Shown: positions 1 to 32,806 of the stretch, piece after piece
Layout: each line of letters begins with the position of its first letter
Numbering within the stretch: position 1 is the first letter of the stretch
IMG/VR virus record: IMGVR_UViG_3300035661_000219
Span: 1-32,806 of that record
DNA: 32,806 nt
Source: a virus
Reading direction: 5' to 3' (one strand)
Notes under the pieces: generated by a model
What the model saw: the letters and a program-made list of their open reading frames with translations, nothing else
Database searches by the model: none
Told to the model about the DNA's origin: nothing
Program-made: the position numbers and the translations under genes

Positions 1-387
1 TTAAATGCTGTAACTCGTTTCGACATTTTCTGCAATCGACTTAGATAGATTGAAGTTAAAGTTTCTCCAGCAAAATTCATGCAGTGCCATCCGTTTGAGC
101 TTGTTGCTTAATTTTGGTTTGATGGTAACAGTCTTATCCGTAATCTTAAGGATGGTACCGTGATATGAAAGGTTGTATGAATCTTCTTCGCAAATGTCAC
201 CTACCATAAAAGTGCTGCCTTCCATCGGAGGATTTACTCCGTGGCGGTCATCGCGAAATATAGTGATGCTGTTGTATCCAGTTTTGGATACGCCAGTGCA
301 ACGAACTTGGTGTTCAGTTGCCTTTGCTGGATAATCGGCACCAAGGTGTTTATGTGCCTTAGTCATTACGCGGATTAAATTAGTCAT
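1..387 (-). CDS. Hypothetical protein (128 aa)
   Basis: I do not recognise this soluble protein. The ATG at 387 is preceded by AGGAG at 394-398 with a 6-nt spacer; an in-frame TTG six bases upstream overlaps that ribosome binding site, so the ATG is preferred. The C-terminal half is basic and beta-rich, with a GTILKITDKTVTI stretch that could be a small barrel. It is the last gene of its unit and is driven by the strong promoter at 417-445. Its stop lies at the left window edge, so its downstream context is not visible. Confidence 0.75.
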   Translation of the reverse strand: MTNLIRVMTKAHKHLGADYPAKATEHQVRCTGVSKTGYNSITIFRDDRHGVNPPMEGSTFMVGDICEEDSYNLSYHGTILKITDKTVTIKPKLSNKLKRMALHEFCWRNFNFNLSKSIAENVETSYSI

Positions 388-416
388 TTCCAACTCCTGT
401 TTGTTTGTGTGTAGTA

Positions 417-445
417 ATTATATGACAGATAGGATGTAGTGTCAA
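417..445 (-). promoter_or_regulatory. Sigma70-type promoter
   Basis: TTGACA (445-440), a 17-bp spacer and TATAAT (422-417) match the consensus exactly. It reads into the gene ending at position 1. The TGA stop of the upstream gene lies inside the TTGACA box. Confidence 0.9.
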
Positions 446-852
446 GCAATTGTTTTGATAGAATGAAAAACTATGCAAGCTGGTAATAATAGAATAGCTC
501 TCGGGTTACCGAATGCAGCAAGTATGGCAAGCTCGCCCGGCTCCGACTCGAGCATGTAAACACAGTCGTCGCCCTTGATAAGCACTGCTAATGCCATCCA
601 CGACGACCACCGTGCATTAGTCATATCGTTCCAGTCTAGACCGAGGCCGGATAAGTAGTTTGAATTCGTGTCCCATACTGTCCGCCATTCTACATGTAAA
701 TTGATTTGATCCACCGCAGTGTAACAATAACTATCCACCATATTAAAATCGAGTTTCCGAACCATACTCCATGCCATAGGGTCTGCCCGTACCGATGCTA
801 ATACACGGTCGATGTGTATCGCATTCGGTAAGTGTGACCAAGCAGTTGTCAT
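442..852 (-). CDS. HIDR/LLLPAC-family protein, copy 1
   Basis: This 136-aa protein is one of five paralogs in the window (others end at 11080, 11624, 17967 and 21567). All start M-T/S-T-x-W-x-x-LPNAxHIDRxLAS and end with DDCxYMLxSE, GELxILAAFG, RAxLLLPAC and a final IK. The middle third differs completely between copies. No function is known to me. The start overlaps the stop of the gene to the right as ATGA, implying translational coupling. Its stop is inside the -35 box of the next promoter. Confidence 0.85.
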   Translation of the reverse strand: MTTAWSHLPNAIHIDRVLASVRADPMAWSMVRKLDFNMVDSYCYTAVDQINLHVEWRTVWDTNSNYLSGLGLDWNDMTNARWSSWMALAVLIKGDDCVYMLESEPGELAILAAFGNPRAILLLPACIVFHSIKTIA

Positions 853-1463
853 AGTGTCGGAACTTCCATTTTAACAAGTTGCATGAAACATTCCCCACCT
901 TCAAATGTTACCGAATCGTATTCAATTTCGTAGTCAGTATATCGGTCTAAGTTTTCAGCATAAAACATATCGTCGCCACAAGAGCTAATTTTCAATTGCA
1001 AACCGTCAGCTGTTACGAAACAATGGGCTAGTTCGGCCATCTGTTTGATTTGTTTTACGGTTGGTTTGAGCATAGCCTTAGCAGTAACAGCAAGCATCTC
1101 GTTGATTGCAATTTGCACTGCTGATGGCGACTGGATGGCTTCTATAAGCAGCTTATCTTCATATATTCCTGTAAATCCTACATCATAAGCAGCAATTGCT
1201 CCAATCACACTCGATACAGCTCGACCATCGATGCCGCCAATGCTCCATGCTGTAGTGTCTTCGAGCGGATTATTGTCGCTCCAATCATAGATTGATGCAA
1301 GGATACCCATCTCGAATGTAAGGAACCATGCTGCCCGTACCTTACCAGATTCGTATGTGCAGCTCGGCTCGCCGAATATCTTAACAAGCTTGCTATAATC
1401 GATATGGACCGAACCTTGGCGACTGTATTCATTTACATGATGTTTGGTTTTGATAAAGCTCAT
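849..1463 (-). CDS. Hypothetical protein (204 aa)
   Basis: Unrecognised acidic soluble protein. The N-terminal 80 residues (HIDYSKLVKIFGEP then a region rich in W and D) look like a small immunity- or kinase-pocket-like phage domain, but I cannot name it. The ATG at 1463 follows a purine-rich GAGAATGA; an upstream in-frame start at 1499 would overlap the preceding gene and is less likely. It overlaps the next gene by ATGA. Confidence 0.75.
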   Translation of the reverse strand: MSFIKTKHHVNEYSRQGSVHIDYSKLVKIFGEPSCTYESGKVRAAWFLTFEMGILASIYDWSDNNPLEDTTAWSIGGIDGRAVSSVIGAIAAYDVGFTGIYEDKLLIEAIQSPSAVQIAINEMLAVTAKAMLKPTVKQIKQMAELAHCFVTADGLQLKISSCGDDMFYAENLDRYTDYEIEYDSVTFEGGECFMQLVKMEVPTL

Positions 1464-1471
1464 TTCATTCT

Positions 1472-1741
1472 CTAATATTGTTTTGTAACCTTCGGACAAA
1501 TTGTCTTAAGGAAGGAATAGATGTGTGTATCATTAGCATATGAATACACATTGTGGCACAACCAGGACGATAATCCTGTCCCATATAGTAAGTCAAAACA
1601 GAATCGCTTCTGTAAATCTTTCACCTTGTCAGCTTTATTAAACCGACCAGCCTCATATTCGGCAGCAATGCTTGGATATTTTGCAAGCACTTCGTCGATG
1701 TTGGACTTAATGTGAGTGCGATGTTCCGGAAGTAGTTTCAC
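1472..1741 (-). CDS. Small phage protein (89 aa)
   Basis: Begins MKLLPEHRTHIKSNIDEVL and contains ADKVKDLQKRFCFDLLY followed by VYSYANDTHI. This pattern is familiar from small conserved phage proteins of unknown role. The ATG overlaps the stop of the upstream gene (ATGA), so the two are probably coupled. Confidence 0.8.
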   Translation of the reverse strand: MKLLPEHRTHIKSNIDEVLAKYPSIAAEYEAGRFNKADKVKDLQKRFCFDLLYGTGLSSWLCHNVYSYANDTHIYSFLKTICPKVTKQY

Positions 1742-1929
1742 GATTGTTCCTCGACAGGCGGATTATTGATTTCATTGATAATACGCAAGATGCAACGACC
1801 GACACCTTCATCTGTCTTTGAACCGCTTGTTGTATCAACACGATAGCTACCTTTGTTGCGTTTGACAGCGAGCAAATCAATAACTTGTTGCCCGAGCTTT
1901 GCAATCAATTCTGCGTCTTGGATAATCAT
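1738..1929 (-). CDS. Hypothetical protein (63 aa)
   Basis: Short helical protein beginning MIIQDAELIAKLGQQVIDL. The ATG at 1929 is preceded by GGGGA at 8-nt spacing; an upstream in-frame start at 1992 would lie inside the promoter and is rejected. First gene of an operon with 1472-1741, 849-1463 and 442-852. Confidence 0.75.
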   Translation of the reverse strand: MIIQDAELIAKLGQQVIDLLAVKRNKGSYRVDTTSGSKTDEGVGRCILRIINEINNPPVEEQS

Positions 1930-1959
1930 TTTGTTCCCCTGTTGTGTTTGTATGTAGTA

Positions 1960-1988
1960 ATTATACTGCAAGGTAGGAATCTTGTCAA
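1960..1988 (-). promoter_or_regulatory. Sigma70-type promoter
   Basis: TTGACA (1988-1983), 17-bp spacer, TATAAT (1965-1960). Nearly identical to the promoter at 2374-2402 over its whole length including the downstream leader, so one is a copy of the other. The upstream gene's TGA stop lies in the -35 box. Confidence 0.9.
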
Positions 1989-2344
1989 GCACTAAATTCT
2001 TTAATTAGTTCTTGTAGCCAACGATGTCGATAGTCTTGCATGAGTGCAGGTGTTTGGTCAGATACAGATACACCGTTACGATTAAGCCAAAATTCCAGTG
2101 TTGCGTGGCCTTGCAGTCGCTCACTTATGGTGCTAAGTAGTCGTTCACGCCCGTATGAAAGATTCATGCCGTGATATTTGGCAGCATACTCGATGGCATG
2201 GCAGATATATCGGTGTTTGGGGACGAAAGCGACAAGTAGCGTTTCTCTCGGAGTCAGTAAAAAGGCACCAGCTTTCACTAACAAAAAATGCATGTCAGCG
2301 CATATTTCTTTCGTTTGATATGCTTGCAATGTTTCCCAGCTCAT
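1985..2344 (-). CDS. Hypothetical protein (119 aa)
   Basis: Unrecognised protein, MSWETLQAYQTKEICADM at the N-terminus. The middle (FVPKHRYICHAIEYAAKYHG) resembles small phage proteins whose job is unknown. AGGAG sits 8 nt before the ATG at 2344. Single-gene unit with its own promoter; its stop is embedded in the promoter of the gene to the left. Confidence 0.75.
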   Translation of the reverse strand: MSWETLQAYQTKEICADMHFLLVKAGAFLLTPRETLLVAFVPKHRYICHAIEYAAKYHGMNLSYGRERLLSTISERLQGHATLEFWLNRNGVSVSDQTPALMQDYRHRWLQELIKEFSA

Positions 2345-2373
2345 TTTGTGCTCCTGTGTGTTTGTATGTAGTA

Positions 2374-2402
2374 ATTATACTGTAAGGTAGGAATCTTGTC
2401 AA
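2374..2402 (-). promoter_or_regulatory. Sigma70-type promoter
   Basis: TTGACA (2402-2397), 17 bp, TATAAT (2379-2374). Leader to the ATG at 2344 is about 25 nt and carries AGGAG. Confidence 0.9.
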
Positions 2403-2406
2403 CCTA

Positions 2407-2835
2407 TCAGGATTTTGCTGCCCGTATAATACGACCAACAGACTTAGTCGAAATAGTTGACCAATCGGTAGGAAATATAATTTGCTCCGGCATTTTATAT
2501 CCAGGTTCAAAGTTCCACTCATTCGTCAATGTGTCTTGGATGATATCCTGCATTTCGTTTAACACATTATATAAGGCGTCTTCAATGTAAGACTTTCCGT
2601 TCTTCCAGTTCCAGTATGAGTCGACTGAGCGGTAGTTGCAGTGCTCGGGCATTCTATCTAACGAGCGCGAAAGTTCACCATCACTGTTCCATGGGTGGTA
2701 GTTGTCAGTTACATCCATATCAAACTTGAGGTCACGCATCGCCTTATCATCCAATTTACCATTGTTGTAAATTTTAACATGCGACAACATGATTGTGCGA
2801 AACTCTTTAACTACTTTAGGCCAGTTCGTATTCAT
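2407..2835 (-). CDS. Hypothetical protein (142 aa)
   Basis: Unrecognised soluble protein rich in W, Y, N and D. It starts MNTNWPKVVKEFRTIMLSH, and the ATG at 2835 follows TAGGAG with a good spacer. No membrane segment or catalytic motif is visible. It has its own promoter at 2868-2896. Confidence 0.75.
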   Translation of the reverse strand: MNTNWPKVVKEFRTIMLSHVKIYNNGKLDDKAMRDLKFDMDVTDNYHPWNSDGELSRSLDRMPEHCNYRSVDSYWNWKNGKSYIEDALYNVLNEMQDIIQDTLTNEWNFEPGYKMPEQIIFPTDWSTISTKSVGRIIRAAKS

Positions 2836-2867
2836 TTCCGACTCCTACATTTGTTTGCGATGTATGT

Positions 2868-2896
2868 ATTATGCAGCAATTACATCCTACTGTCAA
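2868..2896 (-). promoter_or_regulatory. Sigma70-type promoter
   Basis: TTGACA (2896-2891), 17 bp, CATAAT (2873-2868). Drives the gene at 2407-2835. Confidence 0.85.
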
Positions 2897-2903
2897 GTAT
2901 TAT

Positions 2904-3218
2904 TTAATCCCCTGAGTCAATTGTATAGTTGTCGCCACATTGACTGCAAGTGTATTTTGTAAGGCAGTTGCCAACGGTTTGTGCTGTATATGTGTGGGTG
3001 CATCCGGTGCCATCGGCTTTAGCAGCTACATGGCCCTGTGCTCGGGAAAACATGCCGCCCGCTCCACAATTTCTACAGCCTACCGTATCGTCACTGAAAT
3101 CATATCCAGCGACAACACTTTTATATTTCTTTTGTTCTTCGGTAGCCAATTGTTTACCTGTGCCGTTGCATTTCGGACACTCGACTCGACCGATAGGAAG
3201 TGCTGTATAAATTTTCAT
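2904..3218 (-). CDS. DnaJ-like zinc-finger protein
   Basis: A 104-aa protein with four cysteine pairs or singles: C14-x2-C17 in CPKCNGTG, C48-x2-C51 in CRNCGAG, then C73, C85 and C91-x2-C94 in CSQCGD. CxxCxGxG repeats are typical of DnaJ-type zinc-binding modules, and GAGGMFSRAQGHV is a segment I know from uncharacterised large-phage proteins. Role unknown; probably binds two zinc ions. It overlaps the upstream gene by ATGA. Confidence 0.8.
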   Translation of the reverse strand: MKIYTALPIGRVECPKCNGTGKQLATEEQKKYKSVVAGYDFSDDTVGCRNCGAGGMFSRAQGHVAAKADGTGCTHTYTAQTVGNCLTKYTCSQCGDNYTIDSGD

Positions 3219-3418
3219 GATAAATTCATTTCAACTGTAATATCCATATCATACCCGTCGTGACCAACAAGTGCATCACGAACATATTGTGCATCCAACC
3301 CTGCATTAAACCATACAGTATCAATCACATTGTTGTGTCTATTTACAACATTCCACGCTTGTTGTTTCACTATGCTCTGTTGCGCAAAGATTTGGTGATG
3401 TTTTTGTTTGGTTGTCAT
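3215..3418 (-). CDS. Hypothetical protein (67 aa)
   Basis: Small protein starting MTTKQKHHQIFAQQSIVKQQ. The second half has GLDAQYVRDALVGHDGYD, which resembles a family of small phage proteins without known role. AGGAG lies 7 nt before the ATG at 3418. First gene of a two-gene unit with the zinc protein. Confidence 0.75.
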   Translation of the reverse strand: MTTKQKHHQIFAQQSIVKQQAWNVVNRHNNVIDTVWFNAGLDAQYVRDALVGHDGYDMDITVEMNLS

Positions 3419-3447
3419 TTTGTGCTCCTGTTATTTAATATGTCATA

Positions 3448-3476
3448 ACTATAGCATGGCCTAGAACCCATGTCAA
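3448..3476 (-). promoter_or_regulatory. Sigma70-type promoter
   Basis: TTGACA (3476-3471), 17 bp, TATAGT (3453-3448). Drives 3215-3418 and 2904-3218. Confidence 0.85.
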
Positions 3477-3501
3477 CATTTAATTACATTTATTTTTGCA
3501 C

Positions 3502-3534
3502 CTCGTGACGAGTGATCCGAGCAGCGAGCGGATC
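3502..3534. other. Two GC-rich inverted repeats in gene-free stretch
   Basis: The stretch 3477-3626 holds no gene. It contains an 11-nt palindrome (CTCGTGACGAG, 3502-3512) immediately followed by a hairpin with GATCCG/CGGATC arms (3514-3534). Neither is followed by a U-run on either strand, so they are not classic terminators. Base composition is clearly more GC-rich than the surroundings. Confidence 0.5.
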
Positions 3535-3581
3535 GCGAGATATTGCCCAACCGACCCAAATAAAATTTAGCCTAGCTTGGC

Positions 3582-3646
3582 GAAACTCTATGTTGAAAGC
3601 CTGTGTTGAAAGCCTATGGTGAAACTCTATGATGAAACGATGTCAA
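3582..3646. repeat. 13-bp tandem repeat, about five units
   Basis: Consecutive 13-bp units GAAACTCTATGTT, GAAAGCCTGTGTT, GAAAGCCTATGGT and GAAACTCTATGAT, then a decayed fifth beginning GAAACGATG. A period of 13 is not a multiple of three. The last units run into the end of the small helicase-like reading frame. Confidence 0.8.
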
Positions 3647-3740
3647 TATAATCGATAATCGTTAGCATGGTTTTCGGTTGTCGAATGCCTCGACCGATAG
3701 ATTGGTAGAAATTAGTATCGCTACCATCGATCCACATCAT
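3627..3740 (-). pseudogene. Remnant of SF2 helicase (motif VI region)
   Basis: A 37-codon frame reads MMWIDGSDTNFYQSIGRGI, then RQPKTMLTIIDYIDIV. QSIGRGIR fits helicase motif VI (QxxGRxxR), and the following segment resembles the end of the UvsW-type helicase core, where motif VI is followed by a beta strand ending in D-x-x-D. All earlier motifs are missing, so I read this as the tail of a decayed or recombined helicase gene, although a short functional peptide cannot be excluded. It starts just after the stop of the gene at 3742-3966, and its 3' end runs into the 13-bp repeats. Confidence 0.5.
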
Positions 3741-3741
3741 A

Positions 3742-3966
3742 TCATCTGCCGATGTTCCACACCTTGTCGGATACTTGTGCGAAGGTTACATTAAATTTTA
3801 ATCCAATAAGACATGCTTCTTCGGATGTGCAATCAACATCAATAAATCGAATAGGAAAATTATTTGCCCATCCTTGGCTAGCAATTGCATAATTCTGATC
3901 TATAATATATTTCCTTAAATTATAAAATAGATTGTTTGTTACACTTGCGATAATTCTATACTTCAT
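3742..3966 (-). CDS. Small alpha/beta protein (74 aa)
   Basis: One of a set of 64-90-aa proteins in this window that share a layout: a short N-terminal strand (MKYRIIASV), a helix, then a strand followed by T/S-E-E-A and a hydrophobic helix (DVDCTSEEACLIGLKF). The layout resembles a ferredoxin-like or ACT-like fold, but this is inferred from pattern only. It follows the gene at 3969-4325 with a 2-nt gap. Confidence 0.7.
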   Translation of the reverse strand: MKYRIIASVTNNLFYNLRKYIIDQNYAIASQGWANNFPIRFIDVDCTSEEACLIGLKFNVTFAQVSDKVWNIGR

Positions 3967-3968
3967 TC

Positions 3969-4325
3969 TTACACCATCGCCCGTGTTAGTTTTAGTTCGC
4001 CCGTTATATTACTATACTCCGGGCAGTTCACTAATATTAATTTTATATTAGTTTTAAGTTTCATCAGTATTATTTCTTCAGCTGATAACACACAGAAAAT
4101 AATATCGTATTCGCCAAACGGTAGACGCAGCTGAACTTTGTCGACACCCGGGTTTACCGAATCAAGTGCTGCATAAAATTCTTCATGATGGCTCTCCCAT
4201 AGAAAAACTTTATAGACTTGATGATAGTCTTCTCGTTTTACGTGAGGGAAAGATTTGCCAATATAACCACATAAGAATTCGGCATTATCTGTATCATAAT
4301 CATTCGGTGATCGATAGTCTGCCAT
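3969..4325 (-). CDS. Hypothetical protein (118 aa)
   Basis: Acidic protein starting MADYRSPNDYDTDNAEFL. The C-terminal half (FGEYDIIFCVLSAEEIILMKLK) has the same strand then S/T-x-E-E-x-hydrophobic-helix pattern as the small proteins around it, so it may be a longer member of that set. No sigma70 promoter is visible directly upstream. Confidence 0.7.
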   Translation of the reverse strand: MADYRSPNDYDTDNAEFLCGYIGKSFPHVKREDYHQVYKVFLWESHHEEFYAALDSVNPGVDKVQLRLPFGEYDIIFCVLSAEEIILMKLKTNIKLILVNCPEYSNITGELKLTRAMV

Positions 4326-4355
4326 AGGATTCTTATCTAGAATTCTGAATCTGAT

Positions 4356-4541
4356 TTAAATATCTGAGTTCGATATTTGTGTTTGAACATTTGGTATCCG
4401 AATCGCATCGGGAAAATGTTCTGCCAATAATTCATCTGCTGATTTATCTTCAGGATACAATTCCCTTAGCCGAATACACTGTTTGCAATCTACGGGGTCG
4501 TCTGTCTGGGCCGAGTTGCACCATATGTGATGTGAGTTCAT
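4356..4541 (-). CDS. Small Cys/His protein (61 aa)
   Basis: Starts MNSHHIWCNSAQTDDPVDC, followed by KQCIRLRELYPED. Two Cys in CKQC plus nearby Cys and His could bind a metal. The ATG at 4541 overlaps the stop of the upstream gene as ATGA, which fixes the start and argues against the longer frame that begins at 4601. Confidence 0.7.
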   Translation of the reverse strand: MNSHHIWCNSAQTDDPVDCKQCIRLRELYPEDKSADELLAEHFPDAIRIPNVQTQISNSDI

Positions 4542-4780
4542 TCTTCTATTCCAAATTGTGTCAGGATAGTGGCAACAAAATTTTGTTCTGCATAATCCCA
4601 TTCATCTGCGCATAATTTGTCATTTTCTTCTATAATTCTAACACATTCCTTGACAACCAGCTTCGCAAATTGTTCCAGATGATGAGAATGAACTGCATCA
4701 GGATGTTCTCCCTCACTGTCCATATAAGGAATAAAGGATATACCCGCTTGTACTGCAAGCTCTTTAATTTTGTTATTCAC
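4538..4780 (-). CDS. Small phage protein (80 aa)
   Basis: Begins MNNKIKELAVQAGISF and contains HLEQFAKLVVKECVRIIEEND. The KIKELAxQAG start and FAxLVVxEC helix are common in conserved phage proteins of unknown function. Coupled to both neighbours through ATGA overlaps. Confidence 0.8.
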   Translation of the reverse strand: MNNKIKELAVQAGISFIPYMDSEGEHPDAVHSHHLEQFAKLVVKECVRIIEENDKLCADEWDYAEQNFVATILTQFGIEE

Positions 4781-4962
4781 TTAAATATCCTTTCGAATGT
4801 TATGCCGCATATTTTACTCCTGCGTTCTATTTCATATTGTGCAGTGCCCTTGCGATCCGTAAAGTGATGCACAATTATAATTTCGTCCGGTTCACGCTTT
4901 TCGATGTTATTGCTAATTACATTATGTAACCACGGCGAATAGATTTGCGAGCCCGTATTCAT
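4777..4962 (-). CDS. Hypothetical protein (61 aa)
   Basis: Starts MNTGSQIYSPWLHNVISNN. The ATG at 4962 forms an ATGA overlap with the upstream stop, so the longer version from 4980 is unlikely. No recognisable domain. Confidence 0.7.
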   Translation of the reverse strand: MNTGSQIYSPWLHNVISNNIEKREPDEIIIVHHFTDRKGTAQYEIERRSKICGITFERIFK

Positions 4963-5192
4963 TTTCGGTACCTTGTGCAAACGCCATCACCGATCTTCAG
5001 TGAGGCTTGGCTGACAACTAATGTTGTAGAATTATCTAACTCAATTACAGCATCTCGATATCGTAGTTCCGATATTTTTGTAACAGTATGATATTCTTCA
5101 CAAACACTACGGGATTGATGTTTACTCACAAATGCTATTGCTACAAAAAATATTAAAATATTAATGCCTAATGCCGCCAGTGCTCGTGACAT
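4959..5192 (-). CDS. Single-pass membrane or exported protein (77 aa)
   Basis: Begins MSRALAALGINILIFFVAIAF, an N-terminal hydrophobic segment of about 15 residues after one arginine, then a soluble tail of about 55 residues with two cysteines. It could be an inner-membrane anchor or an uncleaved signal. GGAG lies 6 nt before the ATG at 5192. Function unknown. Confidence 0.7.
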   Translation of the reverse strand: MSRALAALGINILIFFVAIAFVSKHQSRSVCEEYHTVTKISELRYRDAVIELDNSTTLVVSQASLKIGDGVCTRYRK

Positions 5193-5193
5193 T

Positions 5194-5502
5194 TTATTCT
5201 CCGTTACTTTTGTTATCAATGATGGAATATGGAACCCCTCTTGTAGCACCAGCTCTATGCGCCTTGCTCCAAGTGTAGTCTTCACCGTTTGGTAATTTCT
5301 TGCCTTCTACCGCATCGCAGCCCATTTCGCCTACTTGGTCTATGTTTTCACAGCACATAGTTATAAATGAGATCGGCTGGCCATTGCGTTTGGCAGTTCT
5401 AAGATCTTCGCAAGCCTTTAACGCATCCGCCAATTCATCGCGATGAGCTGAACAGGTTACATCACCTGCCATCCAAAAAATCTTGTATGCTGTCTTATTC
5501 AT
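5194..5502 (-). CDS. Conserved phage protein (102 aa)
   Basis: Starts MNKTAYKIFWMAGDVTCSAHR, with DELADALKACEDLRT and a later PISFITMCCENIDQVG. This arrangement (AYxIxWMxGDVTxSA, then ALKACEDLR) is one I know from many phage proteins without assigned function. The ATG at 5502 overlaps the end of the upstream gene. Confidence 0.8.
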   Translation of the reverse strand: MNKTAYKIFWMAGDVTCSAHRDELADALKACEDLRTAKRNGQPISFITMCCENIDQVGEMGCDAVEGKKLPNGEDYTWSKAHRAGATRGVPYSIIDNKSNGE

Positions 5503-5620
5503 CTCGTCTTTTCTCCGTATCTTTTCGTTCGGCCTGTCGTTCTGTTTTCCAAAATACACGCTTCCAATCCCTGAGATGTCTCCACCACTGCGGTTTTGTT
5601 GTTAGTTTCTTGTTCGGCAT
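5495..5620 (-). CDS. Small basic phage protein (41 aa)
   Basis: Starts MPNKKLTTKPQWWRHLRDWK and ends in a run of charged residues. The WWRHLRDWKRVFWKxERxAE pattern is familiar from short conserved phage proteins and suggests an amphipathic helix. Its ATG shares a base with the stop of the upstream small frame (TAATG). Frame and conserved pattern make it credible despite its size. Confidence 0.7.
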   Translation of the reverse strand: MPNKKLTTKPQWWRHLRDWKRVFWKTERQAERKDTEKRRDE

Positions 5621-5694
5621 TATTTCAGACCTAACGCTTCCTGTTCGGCTTGTGATAGTTTCGCCCTGGCACTTTTAATCAGTGCATCACACAT
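5620..5694 (-). CDS. Possible 24-aa peptide
   Basis: A 24-codon frame, MCDALIKSARAKLSQAEQEA then LGLK, bridges the genes at 5687-6172 and 5495-5620 with an overlap at each end (it starts inside the upstream stop region, and its TAA overlaps the next ATG). The tight fit suggests translation, but it is too short to be sure. Confidence 0.45.
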   Translation of the reverse strand: MCDALIKSARAKLSQAEQEALGLK

Positions 5695-6172
5695 TGGGCA
5701 GATCATTATCGCTACTCAATTTCATAACAACAAAGTCTTCGTCTTCGAGCTCGTAAAACTCTCCATCAACAATTTTCAGTTGGACAGTCTTACTGCCCAT
5801 ATTACATTTTACATAGTCGCGGCCACCATCAATCATTGTTGACCCGTCTGTTGACATGCGGTTATCATGTCTATAGCGCGAATAGATGATCTCTCCGTCG
5901 TCTGCAACAATACCGGTGATAACACCTTCCACAGCACTTGCGCCACTTGTAATGTATGCGCTACCTCCCTGGATAATCATTGCAAGATATTTCGAATACC
6001 CGTGTGGAGGATTCTCTTGATAATAGATATCGCCACAATCATCGCTGTGCCATCCACCACCACGCACTTTAAGGCATAGTTGCCCAACAAACTTTGCATT
6101 ATATTTGGCTTCGATCTTTGCAATGTCAAATTTAACATCATCGCGGCCGTTATTTACAATAACCTTTTTCAT
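5687..6172 (-). CDS. Hypothetical protein (161 aa)
   Basis: Soluble protein starting MKKVIVNNGRDDVKFDIAK. It has a Gly-rich centre (LKVRGGGWHSDDCGDIYY) and an acidic tail. I recognise no enzyme motif. Its start overlaps the stop of the gene at 6169-6471 (ATGA). Confidence 0.75.
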   Translation of the reverse strand: MKKVIVNNGRDDVKFDIAKIEAKYNAKFVGQLCLKVRGGGWHSDDCGDIYYQENPPHGYSKYLAMIIQGGSAYITSGASAVEGVITGIVADDGEIIYSRYRHDNRMSTDGSTMIDGGRDYVKCNMGSKTVQLKIVDGEFYELEDEDFVVMKLSSDNDLPNV

Positions 6173-6471
6173 TCTGATCCCTTTAACTTATCAAAGCAAT
6201 CAATTTCACTTGCAAGAGCAATTGCTTCCTGTACATTAGCAGAAGCCTGCTCCAACCGTTTAGCAATATCGGCAAGCGCCACAGTATTTAATTCTTTGAC
6301 ATATTTACTAATTCTCGAAAACTTTACTATGTCAATAGTCACACCAACTTTCATTGTTGACTTATCCCACCCCGCACTATACGAATTGTTGTAGCCATGT
6401 AATTGAGCAAGTTCGGTTTGTGAAACTTTTACCAATTTACAGTCTGAATTCATATCTGCAATAATTTCCAT
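6169..6471 (-). CDS. Hypothetical protein (100 aa)
   Basis: Begins MEIIADMNSDCKLVKVSQ. Residues 7-45 (SQTELAQLHGYNNSYSAG) could hold a helix-turn-helix-like segment; the C-terminal half is a long helix rich in A, E and L. Role unknown. Its ATG lies one base after the stop of the 53-aa gene upstream. Confidence 0.75.
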   Translation of the reverse strand: MEIIADMNSDCKLVKVSQTELAQLHGYNNSYSAGWDKSTMKVGVTIDIVKFSRISKYVKELNTVALADIAKRLEQASANVQEAIALASEIDCFDKLKGSE

Positions 6472-6472
6472 C

Positions 6473-6634
6473 TTACAATCCGTTTAAGGTAAATTTGCTA
6501 AGTGCTTCACGCGCATCTGGGTAGTTATCTGACGCAACAGATCTTTCCAATACTTCGTAATTACTCGCCCACTCCGAATAAGGCTGTGACCACTTAATTG
6601 TATAAGTAGATGATTGTAATTTTTTAGGATCCAT
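6473..6634 (-). CDS. Hypothetical protein (53 aa)
   Basis: Frame MDPKKLQSSTYTIKWSQPYS followed by EWASNYEVLERS. It is the first gene after the promoter at 6664-6692, and its ATG follows TGGAG at good spacing. Its promoter, leader and first two residues (MD) are shared with the gene starting at 15273, but the proteins then diverge. Confidence 0.75.
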   Translation of the reverse strand: MDPKKLQSSTYTIKWSQPYSEWASNYEVLERSVASDNYPDAREALSKFTLNGL

Positions 6635-6663
6635 GTTCGACTCCAGTTATTTAATATATACAT

Positions 6664-6692
6664 ATTATATAAGGAAAATAAAAAGATGTCAA
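6664..6692 (-). promoter_or_regulatory. Sigma70-type promoter (duplicated cassette)
   Basis: TTGACA (6692-6687), 17 bp, TATAAT (6669-6664). The 66-nt block from the ATG through the -35 box is identical to 15271-15336 except for one base. Confidence 0.9.
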
Positions 6693-6700
6693 CAGGATAA

Positions 6701-6708
6701 GATAAATA
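6701..6708 (+). promoter_or_regulatory. Candidate T4-type late promoter
   Basis: GATAAATA differs by one base from the T4 late motif TATAAATA and lies 59 nt before the ATG of the rightward GIY-YIG gene. The same octamer precedes the rightward HNH gene at a nearly equal distance. Confidence 0.5.
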
Positions 6709-6711
6709 AGT

Positions 6712-6741
6712 GTAGTTCGCGAGATTGGCGTCTCCAACTAC
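6712..6741 (+). promoter_or_regulatory. Leader hairpin before GIY-YIG gene
   Basis: Outer arms GTAGTT and AACTAC enclose an inner stem GAGA/TCTC with a six-base loop TTGGCG. The same architecture, with different paired bases, precedes the HNH gene at 12947. It probably governs expression of the endonuclease. Confidence 0.6.
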
Positions 6742-6767
6742 TCTATCATTTATAAGGAATGTCAGCA

Positions 6768-7430
6768 ATGTATTTATATTACGTCTATGCGTATCTACGC
6801 AAATCAGATAACACACCATATTATATCGGAAAAGGGAAGGACGATCGAATACATGGAAAACATTCTATTGCTATTCCTGCCGATCCGAATCGAATTGTTT
6901 TTCTCGAAACTAACCTGAGCGAACTCGGTGCTTTTGCTATCGAACGCAGGATGATTAAATGGTATGGAAGAAAAGATATTAAGACCGGAATTCTTCGAAA
7001 TAGAACAGACGGAGGCGAAGGTGCCGCCGGTGCAGTCTTTACACTTGAACACCGTGCAAAGATAGGAGAAAAAAGTAAGAATCGTTCCCCCGAAACTAAA
7101 CAAAAATTAAGTATAGCAAGATCTCGTCGTATCATCACGGACGAGACTAAACAGAAAATTTCTGATACACTAAAGGGTCGGCCACTCGGCGACGAAACTA
7201 AAGAAAAGATGCGTGTTGCCCGAACCGGTAAACAACATTCCGAAGAAACAAAAGATAAAATTGCAGCATCGTGGCCACGACCACCTGATTCCGCCGAAAC
7301 ACGTGAGAAAAAACGACTCGGAGCTTTACTACGCGGGCCTGTATCAGAAGAATCGAAAAATAAGATGCGCGCCAGTCGTCAAATTACAGAATTAGCAAAG
7401 AAGGCTGCCTTATTAGAGCAATCCCTTTAA
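6768..7430 (+). CDS. GIY-YIG homing endonuclease with NUMOD3 repeats
   Basis: A 220-aa protein. The GIY-YIG nuclease domain (about residues 1-95) shows YVY (5-7), YIG (19-21), R27 in KGKDDR, a Glu in [11 protein letters not shown] and NRTDGGEG. The rest is a string of NUMOD3-type DNA-binding repeats ([31 protein letters not shown] and others). The ATG at 6768 is preceded by AAGGA; an upstream start at 6759 has no site. It is one of the few rightward genes, inserted between leftward genes, and its 3' end overlaps the convergent gene by 18 nt. Such free-standing genes (SegA-like) cut and convert phage DNA lacking them. Confidence 0.93.
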
Positions 7431-7667
7431 AATAGCAAGAGATAATAGTTCCTTTGCTTCTTCTTTTGTTTTAAATTTCCATCGTCCACGACCGCCTAAT
7501 GTTCGACATTTTGTTGGATCGAAATGTTTATGTAATTTTGTAGCATCCGCTAACATCGGATGATAATCCGCCGGGATGCTTATAACATAGTGTCTTCTTC
7601 CAGTTTTTGGATTATCAACTTTTGTTAAGGAGTAAAGCTTGGTTTTAATTAAGTATTGGATGGACAT
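7413..7667 (-). CDS. Hypothetical protein (84 aa)
   Basis: Basic protein starting [19 protein letters not shown], with a C-terminal [13 protein letters not shown]. The pattern (two strands then a helix, KTKEEAKEL) suggests a small nucleic-acid-facing fold, but I cannot name it. It overlaps the upstream gene by 19 nt and the rightward endonuclease at its 3' end. Confidence 0.7.
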
Positions 7668-7963
7668 ATAATTTCTATAATTTTCATTTTATTGGCTGTA
7701 AACCAAACACCGCCCTGACTGAGTGGGCGAACATGTGATACATAATCGAAGATCTTAACCTTACACCATACTCTACCTTTTTCTGATAAGTGTGGTGCTG
7801 ATTGCGAATGGCAGCAATGCCAACCGAGTCTTACTGTATAACCTTTGGTAGGATGAGATTCTGCATCGTAAACTTCACCGACATACAGCTTCTGTCTACA
7901 ATTGATAAACAGTGGGCCAAGCGATCCATCCTTCCTTAACCTAAATAGTTTATATGCTATCAT
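7649..7963 (-). CDS. Conserved phage protein (104 aa)
   Basis: Starts MIAYKLFRLRKDGSLGPLFIN; later HPTKGYTVRLGWHCC, APHLSEKGRVWCKV and GGVWFTANKMKI. This combination is a recurring uncharacterised phage family. The ATG at 7963 forms an ATGA overlap with the upstream stop, so the longer frame from 7996 is rejected. Confidence 0.85.
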   Translation of the reverse strand: MIAYKLFRLRKDGSLGPLFINCRQKLYVGEVYDAESHPTKGYTVRLGWHCCHSQSAPHLSEKGRVWCKVKIFDYVSHVRPLSQGGVWFTANKMKIIEIICPSNT

Positions 7964-8205
7964 ACAGTACCGATGCCCGGCGCAAAAATAACGCATTTAT
8001 TTAAGTATGCACAATACTCATGCGCTCGTTTCTCTTGTATTTGCTGATCGTGTCGCAGTGATATAGTGAACCTTGCAGCCTCCGGCCAATGTTGCGTGTC
8101 TTTATAATTTTCGCCGCGATCAGTTACAATATACGCTTCGAGCGTATTGTTCTTCCGTTGCTCGGAAGATGATACAGTCATAACTTTGAATTTTAACATA
8201 GCCAT
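7960..8205 (-). CDS. Hypothetical protein (81 aa)
   Basis: Starts MAMLKFKVMTVSSSEQRKN, with AYIVTDRGENY and a helix rich in charged residues before EYCAYLNKCVIFAPG. AGGA lies 6 nt before the ATG at 8205. Coupled to the next gene by ATGA. Confidence 0.75.
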   Translation of the reverse strand: MAMLKFKVMTVSSSEQRKNNTLEAYIVTDRGENYKDTQHWPEAARFTISLRHDQQIQEKRAHEYCAYLNKCVIFAPGIGTV

Positions 8206-8213
8206 AAAATGTC

Positions 8214-8723
8214 CTATTGAACTACTATTAGTTTCTTATTTGATTGCCACGCGCACTTAGCATCAATCAACCCGCCCTTGAGGATAGTTGCATCGTTGAT
8301 AATTTGTTCCATACATGCAGTTGTAATCTCAAATTCTAACCCGCGTGGATCCATTATACGCCATACCTTATTGGATGTCGACCAACGAGTAACAGATCCC
8401 TGAACTTTAAAGCCGTCCATAGGTGTGTTATCCCATATTGCAGGCGGATCTTTGAGTAATGTGTGCGACGCCTTTTTAACATGCTGCCTACCGCCTGCGT
8501 CCCACTCCCACTCGAGTCCAACAAGATAAACATCACCGTTATTGTGTGTTTCCAGTTTAGGATCCAATAAGTTTTGGAAATATGCCCACGCTATTTGCGT
8601 GTCTTTTTTCTTTTCGAAAGCAGCTTTGCCTGGTTCATAAGCATTTAAAAAGCCTAGTTTTTGGTCAACCGTCACTTGCTTGGTTGTGATATATAACTGT
8701 GTTGGTATCTTTAACTTAGCCAT
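8214..8723 (-). CDS. Hypothetical protein (169 aa)
   Basis: Begins MAKLKIPTQLYITTKQVTVD; GFLNAYEPGKAAFEKKKDTQ follows. I recognise the opening (strand, YITTKQ, LGFLxxxEP) from large-phage proteins of unknown role. First gene of a unit with 7960-8205 and the genes left of it. AGGAG precedes the ATG at 8723. Confidence 0.8.
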   Translation of the reverse strand: MAKLKIPTQLYITTKQVTVDQKLGFLNAYEPGKAAFEKKKDTQIAWAYFQNLLDPKLETHNNGDVYLVGLEWEWDAGGRQHVKKASHTLLKDPPAIWDNTPMDGFKVQGSVTRWSTSNKVWRIMDPRGLEFEITTACMEQIINDATILKGGLIDAKCAWQSNKKLIVVQ

Positions 8724-8742
8724 AAAAATCTCCTATGTGCTT

Positions 8743-8772
8743 ATTATAACAGTATAGGAGTCTGCGAGTCAA
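8743..8772 (-). promoter_or_regulatory. Sigma70-type promoter
   Basis: TTGACT (8772-8767), 18 bp, TATAAT (8748-8743). The TGA stop of the upstream gene lies inside the -35 box. The leader is shared with the promoter at 9472-9500 over about 40 nt. Confidence 0.8.
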
Positions 8773-8987
8773 GTGAGTAAAGTTTTAAGCCTAGAGATCA
8801 AAATAGCTATGTTTCTGTCTCTATACATGCATAATGTAATTTGTAATCCATTAACTTCTAATTCTTTAAGAATTAATTCAACTTCATTAGAATCAATGTT
8901 TCTGCCTTGCAAGTATCTGATTTTATTTTTCAGATATCCCAACACATCTCCGCAGTCGCTGAGAATTACAATCTCATTTAAATTCAT
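8769..8987 (-). CDS. Hypothetical protein (72 aa)
   Basis: Starts MNLNEIVILSDCGDVLGYLK and ends with MYRDRNIAILISRLKTLLT. Mixed alpha/beta pattern like the other short proteins of the window; no known motif. ATGA overlap with the gene at 8984-9172. Confidence 0.7.
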   Translation of the reverse strand: MNLNEIVILSDCGDVLGYLKNKIRYLQGRNIDSNEVELILKELEVNGLQITLCMYRDRNIAILISRLKTLLT

Positions 8988-9172
8988 TCGGGTGTCCTTT
9001 TAATGGCTTCCCTTAAATCACCACGCTGGATACCTTGACTGATTGATGCCTTTTCTGAATCAGTGATAGAGGCCAATACCTCGTTCCGTTCGTCATCCGA
9101 CATTTTTTCTGCAATTTCGGCAGCATCGAAGATATTCATATCTGCTAATTGTTTGAATGTATATTTTGCCAT
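8984..9172 (-). CDS. Hypothetical helical protein (62 aa)
   Basis: Starts MAKYTFKQLADMNIFDAAEI. Residues look fully helical and acidic (KMSDDERNEVL). The ATG at 9172 has GGAG 8 nt upstream; the alternative start at 9217 lies inside the previous gene and is less likely. Confidence 0.7.
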   Translation of the reverse strand: MAKYTFKQLADMNIFDAAEIAEKMSDDERNEVLASITDSEKASISQGIQRGDLREAIKRTPE

Positions 9173-9182
9173 TACTATTCTC

Positions 9183-9452
9183 CTATAGGTAGAGTTTAGA
9201 CAGTTCTCTACCAGCATCGGTCATTGGTTTGAAAAAGTGCGGCTTAGTTAGTTTTGCAATTATTAATTCGTCATCGGCAAGATTGATTCGGAAGGTATTC
9301 GCAAAAGCTGTTTGACGCCATCCGTCGATTGTATGTGCCCGATTTTTACCAGTTCGAGGATTAAAAACTACGAATGAGTTCATTAAATCAATAAATTCAT
9401 CCTTTAATTCGTCTGAAACTGAGACACGGTATTTTTTCCTTAATGTTTTCAT
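9183..9452 (-). CDS. Hypothetical protein (89 aa)
   Basis: Starts MKTLRKKYRVSVSDELKDEF. A basic N-terminus, FNPRTGKNRAHTIDGWRQTA in the middle and a helical end. The TGKNR..W segment may contact nucleic acid, which is a guess. AGGAG lies before the ATG at 9452. Confidence 0.72.
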   Translation of the reverse strand: MKTLRKKYRVSVSDELKDEFIDLMNSFVVFNPRTGKNRAHTIDGWRQTAFANTFRINLADDELIIAKLTKPHFFKPMTDAGRELSKLYL

Positions 9453-9471
9453 AAAAATCTCCTATGTGCTT

Positions 9472-9500
9472 ATTATAACAGCATAGGAGATTATGGTCAA
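9472..9500 (-). promoter_or_regulatory. Sigma70-type promoter
   Basis: TTGACC (9500-9495), 17 bp, TATAAT (9477-9472). The ATG-proximal leader is a near copy of that at 8721-8760. Confidence 0.85.
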
Positions 9501-9504
9501 TCGG

Positions 9505-10296
9505 TTATGATTTTAGATGAATTTTATTAATATGATCTTTTATACGGTTTATTCCAATCATCTTAAGACAATGCGGACATTCTTCTTTTCGATAAACTAT
9601 TTTTGTCTCATATGTTACACCTTTATTCCAGGGTGTAATTGCAATTTCGGCTTTCGACTGCCTCATCTTGTCTTTAATCTCTTTAGACATCTTTCCTTTT
9701 TTCTTCCTAATAACCTTTTTTCTTTTATTTGTTATATCTATAAAGAACCAGGTAGGATATAATTTCGAGTTGCACCGAGTGGTTACCCTATTATAATTAT
9801 CGAATCCGACAGCTTTTGCAGCGTCCTTTAGAGATTCATAAATTATGTTATCAATCGATACCCTTTTCTTTTTAAGTGCAGATTGTTTTGCACAAGTTTC
9901 GTCTGTTGAAGCTATACCTTTATTCCACGCCGGCATACTCCGTTTAGTGCCTTTTAATGGCGATGGAAGTGATGAACGCAAATCAGAATACCTTCTTCGC
10001 GCCCATCCGTATAATTTATTATTTCGATTTTTACCTTTTCCTGACAAATACATTATGGCACAAAATAACAATATATTTTTAGGATGAATTTTGCATAATA
10101 ACCCGTGTGCTAAATAATGTTCTTCAGGAGTAAGATACACAAGATTATCACTATCGTTAGTGCCACCTAACGTCCTCGGAATTATATGATGTTGCTCCAC
10201 ATAACCAATTTCGACAACTAAATCTTTTTTGAGTTTACCTTGTTGTCGTAGCTGACCACGTTCGATCAATTGATTATAAATGCGAGAATAGTCCAT
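9505..10296 (-). CDS. HNH homing endonuclease with C2H2 finger
   Basis: A 263-aa protein. The HNH nuclease core has H36-H37 in EQHHIIP, N47 and N51 in GGTNDSDNL, and H60. A NUMOD-type DNA-binding segment follows (IYESLKDAAKAVGFDNYN). The tail holds a C2H2-like zinc finger: C240-x2-C243 and H255-x4-H260. NUMOD plus zinc finger suggests a target site several turns long. No Shine-Dalgarno is visible; a late-promoter-like octamer sits 4 nt before the ATG. Confidence 0.92.
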   Translation of the reverse strand: MDYSRIYNQLIERGQLRQQGKLKKDLVVEIGYVEQHHIIPRTLGGTNDSDNLVYLTPEEHYLAHGLLCKIHPKNILLFCAIMYLSGKGKNRNNKLYGWARRRYSDLRSSLPSPLKGTKRSMPAWNKGIASTDETCAKQSALKKKRVSIDNIIYESLKDAAKAVGFDNYNRVTTRCNSKLYPTWFFIDITNKRKKVIRKKKGKMSKEIKDKMRQSKAEIAITPWNKGVTYETKIVYRKEECPHCLKMIGINRIKDHINKIHLKS

Positions 10297-10300
10297 ACAG

Positions 10301-10308
10301 TATTTACA
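10301..10308 (-). promoter_or_regulatory. Candidate late promoter before HNH gene
   Basis: TGTAAATA, one base from TATAAATA, ends 4 nt before the ATG at 10296. If used, the mRNA would be essentially leaderless. Weak evidence on its own. Confidence 0.35.
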
Positions 10309-10340
10309 CCGTACGGACTATTAGTTGTAGTGATTCAGAT

Positions 10341-10763
10341 TTAAACAGCAGCAACGGCATCTGCGACAGGTTCTGCGACAGGTTCTGCGACAGTTACTTC
10401 TGCCTTAGCTTTGTTGGTGCTGCCAGCTGGACGACCACGCACGCCAGTGGATGGTGTTTTGGCTTTCTTTGGATCACGCCCGAGGGTGATAACTTTATCC
10501 TTCTCAATTTCGGATTTAAAGAAATTATACATTGTGGAAGCCGATGCGCGTGATACGCCAACGCCAGTTTCGATAGCAGCTAAAGTAGCAGCGCGGAAGT
10601 CTTTATTGGATGCATACAGGCCTTGTGTTTTTTCGACAATCTTTGCATCAAAAATTACTTGAGCAAGCGATTTCTTGGATGGTGCTTTCACGACGGCAGC
10701 GACGGTAACGATTGTTTCTGTTGATACATTTGTTGCAACGACTGCGGCATTTTTCTTAGACAT
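10341..10763 (-). CDS. AT-hook protein (140 aa)
   Basis: Starts MSKKNAAVVATNVSTETIV. The central third is helical (LAQVIFDAKIVEKTQ; SASTMYNFFKSEI). RGRPAGSTNKAK near residue 115 is an AT-hook-like minor-groove binding motif, followed by a repetitive AEPVAEPVADAV tail. Probably a DNA-associated protein, perhaps helping to compact or mark phage DNA; this is inference. The ATG at 10763 has GGAG 7 nt upstream. Own strong promoter with a 60-nt leader. Confidence 0.75.
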   Translation of the reverse strand: MSKKNAAVVATNVSTETIVTVAAVVKAPSKKSLAQVIFDAKIVEKTQGLYASNKDFRAATLAAIETGVGVSRASASTMYNFFKSEIEKDKVITLGRDPKKAKTPSTGVRGRPAGSTNKAKAEVTVAEPVAEPVADAVAAV

Positions 10764-10825
10764 AATAAACTCCAGTTTGTGTGTGTTGTGTTTAGGTAAC
10801 AAGCTTGTCCTGCTACCTTATTTAA

Positions 10826-10854
10826 AGTATATACTTGAGTCAGAAAGATGTCAA
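10826..10854 (-). promoter_or_regulatory. Sigma70-type promoter
   Basis: TTGACA (10854-10849), 17 bp, TATACT (10831-10826). The leader holds an inverted repeat (GGTA...TACC around the palindrome ACAAGCTTGT). Confidence 0.85.
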
Positions 10855-10862
10855 CCTACCGA

Positions 10863-11096
10863 TTATAATAAGATTATAAAATCTGCATCATCTGTTGCTT
10901 TAATCCAACGTGACGATTTATCATTTTGATCTTTACCAACAGGGCAAACAAACAACCAAGGGCCTTTCTTAGATGGCGAAAAAAGAACGACATCGGTTTC
11001 AGCCAATACAGTCCATTCGTGCCCTTGCTCGCGCACACGATTCTTGCCCTTTTGTGATACGCCTTTTAGCTGAATTGTTTTACCAAGGAATGTCAT
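10863..11096 (-). CDS. Small beta-rich protein (77 aa)
   Basis: Starts MTFLGKTIQLKGVSQKGKNR. WTVLAETDVVLFSPSKKGPW and repeated short strands suggest a small barrel that binds nucleic acid or protein. It overlaps the upstream paralog by 17 nt. Confidence 0.7.
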   Translation of the reverse strand: MTFLGKTIQLKGVSQKGKNRVREQGHEWTVLAETDVVLFSPSKKGPWLFVCPVGKDQNDKSSRWIKATDDADFIILL

Positions 11097-11475
11097 AGTG
11101 TAGTGTTCTCCGTTCGTTATCTAATATTTTACATGCTGGTAATAGTAACTTAGCCCGTTCATCGCCAAATGCAGCAAGTATTGCTAACTCACCTGGGTCC
11201 GACTCTAACATGTATGCACAGTCATCAAATAATAACAATGCTAATAATGCAAACCAGGCAGGCGACCAATCATTTCCTAAATTGAATTTTTCGAATGCTA
11301 AAGATTCCCATGAGCCGTTGCGTATGATATCACATCGAATTTTATCATGTAGATCAAACGCAAATATACGATCTCCCGGAAAATGCGCATCGGCCCAAGC
11401 CCCTCGGTTTTTAGCTAAGGCTAATATCCTATCAATATGTCTTGCATTTGGTAAATGTTCCCATGCAGTAGTCAC
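11080..11475 (-). CDS. HIDR/LLLPAC-family protein, copy 2
   Basis: 131 aa. MTTAWEHLPNARHIDRILAL at the N-terminus and DDCAYMLESDPGELAILAAF then LLLPAC at the C-terminus. The middle (residues about 25-80) is unlike the other copies. The start codon is GTG, overlapping the stop of the upstream gene as GTGA. Two family members flank the 60-aa gene at 11472-11654, consistent with local duplication. Confidence 0.83.
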   Translation of the reverse strand: MTTAWEHLPNARHIDRILALAKNRGAWADAHFPGDRIFAFDLHDKIRCDIIRNGSWESLAFEKFNLGNDWSPAWFALLALLLFDDCAYMLESDPGELAILAAFGDERAKLLLPACKILDNERRTLHYDIPW

Positions 11476-11654
11476 GTTACTTCCTTAACTTCATTTGTCA
11501 ACAGTTCAATTGTCCAAGTGAGCCACATTGGTCGAACGGTTACATAAGCACCATCCACATGTGTTACAATACCGTTTCGATTCGGTCTATGTCGTAAGTG
11601 AAAGATATCCTGACGTAGGATCTTTACTTTACTTCCAACTTTAATTTTGCACAT
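11472..11654 (-). CDS. KOW/SH3-like small protein (60 aa)
   Basis: MCKIKVGSKVKILRQDIFHL then GIVTHVDGAYVTVRP. The GSKVKI..GIV..V....V.V pattern is that of a small five-strand barrel such as KOW or SH3-like domains. Overlaps the gene to its right by 31 nt and the gene to its left by 4 nt. Function unknown. Confidence 0.7.
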   Translation of the reverse strand: MCKIKVGSKVKILRQDIFHLRHRPNRNGIVTHVDGAYVTVRPMWLTWTIELLTNEVKEVT

Positions 11655-12037
11655 TCTAATTCCTTAATTTTGTGAAAGGCAATACATGCTGGCAATAACA
11701 TTATTGCTCTAGGATCGCCGAATGCAGCAAGTATCTTTAATTCGCCGACTTCCGAGTCTAACATATATGCACACTCATCATATGCAATCAAACATGTTAC
11801 TACATCTATTCCTGCATCATAACCCATTGACCATGCTGTTTCACGTGCAACTGATGCGATTACTCGCCGTCCGAGTGGTACAAGAACTCGCCGTGTGATA
11901 GCTCTTGCTACTTTTCGTTTATTTTGTTCTTCACGGGTTCGTGACTTTTGTTTCCATTGGTTTCGATATTTTCGCCGCGACTCTAACACACGTTCAATAT
12001 GTATCGCATTCGGTAAGTCATCCCACGGCGTGCTCAT
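11624..12037 (-). CDS. HIDR/LLLPAC-family protein, copy 3
   Basis: 137 aa. MSTPWDDLPNAIHIERVLES at the start; DECAYMLDSEVGELKILAAF and IMLLPAC at the end. The variable middle is very basic (RKYRNQWKQKSRTREEQNKR). Coupled to the upstream gene by ATGA. Confidence 0.83.
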   Translation of the reverse strand: MSTPWDDLPNAIHIERVLESRRKYRNQWKQKSRTREEQNKRKVARAITRRVLVPLGRRVIASVARETAWSMGYDAGIDVVTCLIAYDECAYMLDSEVGELKILAAFGDPRAIMLLPACIAFHKIKELECAKLKLEVK

Positions 12038-12423
12038 TTGTGTGGATCTTCGTTGTTTATGATACGCTCGATTGCCTTTGGTAAAAAAGTAATCAATTCG
12101 GATTCTAGTAAATAATTTTTGCCATCGGTTCCGCTGCTATTCGTATATGCTTGGCTACGAATCCATTTTTTAAGATTATGAATTTGTTCGTTAGTAAGCT
12201 TTATCTTTGGTTCTACCACTTCAACAAGTTCACGGTCGGCACTGAAGTATAAATCGCGATAACCTTGTGTGCGTGGTTGCCAAACACATGTTTCAATTTT
12301 TGCGGAATCATGATGATCGCTGGCGAAACTTATTGCAGCATGGAGGTCATCACTTTCGAATAATACTTCGCCCATATGTTCCCGAACATATCTAGGATCG
12401 AGTTGGAAGACTTGATATTCCAT
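12034..12423 (-). CDS. Hypothetical protein (129 aa)
   Basis: Starts MEYQVFQLDPRYVREHMGEV. No known domain visible; the C-terminal third is helical. AAGGA lies 8 nt before the ATG at 12423. Confidence 0.72.
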   Translation of the reverse strand: MEYQVFQLDPRYVREHMGEVLFESDDLHAAISFASDHHDSAKIETCVWQPRTQGYRDLYFSADRELVEVVEPKIKLTNEQIHNLKKWIRSQAYTNSSGTDGKNYLLESELITFLPKAIERIINNEDPHK

Positions 12424-12427
12424 TATG

Positions 12428-12575
12428 CTATTCCTTGTTAAACTTATTCGTTAAATCCGCACCACATCGAGCACAATAATCAGCCTTATGTATGACATAG
12501 TTATATTCATTGGCTGCATATTCCCTCCATGTAAAATTTATGTCCGAACAGCCAGCATATGAATTTAGGTATCAT
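12428..12575 (-). pseudogene. Frameshifted small zinc protein
   Basis: The ATG at 12575 opens MIPKFICWLFGHKF, then the frame ends at a nearby TGA. The +1 frame from the same point continues WREYAANEYNYVIHKADYC and then ARCGADL to a TAG at 12428. Joined at the AAATTTT run near 12531-12538, the two halves give a typical phage protein (CWLFGHKF followed by a YCARCG zinc-type motif). The total length is 3n+1. Either one base was inserted, or the ribosome slips at the run, or the sequence has an error. The start is coupled to the stop of the gene at 12577. Confidence 0.6.
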
Positions 12576-12576
12576 A

Positions 12577-12807
12577 TTAGCTTTCTTCGTCATCTTCCAG
12601 GCCATCGGTTAGCGCATCAACTGCCGCTGTATCCAACTTAATTTTACGGTTGGCATTGATCATTGCAACTGACACTGGACGGTACGGCCAGAGTGGACAG
12701 GATTTTTCACTTGAACAATTTTGAATTTGCTCCCTATATGTTCCTGCGACTAAAGGGTCATAAATACACATTTTGCAGTAATCATTGATTGCTTTAGTTC
12801 TGCTCAT
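12577..12807 (-). CDS. Cys-rich conserved phage protein (76 aa)
   Basis: C11-x2-C14, C31 and C37 in MSRTKAINDYCKMCIYDPL and CSSEKSCPLWPYRP form a probable single zinc site. I know this arrangement (YCxxCIYDP, then CPLxPYRP) from many phage proteins; role unknown. First gene of the unit driven by 12837-12865. Confidence 0.82.
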   Translation of the reverse strand: MSRTKAINDYCKMCIYDPLVAGTYREQIQNCSSEKSCPLWPYRPVSVAMINANRKIKLDTAAVDALTDGLEDDEES

Positions 12808-12836
12808 ATCGTACTCCCGTTATTTGGTATATAGTA

Positions 12837-12865
12837 ATTATAACAGTGCTAAAAAGTTGCGTCAA
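12837..12865 (-). promoter_or_regulatory. Sigma70-type promoter
   Basis: TTGACG (12865-12860), 17 bp, TATAAT (12842-12837). Confidence 0.85.
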
Positions 12866-12878
12866 CAGGTATATTATA

Positions 12879-12886
12879 GATAAATA
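12879..12886 (+). promoter_or_regulatory. Candidate T4-type late promoter
   Basis: GATAAATA lies 60 nt before the ATG of the rightward HNH gene, matching the spacing before the rightward GIY-YIG gene. Confidence 0.5.
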
Positions 12887-12892
12887 ATAGTA

Positions 12893-12920
12893 TCCGTCAC
12901 GACACGCCAATGTCTACGGA
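12893..12920 (+). promoter_or_regulatory. Leader hairpin before HNH gene
   Basis: Outer arms TCCGT and ACGGA, inner arms GACA and TGTC, six-base loop CGCCAA. Same layout as the hairpin at 6712-6741, with compensatory base changes; the two loops are reverse complements of each other. Confidence 0.6.
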
Positions 12921-12946
12921 CTCTAACACTAAGAGGAGTGTCAGCA

Positions 12947-13636
12947 ATGTATTTAGTCAATAAATATACCACGTGGTATAATAACATAATATCAAATGCC
13001 AGTGACAGGATAATAACTGGATATACTGAGACACATCACATTATTCCAAAATGTTTCGGTGGTACTAACGATACTATAAATTTAGTAATACTAACAGCAA
13101 AAGAACACTTTATATGTCACTTACTATTGACTAAAATGGTAACTGGTCGACAGAAATATCAAATGGTACATGCTGCTAGATTCCTATGCAAACATCCTGC
13201 CCACACCGAATATAAGATTAGTAGTCGATCATACGAATACTTAAGAAAAGAATCTGCAATAGCTCAACAGAATAAGATTATAACAGACGAATTTCGACAG
13301 AAAATGTCGAATATACGAATAGGAAAACCCTTATCGGACGAACATAGGAAAAAGATTGGGGACATACATCGTGGCAAGGTAGATTCGGATGACACTCGTA
13401 AGAAGAAATCTAGGTCGGCCACGGGGCGAAGACATACAGAAGAATCTAAATTAAAGATGTCTATAATTCAGTCAACTATTCCACATCCGAAATGGTCCGA
13501 AGAAACACGCGCTAAGATGAAGGATCGACCATCACAAGTCGGATGGGTGTGGTGGTGTAACGGAGTTGATCAAAAACGACAAAAAGATTGTCCCGGCGAT
13601 GATTGGTATAGACAAAGTCACAAAAAGAAACTATAA
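12947..13636 (+). CDS. HNH homing endonuclease with NUMOD3 repeats
   Basis: 229 aa. HNH core: H30-H31 in ETHHIIPKCFGG, N45 in TINLVILT and H54 in AKEHF. Residues after about 115 carry NUMOD3-type repeats (SDEHRKKIGDIHRGK, TEESKLKMS, SEETRAKMK). The ATG at 12947 follows GGAG at 8-nt spacing; an in-frame GTG at 12938 overlaps that site and is rejected. The leader and first residues (MYL) match those of the GIY-YIG gene at 6768, although the nuclease domains are unrelated. Confidence 0.92.
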   Translation: MYLVNKYTTWYNNIISNASDRIITGYTETHHIIPKCFGGTNDTINLVILTAKEHFICHLLLTKMVTGRQKYQMVHAARFLCKHPAHTEYKISSRSYEYLRKESAIAQQNKIITDEFRQKMSNIRIGKPLSDEHRKKIGDIHRGKVDSDDTRKKKSRSATGRRHTEESKLKMSIIQSTIPHPKWSEETRAKMKDRPSQVGWVWWCNGVDQKRQKDCPGDDWYRQSHKKKL

Positions 13637-13684
13637 CAAACACTCAACCATCGGCTGTATATCGATGATTACAGAATCTACCAT

Positions 13685-13840
13685 TCATGCATCGGCACAT
13701 GCCCATTTACCGCTCTTCCATGTTTTAACATGGTTCTCGTGCAACGGTGTCGGCTTAGTTACGCTATCGTATCCAACGAAGTAGTGATTATATATCCACT
13801 CCTTCTTTTCATTCTGCTTATACCATAGCGTAATGTTCAC
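13685..13840 (-). CDS. Small protein with GTG start (51 aa)
   Basis: Frame starting at GTG 13840: MNITLWYKQNEKKEWIYNHY followed by FVGYDSVTKPTPLHENHV. GGAG is 6 nt upstream, and the GTG overlaps the upstream stop as GTGA, so it is coupled to the L7/L12-like gene. Unknown role. Confidence 0.65.
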   Translation of the reverse strand: MNITLWYKQNEKKEWIYNHYFVGYDSVTKPTPLHENHVKTWKSGKWACADA

Positions 13841-14202
13841 GGATATCTCCGTAGCTTTTCAGCCAACACTAATTGTAAAATTTCGTTAGCCAATTCATCC
13901 TCACCTTGTAACAATGCTTGTGAACCAAGCTCACGAAGCTCTTGTAAGATTTGATAAACCGAATTCTGCACTTGAACACCATTCGAAACAAGGATACGAA
14001 TGAATCCTTCGATTTCAAATTGATAATCTGGGCCATCCATGTATGTTGTGCGAACTTCCCATGTCTGTGGGCCCTGATATTCGGAAGCATCTTTTGCTTC
14101 TTTTAATCCAGTTCCTGTTAGTGATCGGATTGCTTTAATAACAGCAATCTTATTCACTAACGCTGGTGGCATCGAGAATGTGATAGCTTGGATCGATGCC
14201 AT
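13837..14202 (-). CDS. Ribosomal protein L7/L12 C-terminal-like protein
   Basis: 121 aa. Residues 18-40 (NKIAVIKAIRSLTGTGLKEA, then KDASE) match the signature of the L7/L12 C-terminal domain (KIxVIKxVRxxTGLGLKEAKDLVE), which contacts translation factors on the ribosomal stalk. The N-terminal dimerisation domain and hinge of a true L7/L12 are absent; instead there is a C-terminal helical extension with many E and L. Possibly acts on host ribosomes or factors. It overlaps the lipoprotein gene by one base (TAATG). Confidence 0.78.
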   Translation of the reverse strand: MASIQAITFSMPPALVNKIAVIKAIRSLTGTGLKEAKDASEYQGPQTWEVRTTYMDGPDYQFEIEGFIRILVSNGVQVQNSVYQILQELRELGSQALLQGEDELANEILQLVLAEKLRRYP

Positions 14203-14465
14203 TACTTGCTCACGACTTTAGCTTTGACTGGTTGGTACAAATCCCATCCAATAATGTAAACAGGCACAACGATTGTTTCGCATAAGATGATTGCCCAAAT
14301 TACTGAACTGGCACTCAGCTCATATTGGATATTTGGATCGCGATGTGTTTCTTCGTTCGCAACACCAAATGTTTCGTAGTGCTTACCATCAATCACTTTA
14401 TCGTTATCGCAACCAGCCAATAACATTGATGCAGCAACGATAAATGCAAGTAGTTTAGTTTTCAT
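14202..14465 (-). CDS. Lipoprotein with a membrane segment (87 aa)
   Basis: Signal sequence MKTKLLAFIVAASMLLAGC has a perfect lipobox (LLAG-C19), predicting lipid attachment. A second hydrophobic segment (SVIWAIILCETIVVPVYIIG) lies near the C-terminus. The IDGKxYExxG and NPxIQYE pattern is familiar from phage lipoproteins of unknown role. Superinfection exclusion or lysis are possible roles, neither shown. Confidence 0.82.
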   Translation of the reverse strand: MKTKLLAFIVAASMLLAGCDNDKVIDGKHYETFGVANEETHRDPNIQYELSASSVIWAIILCETIVVPVYIIGWDLYQPVKAKVVSK

Positions 14466-14474
14466 TTTGATTCC

Positions 14475-14666
14475 TTAATCTAATATACCACTGTTAAATA
14501 AACCATTTTTTACCGCAAGTTCTTGCATATATTCGCGACACTCGTCTTCATCATCGAATTGCCGTTTTGATGCAAGGTCCCAATCTGACATTTCATAGCT
14601 GCGGACTTGAGCCACAATAAGTCTTTGCCTATCACCTCGAGGATATACAACCATATAATATAACAT
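14475..14666 (-). CDS. Hypothetical protein (63 aa)
   Basis: Starts MLYYMVVYPRGDRQRLIVAQ. A strand-rich N-terminus and EDECREYMQELAVKNG helix. Member of the operon that ends at 13685. Confidence 0.7.
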   Translation of the reverse strand: MLYYMVVYPRGDRQRLIVAQVRSYEMSDWDLASKRQFDDEDECREYMQELAVKNGLFNSGILD

Positions 14667-14674
14667 GCTAAACC

Positions 14675-14884
14675 TTAGTAAATTATTTTGTCACTATTTA
14701 ACAAATCACGCAATTCTTGTGCCCTGATCCGTTGTTCGTGTTCTTCGTGGACCACCCCAAAAGGAAACTCAGCAACGATACCACGGTGTGACCCTTCGCT
14801 CATCTCTTTCTCTGTCGCATCAGTGACGATAACCGAGATATTCTTATCTGACTGAATCCTAGTTAAAACTTCGAAAGTTCTCAT
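14675..14884 (-). CDS. Hypothetical protein (69 aa)
   Basis: Starts MRTFEVLTRIQSDKNISVIV. The C-terminal half is a charged helix (HEEHEQRIRAQELRDLL). Its start overlaps the upstream stop (ATGA). Confidence 0.7.
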   Translation of the reverse strand: MRTFEVLTRIQSDKNISVIVTDATEKEMSEGSHRGIVAEFPFGVVHEEHEQRIRAQELRDLLNSDKIIY

Positions 14885-15273
14885 TTTGATTCCTTAGTTT
14901 TGTTTAACCGTTTCCATGATGCCCAAAATGCTGGCCCAATATCCATAGAAACATAATCGTCTCCTTGAAGACCTTGTTCAGAATAATGCACATTTTGGAC
15001 AGCTTTTATGCTGAAACCAAATTCACGTAAAGACTTTTTTAATTCCTTTAACCATAGTTTGTCAGTATAGATTAAACCGTAGCCCGGAACATTCCAAGAG
15101 TTCGGAGTAAAACCGTGGGAAATAAAATGGGCCCTCAATTCGCCATTGAACGGATCCTCTGGATAATATGTTTTACTTGTGTAACCAATAGAAAGTTTAA
15201 CAATTTCGATTGATCGAGCTTCTTCGGACCACAGTCCTTTTCCGTTAGTGTGCGTAAGAAATGAGACATCCAT
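14881..15273 (-). CDS. Hypothetical protein (130 aa)
   Basis: Starts MDVSFLTHTNGKGLWSEEAR. Aromatic-rich soluble protein, no recognisable domain. First gene after the duplicated promoter cassette; the operon continues leftward through the lipoprotein and L7/L12-like genes. Confidence 0.75.
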   Translation of the reverse strand: MDVSFLTHTNGKGLWSEEARSIEIVKLSIGYTSKTYYPEDPFNGELRAHFISHGFTPNSWNVPGYGLIYTDKLWLKELKKSLREFGFSIKAVQNVHYSEQGLQGDDYVSMDIGPAFWASWKRLNKTKESK

Positions 15274-15302
15274 GTTCGACTCCAGTTATTTAATATACAC
15301 AT

Positions 15303-15331
15303 ATTATATAAGGAAAATAAAAAGATGTCAA
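15303..15331 (-). promoter_or_regulatory. Sigma70-type promoter (duplicated cassette)
   Basis: TTGACA (15331-15326), 17 bp, TATAAT (15308-15303). Copy of 6664-6692. It starts 9 nt after the terminator of the long RNA. Confidence 0.9.
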
Positions 15332-15339
15332 CAGGAAAC

Positions 15340-15370
15340 AAAAAAGCCCACATAATTTATATGTAGGCTT
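15340..15370 (-). terminator. Rho-independent terminator of the long RNA
   Basis: Arms AAGCCTACAT (15370-15361) and ATGTGGGCTT (15353-15344) form a 10-bp stem with one G-U pair, followed by UUUUUU (15345-15340, sharing its first bases with the stem). It ends the transcript begun at 16125-16153. Confidence 0.85.
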
Positions 15371-15631
15371 CCTTGCACTGCTTTACTATTCTCTAATATT
15401 ATATCATCTATATTACATTTCGGATATTTTAGTATCTGAAAGTGGTACGGGCATATATCGCCCTATTGGGGTGGGCTAGGTTCCTTTGAATAAAATCTCC
15501 ATGGCAAGTAAAGTCGCTCAAGTTTATGTTATCAAGACCTTACATCTTTACATGTAAGACCATAAAAGTATACCATGTTGGTTTGGCGATGTCATAACCG
15601 ATCATCTCCCAACAGTGGGTTGTGTTCTATA

Positions 15632-15747
15632 CACAATACTAACACGGCGAGAATCTCCCTGTTTCCAGTGGATCCCGAACGATTCTACAAACCGTGCAGT
15701 TTCGAGACTTTCATTCCTGAAGAAATCGGGGTCTCTCATCAGTTGTG
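15632..15747 (-). ncRNA. Hammerhead ribozyme (type I)
   Basis: All core parts are present in order. Stem I 5' strand CACAA (15747-15743); CUGAUGA (15742-15736); stem II GAGAC (15735-15731) with GUCUC (15708-15704), extended by UUUC/GAAA inside the loop; conserved GAAA (15703-15700); stem III ACUG-CACGG paired with CCGUG-u-UAGU (15647-15638), closing a 44-nt structured loop; cleavage triplet GUA (15639-15637); stem I 3' strand UUGUG (15636-15632). Helix I is the open one, hence type I. Predicted cleavage is between 15637 and 15636, splitting the host transcript into about 482 and 297 nt. Confidence 0.9.
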
Positions 15748-16000
15748 ACCATTATTCTATTAAGTGTTTATCGACGCTCCCGTCTATTCGGACCTTAACC
15801 GACCAAAGAACGCGATGATCATTCCAATCACATGCCCGCATATATTACACCGTGCTTCTTGGGTGGGACACGGTCATATCCTTCTCCGGATAGTCGTTTA
15901 ATTTCTAAGGGGAATTGAAACCCCGAACTAGCAAATATAAGATTTCTAGCGCCACACCTTTATAATATATGGATACTTCAATAGTAGAGCCACATATTAT

Positions 16001-16113
16001 GACAGAAATTAAAGGAAGATGCATTGCACAGGGTGGGATCATTGGCGCAGCATCCTATTCCTATGCTTCCGTGCGTCAAATTATCTACAATGCACCTACC
16101 TTTAATCACTGTC
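16001..16113 (-). other. Long near-perfect hairpin at the 5' end of the RNA
   Basis: Arms 16113-16088 and 16026-16001 are 26 nt each and pair with 22 Watson-Crick pairs, two G-U pairs and two U-U mismatches, around a 61-nt loop. It begins only about 5 nt after the predicted transcription start. G-U and U-U differences confined to one strand favour a fold of the minus-strand RNA rather than a DNA palindrome. Confidence 0.8.
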
Positions 16114-16124
16114 TAACTGTATTT

Positions 16125-16153
16125 ATTATACAACTCTACTGCTATTGTGTCAA
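16125..16153 (-). promoter_or_regulatory. Sigma70-type promoter of the long RNA
   Basis: TTGACA (16153-16148), 17 bp, TATAAT (16130-16125). No gene starts within 800 nt downstream. It lies just after the ligase stop codon. Confidence 0.88.
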
Positions 16154-16157
16154 AAGG

Positions 16158-17516
16158 TTAAACAATAGCAGCAGCAAATTGAGCTTCGATCTCTGCAAAT
16201 GTATCTGCAACAGTCTTATCTTCACGCTCCTCAATTAAGCGTGGTAAGAACAGCGAGTGTTGTTTGCCAGCTTTAGTCGAATACATGATACCATTCGAAC
16301 GGATAGTAACAATCTTACCCAACCATTCTTCTCTATGATTACTGATATAGATACGCAGCTCATCACTTATGCCTGATGCACCACATTCAAGTAAAGCATC
16401 TGCACTCTGACAAGTAAGTGATCCAAATAGATCCTTATTCTTATTCTTACCGGGTGCAAAACCCACAACAACAAGTTCGATGTCCATAACTTCTTTCTGC
16501 TTGACCAAATCCTTCGATGTACCGTCTTTCCATATTGCATGGCGACTCTTACATACAGTACCTTCTAATTTACGCTTGCGCATTTCACGATAGTGTGCTA
16601 ACGCTTCATCGGGACTATAGACAATCTTTGTTTCAATCAATTTAATTTGATCAGAATTGCTTGCATCCAGTTGCCACTCCAGCGATGTGTATCGTTCGTG
16701 ATAAGAAAGATCGTATTTGCCTTTTGGAACAAAGGATGACAGCGGGATCTGATCCCAACAATCATACACAACAACTTCGCCAGCACCTAGTTCGCCACCT
16801 TTAGAAAGAGAATTCAAAATTCCATTACCAATCTGTCGTTCTAGCATTACACCGTTGCGATATACAGTAAGCTCACCGTGTGTGCTTGTTCCGTGTGTAA
16901 AGGTGTCTTTAGCTGCCTGTTCGATACCCAACGCACCGGTTGGCATTAGTGTGCCTCCACGCGAAGTAACCCAGACAAAGCCATCCTGACGCACATTCAC
17001 ATACGCAAACATTCCATCTGCTTTGATCTGTGAATATACGCCCTCGGTCCAATCCCATTCTTCCATATTTGATTTCTCTGGAAGAGAGCATCGCATGTAA
17101 GGTGTGACAGGAATCTCGTATGCTTCATTAATTCCTTTTACAGATTTATTCACCGTGGATTCGCTAAAGCCTGAACCCAAGTCTTTTATTAAAATCTTTC
17201 GATACCAGCCGTTCCATTCTTCGTTGGTAGCCATATCCATGTATTGTCTGATCAATGTAGCAGCATGATGGCCGGTGGCTTGACGTTTTATAAGTGCATT
17301 TGCTAACACTGTAAAAGCATTAAAGCTGAGACCGGCACCGTCGTCACCGAAGCGCTCTGGCACCTGTTTAACACCGAATGTATCAATGTTATCCAATGCA
17401 TAACGCAAACCAGCAAAGAAATCGTTGTTGCTTAATTTAGCTTCACGATTGATAACAGCTTCTTTGAACAATTTGCTATTGTCGGATGCAATTTCTGCGA
17501 TTAGTTTATGTGTCAT
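16158..17516 (-). CDS. ATP-dependent DNA ligase, T4 gp30-like
   Basis: 452 aa, near the 487 aa of T4 ligase. Adenylation lysine in the motif K165-A-D-G168 (T4: K159). Later motifs include SRGG (III-like), HGELTVY, EGTVCKS (IV/V region) and LVKQK (motif V lysines), followed by an OB-fold-like C-terminus. It seals nicks in replicating and repaired phage DNA. The ATG at 17516 overlaps the upstream stop (ATGA); a TTG at 17525 is a less likely start. Second gene of a unit driven by the leaderless-type promoter at 17942. Confidence 0.95.
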   Translation of the reverse strand: MTHKLIAEIASDNSKLFKEAVINREAKLSNNDFFAGLRYALDNIDTFGVKQVPERFGDDGAGLSFNAFTVLANALIKRQATGHHAATLIRQYMDMATNEEWNGWYRKILIKDLGSGFSESTVNKSVKGINEAYEIPVTPYMRCSLPEKSNMEEWDWTEGVYSQIKADGMFAYVNVRQDGFVWVTSRGGTLMPTGALGIEQAAKDTFTHGTSTHGELTVYRNGVMLERQIGNGILNSLSKGGELGAGEVVVYDCWDQIPLSSFVPKGKYDLSYHERYTSLEWQLDASNSDQIKLIETKIVYSPDEALAHYREMRKRKLEGTVCKSRHAIWKDGTSKDLVKQKEVMDIELVVVGFAPGKNKNKDLFGSLTCQSADALLECGASGISDELRIYISNHREEWLGKIVTIRSNGIMYSTKAGKQHSLFLPRLIEEREDKTVADTFAEIEAQFAAAIV

Positions 17517-17935
17517 AATAACCAAATATTCTCTTTAAGAGCGAGTTTTTCATCCACGCTTAGTTTAGAAATAACACCACGCGCAACAATAGTTCTTGCC
17601 GCCGCAGCATCCTGTTTTTCCTTCAAATTATTTATTGAATCCTGCACATAATTGACTTTCCATTCTTCGGAAGTATATGTCAGTGTTTCGTTTATACCGC
17701 CAGTTCGTGTTTCATAATGAAACTGCACACTCGGTCCAGTTGATGTAAGTGTTACATCCACTGAGATACCAACCGAAATTGCCAATGCCTGCATATCCAT
17801 CAGCCGCTTCGGCAATGATGCAAGATATGCAGCTTTCTCGATAGCTTCCTGACGTTTAGATTCTTCATTAGCCAATCGTTTAGCTTCGGCTGCTTCTATC
17901 CGTTTTATAGCGTTTTGTGCTTGTTTAGTGTCCAT
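17513..17935 (-). CDS. Hypothetical coiled-coil protein (140 aa)
   Basis: Starts MDTKQAQNAIKRIEAAEAKR; the first 45 residues are a charged helix (likely coiled coil), the middle is strand-rich (ISVDVTLTSTGPSVQFHYET), the end helical. Function unknown; it shares an mRNA with the ligase. The ATG at 17935 lies 6 nt after a TATAAT box, leaving no room for a ribosome binding site, so the mRNA should be leaderless. Confidence 0.75.
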   Translation of the reverse strand: MDTKQAQNAIKRIEAAEAKRLANEESKRQEAIEKAAYLASLPKRLMDMQALAISVGISVDVTLTSTGPSVQFHYETRTGGINETLTYTSEEWKVNYVQDSINNLKEKQDAAAARTIVARGVISKLSVDEKLALKENIWLL

Positions 17936-17941
17936 GTGTAT

Positions 17942-17970
17942 ATTATATGCGGTTAGATGGTAGTTGTCAA
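17942..17970 (-). promoter_or_regulatory. Sigma70-type promoter, leaderless arrangement
   Basis: TTGACA (17970-17965), 17 bp, TATAAT (17947-17942). Transcription should start at or next to the A of the ATG at 17935. The upstream gene's TGA stop is within TTGACA. Confidence 0.88.
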
Positions 17971-18362
17971 GCAACTTCTTTAATTGAATGAAGGGCAATA
18001 CAAGCTGGTAACAACAAGACAGCCTTTTCATCACCAAAAGCAGCAATTATTTTCAGTTCGCCGATTTCTGATTCGATCATGTATGCGCAATCATCATATG
18101 CAATTAGACACAAGATCGCATCCCTTGCCGCACTCCTTGCCGCACTCCATGCCGCACTCCATGCCGCATCCCTTGCCGCACTCCATTCCGTATCCCGTGT
18201 CGCATCCCTTGCCGTATCCCTTGCCGCATCCCAAGCCGCACCCCTTGCTGCATTCCATGTCGCACTCCATTCCGCACTCCATTGCTCTGGATGTGTTTTT
18301 AGCGATGCCAATATTCGGTCGATGTGTATTGCATTTGGTAAGTGAGACCATTCGGTTGTCAT
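17967..18362 (-). CDS. HIDR/LLLPAC-family protein, copy 4, with tetrapeptide repeats
   Basis: 131 aa. Ends match the family (MTTEWSHLPNAIHIDRILAS; DDCAYMIESE; IIAAFG; LLLPAC). The middle is about a dozen four-residue units of the form A-[RW]-[DS]-A (for example AWDA, ARDT, ARDA, AWSA), a likely continuous amphipathic helix. This insert replaces the unrelated middles of the other copies. Confidence 0.85.
   Translation of the reverse strand: MTTEWSHLPNAIHIDRILASLKTHPEQWSAEWSATWNAARGAAWDAARDTARDATRDTEWSAARDAAWSAAWSAARSAARDAILCLIAYDDCAYMIESEIGELKIIAAFGDEKAVLLLPACIALHSIKEVA
18118..18280. repeat. 12-bp coding tandem repeat
   Basis: Degenerate 12-bp units close to GCCGCACTCCAT (plus strand) encode the tetrapeptide repeats of the gene on the minus strand. 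The frame is preserved throughout, and units differ mostly at one or two positions. Confidence 0.85.
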
Positions 18363-18565
18363 TTCTTCTTCCGTTCTTTAGGGAAATATCCGTCGGCTTG
18401 CTCGTCCGTAATATTACCCATAAAGTTTTCCATTACAGTCTTATCGCGTCCACTTGCAAGTCGAAATTCTCTAACAACATTATCCAACTGTCGAGTTACA
18501 GTGATGTGACAACCATCGGTTTTTTCTTCCACGGCATAGGAATACTTAGTCATCAATTTTGACAT
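18359..18565 (-). CDS. Hypothetical protein (68 aa)
   Basis: Starts MSKLMTKYSYAVEEKTDGCH; strands (CHITVTRQLDNVVREFRL) then a basic tail KERKKK. AGAGGA lies 9 nt before the ATG at 18565. Overlaps the HNH gene by 20 nt and the next gene by 4 nt. Confidence 0.7.
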   Translation of the reverse strand: MSKLMTKYSYAVEEKTDGCHITVTRQLDNVVREFRLASGRDKTVMENFMGNITDEQADGYFPKERKKK

Positions 18566-19004
18566 TACTTAATTCCTCTGCAAGTTTCTTACGACGATTA
18601 AATTCTTTAGTTTCTCCGACGCTTTTCTTATTATTACACGGCGCACACATCACTTGTGTATTGGATAGGTTATCGGCACCGCCCAATCCACGGGCTAAGA
18701 TATGATCGTGTGTAAATAATACTTCAGCATCACCTTTCATACCATATAGATTTACATGTGCCGATGATGTACCTGGTGAGGATTCTACAGCAAAATGTGT
18801 TGCTACTATACCACATCCAACACAAACAATGCCACCCGGCTTCTTCGATGCTCGGTAAAATGTGCGTAGCCGAAGTGATGTGCATCCAACCCACTTACCG
18901 CTCGGCCGTTGAACCTTTTCTTTCTTATCGTTGCAATGTGTTTTTATATCAATTAAAAACTCTGCTAAAGTAAGAACTTCGTACCTGAAATATTTTTGTG
19001 CCAT
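18546..19004 (-). CDS. HNH endonuclease (152 aa)
   Basis: C61-x2-C64, then H99-D100-H101 in FTHDHILARGLGG, N112/N115 in ADNLSNTQ, and C120-x2-C123 in CAPCNNKKS. This is a classic zinc-stabilised HNH nuclease. It has no NUMOD or other DNA-recognition repeats, so it may be a phage nuclease with a regular role rather than a homing enzyme. The ATG at 19004 follows GAGAA; the longer frame from 19073 starts inside the upstream gene. Confidence 0.9.
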   Translation of the reverse strand: MAQKYFRYEVLTLAEFLIDIKTHCNDKKEKVQRPSGKWVGCTSLRLRTFYRASKKPGGIVCVGCGIVATHFAVESSPGTSSAHVNLYGMKGDAEVLFTHDHILARGLGGADNLSNTQVMCAPCNNKKSVGETKEFNRRKKLAEELSNVKIDD

Positions 19005-19015
19005 GGTATTCTCGA

Positions 19016-19219
19016 TTAAACAGTTGGATAACCAGCTGCACTTCTTTCTCTTAAAAAGTCGGACCAGCGCCACCCATAATATTTCATAAAACCTATATTT
19101 TTAAGAGTGTTGAATGTTCCCATAGCTTGTTCACTTTTCTTCCACGCAGCATACATCCTAGCCATCTCATGTATATTTGGTCGAGCTAAAACTCTGAATG
19201 TGTCGTCTTCTGTGTGCAT
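19016..19219 (-). CDS. Hypothetical protein (67 aa)
   Basis: Starts MHTEDDTFRVLARPNIHEMA; helical, basic, with GWRWSDFLRERSA near the end. The ATG at 19219 lies 5 nt after TATAAT, so the mRNA is predicted to be leaderless. Confidence 0.7.
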   Translation of the reverse strand: MHTEDDTFRVLARPNIHEMARMYAAWKKSEQAMGTFNTLKNIGFMKYYGWRWSDFLRERSAAGYPTV

Positions 19220-19224
19220 AATGT

Positions 19225-19253
19225 ATTATAACACTATATGGGAATAAAATAAA
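19225..19253 (-). promoter_or_regulatory. Sigma70-type promoter, weak -35, leaderless arrangement
   Basis: TATAAT (19230-19225) with only TTTATT at the -35 position (19253-19248) and a 17-bp spacer. The -10 box and next nine bases are the same as at 26941. Confidence 0.6.
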
Positions 19254-19265
19254 GAGGTAGTTTAA

Positions 19266-19273
19266 GATAAATA
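19266..19273 (+). promoter_or_regulatory. Candidate T4-type late promoter
   Basis: GATAAATA lies 24 nt before the ATG of the rightward membrane-protein gene. A TATAAT follows at 19279-19284 but lacks a good -35. Confidence 0.5.
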
Positions 19274-19297
19274 TTGTATAATAAATAGGAACTTCGT

Positions 19298-19636
19298 ATG
19301 TCATTCAAATCTAAAGTCTCAAAATTTAATAATCGACTTGCTGTATTATTGACTAATGTTGTTAGCACAATGTGGTGCTCATACGCTTTTGGAATTTTAG
19401 CATTAGTTAGTTTACCAACCGCCCTTACATTAGGTACCGGGGCTATCGTATCATGGATAGCCCAGACATTCTTACAGCTTGTATTACTATCTGTTATTAT
19501 GGTTGGTCAGGAAGTACAGAATAAGAAATCTGAAAGACGAGCAATTCAGGACCATGCAATGCTTATCGCTCAGCTTGCCGAAATTAAAGAGATGAATGAA
19601 TCCTTGCGGTTACTACTCGACCATCACGATATTTGA
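19298..19636 (+). CDS. Small membrane protein (112 aa)
   Basis: Two hydrophobic segments (about residues 28-48 and 53-70: CSYAFGILALVSLPTALTL and a second containing QTFLQLVLLSVIMVG) followed by a charged helix. I recognise the arrangement (MWCxYxFxxLALxSLP, then IVSWIAQTFLQLVLL) from bacterial and phage membrane proteins of unknown function; a holin-like role is only a guess. AGGAA precedes the ATG. It ends directly against the stop of the leftward gene at 19637. Confidence 0.8.
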   Translation: MSFKSKVSKFNNRLAVLLTNVVSTMWCSYAFGILALVSLPTALTLGTGAIVSWIAQTFLQLVLLSVIMVGQEVQNKKSERRAIQDHAMLIAQLAEIKEMNESLRLLLDHHDI

Positions 19637-19882
19637 TTATCTGAGTAGTGTGATATTACAACCAGGAAACATAATTCCAAATGCAGTAGCATCAACCTTA
19701 TCGATACCTGCTACCTTATAAATAGAACTTCGCGTAGATCTACCTAGTACATCGTGACCATAACTTAGTTCATACCTAGCATTAAGTCCGTAATTCATGA
19801 GCCATACATACATTTTATCATTGATAAAATACTCACCCGACCCGTATATGGATTGTGGGACATCTAATTGCATTGAGCTCAT
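19637..19882 (-). CDS. Hypothetical protein (81 aa)
   Basis: Starts MSSMQLDVPQSIYGSGEYF. The end (KVDATAFGIMFPGCNITLL) resembles the strand-plus-helix pattern of the short alpha/beta set. Its ATG lies 23 nt after the CCA end of the tRNA-like element, so it is probably read from the same transcript. Confidence 0.68.
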   Translation of the reverse strand: MSSMQLDVPQSIYGSGEYFINDKMYVWLMNYGLNARYELSYGHDVLGRSTRSSIYKVAGIDKVDATAFGIMFPGCNITLLR

Positions 19883-19905
19883 ATTATGCTTTCTACATTA
19901 AATAA

Positions 19906-19989
19906 TGGTGGATCATTGCGGGTTCGAACCGCTCATTGTAGGGAGTCTCATAAGAGGTGCTTTGCAATGAATGCCGATCTACATGACCC
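19906..19989 (-). tRNA. tRNA-like element with encoded CCA (anticodon unclear)
   Basis: The acceptor GGGTCAT (19989-19983) pairs fully with ATGATCC (19916-19910), followed by A and an encoded CCA. A T arm (GCGG-TTCGAAC-CCGC) lies in the right place. The D and anticodon arms do not fold normally: the interior has CTC-TTAT-GAG and GTAG/CTAC pairings instead. It is either a decayed tRNA or a tRNA mimic with an intact acceptor half. About 84 nt including CCA. Confidence 0.55.
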
Positions 19990-20003
19990 GAAAATTGTTA
20001 TAC

Positions 20004-20186
20004 AGGGTAAGGCTGGATTCGAACCAACATAATCTGGGTTATTAGCCCATCGCTCTAGTATGTTTGCTATTTCATAATAAGTTGTTGGCGCGCTTTCCAA
20101 TTTCCTATTATTTCCTGACAAACAACCACAAGATAGTTCACGATGATCAATCGCTATTTTTCTCATTCCAGTTGAGCTACTACCCC
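20004..20186 (-). tRNA. tRNA with a 118-nt D-loop
   Basis: The 3' part is normal: anticodon arm with loop CTAATAA (position-34 triplet AAT), 5-nt variable loop, T arm GTTGG-TTCGAAT-CCAGC (20028-20012) and acceptor strand CTTACCC. The 5' part has the acceptor GGGGTAG, then TA and the D stem GCTC (20177-20174) with AACTGG. The pairing strand GAGC lies only at 20055-20052, so the D-loop spans 118 nt instead of 7-11. The insert contains several hairpins, including one with a seven-base loop TTGATCA. The acceptor has two mismatches, but flanking sequence extends the closing helix to 13 bp (19995-20007 with 20184-20196). No encoded CCA. Confidence 0.6.
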
Positions 20187-20210
20187 TGTATAACAACTAT
20201 TTTATTATGA

Positions 20211-20329
20211 TGAATGTATGAAGGAGTCCCGATTCTCCACCTTCTCTTAGTAAGCCCTTACGGGAATCATTTCTGATTAGCACTTACCATGTGCATTTTA
20301 TTGATCGTTCTTCTACACTAATACATTCA
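20211..20329 (-). ncRNA. Unclassified structured RNA in the tRNA cluster
   Basis: A 9-bp closing helix (TGAATGTAT with ATACATTCA) encloses, in order, GCAC-ATGGTAA-GTGC, AATCA-GAAA-TGATT (GNRA loop), CCC-GTAA-GGG (GNRA loop) and GGAG...CTCC. No T-loop motif TTCRA is present, so it is not a normal tRNA. It lies between tRNA-Leu and the interrupted tRNA and is probably cut from the same transcript. Confidence 0.55.
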
Positions 20330-20334
20330 AACTT

Positions 20335-20419
20335 TGGTGCGGGTAGATGGGTTCGAACCTCCATGGATTTCTCCGGCAAATTTTAAGTTTGCTGCCTATA
20401 CCTATTCGGCTATACCCGC
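20335..20419 (-). tRNA. tRNA-Leu (TAA)
   Basis: Acceptor GCGGGTA pairs with TACCCGC, discriminator A, encoded CCA (20337-20335). Anticodon arm GCAAA-CTTAAAA-TTTGC gives anticodon TAA. The long variable arm is as expected for class II. The T arm has loop TTCGAAC and one A-A mismatch in its stem. It starts 6 nt after the end of the GIY-YIG gene. Confidence 0.92.
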
Positions 20420-20425
20420 ATAATC

Positions 20426-21139
20426 TTATTTCTTCAATGCTTTAACGGCATTATAGTATCTTCCACTCATTGCTGCAAGTGATAAAGATAAAATATTTGC
20501 AGCATTTTTCATTCCGTTATCTTTTACTAATTTAACAATTTCGTTATAATCTGTTTTCCGTGGCCGCCCTGTTTGTCCACACCCTGCACCTAATTGTTTC
20601 TTATCCTCATACATTTTTGTTATGCTTGCTGATAAGTTATCCTTATGTTTTTGTGTCTTCTCTTTACCTTTATTTCCGCTACCGTTTTTATTACGAATCA
20701 TTTTATCAGCATTCATTGCACATGCCGTTTCTCGTCCGTATAACAATACTACTCGTTCCCATGGATTCTTATGTGTTCCATTCTTCTTTTGAGTAGACAT
20801 CATTTTATCGATAATTTCTTGATGTTTCATCGGGTTATCATCGACTGTATATCCTGATGAATTTCTTACCTGATTATAATATTTTCGATTCGTACCGTAA
20901 TATAATTCATCATCGGTAACAGAATTTAAATACTCTTCTTCTTTTTGTATAATTTCGGTAGAAGTCGTATTACTACTTTCCCATAAAATTTTACGAACAA
21001 ATAACTCAGGATGCTTATTATATGAATTCTTAAAAACTGTCCCGCTTCCGACATACCCGTCATCGGGTGTCCCTTGATGGCGTCCTATGTATTTTAGTCC
21101 ATTAGATGTATTAGTCCATTCGTATATAAATCCGTGCAT
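20426..21139 (-). CDS. GIY-YIG endonuclease next to tRNA cluster
   Basis: 237 aa. The GIY-YIG core at the N-terminus: GFIYEW (3-8), KYIGRHQG (16-23) and GYVGSG, with an acidic EIIQKEEEYLN helix. The C-terminal 40 residues (TDYNEIVKLVKDNG, then AANILSLSLAAMSGRYY) look like a helix-turn-helix for DNA recognition. No Shine-Dalgarno; a perfect late-promoter octamer ends 6 nt before the ATG. Its location against the tRNA cluster suggests that a tRNA gene is its target site. Confidence 0.9.
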   Translation of the reverse strand: MHGFIYEWTNTSNGLKYIGRHQGTPDDGYVGSGTVFKNSYNKHPELFVRKILWESSNTTSTEIIQKEEEYLNSVTDDELYYGTNRKYYNQVRNSSGYTVDDNPMKHQEIIDKMMSTQKKNGTHKNPWERVVLLYGRETACAMNADKMIRNKNGSGNKGKEKTQKHKDNLSASITKMYEDKKQLGAGCGQTGRPRKTDYNEIVKLVKDNGMKNAANILSLSLAAMSGRYYNAVKALKK

Positions 21140-21145
21140 AACACA

Positions 21146-21153
21146 TATTTATA
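21146..21153 (-). promoter_or_regulatory. T4-type late promoter
   Basis: Perfect TATAAATA, ending 6 nt before the ATG at 21139. The mRNA would begin at about the start codon. Confidence 0.6.
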
Positions 21154-21190
21154 TACGAATCTCCTAAATATCGAGGATTAGTGGGCCGCC

Positions 21191-21505
21191 TTAAACCAAT
21201 CCTTGTTGTACCATATCTTGTTCCAATGCAGCAGCAACACGATTTTTCATCTCACTCATATCGTCAACTTCGACTTCGACGATATACTTAGAAACAGCAT
21301 CACGCCCCTTCTTGAATGCTTCCAAACGACCAGCAGCAATGGTACGGCCCATTTTCTTACTAAAGATATCGTTTGGTCCACATAACGCAATGGACACGAG
21401 AACAGTCTTAGCATCCTTAGGTGTAATTGCTAAGGTAGCGCCACGACTTTGGCCGATTGAGAAAGAAGTCAGTGTAGAACGATAGTGCATATATTCGGTT
21501 GTCAT
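21191..21505 (-). CDS. Hypothetical protein (104 aa)
   Basis: Starts MTTEYMHYRSTLTSFSIGQS; strands in the first half (GATLAITPKDAKTVLVSIAL), helix in the second, with KKMGRTIAAGRLEAFKKG. Own promoter with a long leader carrying AAAGGA before the ATG. Role unknown. Confidence 0.75.
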   Translation of the reverse strand: MTTEYMHYRSTLTSFSIGQSRGATLAITPKDAKTVLVSIALCGPNDIFSKKMGRTIAAGRLEAFKKGRDAVSKYIVEVEVDDMSEMKNRVAAALEQDMVQQGLV

Positions 21506-21553
21506 ATCAATCCTTTGTGTGTTTATTAAAATGTCTTACTGTGTTTAAGTAGT

Positions 21554-21582
21554 TATTATATGACATCTATGCTGTAGTGTCA
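21554..21582 (-). promoter_or_regulatory. Sigma70-type promoter
   Basis: TTGACA (21582-21577), 17 bp, TATAAT (21559-21554). The -35 lies inside the last codons of the upstream gene. Confidence 0.9.
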
Positions 21583-21947
21583 ACGGTTGTTTTAATTAAA
21601 TCAAATGTAATACAGCCAGGCAACAATAGCGATGCTCTATCATCGCCGAGTGCCGAAAGTATCCTTAATTCACTGACATCTGAATTCAACATATATGCAC
21701 AATCGTCATATGCAATAAGAGCTAGAATTGTTCTATATGCAGCCATCGGAGTAGACATGAATACTTCATAACTTAACCCATTTAACAATTGACAGGCATT
21801 TCTTGCTGCCAACCTACCTCGTAGTTGTTCCTGTACAGTCATCGGTAAGTTGTATGAAAACCTCCAATGCTCCGGGTGTGCTCTAACAGAAGCCAACACC
21901 CGATCAATATGTGCTGCATTTGCTGAATGATCATATTTTAGTTTCAT
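21567..21947 (-). CDS. HIDR/LLLPAC-family protein, copy 5
   Basis: 126 aa. The start is more diverged (MKLKYDHSANAAHIDRVLAS); the end is typical (IAYDDCAYMLNSD; LRILSALG; LLLPGC). The middle differs from all other copies. Coupled to the cell-wall hydrolase by ATGA. Confidence 0.82.
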   Translation of the reverse strand: MKLKYDHSANAAHIDRVLASVRAHPEHWRFSYNLPMTVQEQLRGRLAARNACQLLNGLSYEVFMSTPMAAYRTILALIAYDDCAYMLNSDVSELRILSALGDDRASLLLPGCITFDLIKTTVDTTA

Positions 21948-22480
21948 ATCTTCGCCTCTTTATAGAACTTGTGCTTCTCGATTATGGCCTTCAGTATATA
22001 TACTTTCGACCACGTTGGATATGTATAACCTTTTTGTGCCATAACAGTTGGTGACAAATAATGTGTCGCACCCATTGTGGGATCTTCTATTTGTTTTCTG
22101 ATAACAACAGCAGCAACATCTTTTGCCAACTGCCAACCCTTTTCATCTATCACATTCTTTTGCATCGGTTCCAAGTGTGCGCTCATTGCAGCAGCTTTGA
22201 GTGACGGATTATTGTTAAAGATGCTAAACTGTTTTGGCGCCAATACAACATCGCACACGGGCTTTTTAACGGCTCGATTCATAATAACATATGCAACAGC
22301 TACCTGACCCATGTCCGACTCGCCGCGGCTTTCACCGTAAATTGCTGTCGCCAAACATTTCTCTTGCTTAGGGTCTATTTTGATTATGTGTTGCACTACA
22401 CTTGGATAACATGCCATAGGTTCATAATCTACTTGGAGTAGTGTAGGAATAAAAGCAAATGACAATAGTAAAGTTCTCAT
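21944..22480 (-). CDS. SleB-like cell-wall hydrolase with signal peptide
   Basis: 178 aa. A hydrophobic start (MRTLLLSFAFIPTLLQ) is a signal peptide or signal anchor. LATAIYGESRGESDMGQVAV carries the family's catalytic-type Glu (E50); later VAYVIMNRA, FSIFNN and ATHYLSP match Hydrolase_2 (SleB/CwlJ) proteins, which cut peptidoglycan. It may act as an exported endolysin. The ATG at 22480 lies 6 nt after the -10 box, so the mRNA should be leaderless. Confidence 0.9.
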   Translation of the reverse strand: MRTLLLSFAFIPTLLQVDYEPMACYPSVVQHIIKIDPKQEKCLATAIYGESRGESDMGQVAVAYVIMNRAVKKPVCDVVLAPKQFSIFNNNPSLKAAAMSAHLEPMQKNVIDEKGWQLAKDVAAVVIRKQIEDPTMGATHYLSPTVMAQKGYTYPTWSKVYILKAIIEKHKFYKEAKI

Positions 22481-22486
22481 GTCATA

Positions 22487-22516
22487 ATTATATGACAAAA
22501 GGATATATTGTGTCAA
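22487..22516 (-). promoter_or_regulatory. Sigma70-type promoter, leaderless arrangement
   Basis: TTGACA (22516-22511), 18 bp, TATAAT (22492-22487). Confidence 0.82.
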
Positions 22517-22795
22517 TAGGAATTAGTGATGGTCACGAGACATAGTGCCGACGTCCGTTGTAGCGCGTTATCGGATATACTCTACCATCTGTCCACTGCG
22601 ATGGACCCTTACTACAGCAGTCACGAAAGCAGTGCAGAGCCGATCGCTATTGCCGGATCCTGATGATTTCTACTGTCTGTTCGCGCCACTGAACCAAATC
22701 AACCAACATATCTATTGTCTGCCGCTTACCAACAGTATATAAACTTATTGATACTGTCATGGAATAGGTTATAAGGCGCGGCCCTTGGTTGATAC
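22517..22795. other. GC-richer gene-free stretch with hairpins
   Basis: 279 nt without a convincing gene. It is visibly richer in G+C than its surroundings and holds short inverted repeats such as GTCCA-TCGCAG-TGGAC (minus strand) and GTGA-TGG-TCAC. An open frame on the plus strand (22545-22742) has no recognisable content or ribosome site. A structured RNA is possible, but no clear promoter or terminator brackets it. Confidence 0.4.
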
Positions 22796-23011
22796 TTACA
22801 CCTTATACGGTGTCTCGGCTACCATATACCAGTCTGGTACAGGTCCGCCTAGATTTGGATTGTGTTTAGTGTTATAGTTGGTTACATACGATACAGCTTC
22901 AGCTTCTGTAGCAAACTCGATAATCTCATCGACTTTAGAACCCCATCCGCGTTCAGACTCGATAATGCTAACACGCCACGGCCCGTTGCTTATTACTATT
23001 TTATCAGTCAT
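22796..23011 (-). CDS. Hypothetical protein (71 aa)
   Basis: Starts MTDKIVISNGPWRVSIIESE; FATEAEAVSYVTNYNTKHNP follows. Pattern of a small phage protein with a strand-helix layout; role unknown. It lies 20 nt after the tRNA-Met and is probably transcribed with it. Confidence 0.75.
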   Translation of the reverse strand: MTDKIVISNGPWRVSIIESERGWGSKVDEIIEFATEAEAVSYVTNYNTKHNPNLGGPVPDWYMVAETPYKV

Positions 23012-23031
23012 ACTAACTTTCTTAAAAATAA

Positions 23032-23105
23032 TGCGCCCTGATGGTTTCGAACCATCGACCTACCGGTTATGAGCCGGTTGCTACTAACCCCTGAGCTAAG
23101 GGCGC
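23032..23105 (-). tRNA. tRNA with CAT anticodon (Met or Ile2)
   Basis: Acceptor GCGCCCT (23105-23099) pairs perfectly with AGGGCGC (23039-23033), discriminator A. Anticodon arm ACCGG-CTCATAA-CCGGT gives CAT. T arm GATGG-TTCGAAA-CCATC. The D stem is only three pairs (GCT/AGC). No encoded CCA. It could be elongator Met or an Ile tRNA modified to read ATA. Confidence 0.92.
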
Positions 23106-23116
23106 CTTGAACTTTC

Positions 23117-23371
23117 TTATCCGAATTTAGTTTTCGGAACTACTGCAACATCAACTACCTTACGCTTTGGCTTATCTTCTTGTGCCATAAACCAATTTAA
23201 CAATTTGACTTGCACTTGCTCTACAACACTGCCGTATGCCGGATCATGTGTAAAACGAATGTGGGAATCTCCCCAAGCCCGACGAACCATAAATGCACGA
23301 ACAGCAGCACGATGGGCTTTGTTAGCAGGATCAAATTTAACAGTATTCGGTTTTTGCAATAACATGATCAT
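23117..23371 (-). CDS. Hypothetical protein (84 aa)
   Basis: MIMLLQKPNTVKFDPANKAH, then RAAVRAFMVRRAWGDSHIRF. The pattern (xVKFDPxNKxHRxAVxxFxxxxxWxD) recurs in T4-like phage proteins without assigned role. Two close ATGs (23371, 23365) are possible starts. Confidence 0.78.
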   Translation of the reverse strand: MIMLLQKPNTVKFDPANKAHRAAVRAFMVRRAWGDSHIRFTHDPAYGSVVEQVQVKLLNWFMAQEDKPKRKVVDVAVVPKTKFG

Positions 23372-23380
23372 TCTTTCAAT

Positions 23381-23494
23381 TTAATTAAAAAATCCGATTA
23401 TGACAGGAACATAAGTATAACACCAGTTCGGCGCATCGTAAATATATATTGTGTTTATCAACATATAATCTACTGCGTTTTTAATCGTTTCCAT
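23381..23494 (-). CDS. 37-aa hydrophobic peptide
   Basis: METIKNAVDYMLINTIYIYD, then APNWCYTYVPVIIGFFN. AGGAG lies 7 nt before the ATG at 23494, and a consensus promoter stands just upstream. Likely membrane-associated; unknown function. Confidence 0.65.
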   Translation of the reverse strand: METIKNAVDYMLINTIYIYDAPNWCYTYVPVIIGFFN

Positions 23495-23517
23495 ATCATA
23501 ACTCCTTTATGTGTCTT

Positions 23518-23546
23518 ATTATAGCAAGATGTATTACACCTGTCAA
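23518..23546 (-). promoter_or_regulatory. Sigma70-type promoter
   Basis: TTGACA (23546-23541), 17 bp, TATAAT (23523-23518). Probably also transcribes the tRNA-Met downstream. Confidence 0.9.
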
Positions 23547-23560
23547 CTATTCCTATCTTA

Positions 23561-23568
23561 TATTTATA
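23561..23568 (-). promoter_or_regulatory. Possible late promoter
   Basis: Perfect TATAAATA overlapping the last codons of the gene at 23564; it would read into the 37-aa peptide, tRNA-Met and beyond. It may be chance in AT-rich DNA. Confidence 0.35.
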
Positions 23569-23836
23569 TAAGTTCTAGTTGTGTCCAGATTGGATATACA
23601 TCGTCGGTTGGTGTCAGGCTGTTAAGGTAGTCAAGTCCCATAAACCGTTTTCGACCTTCCACAGATATGTTATATCCTTTGAGATTACCGCATGGGCCAT
23701 ACTGATTCCACATCACTGTAAGTTTAAGAGGCTTCAGCATACCAGATACCTTAACTGAATATAATTTCTTATCTGCTATATTCCAAAAATATCCCGGATG
23801 CTTAGTAGTGACGAATTCTTTCGGCAGTGTGATCAT
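23564..23836 (-). CDS. Hypothetical protein (90 aa)
   Basis: Starts MITLPKEFVTTKHPGYFWNI. Strand-rich, with KPLKLTVMWNQYGPCGN. The ATG at 23836 stands one base after the stop of the upstream gene (TGACATG); a longer frame from 23944 lies over the upstream gene and is rejected. Confidence 0.72.
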   Translation of the reverse strand: MITLPKEFVTTKHPGYFWNIADKKLYSVKVSGMLKPLKLTVMWNQYGPCGNLKGYNISVEGRKRFMGLDYLNSLTPTDDVYPIWTQLELI

Positions 23837-23837
23837 G

Positions 23838-24236
23838 TCAGTGTAATGTGCGCGGCAGTGGTGTAATTGTAAATGGCAAATCATCCACGCCATCCACGCC
23901 CTGAAGTGCATCCTTAAGTATCGACAAATGTTCAGATATGTCACTCATTTCAGAAGTCAAACTTTCGCGATCATGCCGAAGTATCATACGCAGAATATTT
24001 CGACAGTGGGCCGGATCAATATCCTGAACTAGCAACAGGCGATTATCTTCAGTTAGCCAGACTTCGTCGGGATAAGTTTCGCCATCATATGCAACATAGG
24101 TTTTATGTTCCAACCACTGAATAGTATAGCCGGCGTTGTCTTCTAACTCTTGCACGTCGATTACATACAACTTGGAGTCGACTAGTGGCTCTACGACTGC
24201 CTGCATTTCTTCATATGTTAATACAGTTTTTTTCAT
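23838..24236 (-). CDS. Hypothetical protein (132 aa)
   Basis: Starts MKKTVLTYEEMQAVVEPLVD. Acidic, with a helical second half. Coupled to the upstream gene by ATGA. No recognisable domain. Confidence 0.75.
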   Translation of the reverse strand: MKKTVLTYEEMQAVVEPLVDSKLYVIDVQELEDNAGYTIQWLEHKTYVAYDGETYPDEVWLTEDNRLLLVQDIDPAHCRNILRMILRHDRESLTSEMSDISEHLSILKDALQGVDGVDDLPFTITPLPRTLH

Positions 24237-24466
24237 TTTGATTCCAATTTATAAGCGATTTTCATAGAAACAATTGCCCTAGTCCCGACACCTTGCATCA
24301 TTCTATACTGGATATGATAATCTGTATTAGGATACTTCTCCATCACCCATTGCATAGCTGCATTAAGTGTCGGGAATACTTCTGAACGGTCGAGTTCGAC
24401 AAGTTCATCTGTAATTGATTTAACGAGTTCCATAACAGTCTCGTTGATACTCCATATACTCGGCAT
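24233..24466 (-). CDS. Hypothetical protein (77 aa)
   Basis: MPSIWSINETVMELVKSITD, with NAAMQWVMEKYPNTDYHIQY. The start at 24466 overlaps the upstream small gene by 47 nt; the internal ATG at 24433 (MELVKS) is a reasonable alternative with a 14-nt overlap. Confidence 0.68.
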   Translation of the reverse strand: MPSIWSINETVMELVKSITDELVELDRSEVFPTLNAAMQWVMEKYPNTDYHIQYRMMQGVGTRAIVSMKIAYKLESK

Positions 24467-24560
24467 ATCGTTCCGGAATTATGTTACCGCCGATATCATA
24501 CAAACCAGTTTCACTTAACTTTCCCTGCGCATCATATGTTTCGATTTTAGATTTTGGCAT
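24420..24560 (-). CDS. 46-aa small protein
   Basis: MPKSKIETYDAQGKLSETGL, then YDIGGNIIPERYAEYMEYQR. AGGAA lies 7 nt before the ATG at 24560, and a consensus promoter at 24581-24609 reads straight into it. Unknown function. Confidence 0.68.
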   Translation of the reverse strand: MPKSKIETYDAQGKLSETGLYDIGGNIIPERYAEYMEYQRDCYGTR

Positions 24561-24580
24561 GATAGTTCCTTTATGTGTAA

Positions 24581-24609
24581 ATTATAGCTGGTGTATAAAT
24601 GTATGTCAA
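24581..24609 (-). promoter_or_regulatory. Sigma70-type promoter
   Basis: TTGACA (24609-24604), 17 bp, TATAAT (24586-24581). The rest of the interval up to 24774 holds nothing I can identify. Confidence 0.9.
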
Positions 24610-24774
24610 TCGGTATACGAAAGTCGGAATAAGAAAGCCAATATACGAAAACCGAGTATCATCAAACTCATTCGTTGTTCATTTACAACACGGTGACTCG
24701 ACTTTCGATCTAGATTAAATTTTGAGATTTAACAATTGAATGAATGACATGGAGTATTGAACAGCTATTGTAAA

Positions 24775-25272
24775 TTATTCGTCGTCGTCCGTTGTAAGGG
24801 AAAATACGATATTTGGATTTTCACGTTCTTTATGATGTTTTTCACAGAGCACTTTAGTCCATCCGTCACTCCGTGCCTCGCCGGGCGCTCCGCACCATTC
24901 ACATGTTCGCATAGATAGCGTTTCGGCAAAATTGATGTAACTACGATTTACTCCTTCGGCATGGAATGCATAAAATCTTAATCCACCGAACTTTTCTTTT
25001 ACCTGCATTATTTGGGGGAGTTCTTCGATAGCCTCTGCTAATTCCTCTTCGTATACACGAATTCTTTCCAAGTTTCCAGGCGAAAGGTCTATTGATAGAT
25101 AACTAATTTTATCTCGAATTCGTGTTACATTTCTTGATAGCATTTCACATAATGTTTCTATTATTGCATACCATCCATACCCTACTTCAAAATAGTCTAT
25201 CTGGGATTTTTGGAAAAGATCGGGCCATCGTTTAGCCATATCTTCGAGTTGTTTATCGGTTATTGAGATCAT
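24775..25272 (-). CDS. Conserved phage protein with zinc ribbon (165 aa)
   Basis: Starts MISITDKQLEDMAKRWPDLF. VGYGWYAIIETLCEML and VKEKFGGLRFYAF are hallmarks of a recurring phage family, ending in a zinc ribbon (C124-x2-C127 and C143-x2-H146). The function is unknown to me. The ATG at 25272 lies 5 nt after the -10 box, so a leaderless mRNA is predicted. Confidence 0.82.
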   Translation of the reverse strand: MISITDKQLEDMAKRWPDLFQKSQIDYFEVGYGWYAIIETLCEMLSRNVTRIRDKISYLSIDLSPGNLERIRVYEEELAEAIEELPQIMQVKEKFGGLRFYAFHAEGVNRSYINFAETLSMRTCEWCGAPGEARSDGWTKVLCEKHHKERENPNIVFSLTTDDDE

Positions 25273-25277
25273 GTCTT

Positions 25278-25305
25278 AGTATAGCATAAATTAGATAGAT
25301 GTCAA
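25278..25305 (-). promoter_or_regulatory. Sigma70-type promoter, leaderless arrangement
   Basis: TTGACA (25305-25300), 16 bp, TATACT (25283-25278). The interval 25306-25419 beyond it holds no gene. Confidence 0.75.
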
Positions 25306-25419
25306 TGATTTTCTATGTATGTGCATGTATAGGCGTATGTGTGCGGAAATGACGTAGGATTACTGTGCAAGAATGTAAATCTGATTTGGAAATCTGAGAA
25401 TGAAAATCCTGTAGAATTT

Positions 25420-25905
25420 TCAGATATAATTAGGGCAGAAGGATTCGTAGATGAGTGAATTCTTTTGCAACGGTATGATTATTTTAGCATCCTGAACATA
25501 TTCGAATGCTGCAACAGGCTTATCTTCTCTTGTAGGCTTATCTACAGCAAAGTAATAATTTATGAGAGGTAGCACATTTCCCTTAGAACAATCTACTACC
25601 ATATGTCTTACTATACTTTTAAATTCGACAGTCTTCTCTTCGATAACAATTGTTCTAGATTTATCATCGGCAACAATCAATATTGAGCCACTCGTGAATG
25701 TGTAACCATTTTGTGTAATTTTTTCTATGCTATTATCGTCTAGATACATTTTCGAAGGTCCGGTTTTATGACCTTCGATTAAATGCCATTTTGGTTGAGA
25801 TTGTTTTTCAGGTACCTTATCAGCAATTAGTGTAGTAGCACTTAATACTAATGTAACAAGAAGAAATTGTAATCCCATAATGTTATTTACCTGATTAGTC
25901 TTCAT
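25420..25905 (-). CDS. Exported protein of unknown role (161 aa)
   Basis: The first 30 residues (MKTNQVNNIMGLQFLLVTLV, then LSATTLIADK) form a signal peptide. The mature part begins near residue 30 with WHLIEG, YLDDNSIEKI, a central VVDCSKG and a final FCPNYI; the two cysteines could pair outside the cytoplasm. It resembles small periplasmic or surface proteins, without a firm match. Confidence 0.75.
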   Translation of the reverse strand: MKTNQVNNIMGLQFLLVTLVLSATTLIADKVPEKQSQPKWHLIEGHKTGPSKMYLDDNSIEKITQNGYTFTSGSILIVADDKSRTIVIEEKTVEFKSIVRHMVVDCSKGNVLPLINYYFAVDKPTREDKPVAAFEYVQDAKIIIPLQKNSLIYESFCPNYI

Positions 25906-25936
25906 AATGTCTATTCCCGATCATCTTCCAGTCAGG

Positions 25937-26137
25937 TCATGTTACTTCAGAGATAGATATATTATCGAGTGTCAGCTTAATTATAACAGCATCTTCTTCC
26001 GACAATTCTATAACAAATTTTCTATGCCAGCAATCACCTATAAGAGTTGTGTTAATATGCGTTCCGCCATGATCAAGCAAATATCGTATATTATTTCGAT
26101 TGCTAGGCGAACAATCGAGTATAGTGTAAATCGGCAT
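25937..26137 (-). CDS. Short protein of the alpha/beta set (66 aa)
   Basis: MPIYTILDCSPSNRNNIRYL at the start and KFVIELSEEDAVIIKLTLDN at the end, the same strand, S/T-E-E/D-A, hydrophobic helix layout as its neighbours. Confidence 0.7.
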   Translation of the reverse strand: MPIYTILDCSPSNRNNIRYLLDHGGTHINTTLIGDCWHRKFVIELSEEDAVIIKLTLDNISISEVT

Positions 26138-26152
26138 ACTTACGCCAAAATA

Positions 26153-26473
26153 TTATGGTGTGCTACTATCTGGTAAGCCCGGCACCTTAACTGTAATTTT
26201 GATAGTATGTTGGTCGTTGATACGCTGTTCTTCGGCTAATTCCTCTTCGGAACGCTCGCGGCGAATCTTTACAAACTTCATGCCTAGGCGGAAAGTCAGA
26301 GCTGCTTCTGGATCCATTTCCATGATAGTTTCCCTATCACAGTTGCGTGTATCTTGCAGATCGACTGGATGTAATTCTTTGATCACTGTATATTCGCTCG
26401 GCTCCAATCGTTCGACAATACGCTTAAATTTTGCTTCTTCGTCTGCTGGAATAGTTATAGTAAATTTTGTCAT
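26153..26473 (-). CDS. Protein of the alpha/beta set (106 aa)
   Basis: MTKFTITIPADEEAKFKRIV, then MEMDPEAALTFRLGMKFVKI, again strand plus D-P-E-A-A and helix, with an extra charged helix and strand at the C-terminus. AAAGGA lies before the ATG at 26473. Confidence 0.72.
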   Translation of the reverse strand: MTKFTITIPADEEAKFKRIVERLEPSEYTVIKELHPVDLQDTRNCDRETIMEMDPEAALTFRLGMKFVKIRRERSEEELAEEQRINDQHTIKITVKVPGLPDSSTP

Positions 26474-26495
26474 GATATTTTCCTTTTGTGTTGTG

Positions 26496-26723
26496 TTACT
26501 GTGTTTTATGTAACGGTCGTCGAGTAATGCCCACCAACTTACAAGCCAATTTTAGTGCAGTTACGGCACATATATCTGTCTTAACTATGTATAAAAATGT
26601 ATTAATTCCATTTGCACGATCAATCGAATAACGAGCTACATTGATACTATTTATTTTACAATATGTCAATAATTTGACCGAATCTTCTTCTAATACCCTA
26701 ACAAAATGCGTCGATATACTCAT
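26496..26723 (-). CDS. Short protein of the alpha/beta set (75 aa)
   Basis: MSISTHFVRVLEEDSVKLLT, with NTFLYIVKTDICAVTALKLA. Coupled to the upstream member by ATGA. Function unknown. Confidence 0.7.
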   Translation of the reverse strand: MSISTHFVRVLEEDSVKLLTYCKINSINVARYSIDRANGINTFLYIVKTDICAVTALKLACKLVGITRRPLHKTQ

Positions 26724-26935
26724 CTTTGTTTATACTCTGTCTGTAATTCAAGTTTGTGTCGAAGTTTTATTGCTAACGCTGACTCGGTATTTACGATTAC
26801 ACCGATCTTATATATTAGTGCGCCCGTCTTATTACTAAATGCAGCCACACACGAAGGATAAACCTTCTGTTCACGGAGCCATGCTATTTCCGCTTCCTTC
26901 TCGTTAATCTCTATATCGTATATAATCTTAATCAT
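26720..26935 (-). CDS. Short protein of the alpha/beta set (71 aa)
   Basis: MIKIIYDIEINEKEAEIAWL, with YKIGVIVNTESALAIKLRHK. The ATG at 26935 lies 5 nt after TATAAT, so the mRNA is predicted to be leaderless. Confidence 0.72.
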   Translation of the reverse strand: MIKIIYDIEINEKEAEIAWLREQKVYPSCVAAFSNKTGALIYKIGVIVNTESALAIKLRHKLELQTEYKQR

Positions 26936-26940
26936 AATGT

Positions 26941-26969
26941 ATTATACTACATTCTTTAATCGTTGCCAA
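26941..26969 (-). promoter_or_regulatory. Sigma70-type promoter, leaderless arrangement
   Basis: TTGGCA (26969-26964), 17 bp, TATAAT (26946-26941). Reads into the set of short genes to the left. Confidence 0.75.
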
Positions 26970-26979
26970 TCGGTAAGTC

Positions 26980-27174
26980 TTATACTTTTTCCCATACATT
27001 ATCGCTGCCATATTTAAGCACAAGGCTTAATAATTCTGCTTCTGTTGATACTATGTCAAAGTAATATTCATGTAAAAAAACACCCTGGTTACTAATTCGG
27101 AAGTCAGCATTCTTCTCTTTATCCCGGATTATCTGGATATCGGATCTAGGAACATATAAAGAGATCTTTATCAT
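26980..27174 (-). CDS. Short protein of the alpha/beta set (64 aa)
   Basis: MIKISLYVPRSDIQIIRDKE, then HEYYFDIVSTEAELLSLVLK. Coupled to the S11 peptidase gene by ATGA. Confidence 0.7.
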   Translation of the reverse strand: MIKISLYVPRSDIQIIRDKEKNADFRISNQGVFLHEYYFDIVSTEAELLSLVLKYGSDNVWEKV

Positions 27175-27932
27175 TTAGTCTTAACTAATGTCAACATGTC
27201 GGGTATTCTGGTATGTGCATTCCTACTACCGAGTAATATGAATATGCGTTGCCCTAGTGACGAGTTTATGATCATTACTAGGCACCCACCGGCCGGGACA
27301 GTAAATCCTGTTTTAGATAACACTATACTGAGTGTAGATGTGAGTGGGTTCGTATTACGAATTTTAACTGGTTTTCTACCAAGAATAATTTCTGCGTCAG
27401 ATCTACTAGATATATCTGTTATAACGGGGTTGAGTGATGCAACCATAAGTAATTTTAATAAGTCACGTGCAGTGCTGACATTACCGATATCTAATCCAGT
27501 CGGTTCTTTATATTGCGTATTAGTCATACCCAATTCTGTAGCTTTATTATTCATACTCTCAACACAATTCGGCAAATTGATACATAATATCTGTGCCGCA
27601 AAATTATCCGATCTGATAAGAGCAAGCGTTAATAATTCTCGTCTTGTCAATGTTTTCGTTGATCTAGGAATTGCACTCTGAACTTGCCTAATGACCGGGA
27701 TTGGTAATGATTCGGTAAGGTCCTGGTCTGCTGCAAGCAACGCTACGAGAAGTTTTGAAATCGATGCGATTGGTCGCACAATATCGCTATTTTGTTCCTT
27801 TAATATTGTACCGTCCTCACTTGCTACTAAGTAGCTCATTGTTATAGGTGGTCGAGATATATTACGATGCGGTTTGCTGTAACAATTAGTTGTTAGCGTA
27901 ATAGAAATTAATAATAATAAAAATTTATTCAT
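27171..27932 (-). CDS. D-Ala-D-Ala peptidase, S11 family (PBP7-like)
   Basis: 253 aa with the three penicillin-binding motifs in order and at family spacing: S57-I-S-K60, S108-D-N110 and K207-T-G209. An N-terminal hydrophobic segment (MNKFLLLLISITLTT) exports it to the periplasm. NTQYKEPTGLD matches the conserved loop before the third motif. It lacks the C-terminal beta domain and membrane anchor of PBP5/6, so it is closest in length to endopeptidase PBP7. It may remodel or weaken host peptidoglycan during infection or lysis. Coupled to the GIY-YIG gene by ATGA. Confidence 0.93.
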   Translation of the reverse strand: MNKFLLLLISITLTTNCYSKPHRNISRPPITMSYLVASEDGTILKEQNSDIVRPIASISKLLVALLAADQDLTESLPIPVIRQVQSAIPRSTKTLTRRELLTLALIRSDNFAAQILCINLPNCVESMNNKATELGMTNTQYKEPTGLDIGNVSTARDLLKLLMVASLNPVITDISSRSDAEIILGRKPVKIRNTNPLTSTLSIVLSKTGFTVPAGGCLVMIINSSLGQRIFILLGSRNAHTRIPDMLTLVKTK

Positions 27933-28615
27933 AAAAATTCCCAGCCAATATACAAATCAGATTTGCATCTAAGTCTTACTGTATCTTTTTTCAAATTATG
28001 AGATCTCCCTGCTTCTGCACAAGAAATAAATTCGCCATTAGGTGTTTTAACTGGCCGCATTGCTGCTAAGGGCTTAGTCGGAATTCCTCTAGTTTTATGA
28101 GTCCGAGGAATACCTTTCTGTGACAACGACATTTTCTGCTTTGATTCATCCGAATGTCGATAAGGGCTTGCTTCTTTCGTTTTTCTTATCTTCTCTTTAA
28201 CTTCTATTGTAGATTTCTTTCCTTTTCGAGCCACAGCACTCTTTTTCCTGTGTTCTTCGGATTTTGGTTTACCTTTGGAAGCTATCGACATTTTCTTTTT
28301 TGATTCTTCTGACAAAATCCTGCCGCTACACCCTTCTCCACCGTCTGTTCTGTTATTTAATATACCTGTACCTAAATCCTTGCGGCCATACCACTCAATC
28401 ATCCGACGCTCTATAGCAAATGCACCAATTTCAGTAAGGTTAGCTTCAAGTATAATTATATATCTACGATCTTTAGGCTGTGTAAAATGTTTATTAAACA
28501 TTCTCTTCTTCGTGCCTTTACCTATATAGTACGGTGTGCCAGCTTTTGCAGTGATAGAATCTGTATCACGCATATACGCATAGACATAAAATTCTAATGT
28601 AGGTAGTGTCTTCAT
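27929..28615 (-). CDS. GIY-YIG homing endonuclease with NUMOD3 repeats
   Basis: 228 aa. YVY (10-12), YIG (30-32) in [30 protein letters not shown] and NRTDGGEG are the nuclease core; NUMOD3-type repeats follow (SEESKKKMSIASKGK, SDESKQKMSLSQKG) and a NUMOD1-like end (ISCAEAGRSHNLKKDTV). Close relative of the enzyme at 6768, but on the other strand and with a sigma70 promoter giving a leaderless start. Inserted between a late structural-type gene and the S11 peptidase. Confidence 0.93.
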   Translation of the reverse strand: MKTLPTLEFYVYAYMRDTDSITAKAGTPYYIGKGTKKRMFNKHFTQPKDRRYIIILEANLTEIGAFAIERRMIEWYGRKDLGTGILNNRTDGGEGCSGRILSEESKKKMSIASKGKPKSEEHRKKSAVARKGKKSTIEVKEKIRKTKEASPYRHSDESKQKMSLSQKGIPRTHKTRGIPTKPLAAMRPVKTPNGEFISCAEAGRSHNLKKDTVRLRCKSDLYIGWEFL

Positions 28616-28621
28616 ATTAGT

Positions 28622-28650
28622 ATTATACTGTAAGTATAATAGTGGGTCAA
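28622..28650 (-). promoter_or_regulatory. Sigma70-type promoter, leaderless arrangement
   Basis: TTGACC (28650-28645), 17 bp, TATAAT (28627-28622), 6 nt before the ATG at 28615. Confidence 0.82.
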
Positions 28651-28657
28651 CAGGTAA

Positions 28658-29041
28658 TTAACCTGTGTTTAATCCTTGCGCCGGTGCTTGCCATAATGGG
28701 CCTACACTAACAGGACCATATGTAGAAACTGGTGCAGTAAGTGTTGTGCCGTCATCTAACTGAAAACTAAGGTGACCTCCACGATCCCGTGTATCCAGCA
28801 TGTTGTCAAGCACTTTTACCATAAAGGTGCCATATGTATTATCGACTAAGATAACTTTTCTTACTTCGAATATAACACTAGCAGGATTCTTTGGATACCA
28901 GTTGAATGATACAATCCTGTCTAAGTTGGAACCGGTTAGTTTAAAATAACTAGGAATTCCGGATGTTATTACGATACCTACTATTCCCGAACCTTCGAAT
29001 GGACTTGTTGGCAATGCTTGTATTTGGGCGATTGTTGTCAT
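28658..29041 (-). CDS. Probable virion-associated protein (127 aa)
   Basis: Starts MTTIAQIQALPTSPFEGSG; strand-rich (VSFNWYPKNPASVIFEVRKV) and without cysteine. The composition (G, S, T, V, P) and the late-promoter-like octamer just upstream suggest a structural protein, but I cannot place it. A TTG six bases further upstream is the alternative start. No ribosome binding site is visible. Confidence 0.65.
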   Translation of the reverse strand: MTTIAQIQALPTSPFEGSGIVGIVITSGIPSYFKLTGSNLDRIVSFNWYPKNPASVIFEVRKVILVDNTYGTFMVKVLDNMLDTRDRGGHLSFQLDDGTTLTAPVSTYGPVSVGPLWQAPAQGLNTG

Positions 29042-29048
29042 AGACAAC

Positions 29049-29056
29049 TATTTATC
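29049..29056 (-). promoter_or_regulatory. Candidate T4-type late promoter
   Basis: GATAAATA, 7 nt before the ATG at 29041 and overlapping the stop of the upstream gene. Confidence 0.5.
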
Positions 29057-29324
29057 TACTTCTGTATTTGTCCTTAAGCTCATCGGAGATATACGATATA
29101 CGCATATGGTCTGATAGAAAGGGATCACGAAGCTTGATCATTGATGCACACTCTGCATTTATTTTACCCGATGTTATGTAGCATCGTTTGGCTTCGAGCA
29201 AGTTGGTAAAACCCACTGGATAACTGGCTACTATAAAATCATTACCTAGGTCACAGAGTTTTTCTATTAATTTTGCTGCATCGATAGCATCTACAATAAA
29301 TTCTACATATACAAAATCATTCAT
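29052..29324 (-). CDS. Hypothetical protein (90 aa)
   Basis: MNDFVYVEFIVDAIDAAKLI, with a later KRCYITSGKINAECASMIKL. Strand-helix-strand layout akin to the short alpha/beta set. ATGA overlap with the gene to its right. Confidence 0.7.
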   Translation of the reverse strand: MNDFVYVEFIVDAIDAAKLIEKLCDLGNDFIVASYPVGFTNLLEAKRCYITSGKINAECASMIKLRDPFLSDHMRISYISDELKDKYRSR

Positions 29325-29662
29325 ATATGAACTACTTCACTATATGTAATTCGTATTAATGAATTGCTAATGTGCGAACATATCGGTTCGTATTCTTTTG
29401 TCTTTATAGCAAAATGGTTTATACCTAATAGATTAATTGTATCTTCGCAACTTGACGGTTGGATAAGATGAACATTAAGGTGTATTTTCTGTTCGTCGAA
29501 TTCTACGTCTATACTGGATATAACCTCACTATCAATCTTCATCACAATAGGGGTTCGGCGATATTCGAACGACTCATCGGTTACAAGCCATACAACAGTT
29601 GCAACCGTTAATACTAAAGACATGGTAATAGTGATAAGTCTATTACCGGTAACATGTTTCAT
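29321..29662 (-). CDS. Membrane-anchored protein (113 aa)
   Basis: MKHVTGNRLITITMSLVLTV contains the start of a single N-terminal membrane segment (about residues 8-27); the remaining 85 residues would lie in the periplasm with two cysteines. Role unknown. A perfect TATAAATA lies upstream. Confidence 0.72.
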   Translation of the reverse strand: MKHVTGNRLITITMSLVLTVATVVWLVTDESFEYRRTPIVMKIDSEVISSIDVEFDEQKIHLNVHLIQPSSCEDTINLLGINHFAIKTKEYEPICSHISNSLIRITYSEVVHI

Positions 29663-29686
29663 TTGACTACTCCATTGGGTTATGTC

Positions 29687-29694
29687 TATTTATA
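29687..29694 (-). promoter_or_regulatory. T4-type late promoter
   Basis: Perfect TATAAATA about 24 nt before the ATG at 29662; it overlaps the TAA stop of the upstream gene. Confidence 0.55.
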
Positions 29695-30202
29695 TATCTG
29701 TTTTGCAAAGTGCGTTAAATTCAGTTAGATGAGCATTAAACCCTTTAAGATCGAACATCGTTGTGCGTCGAATAGAATTTGTATCCAACCATGTAAACCC
29801 TATAAGCTTATTCGTTTTTAACATCTGCACTAACATTTTTGATTCGGGTGCCGACCTTATCAGTAGTGGCCCATCCTGTTCCCATTGTATGAATTGTTTT
29901 GCAGTGAACTCTGTCTTTTCGGTCCGCATTTCTAAATACTGTGGCGAATTACCTTTCATCGTATCCCAAAATATAGCTACACTGGCGGGAGAAGATGATT
30001 TTGCAGTGCAAACTAGACGCAGGCTAGTAATCATCCTCTCTGCTTTAACACCTATCTGTGTGCCTACTGCACCTGTATGATAAATGTAACCCGAAACAGT
30101 CTTGTCTTTAGCAAGAACTTCGGTAATATTCCAATCTGCATTTTCAGCAAGAGCAGGTAACCCGATACACATAATAGCAAGGCCGAGAAATATATTTTTC
30201 AT
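29690..30202 (-). CDS. Exported protein of unknown role (170 aa)
   Basis: MKNIFLGLAIMCIGLPALA is a clean signal peptide with an A-L-A cleavage site before residue 20. The mature part has two cysteines (CTAKSS and ALCKTD) and ends with FDLKGFNAHLTEFNALC, a pattern of small periplasmic proteins. Function unknown. AAGGA precedes the ATG. Confidence 0.78.
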   Translation of the reverse strand: MKNIFLGLAIMCIGLPALAENADWNITEVLAKDKTVSGYIYHTGAVGTQIGVKAERMITSLRLVCTAKSSSPASVAIFWDTMKGNSPQYLEMRTEKTEFTAKQFIQWEQDGPLLIRSAPESKMLVQMLKTNKLIGFTWLDTNSIRRTTMFDLKGFNAHLTEFNALCKTDI

Positions 30203-30227
30203 TACAATATCCTTTGATGTTATGTCT

Positions 30228-30257
30228 AGTATAAGCTATAATTATAATAGTAGTCAA
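30228..30257 (-). promoter_or_regulatory. Sigma70-type promoter
   Basis: TTGACT (30257-30252), 18 bp, TATACT (30233-30228). Confidence 0.7.
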
Positions 30258-30265
30258 CAGAAGTG

Positions 30266-30273
30266 ACTAAATA
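30266..30273 (+). promoter_or_regulatory. Weak late-promoter candidate
   Basis: ACTAAATA, two bases from TATAAATA, 23 nt before the ATG of the rightward glycosyltransferase-like gene; same distance as at 19266. Confidence 0.3.
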
Positions 30274-30296
30274 ACAGTATATTTAATAGGTATTGA

Positions 30297-31367
30297 ATGA
30301 GACAAAGCACATACGTACTATATGATAAACAGAACGAAGTCGTTTCTGATCATCTATGTAATCAGATATTGATTGAAAAAAAGATATATTCGGAAAATTC
30401 CGAACTTACTGTAGATATATTAAAACAGATTACGGATGATTGCACATCGGAATATTTCTACGTTATTAAAACTGATGTAGACATAATTTTTAATACATTC
30501 GACTTTACATATACTCCAGCAGTATGGGACAAGGATTATGTCCATATATGGAATAACGATAGTACCGTTCGATTATATAATACACAGAATATAAGAGATA
30601 ATTTAACAGCTTATACTGATGTAGAATTTTTAAATGGTAAAGTTAGTCTAAAACAATACACTGACAGACTTTATTCATACCCAATGTTTGCTGTGGTATT
30701 TTTAAGTTATGACGAAGAAGGTGCTGATGCCAATTATGAAAAACTAAGGGCAAAGATTCCTAGGATACAACGTGTGCATAATGTGAAAGGTATATTTGAA
30801 GCTCATATGGCTGCTGCACAGTATGCCAAACAAAGTAACTCATCGATGTTTTATGTTGTCGACGCAGATGCAGATATATTACCGACATTCGATTTTAATT
30901 ATAGACCACATTCTTTAGACCTACAATCTGTTATTGTATGGCATTCACGTAATCCTGTGAACGGATTAGAATATGGATATGGTGGTGTAAAGTTATTTCC
31001 TACTGATCTATTACTGAACTACAAAGGTTCGCCGATAGACTTCACAACATCAGTATCTAACAGTTTTAAAGTAATAAATGAAGTTAGCAATATTACACGA
31101 TTTAATACCGATCCATATTCCGCTTGGCGCAGTGGGTTCAGGGAATGTGTTAAACTTGCTTCTAAACTGATTCCAAATCAAGATAATACTGAAACCGAAC
31201 ATAGGTTAAATGCTTGGTGTACCTTAGGTGCTGAAACTTTATTTGGTGATTTTGCAGTGATGGGCGCAATTGAAGGCGCAGAATTTGGTAAGCTATACAT
31301 TAATCAATCCGAAATGCTCGGATTGATTAATGACTTCGATTGGTTAGAACAACGGTTTAGTTCTTAA
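30297..31367 (+). CDS. Glycosyltransferase-like protein with tandem domains
   Basis: 356 aa. The second half is the better preserved: VVFLSYDEEGADANYEKL (133-150), RVHNVKGIFEAHMAAA, an acidic VDADADILPTFDF (188-200) that fits a GT-A-fold DxD metal site, then VWHSRNP and YGYGGVKLFP (226-235). The first half repeats part of it with a changed acidic motif (FYVIKTDVDIIFNTFDF at 54-70, then VHIWN). I know the second-half pattern from T4-like phage genes annotated as glycosyltransferases. The target could be phage DNA, virion protein or host surface. Rightward gene; its end overlaps the convergent gene by 4 nt. Confidence 0.75.
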   Translation: MRQSTYVLYDKQNEVVSDHLCNQILIEKKIYSENSELTVDILKQITDDCTSEYFYVIKTDVDIIFNTFDFTYTPAVWDKDYVHIWNNDSTVRLYNTQNIRDNLTAYTDVEFLNGKVSLKQYTDRLYSYPMFAVVFLSYDEEGADANYEKLRAKIPRIQRVHNVKGIFEAHMAAAQYAKQSNSSMFYVVDADADILPTFDFNYRPHSLDLQSVIVWHSRNPVNGLEYGYGGVKLFPTDLLLNYKGSPIDFTTSVSNSFKVINEVSNITRFNTDPYSAWRSGFRECVKLASKLIPNQDNTETEHRLNAWCTLGAETLFGDFAVMGAIEGAEFGKLYINQSEMLGLINDFDWLEQRFSS

Positions 31368-31708
31368 CAGTGTTTGCCGAGATATTTCTCAACTAAACTA
31401 TTAATATCCTTTTCCAATTTATCCGTATTTATAAATATGCGAACATCTCGCATTTTTTTAAATGAATCTTCCATAGTTTCCCATGTAGCATTCTTATTTA
31501 CTGGAATAGGATGCGTTAACTCGTTCCCCTTTAGTTCGACAACATTGCCATCATAATATTGAACAAGTATCTGCTCTACATACTTTGAAGGAATCTCTTT
31601 AGCATCAATTTCTTTAACTATGCGATCAAATACAGACGGTTTGCTGATACGAGAAATGGCGTTATCTATATTGAAACTTGTTGTGGCTTTCTTTGACATG
31701 TTACTCAT
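31364..31708 (-). CDS. Conserved T4-like phage protein (114 aa)
   Basis: MSNMSKKATTSFNIDNAISR; IPVNKNATWETMEDSFKKM, then RDVRIFINTDKLEKDINSLV. QILVQYYDGNVVELKGNEL and ELTHPIPV are a pattern I know from T4-like phages near structural genes, without a known role. Two start codons are possible: 31708 (AGAGG 8 nt upstream) or 31699 (AGGAG 9 nt upstream). A perfect late promoter precedes it. Confidence 0.78.
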   Translation of the reverse strand: MSNMSKKATTSFNIDNAISRISKPSVFDRIVKEIDAKEIPSKYVEQILVQYYDGNVVELKGNELTHPIPVNKNATWETMEDSFKKMRDVRIFINTDKLEKDINSLVEKYLGKHC

Positions 31709-31725
31709 CTCCTAGTCCTCTTATA

Positions 31726-31733
31726 TATTTATA
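31726..31733 (-). promoter_or_regulatory. T4-type late promoter
   Basis: Perfect TATAAATA 17-26 nt before the two possible starts of the gene at 31364-31708. Confidence 0.65.
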
Positions 31734-31741
31734 CGAAAGAA

Positions 31742-31758
31742 GGCAGTTAAAAACCGCC
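31742..31758 (-). terminator. Possible terminator hairpin
   Basis: GGCGGTT and AACTGCC form a seven-pair stem with one mismatch, followed on the minus strand by TTCTTTC. Lies just after the stop at 31774 and before the late promoter. Weak U-run. Confidence 0.35.
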
Positions 31759-31773
31759 CGCTTTATGAGTGAG

Positions 31774-32520
31774 TTACTTAGGAACTGCTCTTACTGCATC
31801 ACGTTTAAGCTTGGCTGCAACTTTATTATCTAGCAGAGTTTCTTTCTTCTCTACTCTTACTTCGGCTGCTTTTGCCCGATCTCTTTCTCTACGTTTAATC
31901 TTACGATCTTCGAGCGCGAGTGCTTTTGCATCTTCTTGCAATGCTGGGCGACCACGACCTGGTCGGGATTCTGGATACAATGCATATGCTTCTTCGCGTT
32001 TTGCTGCTGCATCTTTTTCCAATAGCTCTGCTTGTAGGATAAGTCCTTTAGCAGTAGCAGACGGGTCTGGCATAATTGATGAAAGTGCATTAGCAATTGC
32101 ATCAGTAGTAGCTACCGGTTGAACAACTGCTTCCTGTTGTTTCTTCATATACTCGTCTACCTTCTTATCAATTGTAGCATTGATAAGAGCTAAAGGAACT
32201 ACATGACCCGGAAGCGGAAGCATAGAGATGTTAGTTACAAGTTCTTTTCGAAGATATCCACGCTGATGAAGTGCTGTAAGGCAATTCTGTCCGTCAGGGA
32301 AAGTCCTGCGATTTAATACTTCGAAGAAATCATTAGTTTCCTTTGCTTCTTTGGAATTTAATGTTTGCTGAAGATAATCGTGATAGCTATCCGGTAATCT
32401 TTCTGTTTCGACGATTAAGCAATTAGCTTCATCGTTTGGTAATTTTCTAAATACAACTGCAACACGAACTCCTGTGTTTATAAGTTGTCCAACATGTTTT
32501 CGAAGGTTTTCGACTGACAT
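31774..32520 (-). CDS. Hypothetical protein with AT-hook-like motif (248 aa)
   Basis: The N-terminal 125 residues form a folded domain (MSVENLRKHVGQLINTGVRV; NRRTFPDGQNCLTALHQRGY), then a charged linker, and a C-terminal 90 residues rich in A, K, R and E that look like a long helix. RPGRGRPAL near residue 195 is AT-hook-like. Probably virion-associated or DNA-associated in the T4-like setting; not firmly identified. AAAGGAG lies before the ATG at 32520. Confidence 0.72.
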   Translation of the reverse strand: MSVENLRKHVGQLINTGVRVAVVFRKLPNDEANCLIVETERLPDSYHDYLQQTLNSKEAKETNDFFEVLNRRTFPDGQNCLTALHQRGYLRKELVTNISMLPLPGHVVPLALINATIDKKVDEYMKKQQEAVVQPVATTDAIANALSSIMPDPSATAKGLILQAELLEKDAAAKREEAYALYPESRPGRGRPALQEDAKALALEDRKIKRRERDRAKAAEVRVEKKETLLDNKVAAKLKRDAVRAVPK

Positions 32521-32534
32521 ATTATTTCTCCTTT

Positions 32535-32552
32535 AAAGGGGTTTCCCCCTTT
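32535..32552 (-). promoter_or_regulatory. GNRA-capped hairpin before the ribosome binding site
   Basis: AAAGGGG-GAAA-CCCCTTT, a perfect 7-bp stem, followed directly by AAAGGAG. No U-run, so it is not a standard terminator. Its 3' arm could also pair with the AAAGG of the ribosome site, and it may tune translation or protect a processed end. Confidence 0.55.
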
Positions 32553-32554
32553 GA

Positions 32555-32806
32555 TTATACTGTTGTTGTTTCTGCGGCCGCTTCTGTTGCTGTTTCATCT
32601 TTCTTTTGAGTCGATTCAACGTAAGCCAAGAAGCCTGATAACTTATTGAATACATCACCGACTTGTGATAACTCGCCTGCCTGGAATGCGCCACGACGTG
32701 ATGCCAAATCGACTACACGAGCCAATAACTGTAGGTCAGCAATAGTAAGCTGAACTGGTTCGATTGATGTAGTAGGAGCCGCTGCTTCAGTGACTGGAAC
32801 TTCTAC
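32555..32806 (-). CDS. Partial conserved phage protein (C-terminal 83 aa)
   Basis: The frame is open to the window edge; the start is beyond 32806. The visible part has PVQLTIADLQLLARVVDLAS, then RRGAFQAGELSQVGDVFNKL, between Ala/Thr/Glu-rich ends. This central helix-turn pattern is one I know from small conserved T4-like phage proteins near capsid genes. Role unknown. Confidence 0.75.
   Translation of the reverse strand, partial: VEVPVTEAAAPTTSIEPVQLTIADLQLLARVVDLASRRGAFQAGELSQVGDVFNKLSGFLAYVESTQKKDETATEAAAETTTV

Follow-up and report, generated by a model that had tools for sequence, protein, structure and literature searches.

The window, by which we mean the whole stretch of 32,806 nucleotides analysed (the 32.8-kb virus record IMGVR_UViG_3300035661_000219 of IMG/VR), contains a noncoding stretch flanked by a DNA ligase gene and a gene of 130 amino acids. 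On its own strand the RNA stretch has no ATG frame longer than 45 aa, and an 821-nt stretch is predicted to fold better than 20 of 20 dinucleotide shuffles (z -5.4). The RNA is delimited by a promoter and an intrinsic terminator and is approximately 782 nt long when its start is set 7 nt after the -10 box; within it lies a hammerhead motif, whose predicted cut would divide the RNA into fragments of approximately 481 and 301 nt (Table 1). Relatives of the 130-aa gene are found directly behind the RNA in three related loci, here numbered with the prefix L, at 61% (L023), 61% (L017) and 36% (the L019 record). Two relatives have a phosphohydrolase-like gene between the ligase and the RNA (L011:5534-6130, +, the copy assigned to phrog_19425, and L010:5559-6212, +). 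The window stretch that runs from just behind the terminator to the start of the next gene (15271-15336) includes a promoter-like sequence, and a 66-nt copy of this stretch with 98.5% identity is present at L003:3242-3307.

Table 1. Features of the noncoding RNA and its flanks in the window.
Feature	Position	Strand	Basis
DNA ligase gene, 5' of RNA	16158..17525	-	PF01068
Sigma70-like promoter, TTGACA-17-TATAAT	16125..16153	-	17-nt spacing, also in relatives
M1, 5' hairpin module	16001..16113	-	sequence and MFE fold; analogous hairpins in relatives by eye
M2, 7-bp closing helix and T-arm-like hairpin (15909-15925)	15900..16010	-	covariation, 8 aligned sequences, 7 distinct
M4, CCCACCCAAGAAGCA hairpin, UGCGGGCAUG, small hairpin	15816..15895	-	aligned in 7 RNAs; pattern scans
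Type I hammerhead ribozyme, predicted cut between 15637 and 15636	15632..15747	-	sequence descriptor, fold, covariance model, covariation
Stem I, CACAA / UUGUG	15747-15743 / 15636-15632	-	
Core CUGAUGA	15742-15736	-	
Stem II, GAGAC / GUCUC	15735-15731 / 15708-15704	-	
Core GAAA	15703-15700	-	
Stem III, conserved inner motif (UUGU / C internal loop, pairing both sides)	15639..15699	-	8-copy alignment, by eye
U16.1 / A17	15638 / 15637	-	
Hairpin UUGUGU-AUAGA-ACACAA, start of 3' fragment, competes with stem I	15620..15636	-	fold
3' domain, conserved part (GGAGAU..AUUCAAA, then hairpin and CCACUU hairpin)	15396..15532	-	alignment, model R2
Intrinsic terminator	15340..15370	-	script search
130-aa gene, 3' of RNA	14881..15273	-	relatives after RNA in L023, L017, L019 record

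Along the minus strand the hammerhead runs in the order CACAA-CUGAUGA-GAGAC...GUCUC-GAAA-stem III-GUA-UUGUG. Stem I, which has five pairs in the window, is the open stem, and the hammerhead is therefore assigned to type I; stem III and its inner domain include a proximal helix with one bulged U. A sequence-only reading of the window had described every core element on this strand with three pairing stems, and the letters and pairs bear it out; the cut position that it gave agrees with the mapped U16.1 and A17. It had also credited the RNA with its own promoter and terminator, both of which are located here, and with a length of about 780 nt and fragments of about 482 and 297 nt, all within a few bases of our values.

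A descriptor scan of the window returned a single hammerhead element. In 200 dinucleotide shuffles there were two matches at a loose setting (stems of at least 4/3/3); when at least 5 bp were required in each of stems I and II, no match was left. Covariance models, which the sequence-only reading had named as a check on the hammerhead, gave a divided answer: the Rfam 15 hammerhead models had no match to the window at the gathering score, and none in 15270-16170 at E <= 10, but a model built from six related phage RNAs with the window excluded (R1) matched clearly, at 44.7 bits and E 2.7e-8, as the sole match up to E 10. R1 also located a hammerhead copy in a 385-kb record, and the L019 record carries a hammerhead outside the short stored L019 locus. 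Rfam hammerhead matches below threshold occur in three of eight related loci (L023, L011 and L017), and a match to an Rfam model is not what defines a hammerhead in sequence. By every sequence test except the Rfam thresholds, the ribozyme is a type I hammerhead. The host RNA has no match to an Rfam 15 family; weak matches in 15270-16170 (Thr_leader at the terminator, trpB, microRNAs and others) were sub-threshold and were taken as chance.

Relatives were found through the neighbouring ligase and through two patterns outside the hammerhead, representing modules M4 and M3 of the upstream RNA. Between them the two patterns pick out 13 viral contigs, 11 of which have a complete hammerhead (L002, L003, L010, L011, L013, L014, L016, L017, L018, L019 and L023). 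In L009 an HNH-like frame reaching to the contig end breaks into the hammerhead behind the GA of GAAA, and the L021 record has no hammerhead by R1 up to E 5 and none by a looser pattern. The L009 frame (L009:5842-6329, +) is HNH/AHH-like, starts inside the hammerhead and has an AHH family match below the cut-off; it may reflect a possible homing-endonuclease insertion site inside the ribozyme. The L002 and L003 RNAs are each 99.9% identical to that of the window, and with near-duplicates dropped there are eight distinct complete copies (window, L010, L011, L013, L017, L018, L019 and L023), in all of which the core CUGANGA, GAAA and UH and the core-adjacent pairs are kept. Some phages with this RNA are represented by contigs of 100-385 kb. 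Among named phages, blastn found no match for the window, L018 or L019 RNA; a single 43-nt match of the L011 RNA, to a Clostridioides phage helicase gene, was taken as chance. Pseudomonas phage Nican01, the sole phage examined from the ligase list, has a ligase 41% identical with a coding gene immediately behind it. A search of genome_contigs with the M4 pattern, which is blind to copies without M4, produced L024 and L025, by eye chance matches in coding DNA.

The three helices vary among the copies in a manner that preserves pairing. At the outermost pair of stem I six copies have A-U, L018 has G-C and the window is mismatched, and at the core-end pair seven copies have A-U and L019 has G-C; compensating changes are thus seen in two of six pairs, the other four being uninformative because they are invariant, and two such pairs were reached in 7 of 500 shuffles. 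The four pairs of stem II are complete in 8/8 copies, compared with 5/48 when strands are swapped between copies, and stem III is complete in 5/5 copies tested, compared with 0/18 swaps, although swap and shuffle counts are not probabilities here because the sequences are related. Stem II also pairs in the interrupted L009 copy, and five copies have GNRA-like stem II loops. Covariation accordingly backs a predicted fold of three helices with stem I open. Since the motif recurs at the corresponding place in diverged RNAs with compensating changes in all three stems, and since shuffles rarely yield it, we conclude from these comparisons of sequence that it is conserved and not a product of chance. 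The earlier placement of the hammerhead inside a long noncoding phage RNA is upheld by the same observations, and the promoter-to-terminator unit that it had proposed is seen in relatives as well.

Upstream of the hammerhead the RNA is composed of modules in the constant order M1, M2, M3, M4, not all of which are present in each RNA. M2 and M3 each consist of a closing helix of approximately 7 bp and a T-arm-like hairpin. In the two helices of M3, 96.4% of cells are paired and both sides have changed in 7/12 pairs; the corresponding values for M2 are 98.7% and 4/12, the M2 closing helix being less sure because of an overlap between its 5' strand and the M1 base. This closing strand can also extend the M1 base, a possible alternative pairing (window 16001-16113, L010:6195-6840, L018:5880-6300 and L021). 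M2 and M3 may be called tRNA-like by resemblance, in respect of the closing helix and T-arm-like hairpin only; neither Rfam nor ARAGORN calls a tRNA in the window RNA, and Rfam reports none at M2 or M3 in the related loci searched. The window RNA lacks M3, which was not seen in the L019 stretch either; L010, L017 and L023 have no M4, and by eye L013 has no M2. L010 and L018 seemingly carry two or three copies of the 5' hairpin. In L017, L018, L019 and L021 some of the modules are separated by small ORFs.

Transcription signals recur in the relatives. A promoter with 17-nt spacing and 0-1 mismatch precedes the RNA in the window, L009, L010, L011, L013, L017, L018 and L023; L021 has two-mismatch candidates, and no promoter was evident in the short L019 locus. 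Terminators were identified by script in the window, L010, L011, L017, L018 and L023 and not in L009, where the contig ends, L013, L019 or L021; terminator-like hairpin ends are visible by eye in L013 and in the longer L019 stretch.

The relatives also conserve a 3' domain that follows the hammerhead. A model of this domain (R2), run on ten whole records, matches six at E 1.2e-11 or better (L019, L018, L010, L003, L023 and L017), all with the hammerhead, and matches neither the L021 record, which has upstream modules without the hammerhead, nor L026, L027 or L028. Hammerhead and 3' domain occur together in six of the seven whole records that contain the RNA; the seventh, L021, lacks both. Only the absences are informative, because the six matched records are training members or near-copies, and for the long RNA they rest on a single record, L021, which may be a fragment; this counts against the reading that we prefer. 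In L019's record M4 is set apart by three small ORFs from the hammerhead and 3' domain, which suggests that these two travel as a unit. From their co-occurrence and the L019 arrangement we infer that the hammerhead goes with the 3' RNA and defines its 5' end.

We propose, with moderate confidence, that the hammerhead in this modular phage RNA cuts and thereby sets the 5' end of a 3' RNA of approximately 300 nt, and that it probably frees this last part of the RNA as a separate molecule. Hammerhead cutting after A17 gives the upstream product a 2',3'-cyclic phosphate end and the downstream product a 5'-OH. The polymerase would first make the upstream modules; the hammerhead would then fold and cut after A17, presumably during transcription. 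The upstream product would be an RNA of approximately 481 nt with a 2',3'-cyclic phosphate end, and the product to be released a structured 3' RNA of approximately 301 nt with a 5'-OH and a terminator hairpin. Such a cut would uncouple the 3' RNA from upstream modules that vary, get lost or carry small ORFs.

The RNA may instead be cleaved and its halves not separated. One large ornate RNA in the style of GOLLD or ROOL would then be nicked while tertiary contacts hold the halves together, and nicking, or cleavage and re-ligation, would represent a maturation step of a single complex. The size, the phage origin and the combination of a conserved 3' with a variable 5' part resemble GOLLD as it is presented in the available part of its description (PMC12286853), and the conserved inner motif of stem III goes beyond the core. 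Nor is the predicted coupling of the two halves minimal at the cut, which ranks 21/29, 18/31, 7/33, 11/39 and 14/43 among the cut sites in five RNAs; this also counts against the release that we prefer. Against a single complex are the three ORFs between M4 and hammerhead in the L019 record and upstream modules that come and go among relatives, and there is no Rfam match to GOLLD or ROOL; we regard it as unlikely, while giving it appreciable weight.

Predicted folding bears on a further possibility, that the hammerhead fold is a structural piece whose cutting is slow or absent in the full RNA. The minimum-free-energy fold of the 116-nt hammerhead region alone is the hammerhead structure (-32.6 kcal/mol), but when 25 nt downstream are added ViennaRNA re-pairs stem I of the window, its probability falling from 0.74 to 0.00. 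With more flanking sequence the predicted stem I disappears in seven of eight copies, and in L018 it is weak from the start, which counts against release of the 3' RNA by cutting; a window stem I of just five pairs beside an oddly enlarged stem II also speaks for a structural piece. These predictions leave out tertiary contacts and the order of synthesis, however, and all catalytic core letters are kept in the eight distinct copies while stems II and III vary freely, so that a purely structural role appears improbable. We considered the hairpin at the start of the 3' fragment as a product trap, a shared device pulling stem I apart, and rejected it: shuffled downstream letters lower the probability of stem I similarly, the one modest exception being the window with 12 nt, where 11/200 shuffles are as low.

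It is still harder to see the hammerhead as a passenger, inserted by chance or as a mobile element in the manner of the homing-endonuclease frames at the same loci. Compact type I hammerheads with GUC triplets do occur in ordinary intergenic places (L026:2095-2146, +; L027:2418-2469, -; L028:14-64, +), with a similar stem I that the search pattern itself required; these are of the known phage and prophage kind and unlinked to the long RNA. The HNH-like frame in L009 and the ORFs between modules are also what a passenger would lead one to expect. Against this, eight distinct copies share the same place and an intact core with compensating changes, and in this RNA the hammerhead was never found here apart from the 3' domain; the passenger reading is very improbable.

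We attach scarcely any weight to the cut ends being rejoined, mutually or as a circle, by a phage RNA ligase such as RtcB, which acts on exactly the ends that a hammerhead leaves (2',3'-cyclic phosphate and 5'-OH): RtcB is encoded in three of seven records (L018, L019 and L021, the last without a hammerhead) and was not found in the hammerhead-bearing L010, L023, L017 and L003 records, which may be fragments and whose hosts could supply RtcB, and the one hammerhead found per RNA does not allow a simple circle. Rejoining by RtcB is thus not general. The RNA_ligase family PF09414 matches in two of seven records, L018 and L019 only; a search for T4 Rnl1-type ligases gave no match, and control genomes gave none either, so that this negative is uninformative.

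Release of a 3' RNA by a resident hammerhead would differ from what is described for related systems. Perreault et al. 2011 (PMC3088659), in the part of the paper available, place phage and prophage hammerheads near integrase and flanking genes and take them as mRNA trimmers. The present ribozyme shares with these the core, the three-helix fold and the phage setting; it differs in lying inside a noncoding RNA of folded modules, beside a conserved 3' RNA, and in its enlarged stem III with a conserved motif of its own. GOLLD and ROOL (Kretsch et al. 2025, PMC12286853) are likewise phage-encoded, several hundred nt long and highly structured, with no known protein, but neither has an Rfam match in the window or in eight related loci, and the word 'hammerhead' has a count of zero in the available portion of that paper; as far as that portion goes, the host RNA resembles GOLLD in style, not in sequence. 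Theta ribozymes (Kienbeck et al. 2024, PMC10879173), from the accessible text, are also small phage self-cleaving ribozymes positioned so as to define the end of an adjacent structured RNA; they have an HDV-like fold and are tied to tRNA 3' ends, whereas here a hammerhead would set the 5' end of an RNA of approximately 300 nt.

In the open-licence PMC literature, judged by titles and the starts of abstracts, no description of a hammerhead inside a large phage noncoding RNA was found. The ribozyme is of a known kind in an unusual setting, and its host RNA is apparently undescribed; new are the enlarged stem III with its conserved inner motif, the fixed place between the modules and the conserved 3' RNA, and the host RNA. 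Whether these constitute a new class of large modular phage RNA, in which a type I hammerhead resides alongside tRNA-like and other folded modules and releases a conserved 3' RNA, we consider evenly balanced. Such a class would amount to a noncoding RNA operon that processes itself, with the ribozyme defining the 5' end of a free structured RNA and not serving to trim mRNAs or viroid-like genomes. The tie between a hammerhead and one conserved partner RNA in diverged phages, on contigs of up to 385 kb, would make its role testable, and points to an RNA family outside Rfam 15 that is comparable in size to GOLLD and ROOL.

Elsewhere in the window, homing-endonuclease-like mobile genes are common, with examples on the minus strand at 20426-21139, 27929-28615 and 9505-10296 (phrog_314; NUMOD3; weak HNH / I-TevI-like match). 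ARAGORN reports a tRNA-Gly at 3691-3774 (+) that Rfam does not, and this call may be false because the tRNAs on which both programs agree (20335-20419 and 23032-23105) sit on the opposite strand. A D-alanyl-D-alanine carboxypeptidase-like protein (PF00768), unusual for a phage, is encoded at 27171-27932 (-).
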